This document shows, piece after piece, positions 1-64,000 of a stretch of DNA of 64,000 bases. Origin of the DNA: Schizochytrium sp. TIO01 (lineage: Eukaryota > Sar > Bigyra > Thraustochytrida > Thraustochytriidae); NCBI GenBank assembly GCA_004764695.1, contig SMSO01000032.1, positions 2,940,501 to 3,004,500 of the forward strand, written 5' to 3'. The position numbers and the translations under genes were made by a program. Under the pieces are notes generated by a model, which searched no databases, was not told the DNA's origin, and saw nothing but the letters and a program-made list of their open reading frames with translations. How positions within the stretch are numbered: position 1 is the first letter of the stretch; every line of letters begins with the position of its first letter.

Positions 1-686
1 TCGATGCAACGGCCTCCGTATAGCTCAAAAAATGCGCAGTGAACCTCAAGCTGCTTGCTGCTGTGCTCTGGGGAGTAAATGAGTCTGAAGACGTCCCTTG
101 CAGCGAGCTTCTGGACACCGCCCATTGTGTAGGTCTTGCCGGATCCCGTCTGGCCATAGGCGAAGCAAGTGGCTCTTCCGCCACCAACAGCAAATTCAAC
201 GAGGTATTTGGCGGTGTTATCGTAAACTTCATCGTTCGTAGACTCCTCATTGAAAGCGTGGTCAAGCTCGAAGTTTACGTTGTCGAGGTACTTGGTGATA
301 CCGTCGACCTTAAACTTGCAGTGGTGCACGTACGCAAGAGGGTTGCTGCAGCTCACGGAGTCGTAGTCCTTTCGGCGTATCTCACTCTCACTCACAGGGC
401 GTTTGCGGACAACGACGTTGATCTTCAAAGGGCCCGTGGATGCGTGGGGGAGAGGACGAGCCATATCGTACTTTCTGAATTTGCGGATCATACGCTGAAA
501 ATCAACGTCGCCGGGCTTGCCTTTACGCTCATTACGACGCATTTCAGACTCACGTTTACGCTTAAACTCCTCAGCTGATTTGCGGCGGTTTGCACGCTGA
601 CGAGCGAGTTTCTCGATCTCAGCGACAGTACGGTCCTTGCCATTGCCAAGACGGCGCCGAGGGCTCGCAGCTCCATTTTCGACCAT
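1..686 (-). CDS. Kinesin-13 family motor protein, 5' part only (runs off the window)
   Basis: The minus strand reads open from an ATG at 684-686 (A at -3) to the window edge, giving the first 228 residues. Residues 1-85 are a basic, helical neck-like region rich in R/K. The motor begins near residue 88 (KINVVVRKRP). The P-loop GQTGSGKT is at 178-185 inside AYGQTGSGKTYTMGG, and the frame is lost shortly after FFELYGGRC. The triplet KVD at 126-128 is the loop-2 signature of kinesin-13 (KIF2/MCAK), and a basic neck N-terminal to an internal motor also fits that class. Members of the class use ATP to depolymerise microtubule ends in spindles and flagella rather than to walk. The switch regions and the C-terminus lie outside the window, so completeness cannot be judged. 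Kinesin assignment is certain; the subclass is a strong inference. Confidence 0.95.
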   Translation of the reverse strand, partial: MVENGAASPRRRLGNGKDRTVAEIEKLARQRANRRKSAEEFKRKRESEMRRNERKGKPGDVDFQRMIRKFRKYDMARPLPHASTGPLKINVVVRKRPVSESEIRRKDYDSVSCSNPLAYVHHCKFKVDGITKYLDNVNFELDHAFNEESTNDEVYDNTAKYLVEFAVGGGRATCFAYGQTGSGKTYTMGGVQKLAARDVFRLIYSPEHSSKQLEVHCAFFELYGGRCI

Positions 687-1170
687 CGTTTGTTCACACG
701 CGATATATCTCCGAGAATCCTCAACGTTTACACAACCTGAATGTGCTCCACAATGTATTCTTTGCTAAAAGTCCTTCAAATGTAGTCTTCAGATTGTAGT
801 CTTGAGGAATGAACAACAACAATAAGGCAGTTTGCAAGAGTCAAGCGAAGTCAAGGCCTTCTCCAGCGACTCAAGATGTATTTAACAAAAAATCACAATT
901 GCAACTCCCGCTGTCGCGTGGATGCAGTCGATGCCTGTAAATGCTTAACGTCTCGATCGAATCGGATATCAGGCGTCTACAGAAGCCTTGCGAAACGTGC
1001 GTTTCTTTGGGTCTGGATTCCGCTCCAGAACAGTTTATGCCGGGTCCCACTCGCGCCGCAGCGCCGCCAGTGCCTCCAGAAAATACGAGCGTGCACAAAC
1101 GCGTCGCTAGCGCCCCGCAAAGCAGCTTCCTCTGCCCCCGCGAGCTAGGTCCGCGCGAGTCTCTAACGAG

Positions 1171-1199
1171 AATTGAATTGAATTGAATTGAATGAATTG
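1171..1199. repeat. (AATTG)n pentanucleotide microsatellite
   Basis: About five copies of AATTG with one imperfect unit. A short (AAAAGT)n run follows at about 1247-1269. Non-coding. Confidence 0.9.
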
Positions 1200-2963
1200 C
1201 GGAGAATGAATGAAACCTCAAAAATAAAACAGACAAAGCAAGTCGCAAAAGTAAAAGTAAAAGTAAAACTACTAAACTAAGAAAGAATAAAGAAAACAGA
1301 AGAAAACAAACAAGCTTCTTTCGAAAAACCTACGCCAGGTACCACCTACGCAGCAACTAACTTATCATGGTTAGACGCTGTTAAATCGAGAAGCAGCAAT
1401 CCAAGCGAAGAAAAACAATCATCGCCATATAGCCATCGTAGATAGCTAAACTTCTTCTTCAGAGACTTGAAACAACTAACTACTTTTCATCTTTCAGAAG
1501 TTACTCCCTCCTAGCCTCTGCTAGATACCTTCTACTCGGTGAGTGAGCGATACCAGTGAAACTTTCATTTTCAACCGCCGTGGCCCTCTGGCCCCACCAA
1601 TGCATCTCGGCAGGCCTCTCAATGGTTAAGGTCCCCTGAAACAGAAGGCCTCTCGAGGGCCTTTCAGCTCTGCGATCTTATTTGCGAAGCGTCTGAAAAG
1701 CTTTTTGGTTGAGCGAGCTTTCCTCGGAAATAACGTCTATTTCAGGAACACCTCCTTAAAGAGGGCGGTTTGCGCCCTCGCCAAAGGTCAATTAATAAGG
1801 GACGCATATGCAGAGTTGGCTGCAGTTAAGGTGCAGGGAAGCGAGGGACTTGGGAGCGCTCTATGAAAGCTCTCGAAATCGATGATTGAGTGTTGGAGAT
1901 CTGTGAAAAACGCAAGGATAGCCTTTGCTTCATGACCCTAGTGTCATGGACCTACTTTGTGTGTGCTTGCCCAAGGTGAGAGTGGCTCTTTGTATATTTT
2001 GGAGGATTGACAACCCTAGTTTGAGGAGGCATGAAGAAGCTGAGGCTAAACGCTTTTCTGAATAACATCGTGCACTGGAACAACGATGACCTATACAAAT
2101 TTAGAAATGCTCAAGCCTAAGAGTGTCCCTTTACCCTAGCGATTACACGCGGCCCCAATTTAATTTAAATATTAAAAAAAGAATATGGGTGTGATTACCC
2201 TTCGTCAAAGCTCGGTCTTTTGTATTATCGGCGCATAGTTCACTCGTTACTATGACAACTTCATACTAAGATAAACAAATTAATAAACCAAAGGCTACGG
2301 GTTCTTAGTGCAACGAGGTGGAGCGTCTTATTTGGGATTGCAGCCATGCCAACCCTTACATTAGCACGTCATTGTGTTAGACTATCCCCTCCAACAGTGC
2401 GAGACTAATATGGCCCTAGATCAAGTTTGTTTAACTAGAAAGGAGTAATCTATAACTGTGTCTAGACCCTCGATTGATGCGCGACATGGCCTTCAAAGAC
2501 CACCTTAAGCTTCAGTGCCTGATCCATCACCGAATCAGCACCCCGAGCGACACGGATTTGGAGCCGGGGTGAATGCGCCGCCTGATCCCTCTGTCAATGC
2601 GGGAAATAGCCCTCGATGCGAGTCAATGGAAATAGAACGGTAGCTTTTCGAGGATCATATGTTACCTGAAGTTACAATTAAAACTTCTGACTCTCCTGGT
2701 TGACCTTCTACGCGAAATAGTCCTCAGCTCCCAAATCCTCAATGATATTATCCGGAAATTATGAAGGATTTAGACATGATTGTGCACCAGAACAGTATGA
2801 TATAACACCTTAGATATCTCAAACCAGCCACGAATCAAATCCCAGGGTGTTGAAATTTAAAGAACAAATTGAATAATCCGTTCTTTCGGAATAGAGTGCC
2901 TGCATGGAATTTAAAGCGTAGATTCACCTTGAAATATTTTTGGGTTGGGAGTGTTGGAAAATA

Positions 2964-2993
2964 CATTAAAAAAAACAAAAGTTTTTTTTAATG
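2964..2993. repeat. Perfect 13-bp inverted repeat with 4-nt loop
   Basis: The left arm at 2964-2976 (CATTAAAAAAAAC) and the right arm at 2981-2993 are exact reverse complements around an AAAA spacer. The symmetry includes the flanking CATT/AATG, so it is more than an A-run meeting a T-run. It could form a hairpin or cruciform. Its role is unknown. Confidence 0.85.
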
Positions 2994-5357
2994 GGCGCGA
3001 GGGGCGAGCACCAGCGGAAGCAAATTCTTGCTCTCCCGCTTCTAAGCAAAAACGTGCGCAAACTACGAAAAGTGTTTCTGGCTGAGGCGTGTAGACCTGA
3101 GGTGTGCATTATTCATCGAGTCTTAGGCACACAGCAGGTCTTAATTATCAATCGTTGTGGTGTTTCTACGGTATTTAACCCTCAGAAGAGACCAGGAAAC
3201 ACAAGCAGCGTCAAAAGGTGTTTCCATATCAAGAAAATGAAGACTTGGCATCCGCAGTTGTTTGCACTCAACCTTGGTGCTCACTATCTCTGCATCCCTG
3301 TTTCGCTTCCTTTCTTTAGTGCTTTTTTACTTTAAAGTTAGGCTGTTCTTGCGCAGTGGATATACTCAGAGAAAGAGATATGGATTTTCGCAAGGAAAGA
3401 CGCGGCACAAGTTTGCCTCACTTAATGTTCCCGCTTCTGGTCATACGGACCAAGTGCTACTGGCTATTTTTGTGTAGCTTTCGCCTTTGTTCTGAGAATA
3501 TAGCAATTGCTTAATTGCCTCCCTTATTGAGGCTTTTAGTTTCTTCTATTCATGGGCAAGCTAGCAACGCAGCACACAGTATCTTCGAACCCTCCAAATA
3601 ACTCGACCATTTAGAATTACAGATTTTTTAAAAGCAAAATCGTGGCAACGTGAACCTTAACACAGAAAATTTGTTTTAACGAAGGCAGTAATATTAGTGG
3701 AACATCTGAAGACAGATGAATTCCGGAATGAATCACTATTCACTCAACAGTAAGCGAAACCTCGATACTTTGAGTATCATTATTATCTCTTTGACCTTCT
3801 TCAGCAGGCCCGTGCGGCAGCGTTTAACTTCTTGTCAGGTAATCTCTGCATGATTCACTTCAAAGGCTAATCTACAATACTTGTCTTGAACCCTTTAAAA
3901 AGGAGAAAGGACCTCCGAAGCTAAGTAAGTGTGAACATTCAACCTTTGTATCCCCAAGTGCTGTAGTGCCTGGAAGGACCCAACAGGAGGTGACGCGCTG
4001 CTGTGTGTGCAACGACCGCCCTTCCCTAACACAAAGGAACCTTCGATGCACTCTCTCGTGTAGCTTTCTGTTATTTTCCTTCTCCTCTATCTGCGACATC
4101 AATAATGCTTAGTCACGCCATCAATTTTCTCTTGCAAATTCCAAGATGCAGTCAACGCTTTCCCACGAATCAAAAAATAAACCTCGTTGAAGGCCTACGC
4201 ACGATATTTGACGAATTCTCCGGGCTTAGAGTTATCCTTGTTTTCTCGTGTTGTGCTGCACGTACTGCCAGAGTTCCGGATTTGCCCGCAGCTGTGGCTT
4301 TAAAATCTCCTACTTTCACTTGCGACGACGAAGGATTACGCATCCGAGATCTAACCAGACCCACAACAGTCAAAATAATACTCGACTTGTGTGATCCACA
4401 GAACTCCAAACACGCCATTTAGGCATGCTTCAAATTAAAAGGGGCTTTCGCTTTTCTTGGCCAAGTACAACTGCTTTCCCGCTCTCATCTTTTACCAGAA
4501 CTCCAAAATGATCTTGATCTTTCTTTATTGCGAAGGTAGCTCAAAAACTTTTTACTGAACATTAAAGATCATGATGAAAAGACCCGAACAAAGTCTCTTT
4601 TACATTTAACTTAAAGAATTAATGGGAAATGCTTTTTTAAAGAAGTGACACTTAGCATCATGCCTCATCAAAGAGTTTCTTTCTCTCGTAGACAGTAGCT
4701 CTGAGAGCACTTCACTATCCAACCAGGATCTCTCCGCATCCTCTCGTATCCCACTTCCCTGTCGCTCGGAGAGAAGGCAAATTCTTGATTCCCTTCCTGA
4801 CTAGATGTCAAGCTTGGGATAAGCTATAGCGTCACAAGCACAGCAGTAGTCCTTCATTAGTAGCATTTAGTCTGATGGTAATTTCACAGGTTCTATCTGC
4901 ATCACCTGCGAACCTCATACCTCTTCGTGATACGACTGTCCATGTGGCTCTTGCATTCTAAGAAATCCCTTCAAGCATAAGTATGGCGTAGCTAGAGCAA
5001 GGACATATTGCAGTTTTGTGGACAACTGGAACGACTCGCTGCTCGAGTCTTTATGTTCTAAGAATAACTTGTTCACAAATAGAAAAACAGGGAACAAACA
5101 AAGCCTCAACACCCGGCTGAGCCCAGCCGATACTAGCCCCTGCCTTGAGGGAGGTGTAGACCTGGGCTCAACGTGGTCGTGGAGTCAGCTCCTCCTTTGC
5201 GCGAGCTTCAACCTGCAGAACCAACACTGCCTCAGAGTTGGCTTTCTTGTTCAAATTGCTATTATCTGTGCACTGTCATCAGGTTATATATTTCGCATCG
5301 GTGGCGCGTGGTCTCTGCAGCAGACAGAGCTTTCAAGCTCTCAACTGATACCTCATC

Positions 5358-6518
5358 ATGACTAATCAGATGAAAGGCATCCTTGCGGTTGCAGCTCTGA
5401 CAGGTATTATAATGCTTGGCTCCATGCAAACTATGCTGTGGAAATCGCTAGTCCTCAATGAGCACGCAAACTCGGTTGGAGGCGGAATTGACATGAGGAT
5501 TCAAAACTCCTTGCGTGCCATTGGATCAACACTCAGATCCGGGGATTCTGATGTGGGCGCGTTTGATTTCCTTGAAGACGAATCTAGAGATACGTTGCCC
5601 GAAACTGTGCAGCAGGAGCAAACCAAAGTTGAAAAGAATGCTTTAGTTACAAGCGAACTCACTCCAAAGGCGAGAGAGGAGTGTTTCACACCACTGCACA
5701 GACTAGAAAAGATACAAATGCCGCGGTTGAGTGGGCCTGTACAACTTGCATCATTTCCTGGATCAGGAAACACGTGGATCAGACACGTGATCCAGCAAGG
5801 TACACGAATCTACACGGGAAGTATGTACAATGATACCAAGCTGCGCGAAACGGTTTTCCCAGCAGAGGGAGTCCGAGATGAGTCAGTAGTAGTTGTCAAG
5901 ACCCATTTTCCATGTGCTAATTGCTGGCTGTTGCGTAATGGTAACGGTTATGTTAAGACTAGCCGTACGGGAGATCTCAAATCGGCGCGGGCGTCATTGT
6001 ATATTTTGCGCAGCCCGTTTGATGTCATTCTAGCCGAATTTCAACGTTTGCATTCCACTTCGTTGAACCATACCGGTGTGGTTCCCGAGGCAGTTTTTCA
6101 GTCTTCTGTCTGGTTTGAATTTATCGATCGAGCGCTTGGTGGTTGGATAGAGAGTGTGGATTTTTACCTTTCGGAACCGATCTCGGGCCGCCTGTGGCGA
6201 GACAAGCGCGGTAGGCTAGTGTTCGTTTTCTTGTTTGAGAACTTTGTTCGAAAGTTTGATAAAGAGACAAGCTTACTTCTAGCTACTTTGCGCGAGGTGC
6301 ATGAAAACACGAATGCATTACCATCACCAGCAGAGGCCCTGGCTTGTCTTAAAGCTGATCGGGATGGATCATTCAAGCGTAAGCCATCTAGCATTAAGAA
6401 CCCCTACAGCCCTGAAATTGCCGCGAAAATTTGTGCAAGAGTTAGTGACCGTTGGCACAATGACTTATGGGGGCCCTGCACTGGTCAACTCCAGCGAGAG
6501 CGAACCCCCTTTATGTAG
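5358..6518 (+). CDS. Type II membrane sulfotransferase, WSCD-like
   Basis: A 386-residue single-exon protein. Residues about 7-26 form one hydrophobic segment close to the N-terminus, the usual signal anchor of Golgi sulfotransferases, so the catalytic part should face the Golgi lumen. The catalytic domain starts near residue 128. SFPGSGNTW at 132-140 fits the 5'-phosphosulfate-binding loop, and VVVKTHFP follows at the expected place. LYILRSPFDVILAEFQR from 214 fits the 3'-phosphate-binding segment for PAPS. The form of the first motif (SFPGxGNTW) and the KTH motif recall WSCD1/WSCD2 sulfotransferases, but there is no WSC domain. A cysteine pair (CANC) follows the KTH motif. The likely job is sulfate transfer to a glycan or secreted protein; the substrate cannot be read from sequence. 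The ATG at 5358 precedes the anchor directly. The sulfotransferase fold is well supported; the WSCD subfamily is an inference. Confidence 0.85.
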   Translation: MTNQMKGILAVAALTGIIMLGSMQTMLWKSLVLNEHANSVGGGIDMRIQNSLRAIGSTLRSGDSDVGAFDFLEDESRDTLPETVQQEQTKVEKNALVTSELTPKAREECFTPLHRLEKIQMPRLSGPVQLASFPGSGNTWIRHVIQQGTRIYTGSMYNDTKLRETVFPAEGVRDESVVVVKTHFPCANCWLLRNGNGYVKTSRTGDLKSARASLYILRSPFDVILAEFQRLHSTSLNHTGVVPEAVFQSSVWFEFIDRALGGWIESVDFYLSEPISGRLWRDKRGRLVFVFLFENFVRKFDKETSLLLATLREVHENTNALPSPAEALACLKADRDGSFKRKPSSIKNPYSPEIAAKICARVSDRWHNDLWGPCTGQLQRERTPFM

Positions 6519-7218
6519 GTCAGATGTCCCGTTGAATAGAAGTATTTAGGACATGCTCATTAGTAAGAAATCGGGGATTGCACACAACGGATTTCCATGA
6601 GCATTCACATCGGCTTAGGGTATGCATTCATGATTTGGCAAGAGTAGGCTAGTTCAACGAGCCGAGCGTTGCTTGTAGTATGATGTATTCAGAGGATGTC
6701 TCTGGGTGAGACCTCATAGACTGTATGCATGATAACGAGATAGAGGATATACCATGCATAGCTTTGTATGAGGATAGAAAACCTGTTTTTCTAGTTCTTC
6801 ATGTAACGGTAGTTTATTTTACTTGTTGTGCGTGCGTCAGCAAGTCAATCTATGGAAACAATTTCAAAAACACGCACAATTTAAGAATCGATCATATCTT
6901 TGATATTTTTAATGCAATACACCTTCGTTATATGTTTTTTTCTGTTCATGCGAAGGACTTAATCGACAAGCCAGGAACTTGCATGGTCAAGATAGACCCT
7001 TCATCATGTAAGATGCTTTTTGTCCATGCAATTTTGGAGTGAGTTATTTTGTTTATCTCTTGGCCTGGCCAAGTTCATGTCCTTGCAATGCGAACTATGC
7101 CATTTTTTTAAAAAGCAACCATGGAGATTGATAGAGAGAGTTGCGATGGTGTTGGCCTGCAGCTATTATTTATCAAAAAAAGAAAAGAAAAGAAAAGAAA
7201 GTCAAAAAGTCAATATCC
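6519..7218. other. Region between convergent genes, no gene seen
   Basis: This holds the 3' ends of the sulfotransferase (plus) and DCAF7 (minus) genes. It is AT-rich from about 6.8 kb on and ends in an (AGAAA)n run at about 7175-7200, just past the DCAF7 stop. No coding signal is visible. Confidence 0.7.
7175..7200. repeat. (AGAAA)n microsatellite
   Basis: About five copies of a pentanucleotide immediately downstream of the DCAF7 stop codon. On the DCAF7 sense strand this is a T-rich tract that may lie in the 3' UTR. Confidence 0.85.
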
Positions 7219-8214
7219 TTATACACGCAAGATTTGCACCTTGTCTTCAAAGCCAATACCAACCCAATCAGGCATAGAAAGTGCCCACTGTAGGTTGTTA
7301 ATGAAAGAGTCTGCCTTATAAGCGAGGATTGGTTCATCAATTTCTCGTGGGAGGGTTGAAAGCTCCCAAATAAGCGCCTGAGAGTCTTCTGCAACAGTGC
7401 AAATGTGACAGGAGGAGTGTGGCGCCCATGCCACAGCATTGACAGCGCCAGAGTGGCCATTAAGTTCAGCGTATGGTTTACAAGGAAGGCGTTTGTCGAG
7501 AATGATGGTTTTGTTGCTGTTGAGGGCTACAAAAGCCAAAAAGTTGGAATCTTGTTTGTTCCAGGCAAGACGTAACAGGGATTGACGACTAGAATCATCG
7601 TCGTAAATGATAACAGAGCGCTCCATAGATCGGAGATCGAATGTACGGATAGAGCCATCTGCACTTGCCGTCGCAAAGGTATGGCGATCCCGTGTTGCCC
7701 AGGCAATATCATACACTTCTTCGTCATGAGCGATCAGCTGCGCTCTGACACGTTGAGCTTCAATGTCCCACACTGTTGCAGTTGTATCAATGCTGGAGGT
7801 TGCAACAACATTCAAATCAACTTGGTTCCAGTCTAGGGAGGTCAATGGAGCACAATAGTCGTTGGTCTTGCTATTGTTTAAAGTACACATTTGCATAACT
7901 TCGGAGTTGTCAGGCATGACTTGCCAAATACGGAGATAGTCTCCTGTCGTAGCGAGGAGATCTTTTTGTGAAGAGTAAGGGTCTGGCACCCAGCTAATTT
8001 TAGTGGTCGGATATGGGTGTTCAAAGCCTGCCTTGCGAACAAACTCATCTTTCTCTTCGTCATACTGTACAATATGAACCTGATTTGTATACTCCTCGCG
8101 GAAGGACCCGACTGCAAACCTGAACTTGAAGTTTTCATTAAATCTCTCCGAGAACGCAAGAGCGTACGAGTTCCATGGTGCAGTGTACGTGTAAATTTCC
8201 CTTTTCTTGGTCAT
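7219..8214 (-). CDS. DCAF7: DCAF7/WDR68-type WD40 protein
   Basis: A complete 331-residue protein, close to the roughly 340 residues usual for the family. It has the conserved N-terminus (EIYTYTAPWNSYALAFS) and the family-typical FEHPYPTTKISWVPD followed by LLATTGDYLRIWQV. WD repeats follow with recognisable ends (TTATVWDIE, SADGSIRTFDLRSME, SQALIWEL), and the chain ends in a strand closing on KVQILRV. DCAF7 and its plant relatives (TTG1/AN11) are scaffolds. They bind DYRK/HIPK kinases and transcription factors and can act as substrate receptors of CUL4-DDB1 ubiquitin ligase. The ATG at 8212-8214 has A at -3 and starts at the expected family position. One exon, minus strand, convergent with the sulfotransferase gene. 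Identification is very secure; partner proteins in this organism are unknown. Confidence 0.96.
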   Translation of the reverse strand: MTKKREIYTYTAPWNSYALAFSERFNENFKFRFAVGSFREEYTNQVHIVQYDEEKDEFVRKAGFEHPYPTTKISWVPDPYSSQKDLLATTGDYLRIWQVMPDNSEVMQMCTLNNSKTNDYCAPLTSLDWNQVDLNVVATSSIDTTATVWDIEAQRVRAQLIAHDEEVYDIAWATRDRHTFATASADGSIRTFDLRSMERSVIIYDDDSSRQSLLRLAWNKQDSNFLAFVALNSNKTIILDKRLPCKPYAELNGHSGAVNAVAWAPHSSCHICTVAEDSQALIWELSTLPREIDEPILAYKADSFINNLQWALSMPDWVGIGFEDKVQILRV

Positions 8215-10564
8215 TTTAACCGGAGCAACTCTCAGTACTAATCACCACACGATGGCTTATAAAGCAAACAACCTTATTGGTTCGCGAAGGCCACCTCCCG
8301 TGCTGTATTTAGCGTTTACTCCTACAGATACAAGAAAACAAAGACACCACCCTCCAAGGTTTTCACAAGAGGGACTCCTTGCCTTTTGCTAGCTTCTACT
8401 TGTGTTTGAGGCTGTGAGTTTTGCTTTGCCGCGAAGAAAGGTATGTCTTAAAGTGGCACGTGAAGATGCCAGAAGAGGGAATTTTCAACAAGAAGACCTT
8501 GGTCTCAACGAAGCTGTGACCCAAACGGTCTTAGCTGGCACCTCAACAAGTAATCAGACTTGACGCTATAGCCGCGAGTTGCCCGAGCAACGTAAGAGGT
8601 TGAAGTTCACGGAAGAGTGACAGCGGACGCAGGGGTTACCAACTAGAAGTGATAGAGAAATACAAAGAGATTCAGAGAGATAGATAGATGCGCGATGGCA
8701 ACGCACGGGCACGCGAACACGTTCGCACTCTGGCCGTCAGGAAAGGCACCGATCCAGCGTCTATGTGCGGCTCTCAAGGCGTCTGGATTTGGGTAGGGAG
8801 ACAGCTCCGAGGCAGCGCGCCGTTCGTGCCGGTTTGCTGCTGCGCGGAGATCGGCAATCAAGCAAGAGTTTTGCTTTATCCTGCTTTCTTCATTTCTTTC
8901 TTTAGCTAAAAACTTTCATACACTTACTTAATCATTGCCTAGCTACTTAAAACAATAAGAACAAGTAGAGACACTTTACTCTTACTCATATGCGTTAGTT
9001 GCGCTTAGGAATAGTAAACAGACACTTTATTTTATTTTACAAAGCAAATGTTCTTGAAATCACTCACCTTTTGGTGGTTTGCGATAATAAATAGCACATT
9101 TCTCACATAGTTATCGTCGCTTCTCCTTCACTTGGTCTTGGGGACTTCTTGGCGAAACTCACCTTTTTAAAGACCGCGTAGAAAGGAGGGCTTGCTTGGA
9201 GTCCTTCAAGTTCTTTAGTTTTTTCGTTTCCTTTTCTCTTTTCTCAGCCTTCTTTCTCTTTGTACAAAGCAGAACTATTCGCGTCTTAGGCATCTACTAT
9301 TTACCTCTGGCTAGTGCAAACAGTAGGATAAAAGTGGCTCTTGTGCCGCTTTTCCCCCTCAATTTGTGTATTAGTATGCGTTTTTGAGAAACCCCTTTGT
9401 TCTTTGCATCTTCTTACAGGACGGACGAGGTTGTAAATAGCAGTGCCTCTAGCTAGGTTTTCTGCCAAGCGCTGCGAAGACACTTAGATTCTAATTTACG
9501 ACCAAACTACTATGCCCAGACATATTTCTCCTAGGTGCCGCAAATATGGCTTATAAGTGGCACTGGCAGTGGTATTAATAGATTTGAAGATGCAACGATA
9601 AGGGGCAAATATCTATTTTCTGTTTTACTTTTGAGGTTACAGATCAAAGTCAGAGGGATGTTCTGTCACAGAGCGAACAACAGCGAGACTACAGGAATAG
9701 AGGGGGTACTGGAGTGATTGAAAACATCCAGAAAAACAATGTACAAGTCACATACATGGTTGTTTACAGGCACGTCAATGACGAATATACTGCCAAACAA
9801 TAGCATGGGCGTGAGCATCGCGCAGGCCTGTGTCTTAAAAGTCTGATTGAGCTGGTGATTTAGTGTAGTAAAGCAGGGAAGATGCAGGCGATAATTAGGT
9901 CGCAAGATTATGATGTATTTACGAAGTGTGTGAGTTGGTACGGTTTGTTGAGGGAAATTCCAGGGTAAGGTTGCTCGTGAAGGACCAAAGTCCTGAAAGA
10001 TCATGCTGCCTTGGAAAGATGAGGAGAAGAAGACGAGAAAAGACCGTGATGGATGTCTGCCCTGAAAAGATCACTATTTCTACGATACAATGCTTGCCCC
10101 ATGATACAGCACATCAGCACTTTTATGTATAGATGTATGTATGCGTAGGGTGCTGTATATGCATGTGCCTTATGTTTAGAGGAGCTAAGCAGTATCGTGA
10201 GTTGCGTAGCTTGTTTGGAGATGACACGATAGGGAGAATGGAGAAGAGGCTGTAGAGAAGAGCTACACGTGGTAAGTTCTGCCCAAGAATATGAATAGTA
10301 GATCTCCAAAGCAGCCATAGCCGCCGTGGTCGATATAATCGTAATGTGTGGGTTGTCGTTGTGATGTTGTTGAGAAGGTACAACGAAAGAATGCGGAGTA
10401 GAAGAAGGGAATAAGTTGGTTGGGTTTGCGAGTCTCTTTCTTGTGAGTTCTCTCTCACTCACCTAAAACCTCTGGCAGCACGCACTCGCATGGCTGGCTA
10501 TCTGTGTGCATTTATGGTTTCATGAGGGAAGGAAATGAATGAGACACGCGCTCACACGGCTTGC
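8215..10564. other. Intergenic region without a supported gene
   Basis: 2.3 kb upstream of DCAF7 and downstream of histone H1. It contains the DCAF7 promoter side and several frames of 60-150 codons with no recognisable motif and a composition typical of non-coding DNA. The longest (10001-10462, minus) is T/S/H-rich and looks accidental. Confidence 0.65.
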
Positions 10565-11116
10565 TTACTTGGCCTTGGCGGGGCTCTTCTTGGCCTTAGC
10601 GGGAGACTTTTTTGCCGCGGGAGCCTTCTTGACGGGGGACTTCTTTGCCTTGGTGGGGGACTTCTTCGTGGCGGTCGTCTTCTTGGTGGCAGTTGTGGTC
10701 TTCTTGGCGGCGGTCTTCTTGGCCGGAGACTTCTTGACGGGGGACTTCTTGGTTGCGGCGGTGGTGGCCTTCTTGGCAGCGGGCTTCTTAGCCTTAGTGG
10801 GGGACTTCTTGGTTGCGGCGGTGGTGGTCTTCTTAGCGGTAGTGGTCTTCTTGGTGGCGGTGGTGGTCTTCTTGGCGGCAGCGGGCTTCTTGGGTGCGTT
10901 TTTCTTGGCGAGGGCGTCCTTGGCGTCCTTGGAGACCTTGTAGTGGCCGCCGTTCTTCACGAGCACGCCGCTCTCGACACCAGTGCGAAGAGCCTTGTTG
11001 AGGAAGTGGAACTTCTCCTTGGGCACATCGAGGGCGGTCTTAAGGGCGGGGAGGGTGGAGCCCTTGCGCTCCTCAGCCTTGATGATGGCTTCCACAACCT
11101 GGTCGAGAAGAGTCAT
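10565..11116 (-). CDS. Linker histone H1
   Basis: A 183-residue protein with two parts. Residues 1-72 form a winged-helix (H15) globular domain: LLDQVVEAIIKAEERKGST, then LPALKTALD, and a final GVLVKNGGHYKVS strand pair. Residues 73-183 are a tail made almost only of K, A, T, P and S, with repeated SPTK, SPVK and SPAK motifs, the usual DNA-binding and CDK-phosphorylation sites of H1 tails. There is no N-terminal tail; the globular domain starts straight after Met. The role is binding linker DNA at the nucleosome and compacting chromatin. The ATG at 11114-11116 has A at -3. The tail is encoded by imperfect in-frame repeats (AAG-rich), so length variation between strains would not surprise. The opposite strand shows long G/L-rich frames that are only shadows of this tail. 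Confidence 0.95.
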   Translation of the reverse strand: MTLLDQVVEAIIKAEERKGSTLPALKTALDVPKEKFHFLNKALRTGVESGVLVKNGGHYKVSKDAKDALAKKNAPKKPAAAKKTTTATKKTTTAKKTTTAATKKSPTKAKKPAAKKATTAATKKSPVKKSPAKKTAAKKTTTATKKTTATKKSPTKAKKSPVKKAPAAKKSPAKAKKSPAKAK

Positions 11117-12363
11117 TGTCCTAGTTGATTAGTTTCACAAGCTTGAGTCCTCTTCAATTGATGCTGAGCTATAAATTCACTCCAAAGGAAAGCAAAACGT
11201 AGCCATCAGAGTCCATGAAGCAAATCCCAGAATAATCGGCAAGTCGCGCAGAACGTTCGGAATACGTTAGTCTACACTGTCATTTCGCAAAAACTACACC
11301 ACGCGCAACCACCAAACTCAGCATGCATCTCAAGCACACCCCTGCGGCCATGCTCCCACCATACCAACGCCGCAAGATGCCTGAAGCCCGCGCACGGCGG
11401 CCTCCAAGTTGACGCTGGCTTCGTCGCTGCTTTCCGCACTATCAAAAAGCAGGCGAAAGAGGCAATAGCAACAGTAACATTAACAAATAACAATAATATC
11501 GACGTATCAACGACGCCAAGACGGGCCTCGCACTGGCCGCCTGCCGTCGCGCGGCAGCGGCAACCGACGAGCCACGCAAGCGAAGGGGCAAGAACAGAGC
11601 CAGGCGTAAGTAAACCTTGGCGGGTGAAGCGGAGTACCTACCTGAAGAGCAGAAGTAGAGCGTCTGGAGACAAAAAAGATGCCTGCAAAAACCTCGAATA
11701 CGAATTTGGAGCAACTCTGATAAAACTTCGAATGCGAAAGTTTTTCAAATGTTTTTCCCCCCCAGTGCGGTCAGAGGTAGTGTGGAACAGAGGGAAAGGC
11801 GATGGGGAACGGGCTCGAATTCCGCAGTGCAGTGTGAGGGAAAGGAAAAATAACACTTCAGAAGCCACAGGGGTATACGGGGACGTATGGAGAGGTTCTG
11901 CACCCAGTGAAGTGAGGGAGTACCTGGGTCCTTGCCCCTCCTCAAGATCTCGTTGGCGTCAGGAGGGGGAGAGCGGAAGTTGTCCCCAGAGGAGATGTCT
12001 GCGGGAACGCAGCAAAAGAGCGCTCTGCCCTCTTAGTCCGTTTTCCGGCCCCTCAGAGGCGGAAAGTTAAGAGAAAGAAAGAAAGAGAGACAAAGAATGA
12101 AGAGAAAAGACAGCCAAGAAGTTTGGCCTTCTCAGCGCGCAGCGCGAGATGGGCCAAGACACTGCTCTCGAGCCGAGCCCAGGCTGCCTGGAGAGGCCTT
12201 CTGTGCCTCTCTTCCGAGCCCAGAGCTCTTCAAGCCCGGCTCGAGTCCAGGTTTTTTCCACGCGGACCAGGCTCGGTTTTTCCCATATCCCTCGATGGTG
12301 TCTGTCTTCCTCTGCTGCTTTCACTTACAGTGAAACATTTGCGCTTTCGAGTGAAGTATCCAC

Positions 12364-12443
12364 TGTATCTGCTGTGCCCGCAAGTAGGTTATAGAAGGGA
12401 TTGCTCTGTATCTGCCGTGCCCGCAAGTAGGTTATAGAAGGGA
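12364..12443. repeat. 43-bp tandem duplication
   Basis: A segment starting TGTATCTGCTGTGCCCGC at 12364 recurs at 12407 with one mismatch over roughly the first 37 bases, including CAAGTAGGTTATAGAAGGGA. Offset is 43 bp. It is recent by the near identity and is not inside any supported gene. Confidence 0.9.
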
Positions 12444-12532
12444 ACACTACAGTGAGGGGTTTCTTATTCTTTCTTAATCAATGCGGTGCTGTCAAAGAAG
12501 AGGGCGCCAAACTAGGGCTCCTTGGGACTGCC

Positions 12533-12562
12533 CATTCATTCATTCATTCATTCATTCATTCA
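12533..12562. repeat. (ATTC)n microsatellite
   Basis: About seven copies of the tetranucleotide CATT/ATTC, followed by imperfect CAGT/CAGG-type repeats to about 12590. Confidence 0.92.
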
Positions 12563-12834
12563 TCCAGTCAGCCAGTCAGGCAGGCATCACGGGGCGTGGC
12601 GGGGCGGCCGGGGAGACAGACCTCAGCGCGACTCTCGCTGGCCCGCACACGTAGACGAATGACCCTTTTGGCGAGGCTCGCCGGTTAACGGTACCAACCA
12701 ACCACAAATTAATTCTCGCCAGACATATCACGCCGTTATGATGGATGCATGCCTTTTCGTGGTGGGCTGCAAAGGACCTGGTGCCTAGCTCGCGAGCTAG
12801 TTGTGAAGTGAAGCAACAGAGTGCCCTCAGCTAC

Positions 12835-13117
12835 CCAGGTTTGATGCCTACTGTGGCGATGAAGCTGGTCATTGGTGCAAGGTCTTGATGTATTGGATCT
12901 CGCTGGCAGATTCGTTGCATCTCGTGCTTGGCAAATGGTAATGTCAATGACCAATGGCTTTCTGTTAGCCTCATCTCCCCAGATTTGATGATGCCTACTG
13001 TGCAAGGAAGCTGGTCATTGGTGTAAGGTCTTGATGTATTGGATCTCGCTGGCAGATTCGTTGCAACTTGTGCTTGGCAAGTGATAATGTCAATGACCAA
13101 TGGCTTTGTGTTGGTGT
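12835..13117. repeat. Tandem pair of ~146-bp units with 9-bp inverted ends
   Basis: Two units at about 12835-12977 and 12978-13117 align with an offset near 146 bp and few differences. They share GAAGCTGGTCATTGGTG at 12861 and 13007, and GTCTTGATGTATTGGATCTC after it. Inside each unit the sequence TGGTCATTG (12866-12874; 13012-13020) is matched by its reverse complement CAATGACCA (12945-12953; 13091-13099), enclosing 88 bp. This resembles a short foldback or MITE-like module, but no target-site duplication or coding capacity is seen. Confidence 0.82.
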
Positions 13118-14134
13118 CTTTATTGCAAAAAAGAATATGAACTACGCCGAACGAATGAACCTCTGATTTAAGCGGGCAAGACTTAACGGCCGTATTCGCC
13201 CACCATGAGATTTGGCCTTCGCCAAGGAACACGGTGCTTAGACCGCACATGAAACTTTCATGAAAGAGGTACGAATTAATATCGTAAGAGTTTCTCCCAA
13301 GATAACTCTGCAGGGACAGACGGACTGAGTGAATAGAGAGGTAGATTTGGCAAGATGGCTACCAAACAATCCCCATACCACTACTACAATCCGCGTCATG
13401 ATTCATGTACACGTGTGTGATTTTAAAACAAGAGTGACATCATGTCAAAGCCTGGCCCTTTCAGCTGATCAATTGTGAAGGTCTTGAGTTTTTACTTCAA
13501 ATTTTGGCCAAGTCCAAAGTGAAATTGCCATCTGCCTTTCTGTGTACAATTCCTTAAGGATTGCTTGATTCGGCAAATACCTGAATTCTGAATGAGGACA
13601 CCCAGCGCAAGACTTTCGCATGGCTCCGAAAAGGTACCATGCAATGTTATTATTCTTCTATTTCAACATTTTCTTAATTACAATAAGGCTACTTGCAGCT
13701 TTATGCTGCAAATAAAGATATAGCTACTGTGAGGATGCCCATGGCAAGCGGGAACCACATAATAACCCAAAACTCTCAGTTGGGTCTTGGTGTAGTGAAC
13801 ATCCAAGCCTTTCAATAGGAGTTTGAGGACTGTGGCTCGCTCGAATTAAGTTTTATGTTCGCTCATGCCACCTTCCGATTCTGCAGACTTCAATTGTTTA
13901 ATTTTAAAACATGGGTCTGCTTGAGTTAATGATGTGTATTTTTAATAATTTAACTGATACTTTTAATTGTGTAAGCTATGGCCCTCGCCAAAGTAGCTAT
14001 AAAGATGCGTCGTACGCTCTGCTTTTCTAACTAACATGGCAACTTCACCATGGACGGATAAATCAGACAATCCATGGATACATGTGATGTGTGGTGAAGA
14101 TATAATTTCAAGTGTTTTATCGTGAAAAATGGTG

Positions 14135-14160
14135 ACTTGTACATACTCTAGAGTACAAGT
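14135..14160. repeat. Interrupted palindrome
   Basis: ACTTGT at 14135 and ACAAGT at 14155 flank the perfect palindrome ACTCTAGAGT (14145-14154). Removing the 4-nt ACAT at 14141-14144 would make a 22-nt perfect palindrome. It could be a protein-binding site or chance. Confidence 0.6.
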
Positions 14161-14952
14161 AGGCTAGTTGTTTCTTTCTTTGGCGTCATTGCAAAAGATG
14201 GCTTACCATCAAAGCAGTTGCACGCGCGACTCAAAGGTCAAGGTAAAAAGCTAAAGTGGTCTCTACAAGTTTCCTGATGAGAAGAAAGTGATTACAGTAA
14301 TTCTATTTATATAGTGCAAAGGTATAAATAAATCAAGTAAAATCGATACGGATTTCAGTAATAGGCCAAAGTAGTACCAATCCGTTGTCCTTGTGCTAGA
14401 TATTGCTGTGACTGATAACGAAGTTGAAAACGCAACAATTTGCAAAGCTTGCGATTAGGAGATAGAAGCATAATTATAGCAAACATTTATGTTTGCAGCG
14501 AACTTTCGGCCAAAACAAAATAAATGAACTTGATTTGTTTTGCTGGCTGTTGGAGAATACGTTAGCCCAATCTAAGATTAGGCATAAAATATTACCAACA
14601 CACACTTGTGCGAATGATTGTCCGACTGAATAATTGATGTTTCCAAAAAAGCAGAAGAGCTTGGTTTCTGGGTTCCAGCGAAATGTAACGGAAGCCAACG
14701 AATTGACCACTGACTGCACCATCCAGATCGATGAATAGATTTTTGAAAATACTTGAGAGAGAGAGAAGCTTTTTTTTTTAAATGTGTGCTCCGATCCCCT
14801 CAAAGAATAACTATATAGTTAATTGGGTCAAGGGTACTTTCATACATTTAAAACAAAAAGAAAGCGAACTTTGCTTGTTTAAAAGACACCATTGCTCCAC
14901 GAACTCATTAGGCAAGCCAATTGAAGCGACAAAATTGTATAAGGATATTGAT

Positions 14953-17841
14953 TCAAGGGTTAACGACATTTGTAATGAGAATCTCACGAAATACATTAGG
15001 TAGCTGTGACATGTCAAGTAAGACATGACCACGACCAGGAGGGAGTTCACGTTTGAGCCGCTGCGCCTCCTCACCAAAAGAAGCGATGAAAAGAGCATGA
15101 GCCTCCACATCTGGCGAGGCAATCAGACGCCTTCCCAATTCCGATGCAGGGATGCCGTAACGACGCAAGTTAGCGTCACTCACAACAATGACAAGCTTTT
15201 GGTCTGCATCTTCTTCGTCAACAACCTTGATTGCGGCCTCTGTGCCCTCGAGTGTCATGTCACCAGACCAGCAATATTGCGCATGTGCGATCATATGCTG
15301 ACAAACGCGGAGCTTATCCTTGCGCGTGCGAGGCGGTTCTCCAAATTTCACTAGCTTGATTGCCTCGCTCTCGCCGGAGTGTCCAACAATTGAGTACTTA
15401 TACCTGTCCGCAAAAGGCTCAAGAGCTTCCATGATCATCACTGCAAGCTCACATTCGCGACGGAGGCGCCCGTCTTGTGAGTTAAACCTATACATAGAAC
15501 CACTGCAGTCCAAAAGAAAGAGCAGTCGTTTAGGGAGCTCCTGTACTGCACCAGGCACAGGGTCCCTCACACCACGACGTTTGTAGACCAACCGTTCACC
15601 CAGGGCGCAGTCTACAAGCTTAGAGTCATCGAGGTCTCCAAAAGTTTCATTCTTGAGCCATTCGCGTTCTTGTTTCTTTTTCTCAGCGGCATCCAGCACT
15701 ACACGAAGCTGTGAGATCTCCTGCTCGACATTTCCTAGAAATGTTGCATATTGTTCGTGTTCGTCTTCAGTCATTTCGATTTCTTGCAAACGTTCAGCGA
15801 AGGCCTTGCGGTTGAGCTCGCGAGCTTGCTGCTTTGTAGCATCGTCAACCTGTTGTTTCGCTGCGTCGGTGACTTGATGAACAGGGTGGCCCTTGTCCAG
15901 ACGGTAAGGTCCACCACGGCCTCCAAGACCAGCTGTGTTGCTTCCACCCGTGCCCCCGGCCCAGGTGTTACCCCCAACGTGAGGGGTATTTTCCGGATCC
16001 TCCTTTCCATGCTTAGGGGATTCTACTTTTGGGGGGTTTTCAGATAAGCCTCCGGCGCCTCCTTGAACATGAAGTTGCAGAAGGTCTTGGCCGGCTGCAC
16101 CACTTGAAATTGTCACACGTTCCGCGCTGACTGCATTTGCAGGCAAGCCGTGCATTTCCATCCATTGAGCCAACTCTCGCGTAAGAGCATCGTGGTCGAC
16201 TTGGTAAAGGCGCAACAAACCATGTGGGCCTTGACGCTGTAAGGTTACTAGCTCTCCTTCGTCAGTTTCTGCCATGGCAAGCCATTCTAGGGTATCTTTT
16301 TGCTTTTTTTCTGACTTGGGGTCTGCTGGAAGCATGTTAATTGGCGATATTCGTTTGACAACGTTACGGTTCTCATCAACGATTTGGATGATGACATCTG
16401 ACCGCTGAGGATCTATGGCATGTGGCGATGTTTCCGGTTGCTGCTTGTCAACATTATTTGTAAGGTATTCTAAAGCTTGTTGCTTCATTTTTTTCTTCGT
16501 TTGTTTAGCCAGCTTTGCACGTTGTGCTTTTGCGACTGCCTCGTTTACATCAGTAGCGTCTAAAATCATAGCTACTTGATTGCCATAGTGTAACATTTGC
16601 GTTAAACGGGCTGGGCTGGGTGCCTCAGCCTCCTTTTGCGCCATAGTATCATCTTCTGAAGCCATTCGCGGCACTGTCATGAGTTTGGCTTGCCGCAAGT
16701 CCTCCGGGCTTGCACTAATATGCTGAAGAACCGCGAGAGGGTGCGTGAACTTTACATTTTGCGGAGAACCTCCAATAGGTATTGATGCCTCGGATTCCGC
16801 TTTCTCGACAGCCTCGAGCACAGCTCCAGCGATTCCAGGATAGTCGAGGGAATCTAGCGATGACAACGCTTCCTCAAGTGAGAGAGCGCGTTTTGAGATT
16901 GGGAGCACGTCAAAACGACAGTTCTGCGCAATGCGATGCTGATCGGCATTTCGAAGAGTCTCATCGCCGCTTTCGGAACGTACAAGCCAACAGGGTTGAA
17001 TTGCACCAGAGGAGACTTCTTCAACCTCAGCAAACCAAAGGTGCTTTGTACAAAGAGTGAGATTGCGAGCAATAAAGCCTTCAGGCATATGAACCCGTGT
17101 AACTGCAGGGAAACTCCGCTGAACATCCTTCTCGAGGATGTCAATGGATGCCGTGCCTTCAGGTCCCCCATCAATGACGAGGATGCCTTCCCGTGAAAGG
17201 CTTTCAATCATGCGAGGTTTAGGGCTGCGTTTTTTGCGGATGCTGCCAAAAGGCGAGTTCTGAAACATAGTTTCGAACATGCTCGCTTTGGAGGATGACG
17301 TTTCGCCATCTTTATCCATTGATCCCTTGAATGGGTTGGGAAGTTCGGGCAAGTTAAGCACACGGACCTCCCCGCCCTTGGGTGTGAGAAAAACCAAGGT
17401 GGACATGTTCGGCAAATACATTACCAGTTCGCCGTCAAAGGATCCGAGTGCAGGTCTCACAGCATTGTATGGGAGGACTTCTTCAAGATGTAGCCAAGAT
17501 CTCGATGGGGTCTTGCCTCCAGCTTCTGCAGAAGGTCCCAGATTCCAAAACGAGTGAATGCCAATTGGAGATTCTGTGAGCACATGGATACCGCCTGCCA
17601 CGCAAGCAATATCTACAGGTCTTTGCCAACTTGACTGCACAGGGAGCTGCCATCGAGTTCGCTCTTCCGTAAAGTGTTGTAGCCGAGCTTGATCCGGAGC
17701 AAAGCGTTCTCGATTAGCCTCCGGCACCCGGCCTCTGTAAAGGCGACCATCGACAGGGATCTTTTCCACACGGCAAGACCCACTCACATGCCGGCGCGCC
17801 TCTCCGCCAAATCGAATTGGCCTCCCCCCGCGAGCAAGCAT
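14953..17841 (-). CDS. VWA8-type protein, C-terminal half only, probably mitochondrial
   Basis: A 962-residue protein from the first ATG (17839-17841, G at -3). The frame is open another 24 codons upstream to a TTG but has no other ATG. The N-terminus (MLARGGRPIRFGGEARRHV) is Arg-rich with a single acidic residue, as in mitochondrial leaders. Residues about 60-560 match the non-ATPase middle of VWA8 (RPVDIACVAGGIHVLTESP). A glycine-rich block around 620-645 (PHVGGNTWAGGTGG, GRGGPYRLDKGH) is highly characteristic of VWA8. The C-terminal VWA domain, about 772-962, has an intact MIDAS: DCSGSM at 778, T in SGDMTLEG and D in VVSDANL. Full VWA8 carries AAA+ dynein-like ATPase modules before this part, and they are absent here. 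The upstream gap (about 880 bp) is too short to hold them. Either the gene is split, with the ATPase half elsewhere, or the protein works alone. Family certain, architecture unusual. Confidence 0.92.
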   Translation of the reverse strand: MLARGGRPIRFGGEARRHVSGSCRVEKIPVDGRLYRGRVPEANRERFAPDQARLQHFTEERTRWQLPVQSSWQRPVDIACVAGGIHVLTESPIGIHSFWNLGPSAEAGGKTPSRSWLHLEEVLPYNAVRPALGSFDGELVMYLPNMSTLVFLTPKGGEVRVLNLPELPNPFKGSMDKDGETSSSKASMFETMFQNSPFGSIRKKRSPKPRMIESLSREGILVIDGGPEGTASIDILEKDVQRSFPAVTRVHMPEGFIARNLTLCTKHLWFAEVEEVSSGAIQPCWLVRSESGDETLRNADQHRIAQNCRFDVLPISKRALSLEEALSSLDSLDYPGIAGAVLEAVEKAESEASIPIGGSPQNVKFTHPLAVLQHISASPEDLRQAKLMTVPRMASEDDTMAQKEAEAPSPARLTQMLHYGNQVAMILDATDVNEAVAKAQRAKLAKQTKKKMKQQALEYLTNNVDKQQPETSPHAIDPQRSDVIIQIVDENRNVVKRISPINMLPADPKSEKKQKDTLEWLAMAETDEGELVTLQRQGPHGLLRLYQVDHDALTRELAQWMEMHGLPANAVSAERVTISSGAAGQDLLQLHVQGGAGGLSENPPKVESPKHGKEDPENTPHVGGNTWAGGTGGSNTAGLGGRGGPYRLDKGHPVHQVTDAAKQQVDDATKQQARELNRKAFAERLQEIEMTEDEHEQYATFLGNVEQEISQLRVVLDAAEKKKQEREWLKNETFGDLDDSKLVDCALGERLVYKRRGVRDPVPGAVQELPKRLLFLLDCSGSMYRFNSQDGRLRRECELAVMIMEALEPFADRYKYSIVGHSGESEAIKLVKFGEPPRTRKDKLRVCQHMIAHAQYCWSGDMTLEGTEAAIKVVDEEDADQKLVIVVSDANLRRYGIPASELGRRLIASPDVEAHALFIASFGEEAQRLKRELPPGRGHVLLDMSQLPNVFREILITNVVNP

Positions 17842-18721
17842 CGCGCTGGATCTTCTGCAAAGACGCGCCAGTGATGCGCCGGTAGAAATTGCCAATCGAG
17901 GTGGAGCTCTCAATTGGGATTGCTCGCTGGTCGCAAGATGACGCAGAGAGAAAGAAGAATCTCTTTATGTTTAATTTTTTATTCCTCTAAGGTCTGGTGC
18001 TTCCGGTCTTTGTGGCCCAGAGCTGGTTTTACATAGTGGAAATACCAGATCGCAATGCAACGTGCAGGAGAATCGCGTGTGGAGTTTTTAGGTTGTGCAA
18101 ACATGAAGAAGTAAAGGTTTCAAGGGAAAGAAAGGGCTCCTGATTGGATTTCTATAGTATAAGACATAATGTTTGTTAATTTAGTGGATCATTCTTGAAT
18201 GCTTCGCGTGCAATCACAGGTTTTTGACGATGATATAAATTGAGCTAAAGCTCGGCGGTACATATGAAAGTTCAGAGACGGTCCGTTGCGATTGTAGCAA
18301 TTGTACAAAGGTGTTAGTGCTGGAGTTGTTAAGTGTATTAAAAAACTATGAGCGAGCTATCAAACACTTGTAATGCCAGCTTGAGACCAAGGAGAACATA
18401 GCGTTACTACTAGACCCACCAGCAGCGACGCTATCGGCTGATTCCAACTAAATGAAAGAGTTGGTATGGTATGCTATGAATCAAAATCTGCTTCACAGCG
18501 TATAACGCTGTGCAATTGTGTACTTCAGTAAGACCTACGATCATTCCTCCCATTTTCATTCATTTCAGAAAAAGAGAGGGGCCTTGGTACAATGTTATCT
18601 TGTCAGTCTAAAGAAGCGCTAGCATCGCCTTGATACAAGTCTGACTTTTGAAAAGTTGCGGACGTCATTTGGCAAGCAGTCAGGGAAGCGTAATAGATTC
18701 CAAGTCTCACAGTTGCTCGTG
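17842..18721. other. Intergenic spacer between two minus-strand genes
   Basis: 880 bp that should hold the 3' UTR of the zinc-finger gene and the promoter of the VWA8-like gene. An in-frame TAA (17965-17967) closes the VWA8 frame upstream without an ATG. No AAA+ coding sequence or other gene is visible. Confidence 0.7.
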
Positions 18722-20449
18722 TTAGTCGAAACGCAAATCTCCAAATGTAGAGTCCGTGGAAACTGTTGGAGTTATGAGATTCAAAGAGCTGTTGTTGAAG
18801 TCCGAGTCACTGAGTAGGGTCGGAGATGGAATGGAGTTTGAGAGACTATTTTCCTGGCGAAGCGAACCTGAGCTATCTTTGTGAGATGGCGCTGATCCTT
18901 CTAATGGTGCATTATCGGAGTTGTTGCTATATCCTGATGGGGCAGGTGTAAGCTCAGGGAAGATACCATCTTCGATAGATTGAGAGTTGTATGTTGATGC
19001 AGGTTCGTAAGAAGTGTTCTGAAAGTGTGCATTTTGCGCTGGCGAAGTATGGGACTTAGACTGCTCGTAGCCAAACTTGAGTTTTGAGAAATGGTCAAAT
19101 ATGCGTTGGCAGCGCGGAAAAAAGGTGTGGTCAACATATTGCATACAATTGTAACACCAGATGGATAAGTCTTGCAAGCTAAGACACAAGGAGTGACCGG
19201 TTTTGGAGTGATGCTCGACCATGTGTTTGTAGTCATAGCGACCACAAAAGACTCCACCGCACGTGAGACAAATCCAGTTCTCCTGAGAGGCTGCGGTTGA
19301 TGGTGTAACTCCCATAGCTGCACAAGTTTCACATGGGGCGTTGAAATCAGTGACATGCTCGATGTCGTTTGAAATGTTGCCAGCATGAGAGCACATGAGT
19401 TCACCCATCGGACCTAAATTTTCCCAGAAGAGAAGAGCTTCCTCCCCCTCCACAGGCTCGCCAACCTCAGTCTGCACAGTGGCAGCATTTTGTGGTTCTT
19501 CCCTGAATTTAAGACGATGCATACGTGAGAAGAAATGATAGAGACGTGGAAAAAAGTCATGGTTAAGATACATATCACAGCCATAACACCATACAGAAAG
19601 ATCTGTCATGGACATGCTGACGCAGTGACCAGTTTCTGCGTGGTGCTGCAACATGTGCTTGTTCGCAAATCGTCCGCAGAAGAACTCATGGCACACTAGG
19701 CAGAACCAGTTCTCCTCCTGCGTATGGCAAGTACTACATACGACCTTATCAAGGTCCACAGCGAAGTCATCTTTGATGGGTTTTACTGTGACGATATGCT
19801 GACATTCCCGTGTCTTGAAGAGAAACATATCTGCATCAAATATTCGCACCTTCGTCCCCTTAGCAACTGCCACCAGTGTACTAACATTTGATCCTCGATG
19901 TCCTGCGGAGTCTATAGCATTTGCCGCTTGTGAGTCTTCCTGTGCTGTTGATGTCAGTGTTTTCAATGCTGAAAGTGTACTGGTACTCCTGTGAAGTCCG
20001 CCTTCTTGACGGCCACTTCCTCCCATCGCTGACAAGCTTGACGAAGAAGAAAAACCTAGTCCCAGACTCAAGTTCGAGATTGAGCTTGAGTTCGAGCTCG
20101 AGCTAAATGTCGGCGTTAACCCGGACCGGGCCGCTTGCTCCAAGCCTGATCTTGGGTCAAATTGGCGCGTGTCACTACCCATGGTACGGTGCTCCCCCAA
20201 GTGCGTTGCATGCATGTTTACTGTGCTCGGCGTCATAGAGTTCTCAGTGCTTGTATGCGGAGCATTTCCCAGGCGGCGCTTAGCGTCCGGTGCAAAGTCG
20301 TGTCGCGGGCTTGGGCTGGCGAAGTGGGCCGCAGTATCGCTGCCGGCCTTCGTTGTGGGTGCCTCAAGGTCAGAGTTGTTGAGGTTCGAGTCTGGCCAGG
20401 CGTTGCTGAGCATGTCTTCGACGTTGAAGGCACTCTCCTCATTCGCCAT
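18722..20449 (-). CDS. Tandem ZnF-UBP (HDAC6-like) ubiquitin-binding protein, non-catalytic
   Basis: A 575-residue protein from the ATG at 20447-20449 (A at -3). The frame stays open upstream to a TTG at 20593 but shows no earlier ATG. Residues 1-215 are Ser/Asn-rich and look disordered. Two zinc fingers of the UBP type follow, about 216-312 and 353-455, each very close to the HDAC6 finger: C-x-H start, CxxC, ENWxCLxC, CGR(F/Y), HMxxHH...TGH, then (V/I)WCYxC. The CGR(F/Y) arginine and the WCY residues form the pocket for the free C-terminal Gly-Gly of ubiquitin in HDAC6, and both fingers keep them, so both should bind unanchored ubiquitin ends. No deacetylase, protease or RING domain is present. 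Residues after 460 are again Ser/Asn/Pro-rich. Such a protein may sense free ubiquitin chains, for instance in aggregate handling; that role is inference. Confidence 0.93.
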   Translation of the reverse strand: MANEESAFNVEDMLSNAWPDSNLNNSDLEAPTTKAGSDTAAHFASPSPRHDFAPDAKRRLGNAPHTSTENSMTPSTVNMHATHLGEHRTMGSDTRQFDPRSGLEQAARSGLTPTFSSSSNSSSISNLSLGLGFSSSSSLSAMGGSGRQEGGLHRSTSTLSALKTLTSTAQEDSQAANAIDSAGHRGSNVSTLVAVAKGTKVRIFDADMFLFKTRECQHIVTVKPIKDDFAVDLDKVVCSTCHTQEENWFCLVCHEFFCGRFANKHMLQHHAETGHCVSMSMTDLSVWCYGCDMYLNHDFFPRLYHFFSRMHRLKFREEPQNAATVQTEVGEPVEGEEALLFWENLGPMGELMCSHAGNISNDIEHVTDFNAPCETCAAMGVTPSTAASQENWICLTCGGVFCGRYDYKHMVEHHSKTGHSLCLSLQDLSIWCYNCMQYVDHTFFPRCQRIFDHFSKLKFGYEQSKSHTSPAQNAHFQNTSYEPASTYNSQSIEDGIFPELTPAPSGYSNNSDNAPLEGSAPSHKDSSGSLRQENSLSNSIPSPTLLSDSDFNNSSLNLITPTVSTDSTFGDLRFD

Positions 20450-22998
20450 GATGGCGACTGTGAGCTGCTTTGTTTGTATTTCTTTTTTGAGACCGCGATG
20501 CAGGGAGCGATCGTGTTGGACAGGAAGCCAAGAGCGAACAAGAGAAAGGGGGTGTACACAGCCAAACGGGACTCTGATAGACACGTGATGCAAAGCAAAA
20601 ACGCTGCTCGACCGGGTTTAGTGAAAGTCTGAGAGTTCGTCTCAATGCTGTGCTGTACCTTTCTGTCTTTGTATGAAAGAAACATGCTACCTACCTACTA
20701 CTACTTACCTATGCCTGCGTAGCATATATTTATTATGTCTCGGCCTCAGACACTCTCGAGAAGCGATTGCGGAACACATTTTCTTATACAATGTAACTGG
20801 TGTGTACTGAGCGCTCCATGATCTCATAGGGAATAAATGGTTAGTTGCGTGGACGAGTAACGCGGCTGGTTGGTGATGCACATGTACGAGAGCACAAAGG
20901 TGAAGTCGAGGGTTTGTATGAAGGAATGTGGCATTTTATATGCCCCGTGTGGGATGCTGACATTTGACAAATCAATGAATCGCAGGACCAACTGAAGATT
21001 TTGGGACGCCAAGATTCTGAGAAAGACCGTCTATCTCTGGGACCTGTTGACAAGTAGAGAGCTTCCGGGTGCGTAATAAAAAAATATGTCATGAATATAA
21101 CTTGCTAAAAGTTAGGCACCAGCATAAATACAAACGATAAGTTCACAGTTCGAAGCATCGCGGACCTTTTATATTATGTGGAGAATTTGACGGCGAGTCG
21201 ACAATATTGTCAATTATGCAACGATAACGAGAGGTTTTGAGATACATGGTAAAACGCTCTACATCTTGCGAACCTACGAAGTCCGCAAAGTTAGCAAAGC
21301 TGCAAAACCTAATAACACAATGGTAGTGAAATAGAATAAATGATAATGTAGTATAAATATCTTCGATGATAACGACTTGTGTTTGCAAGCGAGGCATGAG
21401 ACGGCCAGAAGCTTGTGCCGTGGCACAGACTCTTCAGCAGTAATGCGTTGCGGTCGAATGATTATTTCGGTAGCATTCAGCCTCCGGAGCAGCCATCACA
21501 ATTCTGTAAAGAAGTTCTCTGGATGTATGTATCCCAAGGTCATTTTCTAAGACGCTGGCGTTTGAGGTGTGTTTTTGCGATGGACGCAGGACTACGCTTG
21601 CTCGCTGTTTGAAGAATATAAATTTGTACACCATAAAAGTCTAAGCACGTGACAGGTGTAAACCCACTCAAACGAGCTCTCGCTTGCTGCCACAAATGTC
21701 AGGGTTTTGTCTGCTTTAAAAAGGTTAAAAAGTAGGTACAAGGCCTCGCTAATCTTCTCTCAGCGTGCAAGGAATGATTGCTCGCTGTTGGCATGCCATG
21801 GTATAAGTACCTACCTACCTTCAAGTTTTGTGACTGGTTCATATTGGCGGCTGGCTGCAGTTCTTGCAGGCCTCGGCTTGGTACAACCCTACAAGTAGGT
21901 TGTACGAGGCCTTCCAAGCTTCCTTTCATGTTTGCCTCCAAATGTGCTCGCCGCGCAAGATTTAAGATACACCATGCACTGCTACCTCATACTTTCAACG
22001 AGCAAATAAATCCCGACCAGCAAGCGTCGAGCCGAGGCGCTTAGTAAAGTTTCTTCATTCATGTGCCACGAAGATGACATAGTTGTGAACTCCTTCCAAC
22101 TGGCCAGGAACGAGCCACGAGCTAGCGAGCTCGAACAGCGCTGGCAAGAACGTCGTCGCGGAGACGCATTGCTGCAACTCTGTCATGACAGCCGCACATT
22201 CGTTCCCCTTCCCTTCAAGTGCGCGAATGAATGAGCGAATGAAATTATTCCCATTCATTATGGTCAATTAAGGTGCAATGCTGCCGCTCGAGGGATTTCC
22301 GCGGCGATCGTCACGACTGGGAGGAGGACCCGACGACCATAAAGCCTACCCCCACACGCACGCACGCACGCACGCATCCACGCACGCAAACACGGACGGC
22401 TCAGCCTGCCTGCTCGACTGCCCGCTGAAAATGCGCCTTTGTGTGGCATGTGATGTCTTAGTTAATTAGTGATTGATTGATCGTCAAACGTGCGGTTCTC
22501 AAAGCTGGAATTGCAGCCGCATTGCATTCCGCATCGACACATCCTTTTCTGCCTGCGTGCCTTGACAGTTTGCAATTGCAGCTGCTTCTCGCGTCCCAGA
22601 TCTTCGAACAGGGCAAGCCGCCGCTTCTTCCGGAGCCTGCGACTGCCATGGCCTCTGCAACGAACCGTGCGGATGTCTGTTTGTTCATGGGTACTTTGGC
22701 TTCTGCTTGTTCGATTTTAGAAGTTGAGAACGTTTGCTCTCTGTTAACAATAAGGGGAGCTAGTGGTGAAGAGGTCTCGAGGTCTTCGGAACCACCGCAT
22801 CGGGCGCAGCTGCACACGATGTCAAGGCACGCACGCACGCAGGGACCTACGCATCGCCGGGCTTCGAGTGTTGCTCGAAAGCATGCAATTGCAAAACACT
22901 AACCTGCAATTCCAAAAAACATCGAAATTTAGAAGACGAGGTAACCACAATTCTCCCTATTCTGTCACATTTCTTCTTCTTTTTATTATTTTTATTAT

Positions 22999-23066
22999 TT
23001 TTAATTTCATTTTATTTCATTTTATTTCATTTTATTTCATTTTATTTCATTTTATTTCATTTTAAT
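22999..23066. repeat. 10-bp minisatellite (TTTATTTCAT)n
   Basis: Six consecutive 10-bp units between 23001 and 23060, the first with one substitution, preceded by related TTATT runs. Confidence 0.93.
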
Positions 23067-25459
23067 TGAACGTAATAATTCATAAATGAATCGATAAGTC
23101 GATAAATCGATAAATCAAGCGATAAATAAATAAAAGTTTCGAAGAAAACTTTTCAATCAGTCTTTCTATCCAAACTTTTGTTTTAGTTTCATAAAGATGA
23201 TTTTAATTTTAATTAACACTGTCAATTCTTTCATCAACAACTGAGCACTTTCTAAGCAGACCCGCATAGGCCCTCCTAGGCAGGTCTTAGCCTGCGCTTT
23301 GCGCGATCTCCTTCGAAGCTCGTCAAATGCTGTGATTCCTGCCTTCGAGGGGGGGTCTTTCCAGGATTGCTTGGGATCTGCCAAGAAGCTTCTGTGCGAG
23401 GCCAAACGAGCGGCGTGTTTGGCCTGCGCCCGTCAATTTCCCAGCGGCCTTTGGCCTTTTCCCGCGAAGACGCCGAGCACTCGCCAGGCAAGAAGGCCTC
23501 CGTTCACCCGTGTCCGCCACTTATTATGATGCCTACCACTGCTACCCATCCTCTTAAGTAGCTGCCTAAGTACGCTCTGTGATTCTTTCGTTCTTTCATT
23601 CTTTCACTCACTTTCTTTCTTTCATCGCCTCGACAGGTAGCAGTTGCTTAACTGTACGATAGGAGTGGCAGCAGCGGCGTCTTTGTTCTTCTCTTTTATT
23701 TTGTTTTGTTTTACTTTCTTTCTTTCTTTGTATATCTTTTAGTTGTGAAAAGGAAGAGAAAGGAATTACTTTGGCGGAAACCTATTTTTAGGAAAGAAAA
23801 GAAAAGAAAATAATCTTTTTGAAAAAAGACGAATATCGTGTGCAATTATAGACGGAGGTACTTAGAATGTGGAGAGATCTATGAATTCGGTCTTTTCATT
23901 CCTCACGGTTGGTTGCGTTGACAAAACGAAATAGATGCCCACGACAATGATACGTCGGTGGACGTGTGACAACCTAGCTTGAAGAAGATGATGAAGAACA
24001 AGAAGACAGGCCAAGTCTTCGATTTGAAGAGCCGCATCAGTATTCTCAGTCTTCTGACTTATTCGAAGAGGGTTCTCTTGGATGTAAGCTTTTCTGCTGT
24101 TTATCTTTCTCTTTCTAAATAAGACGGTAAGAAGAAATCGAAATCAAAGAAGAAGATCAGAAGTAGTAACCGAAGAACAGAGGCTATTCATCCACATTCG
24201 AGCGAATGTGCAGATCTTCAGGCCTTCCCTTGCCTTCGATTGAGCACCCTTCTTTAGACTTGGATCGTCTACTCCTCGGGCTGCCGAATGTCTCAGCCAC
24301 GATTTTGCACAAGCTACAAAAAAGGGTTCTTCAGTGCACGGCACGTTTTTCTCTCGACTCCAACCCCGTTTTTCTCACGCGCAAAAACATTGCGCAGGCA
24401 AGTGAGTGAGTTGATCGTCCCTCGCCTCGTGGTTGTCTCCTGCTCTCGCCCACACCGGTCTCTGTCGTCCTCGTCGCTGCCGTCGTCGGCCCTCAGAGCC
24501 GCTTGGATGGATGGATACCTGTCGTTATCGCCAGGAATTCTTTCGCACACCGGTTTCGGCGAGCCAGCAACAACCGATTCTCGCGCCTTTGACTGACTTC
24601 AATCCTCGCGACCATCCTCGCAACCCATTTTGCAGCCCCAAGAAGCGTTGCGCTGGTCCTTCAGGATCCACCCGACAAACCTAGGAGGCGCCTAGCAGCT
24701 GGGTAGGCTGGCACTTGCCCGCCCTTTTGCACGTGCGCATCCACAATCCTCAGAAACAGCGAAATACTGCGCGAGCTCGGGATTGCCGACCAATGCGCCA
24801 AGTGGTCGATGAGGCAGATCGATCTCCGGCGCTCGAGATGACGGCGGCGAGGTCTGCCCAAGGCCTGCTCTTCTTCTGCGCCGATTCGTAGCTAGCTAGA
24901 TGTCACTCACTGACTGAGATAGAACGAGTCCGCCACGAACGAGCTCGCGAAGTCCAAGCCGCCACGCGCGTGCCTGCCTGCGCAACCCAATCGAGCGGCC
25001 CCGCATGATCTTGAGTGGGACCAGAGATACAAAGGTACGTAGACCCAGTCGAACTCAGCGCAGTCGGTCAGCCTCTGCAGTCTGCTCGTGGCTTGGTTTG
25101 GTTTGTCTGTATCTATCTACCAAAGATCAAAGATGTGGTTCAATGATATTAAAAAATCCAACTGAAGAGCAAATGAAAGCCAAAACTAAAAAGACCTTCC
25201 TACAGAAAGATCGCGAATGGAGGCCTTAAGTACCCCCCTCAATGCGCTTCAGGCCGCCGCATCAGGTCTCTCTACACTCGCGCCGAGCGCACGAGTCCGA
25301 GGATCATGATACCTCTACAGATTTAGTGCGATTCTTCGTCCATGATCAGCAATACTTCACCGCGCATTACTTGGTGTACTAAACATATAGCAGGGACCAA
25401 AAAGGGGTTCCTCAGATTCAATTTCTTGCGCTTCGAAGATCCGCAAGAAGGCTATGTCT

Positions 25460-25460
<1 letters not shown>

Positions 25461-25550
<90 letters not shown>
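25461..25550. repeat. (CTTT)n microsatellite, ~22 copies
   Basis: Uninterrupted tetranucleotide array of 90 bp. It creates spurious F/L/S-rich frames on both strands. Confidence 0.98.
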
Positions 25551-25595
25551 ACCACTTTCTAAACATAAATTAATAAAATATTTCTATTTGTCAGC

Positions 25596-25733
<138 letters not shown>

Positions 25734-25853
25734 GAATGTAAGATATACAATGAAAATAGGAGCAGCAAGCGCTTCCTGGCTGTGCACGTGCAGGCTGCGC
25801 TGGATACTTTCGAGCTCGAGGTCCTCTCGAACGAGACGGATGAAAGGCAGGCT

Positions 25854-25891
25854 TGCATGCATGCATGCATGGAGGCAGGCAGGCAGGCAGG
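25854..25891. repeat. (GCAT)n followed by (AGGC)n
   Basis: Two different short tetranucleotide arrays side by side, about four copies of each, separated by only a few bases. Confidence 0.9.
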
Positions 25892-27721
25892 CTTGACTGC
25901 TGGTAAGCTTAAGGCCAGTGCGGCGGAACGGCTGCGACTGTGAAGTGAATTGCCCGCAAGTGCGGCCTATGGAGGATTCGGGCTCGCATTTTCTCGTGAT
26001 AACATTTGCAAAGTCTCGCACTTATGTATAATAAAGATACAAATAATTTTTTTATTTTTTAAAAATAGGGTATTAAAATAAACAGGAATGAATGAATAGT
26101 ATTTCTGTATGGTAGGTTGTACTCCTTTGCGAATTAAAAACTTCTTAAATAATAATTTGTTTTTAAAAAGTGTCATTTATTATTATTTTTTAATTGTAAT
26201 TTATTTATCATAAAAATAAAATTAAAATATTGTTACATTTATAATTTTAGAAATTATAGGTGGTGTGTCTGGAGAGATTTGACCAGAGAATTGAAGAAAG
26301 CGGGCATCACGAACCTCGTGGACGATCTTTCGCCAGCGACAGCTCCTCTGCACTTCGCCTATCGCAGGCTCCTACCGCCCGTGTTGGCACCCCCCACCTT
26401 TATCTCCACGCTTGCCTCTGCTACTCAGACCTCCACGCCTTTCTCCGCACTTCAAGTTGAGACTGCAGAATCACAGTTCTAGCACACCACGCATGCACCA
26501 ACCTGGTCTGTGTACTGGCCCGTAGGCCATAAACCGGCTTCTCGAGGGCACACGTCTCTCCGGGTCACCTGTGTCACCAGCGCGCAGCCTGCCCCGCGTC
26601 CTTCCTCGCGGACTCCAGCGCGCTGGGCCTTGAGTCCGCGAGACCTGGGTGGCGGTTGCCCAATCCTAAGAAGCAGCCGCCGTCGTGTCGCCGCAACCAT
26701 AAATCGCTGAGAACGGGTTGCGATGGATGAAAGAACGGAATGGTTCCCTGTATTCCCTGTGAGGGATTGCAGCCTTTGATCGTGTTCTTTTCTCCTGCGT
26801 CAGTTGTTATTTTCGTTGGTTCGTTAGTTGGTTGATTAGTTAGTTAGTTAGTTTCCGTGGCTGTTATATTCGAAGTCTTGAAACCTTTTCATTGTGTTTA
26901 TCTTGTTTACTCATTGGTTGTTCGTCTGATTGATTGATTGATTGATTCTTTGGCGGCTGTTTCTTTTCAAAGCCTGAGAATATAGCAAAAGCGTTCTTCA
27001 GTTTCTAAATTTGGTTGTTCAATGATGTTGATGGGATCTTTCTTTTCTCTGCTTCTTCTCATTATTGCTATTTCGTGGACAGATTGACTGGTTTGAAAGT
27101 CGCTTTCTTCGCTCGGGATGTGACTCCTCAGTTTCTCAACGCCTCCTCTGATGTACTAGAGAGCGAGTGTGGAAAAGGAAGAGGCTCTTCCGCCGTGCTC
27201 CTGCACTCCGTTTCTTGAGCGTCCTCTCGGCTTTGGCTCGTTTCATGCACGCATTCCTTCGCCATGACTTCGCTCCTCTCGTTGCGTTGACTTCTTCTTC
27301 TTCTTCTTCTTCTTCGCTGTTCTAGCCTTTGTGGGAAACTGCTGTTCTTCTCTCGAGTCGTTCTGCCCTTTCTTTGTGCCACTGCGCAACTCAAGTTTAA
27401 ACTATCAAATTATAAATGTCAATTTCAATAAATAGATAAATAAATAATTAATTAATTAAGTAGTTAAATACCTAAATGATTAATAAATTAAAAGATTAAT
27501 TAAATAAATGTTCTGTTGAAATTTGACGTACAAACGAAGGAACGAGCAAATCGCATGAGTGAATGAATGAAGCAAGTATTGGCTAGCTGGCCGGACAGCG
27601 ACGTAGAGTCGTCAAGCAGGCATATTCTTCAAGCTAATAAGCACCGGCGCTCTTCCCGCGATTCGGACTTCACAGTTTACTTTGCAGCCTCATGTTCTGC
27701 TTCGCTATATGTTCTTCTCCG

Positions 27722-27723
27722 TT

Positions 27724-27759
<36 letters not shown>

Positions 27760-27760
27760 T
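27722..27760. repeat. (TTTC)n microsatellite
   Basis: About ten tetranucleotide copies. A related shorter run lies at about 28820-28845 and a (CTT)n run at about 27291-27315. Confidence 0.93.
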
Positions 27761-30105
27761 CCTTTTTCTCCTCTTTCACCTCAGCTTAAGTAATCATGAA
27801 AAAGCTAACTTTCTTTCTTTCTTTTAAGTTGAACAACCACTTCCCAGAGAAAGGACCGGGCCTATCCCGGCTAGGCGTTACTATAGGGGCAACAAAAAAG
27901 GGCAGACAGGAAGAAGGGCGAGCGGCTCGGGGAAAAAAAGCTCAGAACACAAGCAGAAAGCAGGAACTCCCTGTGATCTACCATACCCCCTAATATCTCA
28001 TAATGCGACAGGGTTGGGGGCATTGGTTCTGCGGAGGTTCTGATTTCGGTCTGGCATTTCGTGCTTAACATGGGATGCCAGAGTCTGTAGGGGTGCGCTA
28101 GGTGTGGCTAGAGGAAAGGGGGAAACGAACAAAAGTAAGGCGCAGAGGAGTTCCTGAAAGGGGAGGATCGAGAGGGGATCTAGACGCCGCTGCGGCAATT
28201 GAGCGCGCGACAACTTCTCCTTCTGCTCGCTCGCTCGCAGATATTTTGAGGGTAAAATATTGCCTGCAGAAGGGCGAAGAGAGGAACAAGCTTCCGCGAA
28301 AATATCAGCCTCAGCCCGCGAGCGAGGGTCACTGGCGCGGGGATTTCAGGCAAGAAATGTAATGCGCTTTGGCCTTTCTTGCATTGCCTTTAAGGTTAAT
28401 TAATTGATTTATCAATGTGTAGAATTCGCATCCCTCTAGCAACGCTAAGGGTCCTAGTGCGGTGGTAGGCGAGAGGTAGTACCGTCCTATCAGTGCGCGG
28501 ATGAGTGAAGACTACCTAGGCATCCCAGTAGCACATGCTAGAGACTGCGCGAGTGGGTCACAGAGGAGAAAGCATTTTGTTTAAATAGATAGATAAACCA
28601 AAATGTTCTCGAGAGAGAGTCTCTGTGCCTGTTGCTGGTTAGTAGGGAAGTACTTTCTTTCAGAAACCTTTTCTTTGACATGTTTTCCAGTTCATAAAAT
28701 TGTGTTGATTGCAGTGTGTGATGATGATCGAAAGGCAGGCAAGGCCGACCTACAGTAAACCTAAAGGTGTTCAAAACAAGACAGGTTTTCTTTTCCTGTT
28801 TCTTTTTCTTTTTTGTTCTCTTTCTTTCTTTCTTTCTTTCTTCCTTTCTTTTTCTTCCTTGCGTGAAAAACGATGCTTGTGTCGAAGCGCTCGCTTTTGT
28901 GCTCCTGGCCGTCTGCAAACTGCGCAATGGCGCTCGTATGGACGTCCTCAGGAGCACCCTCGCGGACGGCGGGTGACTAGACCTCTGCTTATTTATTCTG
29001 CGCAGAACGGCCTCTTCTCTCTTGTCTCTCTTCTTTCTCCTGCGGCCCAAATTGTGTTGCTCTGGCGACTTTGCGTTGCGCTGGTTTTCTTTTCTTTTCT
29101 TCTTTGTCCTGCTTCGTTCATGGACGCGAAACCCGACGCAAAAGAACAACGCAACGGCTACGCACCTACGTAAGACGGGAAGGCTAAGAAGAAGAAGAGG
29201 CCGCTCGTTCACCTAATCAATCGCTTGAAGCCACCTCAGAGTCACTTCTCTTGCTTCTACTCCGTCCAATCCCCCCCTTCCAACAATGATTGTTTTGTTC
29301 GCTTTGACTTTTAATTTGCTTCAACTTATTTGTTAATTTCCTTGCTCTATCAAAAACAAAACCAAAGCTAGGTGCCCCGTGTTCCCCGCCACTTTCGGGT
29401 TGCGCAGGAGCTCGCTGCAGACAACTCTGCGGAAGAAGCGGCCTTCTTCCGCGTGGAATGCAGATTCTGATGGAGCGTAGGCGTTGAGGCCGCTTTGGGG
29501 CCGGCAGAGAAGAGCAGCAGAGCGTGGGCTAAAGCGAAGCTGGCAAGTTTGCATGTGCGTGCGAGTGTACTCATGTATTTATTCATCTATGAAAGCACGG
29601 TATCTGGATACGCGTGAATTTGCACAATGAACGGCTGCTTTATGAAAGCATAAAGAGGGCAGCCAGGGAGCCCTCCTACCAAGGTCGTACACGGTGGATA
29701 GGGAGTTCTAGCGAGTGCGGGGGTTAGGCTAGACGATGGGTAGCTAGACGCCATGGAAAGTCCTATGTGCTGATAGGTAGTGGGTAGTGGCAGAGGCGTT
29801 CTCATTCGCCAGGCAGCAAACACGTACAGCCTAACTACGACCCATGTAGGGGCCGAGAGGGATAAATAGAACGCAGCAGCTGTCATCCGCCTGGTGTTCC
29901 ACTTCCTCTTTGAGCTCTGTGCCCATTCGTGATGCTGCAGAAGATTAATTCCCTGAGTATGAAACCGTTGTTACTGTTGTCAGTTCTTGCTGCTGCTAGT
30001 TGCATGGACACGCTCGTGCCTTGTTTCGAAGGGAGTATACGCACGGCATCGTTTCCGAATTTCAACTAATTTTATTTTTAAATTCGAAAAAGTAGAACCA
30101 CAAAA

Positions 30106-30156
30106 ATTCAAATTCGAAATTCGAAATTCGAAATTTGAAATTCAAATTTCGAATTA
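30106..30156. repeat. AATTCGAA/AAATT foldback block
   Basis: About 50 bp made of repeated AATTCGAA and AATTTGAA words. Because the words are self-complementary, the block can pair with itself in several registers. It lies at an AT-rich island of the gene desert. Confidence 0.8.
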
Positions 30157-32415
30157 TTTCCATCTTCATCTCCACAACCAACAAAGGCTCAGAATATACA
30201 CACGTACATACACAGATATATATGTATGAAGCGTGTTTTAGACCCTAATTTGCAGGAGCTCGTGAAAGAAGGAGGAGAAGGAGGAGAGGAGTTCTTGGCA
30301 AAAGAGAAATGGAAGCGGAGGAGGAGGAGGAGGCTGGCCGCCAGGGAGACCTTCGCCGTGGACGTGGCGAAGGAGCGATCGATTGACCGGTGGAGCGGTT
30401 CTTCAGCGGAGCATGGGCTCTTCTTCACGCATACGCCAGACGGGAGGGCCTCGAGGCGGCGGCGACAGAGCCCGCTTTCAGCTCCGGGCCCTGGGCAGAG
30501 CGAGGCCCGCCGGAATTATGGCGATGAACGGTGTGTGCGAACGACGCGGATCTTTGCGGGCGCAGCCTAAGAGCTGCGTGGATCAAGAACGAGGACTGAT
30601 CGCGGGCCTCATTCCGCGAGGAGTTCGAGCGAGCTCTCTCGCGAACGGCGATCGATCACCTGCGGTGCGGCGAATCTTCAAGGCGTGGAGCTCAAATTCG
30701 AGGCCAATGTGATTCCAAGGTTCAAATGCTGCGAGGCGCGCGGAGACGACGTGCCCGGAGACGCTCTAGCTTGCGAGCGAGCGAGCGAGCGAAGGCTGAG
30801 CAAGCGAAGGAAGGAAGGCCGAGCTCGCGATTTCCAGGGCGTGCCGGGGATTTCCCGCCACCGGCTAGGATTTGACGTCTTGAACGATCATCGATTTCAA
30901 AAGCGGGAAGCTGCTCGTAGACTGGCGGGCACGCACGTGCGATGGAAGGCTTCGGGCGGAGGCTTCAGCTTCAGTACCTCGCCAAGCTCCCTTCGAGATG
31001 CTCGCTGAAGTGGTCGGTGCGGTCGTAAATTGGGAGCGAGCATCGCAGCACCTTGAGCACCTTGAGCACCCCTACTACGCGCTGTCGTTGGTTGTTGGTT
31101 GATTGTTTCTTGCACGGCGACAGTTGACTGACTGCCTGCCTGCTCCATTGGTTCTCTCAGCGTCGGTCGTTGACGCCAACCGCCACCTCCGGGCAACCAC
31201 GGACTGCCTGTAGTTCACTGGCTGGCTGCCTGCCTGCCTGGCTGCTACGGAGCCTCAAAAGTCATCTTCTTCGTCGCCAAGTCCTCGTCGTAACATTTGT
31301 GCGTTAGAAATGCGCGGAGATCGAAGATTTCATTCAACCAAATAGGTGCTGCTCGGTACATGGAGGGCCTCGTTCCTGCGCAGCTAGCTTGCTTGCTTGC
31401 TAGCTAGGTGTCTCCGCACGGAGAATGGGTCTTTCTGCCTTGAAGTTGCAAGGGTTGCTATTGATCTTCTCCATCAAGCGAGCCCCGCCTCTCTCCACAC
31501 GAAGGTCTGGGAGCTAGTCCGTCGTTCGTAGAAGAAGGGCCGGTCTCCAATCTCTGCAGAGTTCTGCAAAAGCTAAGGTTCTTCCTGCTTCCTGTCGTGT
31601 GTCATGTTCTTCTCCGCAACACATTTTCAAGGAAGCTAGGAAGGAAGGAAAGAAGAAGGGAAAATAACATTTATTGTTTTTTTAGCAAGTTTTAGTTCGA
31701 AACACAAATGCTTCTGAAGGTAGTAGGCAGCTTTAGGAATTTGTTTTCGAGGTCACGATACCCAGGTATATAGATAGGTGTAGCTAGGTACCTTCAAGTC
31801 AGACATGTCCTCTTCTTCTTCTGCTTCTTTCCTTTTTCCCACTATCTTCAGCTCTTCTACTACAAACTGTTATGCAGGTGCCTCTGCGCAAAATGCGCTT
31901 GAGAGGTTTTTGCAGTCTCTACTCTTTTTATTATTTGTTTCGAAAATTAAAATAGTGTTGTTCAAATGAATTAATTACAAATATTCTCTTCATTTTTCTT
32001 CTTCTTTTTTCCTAATAAATTTAAAATAAATAAATAAACAACCAAACAAACAAATAAATGAAACCTTTTTATTTATTTAAGGGTGTTTCAACTATACCCA
32101 TAAACCACGTAGAAAAATACGAAAATACAAACCATCAGTGAGAATCTGAGCCGCGACGAGGAGCAAGCATCTCATAATCCCGTCGCTGGCTGACCTTACT
32201 TGAAGTAAGCACAGAGGTGCCCATACAGCGTTGGCAAACAAGGCATCCGACCTGTGCGAAGGCCACCGACGACGCGAGGACGGTCACGTTGACTTGACTT
32301 CCTCCGCGCAGATTATTCGGCTTCCCTGCGTAGTACCTGCTTGCTTCAGACTGGCCAGCTCAAAGAAAGTCCTGACAGCGATTCAATAACATTACTTTAA
32401 TCAATGAAGTGCGAC

Positions 32416-32455
32416 TGAGTGAGTGAGTGAGTGAGTGAGTGAGTGAGTGAGTGAG
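32416..32455. repeat. (TGAG)n microsatellite
   Basis: Ten tetranucleotide copies. A (TGTC)n run of about five copies lies near 32564-32582, preceded by (CTAA)n. Confidence 0.95.
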
Positions 32456-33224
32456 CGATATGACAACTTCCTCAAAGCGAAGAGCAGCAGAGAACGATGC
32501 CTTTCAGAGGTGCGCGCACTTGCTACGGCCACTGCTAGCATTCGCTACTGCTAACTAACTAACTGTCTGTCTGTCTGTCTGTGAAGAGCTCTTTCTGCCC
32601 TTACTATTAATCACTTATCATTATTATTAAATATTTTGTTTATTTGTTTGTTTTGTTTTGAGACAGTTATAAGAGCCAGGATTTACAGAGATAAATAATA
32701 ATACATAAAACTTGGAAATGAGAAGAAAGCATTGATTGATGCCCAAACTCTTCGAAGGAGCTCTGTGCGAAAGAGAGAGAGAGCAGCGGTTGAGAGACAC
32801 CGACTGTCTGAGGCGCGCAGGCAGGCAGCAAGCAAGTTCGTAGCAGCTGCCACGCCCTAAGAGAAAGGAAAAGGAGTGGGAAAGCCTGCCTGCAAAGAAA
32901 GTTGGGAAACAAAGAGCAAGCAAGCAAGCAAGCAACTTGAGCAACCACTTTTAGAGTTCCTCTTTCCAATTCTGGGTTTCGCAAAAGCTGCGCAACTCGA
33001 AACTGCGAAGGCAAACTGAGTGAGAGAGAGAGAGAGAAAGAGAGAGACCTGAACGATTTGAATCACAGAGAGGCCGTTGCCTCGCTTCGCTTTGAGTGGA
33101 GTTGAGTTGCGTTGAGTTGTTGTCGCCTGCGATGGCGAGGCTCGCGTCGCAGAGGAGTCGCTGCATGCAGTGCAATCTGTTCCGCATTCTCCAGGGCCGA
33201 GAGAGGCATTGATTGAAGCTGTTT

Positions 33225-33253
33225 TGATTGATCGATTGATTGATTGATTGATT
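33225..33253. repeat. (GATT)n microsatellite
   Basis: About seven copies with one GATC variant. The same motif recurs near 26.93, 35.37 and 51.55 kb. Confidence 0.93.
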
Positions 33254-34366
33254 TTGTTTTGTCGTGAATTGATCTGATCAGCTCTGCCTCGACCTGAGCC
33301 CCGAAGACGAGGACAACAAGGACAACAAGGACACGAACAAGAACAGGCGGTCGCGGGCACCCGGAGCCGGGATCCCTCCCTCTCGCTCGCTCGCGCTCGC
33401 AGACTCAAGACTGGCTGAACAGCGCGAGCGCCAAACTCAGTACTTCAGGGTTGCGCAGCGGATCGAAGTTGAACTTGATTGAGTGCTTTCTCCGCCTCTT
33501 CTTGGGCGCCTACCAGTGGCTAGGCGTCGGCTAGGAGGGGCCTCGCTCAGTCAAAACCTGTAGTGAGGCTTTCCAGTGCCGTTCCGTTCTGTAGCGCCGT
33601 TCCCTCGTACCTACCTACATAGGGGCTCAGTAGGGATGGATAGCCGGCGCGGGAACGGCGACGCCTCGAAGGGAAAAATAAATAAATAGAGTATGGATGG
33701 TATGAAGGGATGATGGAGAATGGGGCTGTGCTTACTTACAGCGGTTCTTTGATGCGGTGCAGGCTCTCGCTTCGTGGAAGAGGATATGCGTGTACAGACA
33801 CGTACATACATCGATGGATGGATCGATCGATCGAGAAGACTGATTTCGAGAGGTTCTGTGATGCTATGCAGGGCCGACCATTTTGCTGGTCTTTTTGGAT
33901 AAACTCTTCTTCCTCTGGTTTTCAGTGTATACGCAGGTATACAATTTTGTTTCATTTTGTTATTTATCTATTATTTTAAAGATATTTGAAGAAAAAAATG
34001 AAAATTTATTTTATTTATTTATTGTTTATTTTTGTTCTTTCTTCTGAAATGAAATGAAACATGTTTCCTTTTCCCTTTCGACCTTTGGAAGAAGTAATGA
34101 TGGCGATTTCGAATTAGATAACTCTTCGTTCTTGTCGCACTGCATTGCGATAAATTGCACTAAACTGCATTGAATTGTAATACACGGAGCTCAATCAGTT
34201 AGTCCAGTTCACAATCGAGTGGAAGTCGAGGTGCATCAAACGAAACTGCACTCCATGCACCGCGCCGAGCATCCAGCCGACAGGTTTCCTGCCACAACAG
34301 AGAAAGAAGCAAGCCCAGAATCCATGGCCGTTTCTTCGTCTTTTCGTTCCAGTCAATTTTTCCCTT

Positions 34367-34387
34367 TCTCTCTCTCTCTCTCTCTCT
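34367..34387. repeat. (TC)n dinucleotide microsatellite
   Basis: About ten copies. An (AG)n run of similar size is at 38356-38381 and another GA-rich run at about 33021-33047. Confidence 0.93.
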
Positions 34388-35058
34388 TTTCCTTTTTTAT
34401 TTTTTATTTTTAAAGTTTTTATTAACAACTAAAGTATAAAAGATGAAGGCTATTTACAAAAGCTCGCTCTGGGCAATTTGACAGCTGTATAAACCTGGCA
34501 GTGTTATTAAAACCCCAAAACTTAAGCACGCAGACTTGCTTGGTGGTCTATCATTATCTTTCGCCCCAATATTGCATCGTTCACTCGTTCTCCCACTCTG
34601 TCGTTCGCCATCGTCGCGAACAGCGAATCCCTCTGCGATAGGCAGGTACTTATTAGGTATGTATGAATGAATCTCTAGCTAGGTAGTTAGCTAGGTACCT
34701 CTGTGGCGCAGGTGAGACTGCTCTGGCTGCTAGCGACCAGCTAACCAATAGACTAGTAGTTACCAGATACCAGCACCGCAGAATCGTTTGGTATCATAGG
34801 ATCAAAGCTGACATCATCATGAAGAAGGCCGCGAGGGAGGGATATGCACGCGATGCGATGGCAGCGCAACGGAGGAGGCGTCCGAGGAAGTTGGCTCAGG
34901 CCTGGTCTTTTGCAGAGCTTGGAGACCGATTGACTGATCGATTGATTAGTATAACGTCGATTTAGACCAAGCAGGTTTCTGAGGTCTCCTCCAAATTATT
35001 AGCTTCGAAACGAAACAGAGCAACTCTTTCTTCACCAAATTGGTTCGTTGGTTTGGTT

Positions 35059-35142
35059 TGATTTGATTTGATTTGATTTGATCTGATCTGATTTGATACT
35101 TGACTGTTTGACTGTTTGACTGTTTGACTGTTTGACTGTTTG
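35059..35142. repeat. (GATTT)n followed by 8-bp minisatellite (TGACTGTT)n
   Basis: Pentanucleotide GATTT/GATCT units run from 35059 to about 35096, then five copies of an 8-bp unit from about 35099 to 35142. Confidence 0.9.
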
Positions 35143-36140
35143 CACAAGTTGCCTTTTCCCCGTCTTGTTCGGAGATGGCCACTATCTTCTTCTGCGCGTC
35201 TTTCTCACAGGCAGAAATTAGTTTCATTCTCATTCGATGTGGCAGTAGGTAGGTAGGTACGTAGGTATTTCTAGCTAGTTGTGAGTGCGGGAGCCACAAC
35301 AAACGAGAGAAGCGCAGAACCAGAACAGCCGAAGCAAGATGCTTCAGAAGCGATTGGTTGATTGGTTGATGGATTGATTGATTGACTGATTGACTGATTG
35401 ATTGGACGAGACGCCTGACATTTGTTTACATGCAAAATAAGAAGGTTGCTCAATGTAGATTAAAGCCTTCATCGAGTCTGCTTTACTGCTATTTGCGCGA
35501 CTCTGCTGCAGGTAAGTAGGTAGGTATAGGTAGGTACGTACCTACCTTGTAAAGCGTTCTTCTTTGATTTATGTAGCATATTTTTGTATTTTACCTCTTA
35601 AAGAACTTGCGTTTCCCCCCCGCCGTCTCATTATAACGAAGGTATCTTGAAATGTATCCTCTTTTGTTTTCTTTGGCACTGGTGTGTGTGTTTGGGTTTT
35701 AATTAAAATTTTAATAATAACAAAATAATAATGTATGACAAGTTGAAAACCAACAAAAAGAAGACGAAGAAGAACCACAACGCATTTCGCCTTCAAACCT
35801 GCTCTTGCTACGAGCAGGTAAGTAGGTACTACCCAAATGGCGAGGAACGTCATCTTCGAGCAGTCAGAAATAATGAGCGAGAGTCTTTCAGCTTGGTTGA
35901 AAACTCAGGCCAAAACAATTACTTTGTTACGAAGATCCTCCTGATAAACCTCCAAAACTTTTGTCTCTCAGAAATCAGGCAAAAAGCGGTGTGAGGATCA
36001 TCATTACGCTCAACAGGATTCTGTATTTGCAATCATTCATTCATTCACTCACTCATTCATCCATTCATGGTGCTTCAAAGAACATACGAGGTACCTACCT
36101 ACTTTGCGTGACATACATGTAAACACACAGCAGTACATAC

Positions 36141-36172
36141 ACATACATACATACATACATACATACATACAT
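36141..36172. repeat. (CATA)n microsatellite
   Basis: About eight tetranucleotide copies, following an (ATTC)n-like stretch near 36.03-36.07 kb. Confidence 0.93.
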
Positions 36173-36929
36173 GCAGATTAAGTACATACTCTCATTCGCA
36201 ATAGACTTGAACTATTCATTTTATAAAGCTCATTCATTCATTCATTCACCCGTCTGAACAAAGACTCTTGAGATTTCTTCCACCCTCTCCCATCAGCATG
36301 CATAATTCATGGTGTTTAGGCTTGTTGTAATGGCGATCGAGGGGAGCATGCAATGCTCGCGCATTTGATAGATGGATTGTAAGAAGCTTCAAGAACCGTC
36401 GAAGAGGAGCGCAGCCTAACTTGAGAACCGTAGCTGACTTACATTCCATCTCTTTTTCTAATTTATTAATTTGTTTTTAAGTTTATTATATATATATAAT
36501 ATTACAAGAAGGCAAACTTCTGCTTTCTTTTTACCATTCGTGTTTTTTCTTCCTGCAAATCATAAAACAAATTGTGTTGCTCAGTTTTTCACAGACGCGG
36601 TCTTTCTCTTCTCCGCCTCCCGTTCCTTCCTCGACGAGGTTCTGCGCAGTGCGATGAGTGCTTGCATTGGCTTCGCCTTCGCCTTCGCCTGTTGGTGTCC
36701 CCTGCATTTGCAACAGCAGTCAGTGGATATCGAAATCCACCCAAGATCTTGCGGCAGCGGAGAGAAGTAGCACCAGCAGCAAACACCGACTCCCTCCTCA
36801 CAAGGTAGCAAGCAGTAGAATACAGGTTCCTCCTTCTTTTCTCTCGTCTTTTATAGTGAAAATTGGCGCTCTGGTAGAAAATTCTACTAATCAACTGTTT
36901 ATTATCATCTATTTTCATCAGCAAACAAG

Positions 36930-37121
36930 CAAACAAACAAACAAACAAACAAACAAACAAACAAACAAACAAACAAACAAACAAACAAACAAACAAACAA
37001 ACAAACAAACAAACAAACAAACAAACAAACAAACAAACAAACAAACAAACAAACAAACAAACAAACAAACAAACAAACAAACAAACAAACAAACAAACAA
37101 ACAAACAAACAAACAAACAAA
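36930..37121. repeat. (CAAA)n microsatellite, 48 copies
   Basis: Uninterrupted 192-bp tetranucleotide array, the longest simple repeat in the window. It reads as KQTN repeats on plus and FVCL repeats on minus, which explains frames of up to 187 codons here; none is a gene. Confidence 0.99.
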
Positions 37122-37241
37122 AGTCACTCCTATTCATTTCGTTCCTTCCCTGTTGCTAATTTCCCATTCATTGACCTTACTCCGCCCATGGTGCCTCACA
37201 TCTGTAGGCCACACCTCGTAGCCAACAAGCTAGCAACCCGA

Positions 37242-37330
37242 AGGCAGGCAGGCAGGCAGGTCTCCCGTTCTCTCTCCTGCAGAGAACAGTGCGCGGGAGA
37301 AGAACAAGAACAAGAACAAGAACAAGAACA
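37242..37330. repeat. (GGCA)n and hexanucleotide (AAGAAC)n
   Basis: About five copies of GGCA at 37242-37260, then about five copies of AAGAAC at 37300-37330. Confidence 0.9.
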
Positions 37331-37661
37331 GCCTCGAAGCAAGCTGCCGCGAGCGAGGCCTCATGCACGCATGGCCAACTAAACAACGGAGTCAACGCCG
37401 TGCAGTACCTCCTGCCTGTCCATCGTGCCTGCCGAGCGGTGCCGCGGAGGTATCTTCGCGACGGTGGAGGCGGTCCCGAAGGCCGAGACGATCGAAAGAA
37501 GCAGCCCTCGGCGTCTTCTGTGGAGCCCGCATTGCCTGCGAAACTTAGTGTGGTCGAGCGCGAATCTACGAAGGGTGTGCTAGCTGCGGCTAGCCGGGTG
37601 CTAGCGCTTGCGTGCGCTATGTACTACTAGTCTAGTTGTCTATTTCATTTATTATTTTATA

Positions 37662-37705
37662 TATTTTATTTATTTATTTATGTATTTATTTATTTATTTA
37701 TTATT
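37662..37705. repeat. (ATTT)n-rich AT island
   Basis: Imperfect ATTT repeats in an almost GC-free stretch of about 110 bp. Confidence 0.85.
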
Positions 37706-38530
37706 AATTTTTATATTATTTATTGTGAATGCGAGACGAACTGAGTGAGGCAATGAATGAATGAATCAATCAATCAACCCATCGATGAATCGATCGATGC
37801 AGCGCGAGCGATGCGGTGGTCATCAGAGGGGATTGAGAGTGCAGTGGAGGCAGAGATGCATGCGACAGGTTATGCGCTGATGAAGCAGACATCGTGTGCT
37901 TTGTTTGGCAGGCAAGTATCGCTTATCGATGGTTCGTGTGTGACGGATACGAACAGAACAACCTCGGCTTTAGAAAAAGAAAGAAAGAAAGAATAATGCG
38001 ATCACTTTTTTTCTTCCTTTTTAAAATCAAATCAATAAATATGTAAGTTGTTAAATTGTTTCCTTTTTCGGGGGAAAGGGGTCTTTCTTCCTTTTTTCTT
38101 TCTTCTATTTTTTAAAGCAAAAAAAAGTGAACAGAACAACAATAACAAAACCACTTTCATTCTTTCTTTTTCATTAAAGAATGGTACTCATCTGAAAAGC
38201 TTTTCTTGTTACTCACTCTCTTGTGATATTTCATTTCATTTTGGCATTTTTAATGTTTTTGTTTTTCAATGCTCTGTTCCTGTTTTGTTCTTTCGACAAC
38301 CCTCCATACCTACCTATTATGGGATAGATAAAGGCACAAACAAACAAACTCATGAAAGAGAGAGAGAGAGAGAGAGAGAGACCAAAATCACTGCTGCAGA
38401 AAGTGTTGAAGAGACTCTCTCTCTCTTTTCCTCTCCTCGTTTGAAAAGTAAAGAAATGGCACAGCAGCATATCGCAGGTCACTTGTTTGCTTTCATCTTC
38501 ACAACAAGAAGCTTAGTTTTAGTCTGGTGC

Positions 38531-38690
38531 TTTTTGCTCTGCTTTGCTTTTGCTATTTGCTATTTGCTATTTGCTACTTGCTATTTGCTATTTGCTATTT
38601 GCTATTTGCTATTTGCTTTGCTTTTTGCTTTTTGCTTTTTATTTGCTTTTTGCTTTTTGCTTTTTATTTGCTTTTGTTTGTTGTTTGTTT
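38531..38690. repeat. 7-bp minisatellite (TATTTGC)n with TTTTTGC variants
   Basis: About eight TATTTGC units, one with a C substitution, pass into TTTTTGC and TTTATTTGC variants. The array reads as F/L/C/Y-rich shadow frames on plus and K/Q/A-rich on minus. Confidence 0.92.
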
Positions 38691-39272
38691 TGGCTTTGGT
38701 TAATAAAACAAAAGAGAGAAACCAAAAAGAGGAAAAGAGGAGAGGCCTCGAAAGGCAAAGCAGAGTCGCTTCTCCCTGTCGCCGCCGCTCCTGCCCGCGA
38801 GCGAGTCGCGAGGCAGAGAGCAGCGGTTGAGACCACTTCCGGCGCCCCGCCCGCCCCGTGCGGTCGGCGGGCGCCCCACGGGTGGTAGCCCGGCGCCGCC
38901 AGCAGCGGCGCTGCCTGCAGCGTAGAAGCAGCGGCAGCGAGAACGAGGAGGAGACCCGGAGCGAGGGCTCTGGGTCTTTCTCGCCTTGTCTCGTTGTCTC
39001 TCTTCTCACCTCTCACTCACTCTTGTTGAGCGAGCGATTGTCGAGCGATTGATTGAGGCTCGAACGATCAATCGACAGCCTGCGACGAGGCGAACGATAC
39101 ACTGCATTGATCGGGAATTATTAATTTGGCTGCGCACTTCTCCCCACGGCTGTCATTGTCTCGCTCGCTCAGGGCCTTGGACGACTGTGAGATTGAGATT
39201 ACCAAGGCTAAAATTGAGAGTGGGAGCAGAGGCCAGCCTTTGCTTGCCGTGACGATTGCAGCCATACGCAAC

Positions 39273-41975
39273 ATGCCGCGCTCTGTGGAGGAGAGCAAGA
39301 ACCTCCGCGCGGCGGCAGCGGTCCTAGGCCAGCTCAACAGAGGCTCCGAGGACGAGGCCGAGGCGGAGGAGCCTACGAACCTTAACAACAACAACAACAG
39401 CAACAGCAAGAACACGAAGGACCTCGGGGACCACAGCGCACAACAACAGGAGTCAGGTGACGAGAGAGGCGAAAAGAGAGCAGCTGATGCCGATGCCGAT
39501 GCCGATGCAGGAAGCAAGAACGGGGCTTCGTCGCAGCAGAATACGACGTCGACACCAGTAGCAGCAGCGACGTCGACCGGTCCGGCATCGAAGAAACAAC
39601 GCATCATGAGTGGAGGAGCGTCGTCGGCGACGTCATCCTCCTCAGATAAGAGTAAATCATCACCTCCCGCAAATAGCCCCGGGGCAAGTGTGGCAGGAAA
39701 TGATGAAAGTAATGACATGGACGTCGAGCAGGCAAACCATGGTGCTGGCGAGGACCAGCAGCAAGAGGAGCTCGACGGAAATGAGGACGCCTCGAGCGCT
39801 CCAGTTGTGGCTGCAGCAGCGGCGGTCCCAGGACCTGGAACCGCCGCTGCTGCAGCAAGTAACATGACAAGTACAGTTCACGGAAGAGAGGAGGGAGGGA
39901 AATTCACCTCGGATGAGGTATCAGAGCCAAGGACATCCTCGGCTACAGCAACGCACTCTTTCGGCGCTTCTGACGAGGTGGGGAACCCCGGTGACCAACA
40001 AGAACAGCAGAATCACCAGCAAGAACACCCCCTTCAACAAGGATCTCGGCATCTGGCCTTCAGCTCCTCGATCATCGGCAACAGCAACAGTAGCAGCAGC
40101 AGCAGCAACGGCGGCAGTAGCAACAACTCCGCTGTGGATGAGATCGAGACACTGCTGACAGCCCGGCCGGGACAAAACCTCGTTGTGAAAGTTAAAAGAA
40201 ATCCCCCCGAATCCCTTGGTCTCAGCGAACATATTGAACTGTACAATGCCATCAGCGAAGAACTGTGGACCAACATTCGGCAAGAACGCGATTGGAATCA
40301 ACTATATGAAAAACTCAAGCGTAAGTTCACCTGGATGACCAAAGCATTCGCCTCAGTGAGCCTTTTCAAGCAGCGCTGCAAGCTCCTCATGGAGGAGCGC
40401 CGCAAGCGCCAGCACGTGGCTACATGGAAGAACATGAAAGCCGCCGCCACTGGGCCCGCTATTACCGTCATCCTCGAAAAGCGCCTCAAGACGCAAAATA
40501 TCCCCGAAGTCTCCAACGACTACAGCATGCTTGGCGACTACTTTGCCCAGCGCATCCAGCGCTCTGACCGCTCCCCCGGATCCATCCTTGACTGGCCCAA
40601 TGGGCCGCGCACTGCCATAGTTTCCAAACTCATGGCACTGCACAAGTACCATGGATACGGAAGCTTCTACCAAGTCCACGAGCACGTCGATCAGCTCGTG
40701 CAGGCCTGCGAGGTCGAGCTCGCCATCCTCAGTACTTGCGACTGCGAAGGATGCTCTGAGTGGAAGCTCGCTGAGTATCGTGGCACTACCCAAGCCTACG
40801 ACCTGCGCCTTCGCTGGACGCGCAAGCGCGCACAGCTCATGCACGACGTTCTTACCCTGCACCAGGAGCACAGCGACTTTGATATGAAGGAGTTTGCTGC
40901 CCTCGTGAGAGAGAAAATGCCGCTTTTTAAGAACTGGCGCGAAAAGGACATTGCATCTTTCCTTCACGGATCTCACTCCTCGCGGTCCTGTATCGCATGC
41001 TCGCCAGGATCCAAGCCCAAGCGCCCCTACCGCAACCGCAAGATTGTCGCTCTTCAGGCCGCGGAGGAGCATCACGCCGTGGCAGAGACTAACTACCGCG
41101 TCGCGGAGCGCTCCAATTCCCCGTCTGCCATCAAAGAGGCTCGCCAGAAGCTCCAGATTGCTAAGGAGCTTGCCGAGGACGCTATGAAGGCTGTGACGCC
41201 CGTGCTTGAGCGTTCGGTTGCCGACGGATCTGACCCTGCCACGGCGCTAGCTGCTGCAGCTGCGGCAGCTGCTGTGAACTCAGGCTTTTCGTCTCTCCTA
41301 GTTAGCAAGCTTGCAGCATCCCCGCGGTTCTCATTCATGAACGCCTTGTCGCCAAGCATGCTACTGGGATCGCCTTCAGCAGCTATGGCCGCAGCCAAGC
41401 TCGCCGCAGCGGATCACCAGCAGCAAATTATGGCGCAGGTCTCTGCGGCCAGGTCTGATGATGTCAATGCCAACGCTCCTGAGTCATCCGGTGCCGAGGG
41501 CGGTGGCGAGATTGATCAGGCAGCCTCTTCGCACCAGCTCGCGAAGACAAATGTTAGCAAGGACCTTGGCCAGCCTCATGAGCAAGTCCAGGACGAGGAG
41601 AACGTCAGCAAATCGATCAACAACAACGACGGTGACGTCGATGTAGACCGTGCGGGAGACCAGCAAGTAGAGGATGCCTCGCCTGCTGCAATTTCACCCA
41701 CGGACCAGCACGCCGCACACCAGCAAGAGAGTGATCTCGGCGATGAACCGTCCATGCCGCCCGCAGAAGAAGTCACTAATCAGCACCAGCAGCAAGGAGA
41801 AGAATCTAAAGAAGACCAGCAGGAGCACGAGCAGAGTGAAGAGGGTACCGCAGACTCCATTACAGCAATTCCCGCCGGGACAGATCATCACAATGATGAC
41901 AACGACGCTGAAATGAAGGACGTTGAAGCCGTTGATGATGATGCCTTGGCAGCCTCGTCCCCGTCGAAAAAGTAA
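39273..41975 (+). CDS. Large low-complexity protein of unknown function
   Basis: A 900-residue protein from the ATG at 39273 (A at -3). The frame opens earlier only from a TTG at 39126. Residues 1-288 are rich in N, S, A, Q, D and E with homopolymeric runs and look disordered. Residues about 289-590 are a well-ordered, charged and aromatic core with many Trp, for example DWNQLYEKLKRKF, LHKYHGYGSFYQVHEH and LFKNWREKDIASFLHG. It contains CDCEGC near 489 and CIAC near 571, possibly one zinc site. A helical alanine-rich part follows, then an acidic D/E/Q-rich tail from about 700. I recognise no family. The regular codon use, the contrast between ordered core and disordered ends, and the length make it a real gene. 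A basic core with acidic tails would fit a nuclear or chromatin protein, but this is only a guess. The stop overlaps GTAAGT, a possible splice donor. Confidence 0.85.
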   Translation: MPRSVEESKNLRAAAAVLGQLNRGSEDEAEAEEPTNLNNNNNSNSKNTKDLGDHSAQQQESGDERGEKRAADADADADAGSKNGASSQQNTTSTPVAAATSTGPASKKQRIMSGGASSATSSSSDKSKSSPPANSPGASVAGNDESNDMDVEQANHGAGEDQQQEELDGNEDASSAPVVAAAAAVPGPGTAAAAASNMTSTVHGREEGGKFTSDEVSEPRTSSATATHSFGASDEVGNPGDQQEQQNHQQEHPLQQGSRHLAFSSSIIGNSNSSSSSSNGGSSNNSAVDEIETLLTARPGQNLVVKVKRNPPESLGLSEHIELYNAISEELWTNIRQERDWNQLYEKLKRKFTWMTKAFASVSLFKQRCKLLMEERRKRQHVATWKNMKAAATGPAITVILEKRLKTQNIPEVSNDYSMLGDYFAQRIQRSDRSPGSILDWPNGPRTAIVSKLMALHKYHGYGSFYQVHEHVDQLVQACEVELAILSTCDCEGCSEWKLAEYRGTTQAYDLRLRWTRKRAQLMHDVLTLHQEHSDFDMKEFAALVREKMPLFKNWREKDIASFLHGSHSSRSCIACSPGSKPKRPYRNRKIVALQAAEEHHAVAETNYRVAERSNSPSAIKEARQKLQIAKELAEDAMKAVTPVLERSVADGSDPATALAAAAAAAAVNSGFSSLLVSKLAASPRFSFMNALSPSMLLGSPSAAMAAAKLAAADHQQQIMAQVSAARSDDVNANAPESSGAEGGGEIDQAASSHQLAKTNVSKDLGQPHEQVQDEENVSKSINNNDGDVDVDRAGDQQVEDASPAAISPTDQHAAHQQESDLGDEPSMPPAEEVTNQHQQQGEESKEDQQEHEQSEEGTADSITAIPAGTDHHNDDNDAEMKDVEAVDDDALAASSPSKK

Positions 41976-43001
41976 GTGATTAAGGAAAGGCTGAGAAGAA
42001 GCAAGTGTATCGTTCGCGCTTCTTTTTTGCTAGTAGTATCACCACAAGAAGTTGTTGACGCGCTACATTGGGTGCTTCTCCCATGCTCCCCTTTTGTGCT
42101 TTCTCATGCGCATGAGAAAGTACTGGTACTCACTCTCGCCCCTTCTTCAACACATACTGCCCGTTCTTTATCATCTACTTCCATACATCAACTCACCTTA
42201 TTCCCAAAACCAGATCCGTCCGCTTGAGTTATAATAGCCCACGTGCTGGATATGAACTCTATGCGATCAGCTCTGGTGAACGACACTGCTGAGTTCTTCC
42301 TCCTCCATAAGCACCTCTTCGTTCACCTTGATTAGCATCCTTCTTTGCTGCTGCCCTCTGCTCCAATTCTTATTTCATCTAATCGTTCTGCGTATCACTT
42401 AGATACATACCGCGCAGCACCTACGCAAGTTTATGGCTGGCCTGCCCGCTGTGTTCTTGACCATCAACTATAATTCCTGTTTTGTTGGCGGTGGCGTGTC
42501 TAACGTTTGACAGCAGCAGGAACAACAACAACAACAACAACAACAACGATAGATAACCTTCAATCTGGCGCATGAATTCAATAATATTGTTTTCATGTTT
42601 CTAGCTATCGACAGCTTTCGAGGAGCGCCCGCCTTGCGAGATCCCTTCCTGCCTTTTCTTTGAGAGATAATTCTCACTTACCTATTCATTCATTCCAGTT
42701 TTTCAGTTTCCAGTTATTCCATCATGCAATCGTTCAACAATTATTAAGTAATCATCATCTTCGCTATTGCACAAATTTACTTTTTCCTGCCAACGTACGG
42801 GTCCTGATTCGCGCTGCTACCCACCGAGATGGACCATTCGCATACAAATTAACACATACAATATGCTAGCATATATATTCCAAGGGGGGAAAGCCCCAAT
42901 TCTATCATCAAATTTACATACAAGCCCTGATACCCTTACTCTTAAAAGTGACGATTCGACTTCCTTCTTTAAATTCCCTTCATCTAATTTAAATCTTGAT
43001 T
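41976..43001. other. Region between convergent genes with a 22-bp palindrome
   Basis: 1 kb of 3'-flanking sequence shared by the 900-residue gene (plus) and the myosin gene (minus). It holds an (AAC)n run at about 42520-42547 and a perfect palindrome at 42099-42120. No coding signal is seen. Confidence 0.7.
42099..42120. repeat. Perfect 22-bp palindrome
   Basis: The half-site CTTTCTCATGC is followed at once by its exact reverse complement, with no loop. It lies about 125 bp after the stop of the 900-residue gene. The centre CATGCGCATG also occurs upstream of the myosin gene at 49262-49271. It may be a 3'-end hairpin or a dimeric protein-binding site. Confidence 0.8.
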
Positions 43002-46000
43002 TTAATATTGGTCAAATACGCTGCTGTTATCGTCTTCTCTTCTTGGACAAACGTACTTGAGCACTAGACGCTTTGCGTGAACCTTGACCTTGTCATGTCG
43101 CTCTGCGACCCGTTGAGTCTGGTGGAACCCTGACTCCGCGGAATTGACTTGATCTCTAGCAAACCGTAAAGCACTTTCACAAGCACTCCATGCTTCCTGT
43201 GCATCTCTGGCTACTCGAGTATCAAGGTCGCCGCGGTCTATGAGGTGTAGAACGATTACGCTCGTCTCGGATAGATGTAGTATATTGTTTACCTTTTTCT
43301 CGGCGCATTCCAATGCTGCTTGGGCGGCTTCAAGGCCTCGACGCCATGCTGGATGCAAAGGTGAGAGAACTTTGGAGCCCTGTGTCTGTGACATACGAAG
43401 AGAAACTTCGGCACGTAAAGCGCGCCAACGGGCAAACTCTAATTCGTATCTGGCTTGAAGATCTAAAACACCCTGACCCCTTGCACCTCCAAGAATATGC
43501 CCAATACTATCCCTTGTTTTCGCAGCGGCTTCTGCATGAAATGAGTGAGACATTTTGGCCCTGACATTTTCCCATTGGAGATCTGGTTTTCGGGACGAAC
43601 AATTCCTGAGATAGCAGTCCTTCTCAAAATTATCATTGTCTACTTCTTTCGTTTCTTCTAACCCGGCGCATGACTTTTTAGCGCTGAATAGCAGCTCGTG
43701 CAAGTGCTGGTACTCTGCCATGGCTTGTGTAACCTGCTCTTGCGCTAGGTCCGGATTTTCATGGAGCACAGAATCTTCGAATACATTGACACAATAAGCA
43801 AGATGCGCGATTTGAGCACGTGTACTCGAAGAAAGATTGTCGCACAGCCCTTGGGCATCTAGTTCTAGGAGTGTTGCTAGTAATCGACGCGCAGGCTCCA
43901 ATTTTGGGATAGAATCCTTTCGTACTGCAGACACTTTTGCCCTTTGCAAACTTCGGTGCTTCAATGTTGCCTCCGATTTTGCAACTTCTCTGAGCTCGCG
44001 CTCTTGGTCAAGTCGACCAGCTTCAATTACAAAGGCTTGTTGTGTACTAACCACTTGCTCAACCTGCTGCAGAGCATACATTGCCCGACCGTGAGCTTCT
44101 TCTATGACCTGCATAGGGTCCGCTTTGACAAACAACAACACTCGGATTGGCTCCTGACTGTCCCGGGAACTGCTTTCTGCTGCTCGATATTCATCATCCA
44201 GATCTCGTGCTTCAAACTCGCTCGCAGTCAGGTACTCAACTCCTTCATTGTAGTCTAATATTGTGCATGCCGCATCCCGTAACTGGTGCTCCAAAGGCAT
44301 GTGAAGATTATCTTTCCGTAGCATCTTGCTCAAATGCTTCACACGTTCTAAGCGTAGACGCATACTCTCCACACAATCTTTATGTTCTGCGAGCTTCTCT
44401 ACCTCCTTGCTTCTCGCTTGAATCAAAGCCGTGAGTGTTGCCTCAGCGCTTGCGCAACACGTGGCTGCTCGCTGAGCCGCAGAGTGAATTGAGCAGCTAA
44501 TTGATTCCTCTTGATCGTCCTTGTCATTATGTTGTTGTAAATTATGCAGGGCGCCTACTTTACTAGTTAGACGGTCAAGAGAAGTCTGTGTCTGTGTAAG
44601 CTCATTACAAAATTGGTTTGCCAGCTTGCACACCTGCGCGCTACACCAGCTAGCTTTGCAAAGCCCACGTACTGATCTTGTTTCGAAAACTGGATTGCGC
44701 ATCATCTGAGCTTGCAGACGTCCGATCTCCCTACTAACATGCTCAGCAGTACTCTGAGCCTGCAATACCTCCTTTCGTAAGGCTGAGATTTTATTAAACT
44801 CGTCATCTGCAAGCATAACAAAAGCTTCAATCAAATCAATCGCGGTTTCCGTCATATAAGGTATGGAACTAAGATCGCTGTCTGTCAAGAGACCTTGATG
44901 CTCATCCAAGAGACTGTTTGCTTCTTCTACTTGAAGCTCTACACTTTGCAACGCATCATGCAATTTAAATCTATTCTCTAGTTGATGTCTCGCGATAAAA
45001 TTTCGGGTTTGTTTCAGACGGTCAAGCGCAGGTAAGAGCATTTCGCGTGATGAATTCTGAGCTGACCGAACTTCATCTAATCTAGATCTGATTCTATGAA
45101 CTTCTTTCTCGAATTTCTTAGTTGCCCGCTCAATCAGTTTTGTTACTTCTGCAATTTCTTCGTTTGCTGCTTCAAGGGTCGCTTTAGTTGTGCTTGTCGT
45201 GGAGTTCCGGCAAGTAAACTTAGCAGCTCGGGCACGTAGGTCCTTCATGTGCTCCGAGTACTTGCGCACCCTCACATTGTCCATAAGGAGGTCAAAATCA
45301 AAAGGACGCAATGCTTCCATCTCTCTCACCTGAGCATCACGCTCAGAAATTACAGATTCCTTACACTGATCTCGTAATTCTTCAGTAAGTTTATTCAGTA
45401 CCACAATGACCTTTTTGCTCTCGATAATGTCTTCCTCTAGGCCTTCCACTGCAGCTTTGGCGTGCACAAGGGCAATATCGATATCCTCAACGTCTTGCAA
45501 TGTACCATCCTCCGGAAATAAGAATAGGTTATCCTGCAGGTCATTGTCTTCATCACTGCTGCAATCATCGTCGGTATACTCATTCACATTGGAGTTGACA
45601 ACCTTACGACGATGCATATGTGAAAAGTTCCCTTTTGACATCATAAAACTCGAAGATGTTGTTCCTTGCCAAGGAAGCTCTTGAAACATCGAAGGCTTAC
45701 CCATGACCTCGGTTAGATGACTGAAAGTTTCGCGAGCTGTAGAGATACTATCATGGATATCTTCCAGGCGGTGAAGGTCTTTTGTACCATGAAAATCTAA
45801 CAAGGTGCGCTTCAACAAAGTTTTGATGAGATCTGCTTCCTGGTAGATCCGTTTATAGTTTGCTTCAATATCACGTTTTTTGTTCAGTGCATCTCTCAAT
45901 GCCCTTTTCAGTTCGTCAAGCCTCGTACGAAACATAGTACAATCGTTTTCTGCTGCATCTACAGCTAGCTTATCGATGTGATCTACTGCACTCTCAAGCG

Positions 46001-49000
46001 CCTGTATCGTTTGTAGGCGTAGTGATCCATATTTCGAAATTAACCTGGTCGCTAAGACATCCGCTGCCTTTGTACAAGACGCAACGGGCTCGAAACAAAG
46101 ATCTGCTTTGGATGCTGCCTCCTCTGTTAAAAACTCTTGCAGCAGAGAGTCAAGCTCTTGTTTTTCATTCAAGAGTTCTTCGAGCCGCGCTTCTAATTTG
46201 TGGAAAGCTGTTTCAGAGGATGCAAGTCGCGGGGCAACCTCTGATAAGGCGTTTTCACATTTGACTAAGCTGGCATCAGCCAGGTCTAAGTTTTCGCGAG
46301 CGTTGACGAATTCGCTTGCATCTTGAATCAAGGTTTCTATTGAGGTAATGTGGGAGTCAAGAATATCCATATTGAGTGCGTGCTCCCATTTAGTTAAGAC
46401 ATTTCTCCGAGTTCGTGCTTGTTGATATGCCTTCGATACAGTGCTTAGTCGAGCGGAACGAAGAAACCATTTTCGTTTTGACTCAAGTTCGTGAATTTGT
46501 TTTTGATACTCGCGACGAACTCGCACTCCTCGCCAGTGGGATTGCGACCACAGCACCAGTCTACGTTTGATTCTGAACCTACGAACATGGAGAAATTGAC
46601 GAACAATACTTTGCACTGTAACTACCTGTTCAGTGACATGCTGTAAGATAACACTGTCAACTTCGTGAAGAATGTTTGCCCTTAAAAACACCTTTGTTTT
46701 GCCAAGAGCTACTTGATCACGCCAAACTGCAATCGGGGAACTTGCAAAGAGTTCTTCTGCAAGGCTCTTCCAGTATGCATCCCCAACATGAGCATCGCGA
46801 GGCAAAAGTACACGGCAACGGAGACAGAACTCCTTGTATGCGAGACGATTTGGGAAACCTGCTCGCCGCATCTCCAATGCTGCAATCACACCAGCATTTC
46901 TCAATTGACGCAATACCGAGTTGCGGTCAACCTTACTTTTCACTAACTCGTTGTTCGTTTTGATACAGCGAACAAATATAGGATTGGTCTGTTGTATTGT
47001 CTCCGTAAGTACTTGAACTTGTGCAGCAAAATGCTTTGCCACTGTCTCTTGAAGCTTGTTAGAAGCCACCCCAGGTGCTTTGGATTCATGCGTAGGTAAA
47101 GAATGAGAAGAGTCAAAGAGTTTAGCCACTAAAGGAACTTGTGATCTCGCGAGAAGGGACTCCACATGGACATACAGAGTGTCACGATTCTTTTTAATAA
47201 AATCCGTGCATGTGTACACGATCTCACCAGCATAATGCTGAATGGCAAAATTAAGTTCAGTAGTACCCTTGTGCTTAGACCCAGGACCACAGACGCCAAA
47301 GTTTACGTGAGCACGGTTCTGCTGAGTAATCTGGCCGGCTAGACTTCTGTCAGAGCCAGCACCCATGCGAAGGCACTCGTCGTGCATCAATTTAAAGATA
47401 CCATGCATTAACGAAATGCACTTTTCGTTATTCGGAATCTCCATACGTGAAAATGGAACATTCTCAGCCTTGTACATAGCCTCTTCTGCACGAAAAACCT
47501 GTTCATTGAAAAGGCTTTGAAGCTTCTCGTTGGCGAAGTTAATAAGAAGTTGCTCAAAGCCATTCTCTTCAAATGATTCAAATCCATAAATATCGAGAAT
47601 TCCAATGAACGGTTGCGCTGACTCCTCGGCAAGATGACCCTGGTCAAGACTTGCATTGACACATTCCACAATGTAAGTAAATAGTAGAGAATAGATAGAT
47701 TTGGATAATGCATCGCGAAGATCAGAAGCTTTACGATTATCCAAGGGTGACTCAATTGCTTTGCCGTTCACATTGATATACTTTACAGTAAGTGCTTGCG
47801 CAAGTTCCACCGGCGAGCACCCAAGAAGTTCGCAAGCTTTGTGCAGTGCCACGTCTTGAGCAGCAACGTTGGCATCTGCGCCTTTGGTCTCTTCCTCGAA
47901 TTCCCCAAGTCCGGATGAAGATCTGGACGATGGTGTTGAGGACTTTGCCCCAAAACCTTTCTGTTGAGGTTGCTTTCCACGAGGAGAAAGTGGCGTCTTG
48001 CCAAAAGTTACATTTCCGAGATGAAGAATAGCCGCAACAATTTTCATAATACTTTCAATATCGTCTTTAGAAATGTCAACTGCTTGCATAGCATCAGTGG
48101 TTGCGTGATATTCACTTGCATCATTTAAATGAAGGACCTCCAAACAGCCACTTTGGTTTAGGTAGCGAAAACTTTCGAGATTTTGGTTTAAGCCGAGCTC
48201 TTCTGCTTGCTTTGGCTCAGCCCCTCGACAGAGTTGATAGAAAATGTGATAGTTTCGCTCCCCAATGTTTTGACGCACAGCACGACTCTTTTCAAGTAAG
48301 TAATTCGAAATATGCGCACCTGCAATAGTTTTCGCTTGAAATCTAAGCTGAATAAATTTGCCAAATCGGCTAGAGTTCCTATTGCGGAGGGTTTTCGCAT
48401 TTCCAAACGCCTCGAGCAAAGGATTGGATTTCATGATACGGTCGGCGATACCTCGGTTTGTAGAGTCTGTGTAGTTATGTGATAGAAACTCAAGCATGAG
48501 TTTTGTTGTTTCTGTCTTGCCGGCTCCGCTTTCACCACAGATAATCAAGGATTGACTTGATGACGAGCTAATCAAGGCGGTATATGCCTTTTGTGCTTCA
48601 GCAAAACAGTGTGGATCAAGACTGTCCACATCACGGCCTGCTTCGGAATATTTAATCATGATATTCTGATCGTAGATGGGCAACCACTCAAAAGGATTCA
48701 TAGCCACAAGGATCGGTCCTGTGCGCGTATATATCTTTTTGTCGGCGAAGCGCACACTTACATTATGCAATACACATGCTTCATTGAGATGTGTAAGGTC
48801 GTCCATATTATCAAGACCGGAGCCTTTTGGACCTACATCCCGAGGGACAATGCGCGTAGTTTTTAGACATTGCCCTGCACTGTCTACAGGGATTTCAGCT
48901 TTTGTGGCTGACGTGCCAGAGGTACTCTGAATGGACGGGTCCTCGACGTATCGAATTTGGATATGTTTGCCAGATTGAACTTCTGTAATGATGCCTGGAA

Positions 49001-49079
49001 TCCATGCATCTTCATTGTTGGAGATCCACACCGGTTGGTTCTTGTGTTGTTCTGACCAAACCTGCTGCGAGCCATCCAT
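43002..49079 (-). CDS. Myosin heavy chain with long helical tail
   Basis: A 2025-residue unconventional myosin in one exon, starting at the ATG of ACCATGG (49077-49079). Residues about 8-55 resemble the N-terminal SH3-like domain. The motor spans about 70-800: P-loop GESGAGKT at 182, switch I NRNSSRFGKF at 233, switch II DIYGFESF at 496, the SH/actin region FVRCIKTN at 702 and converter KVFLRA near 796. A Ser/Lys/Gln-rich insert sits at about 360-410 after FGKTP. Two IQ-like segments (QSIVRQFLHVRRF, QSHWRGVRVRREY) at about 820-865 should bind calmodulin-type light chains. The remaining 1150 residues are charged, helical and partly coiled coil. I see no MyTH4, FERM, PH, SH3 or DIL domain. All key ATPase residues are present, so it should be an active actin motor. 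The myosin class is not clear; it may be a stramenopile-specific one. Confidence 0.97.
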   Translation of the reverse strand: MDGSQQVWSEQHKNQPVWISNNEDAWIPGIITEVQSGKHIQIRYVEDPSIQSTSGTSATKAEIPVDSAGQCLKTTRIVPRDVGPKGSGLDNMDDLTHLNEACVLHNVSVRFADKKIYTRTGPILVAMNPFEWLPIYDQNIMIKYSEAGRDVDSLDPHCFAEAQKAYTALISSSSSQSLIICGESGAGKTETTKLMLEFLSHNYTDSTNRGIADRIMKSNPLLEAFGNAKTLRNRNSSRFGKFIQLRFQAKTIAGAHISNYLLEKSRAVRQNIGERNYHIFYQLCRGAEPKQAEELGLNQNLESFRYLNQSGCLEVLHLNDASEYHATTDAMQAVDISKDDIESIMKIVAAILHLGNVTFGKTPLSPRGKQPQQKGFGAKSSTPSSRSSSGLGEFEEETKGADANVAAQDVALHKACELLGCSPVELAQALTVKYINVNGKAIESPLDNRKASDLRDALSKSIYSLLFTYIVECVNASLDQGHLAEESAQPFIGILDIYGFESFEENGFEQLLINFANEKLQSLFNEQVFRAEEAMYKAENVPFSRMEIPNNEKCISLMHGIFKLMHDECLRMGAGSDRSLAGQITQQNRAHVNFGVCGPGSKHKGTTELNFAIQHYAGEIVYTCTDFIKKNRDTLYVHVESLLARSQVPLVAKLFDSSHSLPTHESKAPGVASNKLQETVAKHFAAQVQVLTETIQQTNPIFVRCIKTNNELVKSKVDRNSVLRQLRNAGVIAALEMRRAGFPNRLAYKEFCLRCRVLLPRDAHVGDAYWKSLAEELFASSPIAVWRDQVALGKTKVFLRANILHEVDSVILQHVTEQVVTVQSIVRQFLHVRRFRIKRRLVLWSQSHWRGVRVRREYQKQIHELESKRKWFLRSARLSTVSKAYQQARTRRNVLTKWEHALNMDILDSHITSIETLIQDASEFVNARENLDLADASLVKCENALSEVAPRLASSETAFHKLEARLEELLNEKQELDSLLQEFLTEEAASKADLCFEPVASCTKAADVLATRLISKYGSLRLQTIQALESAVDHIDKLAVDAAENDCTMFRTRLDELKRALRDALNKKRDIEANYKRIYQEADLIKTLLKRTLLDFHGTKDLHRLEDIHDSISTARETFSHLTEVMGKPSMFQELPWQGTTSSSFMMSKGNFSHMHRRKVVNSNVNEYTDDDCSSDEDNDLQDNLFLFPEDGTLQDVEDIDIALVHAKAAVEGLEEDIIESKKVIVVLNKLTEELRDQCKESVISERDAQVREMEALRPFDFDLLMDNVRVRKYSEHMKDLRARAAKFTCRNSTTSTTKATLEAANEEIAEVTKLIERATKKFEKEVHRIRSRLDEVRSAQNSSREMLLPALDRLKQTRNFIARHQLENRFKLHDALQSVELQVEEANSLLDEHQGLLTDSDLSSIPYMTETAIDLIEAFVMLADDEFNKISALRKEVLQAQSTAEHVSREIGRLQAQMMRNPVFETRSVRGLCKASWCSAQVCKLANQFCNELTQTQTSLDRLTSKVGALHNLQQHNDKDDQEESISCSIHSAAQRAATCCASAEATLTALIQARSKEVEKLAEHKDCVESMRLRLERVKHLSKMLRKDNLHMPLEHQLRDAACTILDYNEGVEYLTASEFEARDLDDEYRAAESSSRDSQEPIRVLLFVKADPMQVIEEAHGRAMYALQQVEQVVSTQQAFVIEAGRLDQERELREVAKSEATLKHRSLQRAKVSAVRKDSIPKLEPARRLLATLLELDAQGLCDNLSSSTRAQIAHLAYCVNVFEDSVLHENPDLAQEQVTQAMAEYQHLHELLFSAKKSCAGLEETKEVDNDNFEKDCYLRNCSSRKPDLQWENVRAKMSHSFHAEAAAKTRDSIGHILGGARGQGVLDLQARYELEFARWRALRAEVSLRMSQTQGSKVLSPLHPAWRRGLEAAQAALECAEKKVNNILHLSETSVIVLHLIDRGDLDTRVARDAQEAWSACESALRFARDQVNSAESGFHQTQRVAERHDKVKVHAKRLVLKYVCPRREDDNSSVFDQY

Positions 49080-52000
49080 GGTGCCCCAGCGCAAAGACGC
49101 TACCGCAAATACAAATCCCTATCTCTGCGCTTTGCTTAATCAGAACCACGGCTCAGCTAAGTCAACAACTATGACTTTGATAAATCACCTCGGCTGAAGA
49201 AGCCAAGCACAAGTTTCCGCGGCTAAATGTCTTCGCTACGAGTCAGGAACCAGTACGAGCTCATGCGCATGCAGGTATTATCGATGTCTGCGTTCCTTAA
49301 AATGTAGGTATCGAAACTACTAGAGCTGATACAGCCAAATGCTGGTTTCACCAAGGTGATGAAGGTAATCGCTCACCTGGCTCACCTAAATCGTCTGTCT
49401 TCTTGCAAGGTCGGTAGTAGCAAGGTTAAAGTCTCTTTCTTCACTTTTCTTTTCTCCTTCTATTCTTTTTAGAGTATCTCCTCAAATGCACACCAACACT
49501 TGTGTCCAGACATGGACATCCTTTGCCTTTGCTACATCCATGGTTCTCCTCTATATACTATGGCCTACTCAACTCACATTACATCCCTGGCTTTAAAAAA
49601 ACTCCATACCGCTCCGCGCGGGGACACCTCCATTTGGTCCTGTACGAAGTCCCCGTAAACAGTATGTGCCCAATGAGATTCTCAAACGGATTTCGCACAC
49701 CCTTGCAAGGTATAAGTACTAGGTACCGACTAGCTAGGTACTGCCGGCACTACTACACATGTAATGACTCTCGCCACAGAAATGCCCTTACTTTTGCTGA
49801 GTTTCAAGTTCTCTTACCCAAGAGGTTGAAAGGATTTAAAGATACAAAAGGAGAACTGCTTTTCCTGCTTTACCTAAATCATTGAAACGGTGGTTGCGCA
49901 ACGGGGCGGGCGTGCTGACCGCTGTGGTTTCGCTGGCTATGGCGTCTCAGGATACGTGTTCGTCGTGGTTGGACAAGGCCCCCTTCAAGAGGAGCGTTTG
50001 GTCGGGTTTTAATTTGGATCAGCTCCGAAGATAAACCTTGAACACCATCGATGGCATCTTCCGAGTCATCCTTCTCGAGCACTTCGCGGTAATTCTGGCA
50101 TATCCAAAATGAATGCTCTGTGTACCGAAGAACCACTAGGAACCCTGCTTACCGGCGAAATATCGGGAGGCCGGAGAAACCTGTCTAGTCTAGCTATATC
50201 CTCTGGTAGGAGTAGATGCAGCCATGTTGGGCGTTTTGTTTTGCATAGTTTCTCCGGGTACACTCTGGGCTCGTTGTTGAATTCTTCATCTACTTGAGGC
50301 TGAGGAATCTTTGAGAACACGCAAAGATTGTTTTCCCATGAGTTTGCGTCACCTTGGATTTCGCATCCTTCCAGCCGTATGCCACCAAGATCTTCTGCTG
50401 GTGTTTATGGCCCCATAAAGTCCGTGCACGGAAGCGGCGCTGGACAAGTAGGTAGCAATGGCTGGGTACTTTTGTACTTTTGTCTGCTTCAAGATTTCTT
50501 TCTTCTGAAAAACGTACATTTCTAACAGAATATGTCTATTCGATTGGAGTCATCTCCACAAAGCTTTCGGTATCGAGCTACATACTCTTGCTTGCTCATA
50601 TGCTTGATCAAGCCCATCGTTTGAGCTAGCTAGGAGGTCTCCTCGAGTCTATTCCATCCTTAGGCGTACCCGTGCGCATGCAAGAGTTGCCGGCGCCAAA
50701 GCGGCGAGCTGTTCTTGCAAACGCCAACGATTCTCTCTCTCTCTGTGAGTGCGTGTGTGTGTGTCTGCGAGCGTGCATTCGCTGGATATTCCAGCTCCAA
50801 CGATTGCACCTCTGGCCATTGATGTATTTCGCATCTCTTGTCGCAGCCTCCGTTGCGTTCATTACTTTGTGCCAACTAAATGCGGGCTCTTGGGCAGAAA
50901 AGCTTCTTAAAGAAGTTGGTTTCCATTCCAGTTGACCTCGAGCTCCAAGATTGCGAGCAGGCGACCTGGCAGCGCGTGGTGAATGCAATACGCACGCAAC
51001 CTCGCAGTGCACTTGCAATGCCAGTTCGAGTTTGCCACATCGCATCGCGACACCCGCGATGATCCTCCGTCGCCGATATCGCTCCGCTCGTTCGCTGGAT
51101 GTTGGAGCCTTTACTTGGTAGGTAGCAGAGAAGGCATGGATAGGAAGGCTGTACATCGCTATTCAGTTGGGCGCTTCGATTGCTTTGTATGAGCTGATTC
51201 TACAGGCTGGTTTTGGCAGGCTTTGTTTTGTTGATCTGCTGTTGTCTGTTCGCAGTGCAGAGGCTTTGATCTTTGCAGGAACATGAAGTCTCACCATTTT
51301 TTATTGGTGTTGCATAGGCCTGCATTCTGAAGACGCGAGCTCTCGTTCAAGATGGACGAAGGTTGTGCAATTCGTAGAGCGATGCTCTCTCCCAAAACTT
51401 GCCTCTGCGCCTCTGCTTCTGAACATGCAGTGGGGGGATTTCTTGCTGTGTCGGAAAACGAGACTTCGCAAACGCTTGAGTGCGTCCCTATGTTCGCGTT
51501 CATTAAAGCGAACCAGAAATTCGACTCATCGATCGATAGTCGTTGGTTGATTGATTGATTCATTCATTCACTCACTCACTCACTTGTGGACTGAGTCATA
51601 TCGTGCGTCAATGATTCCTCATCTAAAGTCACTGAGGCCCTGCGAGGGAGTCTCAGCCATCGAAGACGTGCATCTTGAGGTTTGCACAGAAAATTCTCTC
51701 AGCGGCATGGTGGTGGCATGGTCGCCCTCGTTCTCCATTCTTCGTTCGCCGCTCGAGTGCAAGTGCTTCGCACGCTGATCCTGCCGATCCGAGCCTCGAA
51801 GGCCCTTTCCTCGGTTTCTTCACAAGCCCCTCAACAAATAAATTGCAGGAAACGAGAAAATAAACATTTTTAATCATCGAAGATGAAAATGGCCGAAGAT
51901 GAAAATGATCGATCGAAGATCGAAATGACGGTCGAAGATCGAAATGATGGTCGAAGATCGAAATGATGGTCGAGAAAGAAAGCTTTCGATGCTGATTGAT

Positions 52001-52679
52001 TGATCACCGCTTTGCTCTGCTTCCTCACATGCTAGGTAGCAGGCGTCCGTCTATCTATCGGTTTGGAGGACCTCGATGATCGATTGTTACCGGCCCCACT
52101 GCCCTGTCCATACTACCTCCCTTCAAGTGGCTGTTGTGCCTCCCTACTTAGGCTAACTCCTGTCAGGCTGAAAGAACGTAAGCTCTTATGGTAAGCTAGC
52201 GCGCTGTAGGCCGCTCTTATGGCGGCCTGCGAGAATCATTTTAGCAGCTGTTAGTTAAGATGACTAGCTCTAGAGACAGTCTGGAATTGAAGACCCGCAA
52301 GAGGCCTCGATCGATGGATCGATGAGTGCTCGAAGTACTGGGCCTCCAATCTGAGCGAAGAAATCGGTTGAGGTTTGCTCTCCGGACGAAGCGTGCGGCG
52401 AATCAAGTCCGCCGTGACCTGCGAGCTTGATTGAGACTTGAGGGAGAGCAGGAGCTTTGGGATACATATCATACATACATTCATACATACACACACATAC
52501 ATACAGTCACCTTTCGGGCTAATGAGTAGGTTCTCTCTCTCGAAGCGACTAATAGTACGTAGTAATTAGGTAAAGCAAAAACCAAGAGCAGAAGCAGAAA
52601 CCAAAACCCAAACTAAGATTCGATCGGTGCACTCACTTGAAAGCAAGTCTGAGTCTCGATACAAACAAAACAAGCTAAC
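49080..52679. other. Intergenic region between divergent genes, no gene seen
   Basis: 3.6 kb between the myosin start and the UDP-sugar pyrophosphorylase start, so it holds both promoters. Frames of up to 176 codons (around 50.6-51.2 kb) show no recognisable motif. It includes (GATT)n/(ATTC)n arrays at about 51.55 kb, a 19-bp tandem repeat at 51.88-51.98 kb and TAGGTA-type words at 49.7, 50.45 and 51.12 kb. Confidence 0.65.
51879..51974. repeat. 19-bp minisatellite with CGAAGATCGAAATGATGGT units
   Basis: The word CGAAGAT starts at 51879, 51894, 51914, 51933 and 51952, and a partial unit starts at 51971. The last four starts are spaced exactly 19 bp apart. The first two units are more diverged. 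Confidence 0.9.
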
Positions 52680-54443
52680 ATGGACGTGGAACGCGTGGAC
52701 GAGCTTGGCCAAGGGCACCTTCTGGAGAATGTCGAGGGCGAGGACCGCGAGGCTCTCTTTGAGCAGCTTGAGCAGCTGGATGGCCAGTACCCTGGAGGTC
52801 TTGAGGCATACATCAACAACGCCCAGAAGCTGCTCGAGTCCTCCAAGGCTGGCGAGAACCCTTACGATGGCTACGTGCCTCGTGTTCCCAAGGGCGAGCG
52901 TCTCCAGACAGCGACCTCTCAGTTCGATGAGTGCGAGGAACTCGGCATGAAGAACATGAGCAAGGCGGGTTTCGTGCTTGTTGCTGGAGGCCTTGGCGAG
53001 CGTCTTGGCTACAACGGCATCAAGGTTGCTCTCCCGCATGAGATTTTGACTGACAAGTGCTTTTTGGAGCACTACTGTGCCTCCATCTTGGCTCTTCAGG
53101 ACCGTGCTCGCAGCATCAGCGGGGACTCAAGTGTTGAAATCCCCTTGGCCATTATGACTAGTGGGGACACACACGAGAAGACCGTGGAACTGCTGCACAA
53201 GCACAACAACTTTGGCATGAGCTCTGGCCAGATCACGCTCATGAAGCAGGAGAAGGTCCCTGCAATTATTGACAACGAGGGTCACTTTGCACAGGAAGAT
53301 AACGGCCTTGTCTCCACCAAGCCCCACGGACACGGTGATGTCCATGTGCTCATGCACCAGCAGGGCGTGCTGGAGAAATGGGAGAAGCGTGGTGTTGAGT
53401 GGATCGTCTTCTTTCAGGACACCAACGGTCTTGTGTTCCGTGCGCTTCCCTCCGCAATTGGCGTCTCCGTGCAGCATGACTTTGATGTCAACAGCCTCAC
53501 AGTCCCGCGGCGCCCTGGCGAAGCTGTCGGAGGCATCTGCCAGTTGGACGCTGAGGACGGCGGCAAGAGTCTCACAATCAATGTTGAGTACAACCAGCTT
53601 GACCCGCTGCTTAGGGCAACCACAAGCCCTGAGGGCGACGTTGCCGACGAAACTGGGTACTCGCCCTTCCCAGGCAACATTAACGTGCTTGTCTTCAAGT
53701 GCAAGAGCTACTTGCGCGTCCTGAACTCCACCGGCGGCGCCATCCCTGAGTTTGTGAACCCCAAGTACGCTGACAAGGAGAAGACCAAGTTTAAGAAGCC
53801 CACTCGTCTCGAGTGCATGATGCAGGATTACCCTAAGCTCCTCGAGGACGATCCCGACGCAAAGGTCGGCTTTACCCAGATGGAACGCTCCATTTGCTTT
53901 TCTGCAGTGAAGAACAACCCCACTGACGCTCTTGACAAGCTCAAGACCTCGGGCTTCGCAGAGTCCGCATCCTCTGGAGAGGCTGACGTCTACGCTGTCG
54001 GTCGTCTTATCCTAGCTATGGCAGGCGTTCAGATCAAGACAGCTGACTTCAAGAGCACATCTTTCCTCGGTCTGCCGTTTCCGCTCGGCGCAAAGGTTGT
54101 GCTTGCCCCTGCATTTGGCACCACCGTCAAGGAGATCCGCGAGCGCTTCGTGTCTCCGGAGAACGTCAAGATTTCGGAGCGCTCCTCTCTGGTGCTCGAT
54201 GGCGACATCTTTATCGACAACCTCGACCTCGACGGTGACCTTCGCGTCATTGCCGCACCGGGAGCTAAGATCCACATCAAGAACCTCACCGTTCGCAACG
54301 AAGGCGTCAAATTTGTGGAGGTAGACCCGGATGATGAGTCTGTGGAGGAGTGCTACCGCATCCGTGGCTACGTCAAGGAGGAGATCGAGACCATGGTGAT
54401 CCAACAGTCTGAGCCTGGTGAGACTATTATTGACCGTAAGTAA
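52680..54443 (+). CDS. USP: UDP-sugar pyrophosphorylase
   Basis: A complete 587-residue enzyme; about 600 residues is normal for the family. The nucleotide-binding loop AGGLGERLGY is at 102-111, with the Gly-rich (GGLGxRLG) form typical of USP rather than of UDP-glucose or UDP-GlcNAc pyrophosphorylases. Further family segments include LAIMTSGDTH, VPAIIDNEGHFAQED, KPHGHGDVH, FFQDTNGLVFRALP and NVEYNQLDP. The reaction is UTP plus a sugar 1-phosphate (glucose, galactose, xylose, glucuronate and others) giving the UDP-sugar and pyrophosphate, in the cytosol. It feeds glycan and cell-wall synthesis and salvage. The ATG at 52680 (A at -3) follows a purine-rich leader with many AAACC/GCAGAA words. 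The strong, regular GC-ending codon use suggests high expression. The stop sits in CGTAAGTAA, again a donor-like context. Very secure. Confidence 0.96.
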   Translation: MDVERVDELGQGHLLENVEGEDREALFEQLEQLDGQYPGGLEAYINNAQKLLESSKAGENPYDGYVPRVPKGERLQTATSQFDECEELGMKNMSKAGFVLVAGGLGERLGYNGIKVALPHEILTDKCFLEHYCASILALQDRARSISGDSSVEIPLAIMTSGDTHEKTVELLHKHNNFGMSSGQITLMKQEKVPAIIDNEGHFAQEDNGLVSTKPHGHGDVHVLMHQQGVLEKWEKRGVEWIVFFQDTNGLVFRALPSAIGVSVQHDFDVNSLTVPRRPGEAVGGICQLDAEDGGKSLTINVEYNQLDPLLRATTSPEGDVADETGYSPFPGNINVLVFKCKSYLRVLNSTGGAIPEFVNPKYADKEKTKFKKPTRLECMMQDYPKLLEDDPDAKVGFTQMERSICFSAVKNNPTDALDKLKTSGFAESASSGEADVYAVGRLILAMAGVQIKTADFKSTSFLGLPFPLGAKVVLAPAFGTTVKEIRERFVSPENVKISERSSLVLDGDIFIDNLDLDGDLRVIAAPGAKIHIKNLTVRNEGVKFVEVDPDDESVEECYRIRGYVKEEIETMVIQQSEPGETIIDRK

Positions 54444-56156
54444 CGCGGGTCTTGCTCACATAGGCGTCGGTACCATCTGCAGCAGCTTAAGAAGAGAAAA
54501 AGGGAAAGATTCGAGGAGTGTGAAGAGTTTTTGCTAGGTTCAGTGAATTTGAGTTTCGTGCGCGAGAGAGGCTTCATCATAGCGAGCGAGGCATCTTGCT
54601 TGATTTTCTGTCCTATTTCAAATGGACTTATCTTTGGCGCCAGTTTCAATTTTACGACACAACAATGTTTTCTCACGAGACCAATTCCCATTTTGTCTTG
54701 AGCAGCTTTTTCCAAGCACTTGCATAGATTCACTATCGAGTTTAAGTTTACTAGAGCTTGCTGATGTGTTTCATCGTTCATCCATTCTCCTACATTTCCT
54801 TACATTTTGAAGTTCTTTTAAAATAATTAAATATGTACAAAGCTGAGGGGAAAATATCAATTGTTTAAGACGCTGATTCGGTTTCTTGACACAGAAATAC
54901 ATCAGAACTTTTCATTCCCTCGTTCACATGATCTTTTTCGTTAATTTGCTTCATGCATTGTTGAAATAACTAACAATAAATATGAAAAGGATAAAAGGGA
55001 GCACACCGTAGTAGGTCCGAGTTCTTGCAGTTTGGATTAGTAAACTCTCTTTTAGTTTCTGCTGATATTAAAAATATGTGAGAGCTTGGTTCTATGCTCA
55101 ACATATGTCAGGCTCAGCTATTCAGTTTATCTTCAGCCCAAACAGAATATTTGCAAGCTATCATTTTCAGAAGACTCCGAACTCAGAACGTATAAAATTT
55201 TAAGTTTCTCCCAAGCTCAAGTTGTCCAATAAATTTAATTTTATTGCTGTGACAATAAAGGTTTTGATTTTGAACAGAGGCATAAATCTAAATTAAGGTA
55301 AAGAAACAATGATCAATTATTGTTTTTGCTTATGCAGTACATTATGTGTTCACGAGAAAGTAAGCAGAGTGCTTCATCTTAGTGTCTTCAAGAGAGCAAA
55401 GCACTTTAGTCTCGTATGACTATTTCCCCGTAATCTCGATTTCTCGAAATAGTCGGGCGCAGGTTAACTTAGACACTGCTGTTTCATCCTGCTGCAGAAT
55501 GACTTATTTGAGAGAGAGACAGTGATCTGAGAATAGATGTAGATGTAGAAGTCGTCGCATTAAATGTTGTGTGTATATAGCGGAACGAACGAGGAGAAGG
55601 GAGGGGGGGGGGGGGGGTAAACTAAAAGTGAAGAAACAGAAGCGCACGGCAAAAGGCGTGAATCGGTTTTGCTTTCAACTTTTGTAACAGGCTTGTGTGG
55701 AGGGGAAGGATAGTAGGACAGGTAGATAGATATTTCTATCTCCTTGGTAGTCAAAAGTTCCCAATGCAGTATGGCAGTGTATCTGAAGGTGAAGGTTACA
55801 CGGACGAAGTAGAAGCAAATTACAAATAGGGAACGGTACTTCTGCATATATTGCGCCCATGCACCAAGAAGGTACAACAGAGAGAGAAGAGAAATCCATA
55901 GAAACAATGTAGCGGACCTGGTGCAAGTGGCCGAAAAAAGTAAAGTGCAGCAGCGAAGAAGTAAAAAAACAGAAGGGCAAACAAAGCAACAGGTACGTCA
56001 ACACGCTCGATAATAGGGCAACCAAGAGTGACGGAATCGGCAGCGAAACTTACGCCATGAATTAAGACAGAGAGTCACTGCAAAGAGCAAGACGCCTGTT
56101 TTCCGTGGGAAGCTCATCCCAAATCCAGCGACCCTTGCCTACTACGTTGGTTTGGT
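54444..56156. other. Region between convergent genes, no gene seen
   Basis: 1.7 kb of AT-rich 3'-flanking sequence of the pyrophosphorylase (plus) and the hydroxylase (minus). Frames are short and unremarkable. A 15-nt G run is at 55603-55617. Confidence 0.7.
55603..55617 (+). repeat. Poly-G run of 15
   Basis: Fifteen uninterrupted G residues in a purine-rich stretch (GAGGAGAAGGGA before it). It could form a G-quadruplex, and it is a likely site of length error in assembly. Confidence 0.9.
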
Positions 56157-56954
56157 TTACTCAGCCTTCTTCTGTTCTGCGGTCTTGTGTGACACGCGGA
56201 AAGTGCCATACAGCTTGTCAAACAGCATGATGTATTGGCCATAGTTGCAGGTGGGAATGCAATGGTGCATGTCGTGGGCCTTGGTGTCGAATAGGTGAAG
56301 AATTTCGAGGTCAATACGAGTGTGGTTCAAGGAAGCCAAGATACCACCGAGAGAAAGGAAGGCAAGCACGGAATAAACATGGGGCACAAACATGTACTCT
56401 GCCACGATCATGACAGCGATGATGTGAAGATATTCACCCAGCACAAACTCAATGGGGTGAGTGTTGGATGCATCCGTGTTACCCCGGGAGGGAGCGGCCT
56501 GGCGGTGGTGGTGCTTGTGAATCCAAGGGTAGATGGCACGCACGTGCAGAAAGGCGTGAAAGGGAACGTAAAAGAGGTCATAGACAATGTAGTAAGCGAG
56601 CACAGCACCAAATGTGCTCAAGACGGTAATGTCCTCATTGCGCCAGCTGATGTTGCCGGAAGCAAAGGTGTACCAGAAGAGGTGGTACATCATGAAGGGC
56701 ACGCTAAGTCTGTTAAAGTAGACAAAAGCCCAGTCCTTAAATCCAAGGTGCTCAAGAAATCTGCCTTGGTATGGGATGCGACTCGTGGTGCTCCACTCGC
56801 AAAAGTCCTCAACAAGGTGAAGACCCTCTTGGCCAATAACAACGATTGCCCAGTATACCGCCACTTGGGTCCAGCTCCACTTAGACCAGTCGGCCTCGAG
56901 CTCGTATTCGCCTACCTGGAATGTGGTTCCAGTCATCGTCATGTTGGCCGCCAT
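56157..56954 (-). CDS. Fatty acid hydroxylase/sterol desaturase superfamily enzyme (ER membrane)
   Basis: A 265-residue integral membrane protein from the ATG of ACCATGG (56952-56954). It has hydrophobic segments near 33-50, 90-130 and 165-200 and the three histidine clusters of the superfamily: HAFLH at 133-137, HKHHH at 146-150 and HDMHH at 227-231, plus NHTR before the last. These bind the di-iron centre that activates O2. The C-terminus is KKAE, a dilysine (KKxx) ER-retrieval signal. Enzymes of this group hydroxylate or desaturate sterols, sphingolipids or alkanes with cytochrome b5 or similar electron donors. The substrate cannot be told from the sequence; a sterol C-4 or C-5 role is possible. 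One exon, with regular codon use like the pyrophosphorylase next to it. Family very secure. Confidence 0.94.
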   Translation of the reverse strand: MAANMTMTGTTFQVGEYELEADWSKWSWTQVAVYWAIVVIGQEGLHLVEDFCEWSTTSRIPYQGRFLEHLGFKDWAFVYFNRLSVPFMMYHLFWYTFASGNISWRNEDITVLSTFGAVLAYYIVYDLFYVPFHAFLHVRAIYPWIHKHHHRQAAPSRGNTDASNTHPIEFVLGEYLHIIAVMIVAEYMFVPHVYSVLAFLSLGGILASLNHTRIDLEILHLFDTKAHDMHHCIPTCNYGQYIMLFDKLYGTFRVSHKTAEQKKAE

Positions 56955-59900
56955 GGTGCTTGCTTGGTTTGTGCGTCTTTGCTTGTTTGCTCCTGGATCC
57001 TGCTCGCAGAAGAAGCCACTCGCGCGTAGCGACTTTCAATCGGGGATTGCTTTCGCTTCGCATTCATTTTTTTCGGTAGTCCAAAATAGAAACATCGCCA
57101 TCATTAACTGAAAAAAATAAAATAAAACTAAACATCGCAGTAGTGGTAGCTAATGCTTATTTACATTACTCTTATATTAATAAAGTATAAATGGAAGGTT
57201 TAAAGCATGGATATATAATATTCTTTTTATTTTAATTTTTTTGTTTTAAAGAGGTACTGCTTAATATGAATGAAATAAAGATTACACTTTGACGCGCTTT
57301 TAAAAAATCAAATTAAAATAGGTACATCCATAATTGAAGAGAACTAAAAAGCGCGATACACCATAGTATATAATAAAATAAAAGTTTATTATGAACACAT
57401 CATAAACATTTTCCATTTTCAATAGTTTTTCTTCATGTTTTGTTTATTTCAACAACAATAGTTATACTATTGTTTTTGTTTTTGTTTAATTTTTGTTTTT
57501 TTTAAGAGGATGAATTAATTCAGCATTTCGAGAGCATATTATTAATTCAGGGCATAAGAAACTGCTCCTCCCCGTTTTTCTCTCTCTTTAATTTATTCTA
57601 CCATAACCTAAGACATATTGATGGTTGAAAGAAATGTTAAGTTGGCTCTCCACTGCCACTCAATATGACAATACAGGTGAAGGGAAGCAAAGAGGCAGCT
57701 CAAATGGCAATGGCCTGGTCACGATATCCCACTCCACCTCCTAGCCTTTCACTACCTGCCTGGCTTTAAAGAGCTGATGTTTATGTATGATATTCATTTT
57801 CGAATGCTCTTTTCTTCTTCCGGCATTGTTAAATTTAATTAGATAAATAGCTTTTTATTTTTAAAACTAAAGTGGGAAAGGGGGGCTTTTGACAAGAAAG
57901 AAAGAAAATTAGAAGAACCTGGAAAAAACCGGTGCACAGCTTTCGAAGAATAGACAGAAGGAAGGCGCCCTCTCTCGGCCTTGACGCCCAGGAGGGAGCG
58001 GGGAAAAGAGAGCACAGCACCCTTCGAGGCCGCGTGGTAGACAGCATCAGGCAACAGCAATCGACGCTCAAGAAAGCCCACGGATACTAAGCCACGACCG
58101 AAGCAGCACGTGATCCTTGGCATTCAAGTTCTGGCCTTCTTGGAGCTCGAAAGGCTGTATGTGTAGGCACCGTAGCGAATTTGCAACTACTAAATCTATT
58201 TCTTGATTGGCCAAATTATCCGATGTTATGATGGCATTAGAATTGATTGTTTGTCCCCGATTCGAAGGCTTTTAGGTACCTGTATAGAGTGAATGCTTTG
58301 CATGTGCGAAGAAGCGAAGGAACTGTGAAGGAATCAGTGCTCCTAATTCTCGTTGGATGTCTGCTCCGCATGCTTGTAAAGGGGGCAGCACATGATTTGC
58401 AGCATATACGTGCAATGCCTTTTTTAAGACACTAGTACAAACACTGGATTTGACGGTGGTAGTAGATATCCCAATGCAGGTGACGATGGTACGATGAGTA
58501 TGATTTCGATAAATGTTGAATCACTCGGCTGTTGATTCATGCTGACGAACGAGGTACTGAATGGTGGCACGCTTCTGGTATCAGAAAAGTGCAGCACTGA
58601 GGGAAACCTAAAGGGTGTCCCACACAGTTATTTTGTTTTTGGCAGGTATCTACGCAAGCATAATACCCTGGTACATTATTATATCCAATATATATAGTTC
58701 ACTCAGCCTCTAGAGATTAAAAAATAAAAAATAAAAATTATTGAATCCCTTACAAAAACATCACTTTACATATACCCTACTTATATATTTATATATATGT
58801 ATATATATGTGTGGTGACGGTGGTAGCTCAGATGCTGCGTCAATCCACACAAACATACCAACTCGTCTTGTAAAGTCACGGTCTGTTGCTTGAATGCAGC
58901 GCATTATAATGAAGAACTCTGCTTCAGGCGTGCGTTCTAGCCCCAAGCTGCTGGGATTCAAATGGCTTTTTGAGAGAAACCTAAATCTAAACACCAGTCA
59001 ACGAGAATCGATGTTGATGATGCGGAATGAGGTTGTGATAAATGAAATGTAAATCGAAATGCAATCTATCGATGGAATGAGGCAGCCGCAAAGACCATCA
59101 CAGCGGTGGCAATTGAGAGCTCGTGAGAGAGAGCGGCTACTTGGGCTATGTAGATTGCTTTGGAACAGGGGTTTCAATCTCGTTGACAATGCCGTGCATT
59201 AATAATCCCTAAATAGGAGAAAGGTCCACGCAAAGGTCATCATAAAATGATGGCGCTTCATCACACTCCTGACTGGAACTACTAGTATCTGCTAAGGTGC
59301 TTGATACCGCGACTGAGAAGCACTATAATAATTATTATTTATTAAATTTTAAAACATTAAACACTTTTTTATAAATGCATATTTATTTAATATATAAGTA
59401 AATTGAAGAATAAATTTAGGGAATCGGTTGCTTTGTTTTCGAGACAGATGATGCAGATGATGGGTTCCTCTTCTCTTTCTTCGTCTTCGTTCTATGGTTT
59501 CTCTGCCAAAAAGTCTCCACGCGTCACCACCTACGCAACAAAGCTCTTGTCGTCCGAGTCAGAGCAGTGGCGAAGCAAAGAACAGCCTATCATCAAACAC
59601 CCACATCAACGAGCAAGAAGAACTTTTTAAAAAAAAAATGGAAGAAGAAGAAAAAAGCAATGATAACTCTTTTCACATGTTTACATTTCCATTTATGATT
59701 TCTAAAAACTGTATCGCTCGACGTCGCAAACATTAGTCCTTCGACTCTCTTTCTAGGCCTCCTCCGAGTCCGAGAGAAGGCCCGACCGCATCCAAAAATC
59801 GCTGCCCCATTGCAAAAGCGAAGCGCGGCTGCAGAAGAACCGTCAACTGACAGGTGGATGGCTGCCCACCCCTATGATTTCAAGCTGCACTTTCATGGTG

Positions 59901-60678
59901 TGCATGAGTTCAAGTTGGTCGATCGCTCTTTTATTGAAATCGACTGATTGATATTCATTGACTCATTCATTGACTCATTCATTCATTGCAATCAATGTCA
60001 GATTGATTGACTGATCGCAATGTCAGATAGATTGGGTGTTGAGTCCTACTCGGCGCAAACACACGCATCAAGCCATGCATGAATGTTGGTACTACCTGCC
60101 TACACATGCACAATGTAGTAGGTCTGGCATTGTCCAGAGGCTGCTGTCAACTCGAATAGCGCGAAGAGGAGTTGTGAATGACGAAGGTGGCGAGAGTCGA
60201 AGAGTAGCGCTACGCAACGCAAACCATTTTAGTGTTCCCCCTTGAAAGAAAAAGGGGTTTATTTAAATTTCCTTTCTTTCAAGTCGTTTTCTAGCTAGCT
60301 TTTTACTTTCCGCTGTGTCCTGTTTTCCCTCCTATTGTTACTTCCTACCTGGTACCTTTTTACAGGCACTGTTGGTTTTCGCTATTTTTTATTTTTATTT
60401 TTATTTCTCAATCGAAGGTTTAAAATAATTGTTTTTCTTAATTTAAAAAAAATCTATAGTACACAGCATATTTTATTTCATTTAAGTTGTAAGCCATTAA
60501 TCGCTCAAACTTTCTGTCAACTATAAACTATTGCGCCGAGTCACTCTAGCTAGAGGTACCTTGCAATCAACGCAATCAACCAACCAGCACGTCCTGCGTA
60601 GGCTCTTCTCCCACTCTCACTAGTTAGAGGTAAGAAGCTAAAACCTTTTGGCTTTGGCTAAAACCCAGCCAAAACAAC

Positions 60679-60707
60679 CACTCACTCACTCACTCACTCA
60701 CTCACTA
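60679..60707. repeat. (ACTC)n microsatellite
   Basis: About seven copies of a tetranucleotide. A (CATA)n run follows near 60.79 kb, and a degenerate GATATGAT-type tract occupies about 60840-60900. Confidence 0.92.
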
Positions 60708-61736
60708 CTTCTCTTCCCCAGACTCTTTTCTAGTTTGGCGCTTACCACATCCACACGTACATACATCCATCCATATATTCGTAAGTTCATACATACACAT
60801 ACATACATACATAACTAAGGAGTACGTATGCGCGCATGATGATATGAAATGACATGATATGATATGATAATATGATACGATATAATATGATACGATATGC
60901 CTACGATCGAGAAAGAGATAGCAGCGACGAGATGAGAACCATCGACACGAACGAGATAGAAAGAACTGGCAGGTTCAACTTACGCAGGGCAGCGTTGGCT
61001 CGAGCCGTCGGAGACGATCGAGACGATCGAGGCCACGAGGAGAGAGCAGAGAGCAGAACGTCCGACTGACCCACGAAAGAGACAGAACTAGATCACCAGA
61101 CAGATCGGAGCTGAGAGGAGCGGAGTGGACCACCTCAAACGAGCTGGAGGACTCGCGCAGCAGAGGAACTGATTCTTAGGGACTGCCTCAAACGCAGAAG
61201 AGCTCAGGTCGTAGAGGAGGTAGGAGCAGGAGTAGGAGAAGAAGAGAAGGATGTACCAAGTCCAGAGAGTAGGGCCAGGTAGGGGTAAATCTAAGGGGGG
61301 TATTGATAGAGTAAGAGAAAGACATGTTGAGTCTCCGCCTTCGTTGCGATTGTTATTTATTATTTATTGTCTATTTATTTATTATTACTGTTATTATTAT
61401 TTAATAAGTTAAAACATTTTTAAAGTGGACGTTGCGATGATATTTTCCCCTTCAATCTCAGTTTTAAAAAACTCGAATTAATCATTTAATAGAATAATAA
61501 TAATAATGTAGGACCGTGGAATTAGGCTATCTATTATGTTCAAAGGTTGGTTGCTAGGTTTCGGGTTCTTCGAAATGGAAGGGAGAATCGCGTCAGGAAT
61601 GGAGACGATCTGCGGAAATATCTTGAAGGACTGGCAATACGCAGCAGCTCAACCGACTGCAGTTAGCATGCCTTTAAGTGCTCGAGGTACTACCTGCTGC
61701 AGAATGCTGAAGACTTGGCTTTTGCCATCCAGGGCT

Positions 61737-61773
61737 GTTTGTTTGTTTGTTTGTTTGTTTGTTTGTTTGTTTG
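61737..61773. repeat. (TTTG)n microsatellite
   Basis: About nine copies. On the opposite strand this is the same CAAA motif as the 48-copy array at 36.9 kb. Confidence 0.94.
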
Positions 61774-62477
61774 TCCGCTTGCGCTTCGAATTAATCAAGT
61801 GCCCAGTCGATCGCATCTCACTCGTTTCGCCATGGCGAGCTCTTCGAGCTTCGTCGCTCGAGCCTCAGGCCTCAGGCCTCAGGTCTGCAGGTCCCAAGCC
61901 TGCAAGCAAGCCCAAGCGCTCTTCCACAGCCTGTTCCGAAGCAACTGGTCCATCTGCATCTTGCCACAGCGCAGCGAGGCCCGACCTGAGGCGAAAGGCC
62001 CGTTGGGGCTCAGAGGCCCGTGAAGAGGTCAGTCTGCAGCTTCGGAAGCTCTCTATCTCCTTCGGCCTTCGCGCCATCTCTCGCTCAGCGCATAAACCCA
62101 AAGGCCGCTCCGTTTGAGCCATGTCAGTTCGAGAACTGGCCCGGGAGCGCCGTTCCCCTGCTGTACTCGTAGGTTCCTGCTCTTCTTTCTTTCACTGAGG
62201 CAATCAATGCTGCCATCTTTGTGGCCTCCAAGCTCTTCAAGAGGGTCGTCAAGATCCGTTCGTACCAGTGATGACGATCCTTCGTCCAAGGGCAAATGGA
62301 TGAACGCCTCGACGGCCAAAACGACTGGACTCTGCCTTGGTCGCCTTCTCTGCCCATTGAGGGACCCGTACCAATTGGGACTCTCTTTGCGCCGTTTGTC
62401 GTGGAATGCCTCTGATTGATCTAGCGAGCAGTAGTAGCGCTAGTGGTAGCACTTGTGCTAGGATTGCTGTCTAGCTC

Positions 62478-62527
62478 GTATGTATCTATGTATCTATGTA
62501 TCTATGTATGTCTGTATGTATGTATCT
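62478..62527. repeat. (TATC)/(TATG) compound tetranucleotide repeat
   Basis: Alternating TATC and TATG units over about 50 bp. A (GGCT)n array of about six copies follows at 62605-62628. Confidence 0.9.
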
Positions 62528-62809
62528 CCACTGTTCGCGTAGAGCAGCGCCACTGCAGACTCGAGCTGCCTGTTGCTAGAACTCGAGATGCTCGAGAAGC
62601 TCGAGGCTGGCTGGCTGGCTGGCTGGCTGAATGGCAGGCCCGTGGGAAACCAGCCTGGGCCAGATCTTGAACGCGATTCCGTCGCGACCGTCCCGAGCGG
62701 TCTTGGCGACCTCGCTTCTGCGCGGAGTTCTGAGCGAGTCTTCGCTGTGTCGCTCTGCGGCGCAAACCATCCGCCCCGTCTTCTCGCCATTAAACAGGAG
62801 CAATTAATT

Positions 62810-62880
62810 AATTTATTTATTTATTTGTTTGTTTGTTTATTTGTTTGTTTGTTTGTTTATTTGTTGATTTGTTGATTTTA
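62810..62880. repeat. (TTTA)/(TTTG) compound tetranucleotide repeat
   Basis: About 70 bp of TTTA, TTTG and TTGA units, another member of the period-4 class. Confidence 0.9.
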
Positions 62881-64000
62881 TTTTCGATTTATTTGTAACG
62901 CCAACGGGTCTCGTAGTACCTATACATGTACAATATAATATAGAATCTCAATTTAAAAGGAGAAATACTCAAGAGTCACCTTTTTTCTTTTCCTATTTTA
63001 CTGACTAAATACTAGGTTTTATTTTTTCATATAAGAATAACTAAGAAGTGAATTAGGTTTGTTTTTAGCTTCAAGGCAATTTAATTTAAAATTTTTAAAA
63101 ATAGATAAAATGAATATGATCCTTTTGAAAAAAACCAGAAAACATGGTCGCTGGTCCTCTAATTTATTTATTATTCACTAGCGCGGACCTGCCAGCGTTC
63201 TGAGCGTTCTGGGACAATCATTTCCACTCGTCGGACTAACACTGTCTGTCTAGAATCGACCTAGAAACTTAGGTACACCCTTGTTGTATAGTATTTGTTT
63301 TTCTTTTAAGTACTCCCTACAAACAAGGTCATGCATGCAATCTCGAAGAGCTGCGATGGAGATTGACGTGGAAACAAACTTCTCGGAGAGACGGAGCATA
63401 TTGGCAGACAGGGGAGAGAGCACCTAGATAGGTACACAGACAGACAGGCAATAGACAAGTAGACAGGCAGTTAAACAGATAGAAATTGTGGATCGATGAT
63501 ACCATGGTGGTCTAGTCACCGCAGTTTAATGTACTGAGCTTGAGAATTTTGCCACGGCATCCTGGCATGATGTACCGAGAGCATATCTTCGGCTGCCTAA
63601 AACCATTTTTAAAGTAAAGCTAAAACAACAATAAAAACTTATGCAGGTTGATCCGACTAACGAATGAATGCAGGTTAGTATCACCTATTCATTTGAACAT
63701 AGTTTGAAAGCGGTCACTTTTTATGAGGCAAATGATTGGAAAACACAGGTCAGGAAGGTAGATACTAGGTACTACATAGTTGCTCGCGACTTGTCAGCAT
63801 TCTATTCCATAAAATTGTTGATGTTCATCGTAATTGATGTTTGTATAAGTGTTTCTTTCTTTCTTTCTTTTTTCTTTCTTTCTTTTTTCAATATTTTATA
63901 AAATTAATTTGAAATTGAAGATAAAATTTAAAATAATAATAATAATTAATAATTTAAAAAATGAATCGGGACTCTCGCTCTAAAGAAATGAACATGAATC

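Follow-up and report, generated by a model that had tools for sequence, protein, structure and literature searches.

VWA8 is a disease-linked mitochondrial protein, and we know of no established mechanism for its action. According to the available text of the published descriptions, animal VWA8 (KIAA0564, P7BP2) combines an N-terminal mitochondrial leader, three dynein-like AAA domains and a C-terminal VWA domain with a MIDAS (PMC8517341, PMC7297598), and does so in a single chain of 1905 aa in human or 1804 aa in worm. The worm also makes a 974-aa isoform consisting of the leader and three AAA domains without the VWA domain (PMC7297598), whereas a VWA-only form is not seen in the parts of these descriptions available to us. 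In the bacterial MoxR AAA+/VWA pairs NorQ/NorD, CbbQ/CbbO and RavA/ViaA, the ATPase and the VWA adaptor are separate proteins, as they are in the case reported here. NorD, in the available text, has an N-terminal domain, a linker and a C-terminal VWA domain with a MIDAS, and the same text extends the precedent for a model in trans to VWA8 from predictions (PMC9976466). None of the papers searched pairs VWA8 with thraustochytrids, and the main text of a proteome paper on Aurantiochytrium limacinum (PMC12221091) never mentions von Willebrand, VWA or AAA. In Schizochytrium sp. TIO01, one VWA8 paralog is divided between two genes, P0001 and P0005, which together carry AAA and VWA parts like those of the animal protein, each behind a basic leader.

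The VWA gene lies in the window, the whole 64,000-nucleotide stretch of DNA that was analysed. Its coding sequence (P0001, positions 14953..17841, minus strand, stop included) is an intact reading frame of 962 aa with no AAA+ module, and in a six-frame search it was the sole match of a VWA HMM in the window. The genome also holds three fused paralogs, and BLAST aligned P0001 with their VWA halves at 35–39% identity over 285–324 aa (best E value 9e-60), values at which the likeness is not due to chance. The only Pfam match in P0001 is VWA_2 at residues 773–890 (15172..15525, minus strand), which is weak (24.2 bits, cut-off 27 bits); two of the three fused paralogs match similarly weakly (23.7 and 22.3 bits), and for the third, P0003, no VWA match was listed at E ≤ 0.001. 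Alignment with the paralogs reveals a complete MIDAS: the DxSxS motif D778-C-S780-G-S782 (15496..15510), whose Asp and two Ser residues occur in all four copies, T863 in SGDMT (15253..15255) and D889 in SDAN (15175..15177), all on the minus strand. A VWA8-type C-terminus is also present. P0001 found no match in the PDB at E ≤ 0.1 and none in NCBIfam.

Ahead of the VWA region lies a linker with a glycine-rich block at residues 612–657 (15871..16008, minus strand; HVGGNTWAGGTGG..TAGLGG.GGPYRLD..), which we take to be VWA8-specific, with a presumed likeness to animal VWA8. The most glycine-rich 40-residue stretch of P0001 starts at residue 612 and contains 13 Gly; in place of this NTWAGGTGG-type block all three fused paralogs have low-complexity tracts with 22–26 Gly in 40. 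BLAST homology to the paralogs begins only at about residue 620. When residues 21–640 were compared with the middle region of the paralogs by hhalign, a single 44-column block was obtained with a P value of 0.061 (0.51 for the reversed sequence), so that the 'LYqvD...W..mhG' block at residues 520–566 (16144..16284, minus strand) is suggestive only of a feature common to P0001 and the fused copies, while similarity of residues 21–500 to the paralogs' middle region was undetectable. Residues 25–420 and 660–962, folded without an alignment, gave mean pLDDT values of 35 and 45, and a VWA finger was not seen in these folds because of their low confidence.

The AAA+ half is missing from the surroundings of P0001, as the original prediction had claimed along with the intact MIDAS-bearing frame and its Arg-rich leader. 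Pfam found no AAA_5 module in P0001, an HMM of the VWA8 AAA half, run against the window in all six reading frames, found no match at E ≤ 10, and the 880 bp between P0001 and the stop codon of the next same-strand gene (17842..18721, minus strand) contain no detectable AAA+ coding sequence and no N, which disposes of the assembly gap that had been feared there. The start codon is less sure: the frame begins with the ATG at 17841 and is open upstream to 17964, and this upstream stretch would encode further basic residues without an in-frame ATG. The genome was read in six frames only, and P0001 could have a 5' exon; in principle a split might be imitated by a misassembly that broke one gene, or by splicing that escaped notice, but we give almost no weight to such an artefact. 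Both loci are free of N and sit 1.0 Mb or more from the ends of a 9.04-Mb contig, the two halves have a start, a stop and a basic leader apiece, unlike a broken gene, and remnants of the other half were found neither in the window nor around P0005.

A search of the same genome for a protein that has the VWA8 AAA+ modules and nothing of the VWA half, which had been proposed beforehand, found one, and this supports the reading of P0001 as the VWA subunit of a protein whose ATPase subunit is separate. P0005 (G000:C31:8009006-8012425, plus strand, or L038:3507-6926) has 1139 aa from its ATG within an open frame of 1153 aa and is located on the same contig as P0001, on the opposite strand and at a distance of 5.05 Mb, so the AAA+ half does not reside in upstream exons of P0001. 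It matches residues 326–924 of the fused copy P0002 at 41% identity (E value 3.7e-113) and contains three AAA_5 (PF07728) stretches (E value 1e-86). The chain stops soon after the third AAA module, the stop falling 3, 9 and 46 residues past the last BLAST match to P0004, P0003 and P0002, respectively, and the VWA HMM had no match in L038 or in the flanks of P0005, each searched over about 10 kb. Against the PDB, the best matches were midasin entries for module 3 (five rows, E values 1.6e-19 to 5.9e-12), with NorQ and CbbQ chains for module 2 (four rows, E values 1.4e-9 to 1.7e-6); three NCBIfam rows were all under their cut-offs. The opposite strands of the two genes could stem from one inversion, some 5 Mb long and with one of its ends in the linker, an orientation that fits by chance about one time in two, and duplication with reciprocal loss fits as well.

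The three fused VWA8 paralogs of this 64-Mb genome (P0002, P0003 and P0004+P0006) show the same module order as the split pair, but with AAA and VWA in one gene. All four places found in the genome with P0001 as the query were P0001 itself and these three copies, none of them near P0005. In the AAA_5 search 23 of 129 candidates were scored. The four VWA8-type AAA+ genes account for 12 of these, and the remaining 11 are midasin-like or are others at C24, C31 and C34. Searches of the genome with the VWA and AAA halves found no third partial VWA8 copy. Pairwise identity among the four copies is 39–45% for the AAA halves and 29–44% for the VWA halves.

The two halves occupy the same place in trees built separately. 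The AAA halves gave (P0005,P0002)|(P0003,P0004) with a bootstrap of 100 (AU p of the alternatives 0.0004 and 0.003) and the VWA halves (P0001,P0002)|(P0003,P0004), also with a bootstrap of 100 (AU p 0.023 and 0.0057), an agreement that two quartets reach by chance in one case in three and in which P0002 is the longest branch both times. The end branches of P0005 and P0001 do not fall outside the lengths shown by the fused copies. P0005 keeps 217 of the 262 columns that are invariant in the other three copies (83%), compared with 85% for P0003, 87% for P0004 and 72% for P0002, and P0001 keeps 50 of 61 such columns (82%), compared with 82% for P0003 and P0004 and 65% for P0002. Judged from these sequences, the split halves are not decaying. 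This conservation of both halves near the fused level, with branch lengths in range, makes the VWA-only remnant with a new role, the other option offered by the original prediction, less likely.

The split itself is thus plain from two separate intact frames, their domain content, the break point, the place in the trees and the conservation, and the complementary halves, their same place in both quartets and their near-fused conservation argue for gene fission. Independent action of the two products would be the outcome if separate partial losses had removed the VWA domain from one duplicate and the AAA+ half from another, leaving an ATPase like the worm AAA-only isoform and a free VWA adaptor. 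The existence of that isoform, the 5.05 Mb between genes that are not adjacent and the lack of similarity of P0001 residues 21–500 to the paralogs are compatible with such a course, but we regard it as unlikely in view of the shared place in both quartet trees, the complementary content, the failure of the genome searches to find any third partial copy and the near-equal conservation, MIDAS included. Fission can itself come about by duplication followed by reciprocal loss, and only the claim of independent action sets the two readings apart. It is also very improbable that the split state is ancestral and that the fused paralogs arose by later fusion. In bacteria and archaea the AAA+ partner and the VWA partner are two distinct proteins (PMC10743472), but animal VWA8 is fused, and a tree built from all 12 AAA modules, whose three module groups serve to root one another, never places the split gene as the earliest branch of a group, although most supports inside the groups are weak (44–98).

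Of the features of VWA8, the three AAA_5 modules are found in P0005 and the C-terminal MIDAS VWA in P0001, on two polypeptides in place of one, and the pair is, on its domain content, a split variant of VWA8 and not ordinary VWA8. It differs from the MoxR/VWA pairs in that their genes are adjacent, and NorQ has one AAA module per chain whereas P0005 has three; an origin from a fused ancestor that later split is more likely than a direct line from such pairs. Midasin (Rea1/Mdn1) resembles P0005 and P0001 in its dynein-like AAA modules and a MIDAS domain that docks on the ring, but it has six AAA modules and is one giant chain (4717–4910 aa in PDB entries), compared with 1139 aa and three modules for P0005 and 962 aa for P0001; the genome's own midasin candidate is a 5772-aa frame at C35. 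No VWA8 relatives were found in prokaryotic, viral, phage and plasmid collections with P0001, P0005 or AAA3 alignment queries. The AAA3 alignment matched one of 140 stretches from genome contigs (44% over residues 3–59, on an archaeal contig and not VWA8), viral contigs gave none of 31 with this alignment and none of six with P0001, plasmids had no match to P0001 or P0005 and phages had none to P0001. Each contig scan looked for exact occurrences of between two and six short peptide patterns, so their silence is weak evidence.

Both split proteins begin with what appear, from their composition, to be mitochondrial-type leaders. The leader of P0001 (residues 1–25, 17767..17841, minus strand) is Arg-rich and presequence-like, with seven Arg and a net charge of +5 in the first 35 residues and one D/E in the first 25; 24 of 7809 internal 35-mers were equally extreme on three measures together. 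P0005 has a net charge of +7 and no D/E in its first 35 residues. The comparison uses a rough score of charge and moment in place of a trained predictor, applied with 13 control loci, of which L047–L051 were dropped owing to partial or unclear frames, among them L048 at 2/7809. Citrate synthase (L040), the sole control taken as mitochondrial, scored lower than P0001 and P0005 (net +3, 61/7809), while the seven chaperonin-family controls (L041–L046 and L052), assumed to be cytosolic, carried one to four D/E among their first 25 residues, their net charges running from −1 to +5, with L044 reaching +5 and L052 35/7809; P0001 has no fewer D/E in this stretch than L044 and L052. Since citrate synthase scores low and L044 and L052 high, the score separates the classes poorly, and since the fused P0002 scores equally high (net +6), a basic leader does not mark out the split pair. 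Human VWA8 is also reported to occur in peroxisomes via PTS2 signals (PMC11764017); a PTS2 pattern was absent from the first 120 residues of every sequence in the leader comparison.

The leaders also bear on the idea that P0001, as an exchangeable or extra adaptor, serves not only P0005 but the rings of the fused copies too. Three such paralogs exist in the genome, with AAA halves that are 39–45% identical, but they already own a VWA domain, and in P0004 (net −1) and P0003 (net +3, two D/E in the first 25 residues) the leader is not clearly mitochondrial, so these two proteins may reside in another compartment; we consider such a role distinctly improbable.

Gene fission has therefore probably divided one VWA8 paralog into two subunits that would form one AAA+/VWA machine in trans. 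The N-terminal half would now be an ATPase subunit in its own right, built of three AAA_5 modules (P0005), and the C-terminal half a free-standing adaptor comprising a central region, a Gly-rich linker and the MIDAS-bearing VWA domain (P0001). By analogy with NorQ/NorD, P0001 and P0005 most likely reassemble in mitochondria: both subunits would be imported into the matrix, P0005 would provide the ring and the VWA domain of P0001 would dock on it, probably with a VWA finger in the ring pore. A substrate would be held by the MIDAS face and the region ahead of the linker, and ATP-driven motion of the ring would act on it. Somewhat more tentatively, with the balance of likelihood a little short of even, a fused eukaryotic mitochondrial AAA+/VWA machine may have reverted to the bacterial-style two-component form beside three fused paralogs, in which adaptor loading could be regulated and adaptors perhaps exchanged.

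A natural two-gene VWA8 reveals a point behind the third AAA module at which the protein can be divided, the place where the worm likewise produces its AAA-only isoform, and it suggests that the VWA domain can work in trans on the ring. Unlike the single chain, the split VWA8 is a testable system whose halves can be separately tagged, removed and purified, and it connects the eukaryotic protein to the better-understood mechanism of NorQ/NorD.

The window gene P0001 (window:14953-17841, minus strand) is open for 962 codons from the ATG at 17841. In its product, a basic leader precedes a long middle region, after which come a glycine-rich block (from residue 612) and a VWA domain. The MIDAS of this domain had been described as complete, and D778-x-S780-x-S782, T863 and D889 are all present. 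The sole Pfam match of P0001 at E ≤ 0.001 is VWA_2, with 24.2 bits against a cut-off of 27; this model is comparably weak in two of the three fused VWA8 paralogs of the genome (23.7 and 22.3 bits), and at the same threshold no Pfam VWA match was listed for the fused paralog P0003. The glycine-rich block presumably resembles that of animal VWA8; a text search for peptides of this kind found nothing. No counterpart of residues 21–500 was detectable in the fused paralogs, and structure predictions of P0001 made without an alignment were of poor quality.

P0001 contains no AAA+ module, and a profile HMM of the VWA8 AAA+ half gave no match at E ≤ 10 in the six frames of the 64 kb window, in agreement with the original observation that the dynein-like AAA+ half is absent and has no room in the 880 bp before the next gene. 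The next gene has its stop at 18722, and the 880 bp that separate it from the ATG at 17841 contain no N, and the absence of an assembly gap just upstream is thus borne out. Upstream of the ATG the frame is still open as far as 17964, and a 5′ exon is possible. The stretch window:17842-17964 is basic, Ser/Arg-rich and presequence-like in appearance, and is preceded by a pyrimidine-rich run. Elsewhere in the window, a long myosin-like frame of 2025 aa with a long tail (43002-49079, minus strand) was read as a single exon, its motor motifs being recognized by eye.

The genome comprises 64.06 Mb in 37 contigs, with the window at C31:2940501-3004500. P0001 as a query matched four places: itself and VWA8 C-termini at C13:2766366, C13:578933 and C36:4532435, all three of which belong to genes that also carry AAA+ modules. 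These are the fused VWA8 genes P0003 (2462 aa; L005:966-8354, contig C13), P0004 with its second exon P0006 (about 2087 aa joined; L006:1853-8439, contig C13) and P0002 (1634 aa; L007:3566-8470, contig C36). P0004 has an apparent intron (L006:6877-7199, GTAAGT…CATAG) immediately before the Gly-rich tract, and the other VWA8 frames read as single exons. P0003 exceeds P0002 by 828 aa, part of which is, by eye, a charged, coiled-coil-like stretch between the Gly tract and the VWA region.

A search of the same genome for a protein with only the VWA8 AAA+ modules succeeded. Besides the three fused genes, the AAA+ half of P0002 gave a weak match to a midasin-like gene at C35 (E = 7.4e-4) and matched an additional gene at C31:8009210-8012287 (plus strand; open frame of 1153 aa) in two stretches (E = 3.7e-113 and 1.5e-58). 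This gene, P0005 (C31:8009006-8012425, plus strand; 1139 aa from its ATG), carries three AAA_5 modules (PF07728, three stretches, E = 1e-86) and terminates soon after the part that BLAST matches to the fused copies: 3 residues beyond the last match for P0004, 9 for P0003 and 46 for P0002. A VWA HMM had no match in the 9.9 kb around P0005 or in the roughly 10 kb flanking it to the left and right, and P0001 lies on the same contig, 5.05 Mb away on the opposite strand. The VWA8 family is expanded to at least four, one of them split, the six-frame searches scoring the best candidates only, so that further remote copies are possible. A midasin-like gene at C35:754642-759906 has a 5772-aa open frame with at least four AAA_5 matches among the matches listed.

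In module 1 of the AAA+ half, all four copies depart from the Walker A pattern (GSPGPARR, GAPGPTRR, GAPGRVKR and GPPGPLRR), the lysine being kept in P0003. The Walker A of module 2 ends regularly, in GKS or GKT; that of module 3 reads GNQGxGKN, with a DE further on in Walker B. In the module alignment P0005 follows the pattern of the fused copies, and none of the motifs that they carry has been lost from the split ATPase. The N-terminus of P0005, MTMRKTMPSSASSVLASRAASQSKKRIPLGSFQHRW, has a net charge of +7 and no D/E in 35 residues, and 15 of 7809 internal 35-mers are equally extreme by three measures combined; the P0001 leader, from the ATG at 17841, has net +5 (24/7809). As a control, the citrate synthase of this genome has net +3 and no D/E in 25 residues (61/7809), and the fused paralogs have +6 (P0002, 0/7809), +3 (P0003) and −1 (P0004). 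The score is crude, since some controls taken as cytosolic overlap the range of P0001 and P0005: among seven of the chaperonin family, L044 reaches net +5 and L052 35/7809. Both leaders would fit mitochondrial import, which they do not prove. Another chaperonin-family frame, L047 (C3:1850172-1851572), has one in-frame TGA inside its Pfam match, for which an intron, an error and a pseudogene are candidate explanations.

The AAA+ halves gave the quartet (P0005,P0002)|(P0003,P0004) and the VWA halves (P0001,P0002)|(P0003,P0004), each with bootstrap 100, and the AU test rejected both alternatives in each case (p = 0.0004 and 0.003; p = 0.023 and 0.0057). Since both quartets pair them with P0002, P0005 and P0001 occupy the same tree position, an agreement that two unrelated quartets would reach by chance in one case in three and in which P0002 is the longest branch both times. 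When each copy is scored on the columns that do not vary among the remaining three, P0005 retains 217 of 262 AAA+ columns and P0001 50 of 61 VWA columns; the corresponding values are 217/256 and 50/61 for P0003, 217/249 and 50/61 for P0004, and 217/301 and 50/77 for P0002. The end branches also lie within the fused ranges (P0005, 0.82 in 0.65–1.24; P0001, 0.61 in 0.56–1.21), so that both split genes have the appearance of working genes. The 12 AAA modules were also placed in one tree, where each of the three module groups serves as root for the rest; in no group did the split gene branch off first, most supports being weak. As animal VWA8 is fused in one chain (PMC7297598; excerpts of PMC8517341), a single fission is the simplest history.

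Human VWA8, according to excerpts of PMC8517341, comprises 1905 aa, carries three AAA domains as well as a VWA domain at its C-terminus, and occurs as one long and one short isoform; in excerpts of other papers the number of AAA+ domains is given as two or six. In the worm, VWA-8 occurs as a long form of 1804 aa, which includes the VWA domain, and as a short form of 974 aa consisting of the leader and three AAA domains (PMC7297598), so the cut in the thraustochytrid falls about where the shorter worm isoform ends. What is new here is a VWA-only gene with a leader of its own. In the limited collection searched, no paper was found combining VWA8 with thraustochytri*, and the matches listed on gene fission made no mention of VWA8.

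In the NorQ/NorD system, the pore of the NorQ AAA+ hexamer accepts a finger that belongs to the VWA domain of NorD, a separate protein, and PMC9976466, in excerpt, extends this mechanism to Rea1, ChlD and VWA8 from predictions. P0001 has the same layout as NorD: an N-terminal region, a linker and a C-terminal VWA domain with a MIDAS. Because of this layout and the finger precedent, we propose that P0005 would make a ring on which P0001 may dock in trans inside mitochondria. Co-migration has associated VWA8 with intermediates of the mitoribosome and with respiratory complexes (PMC10743472, in excerpt).
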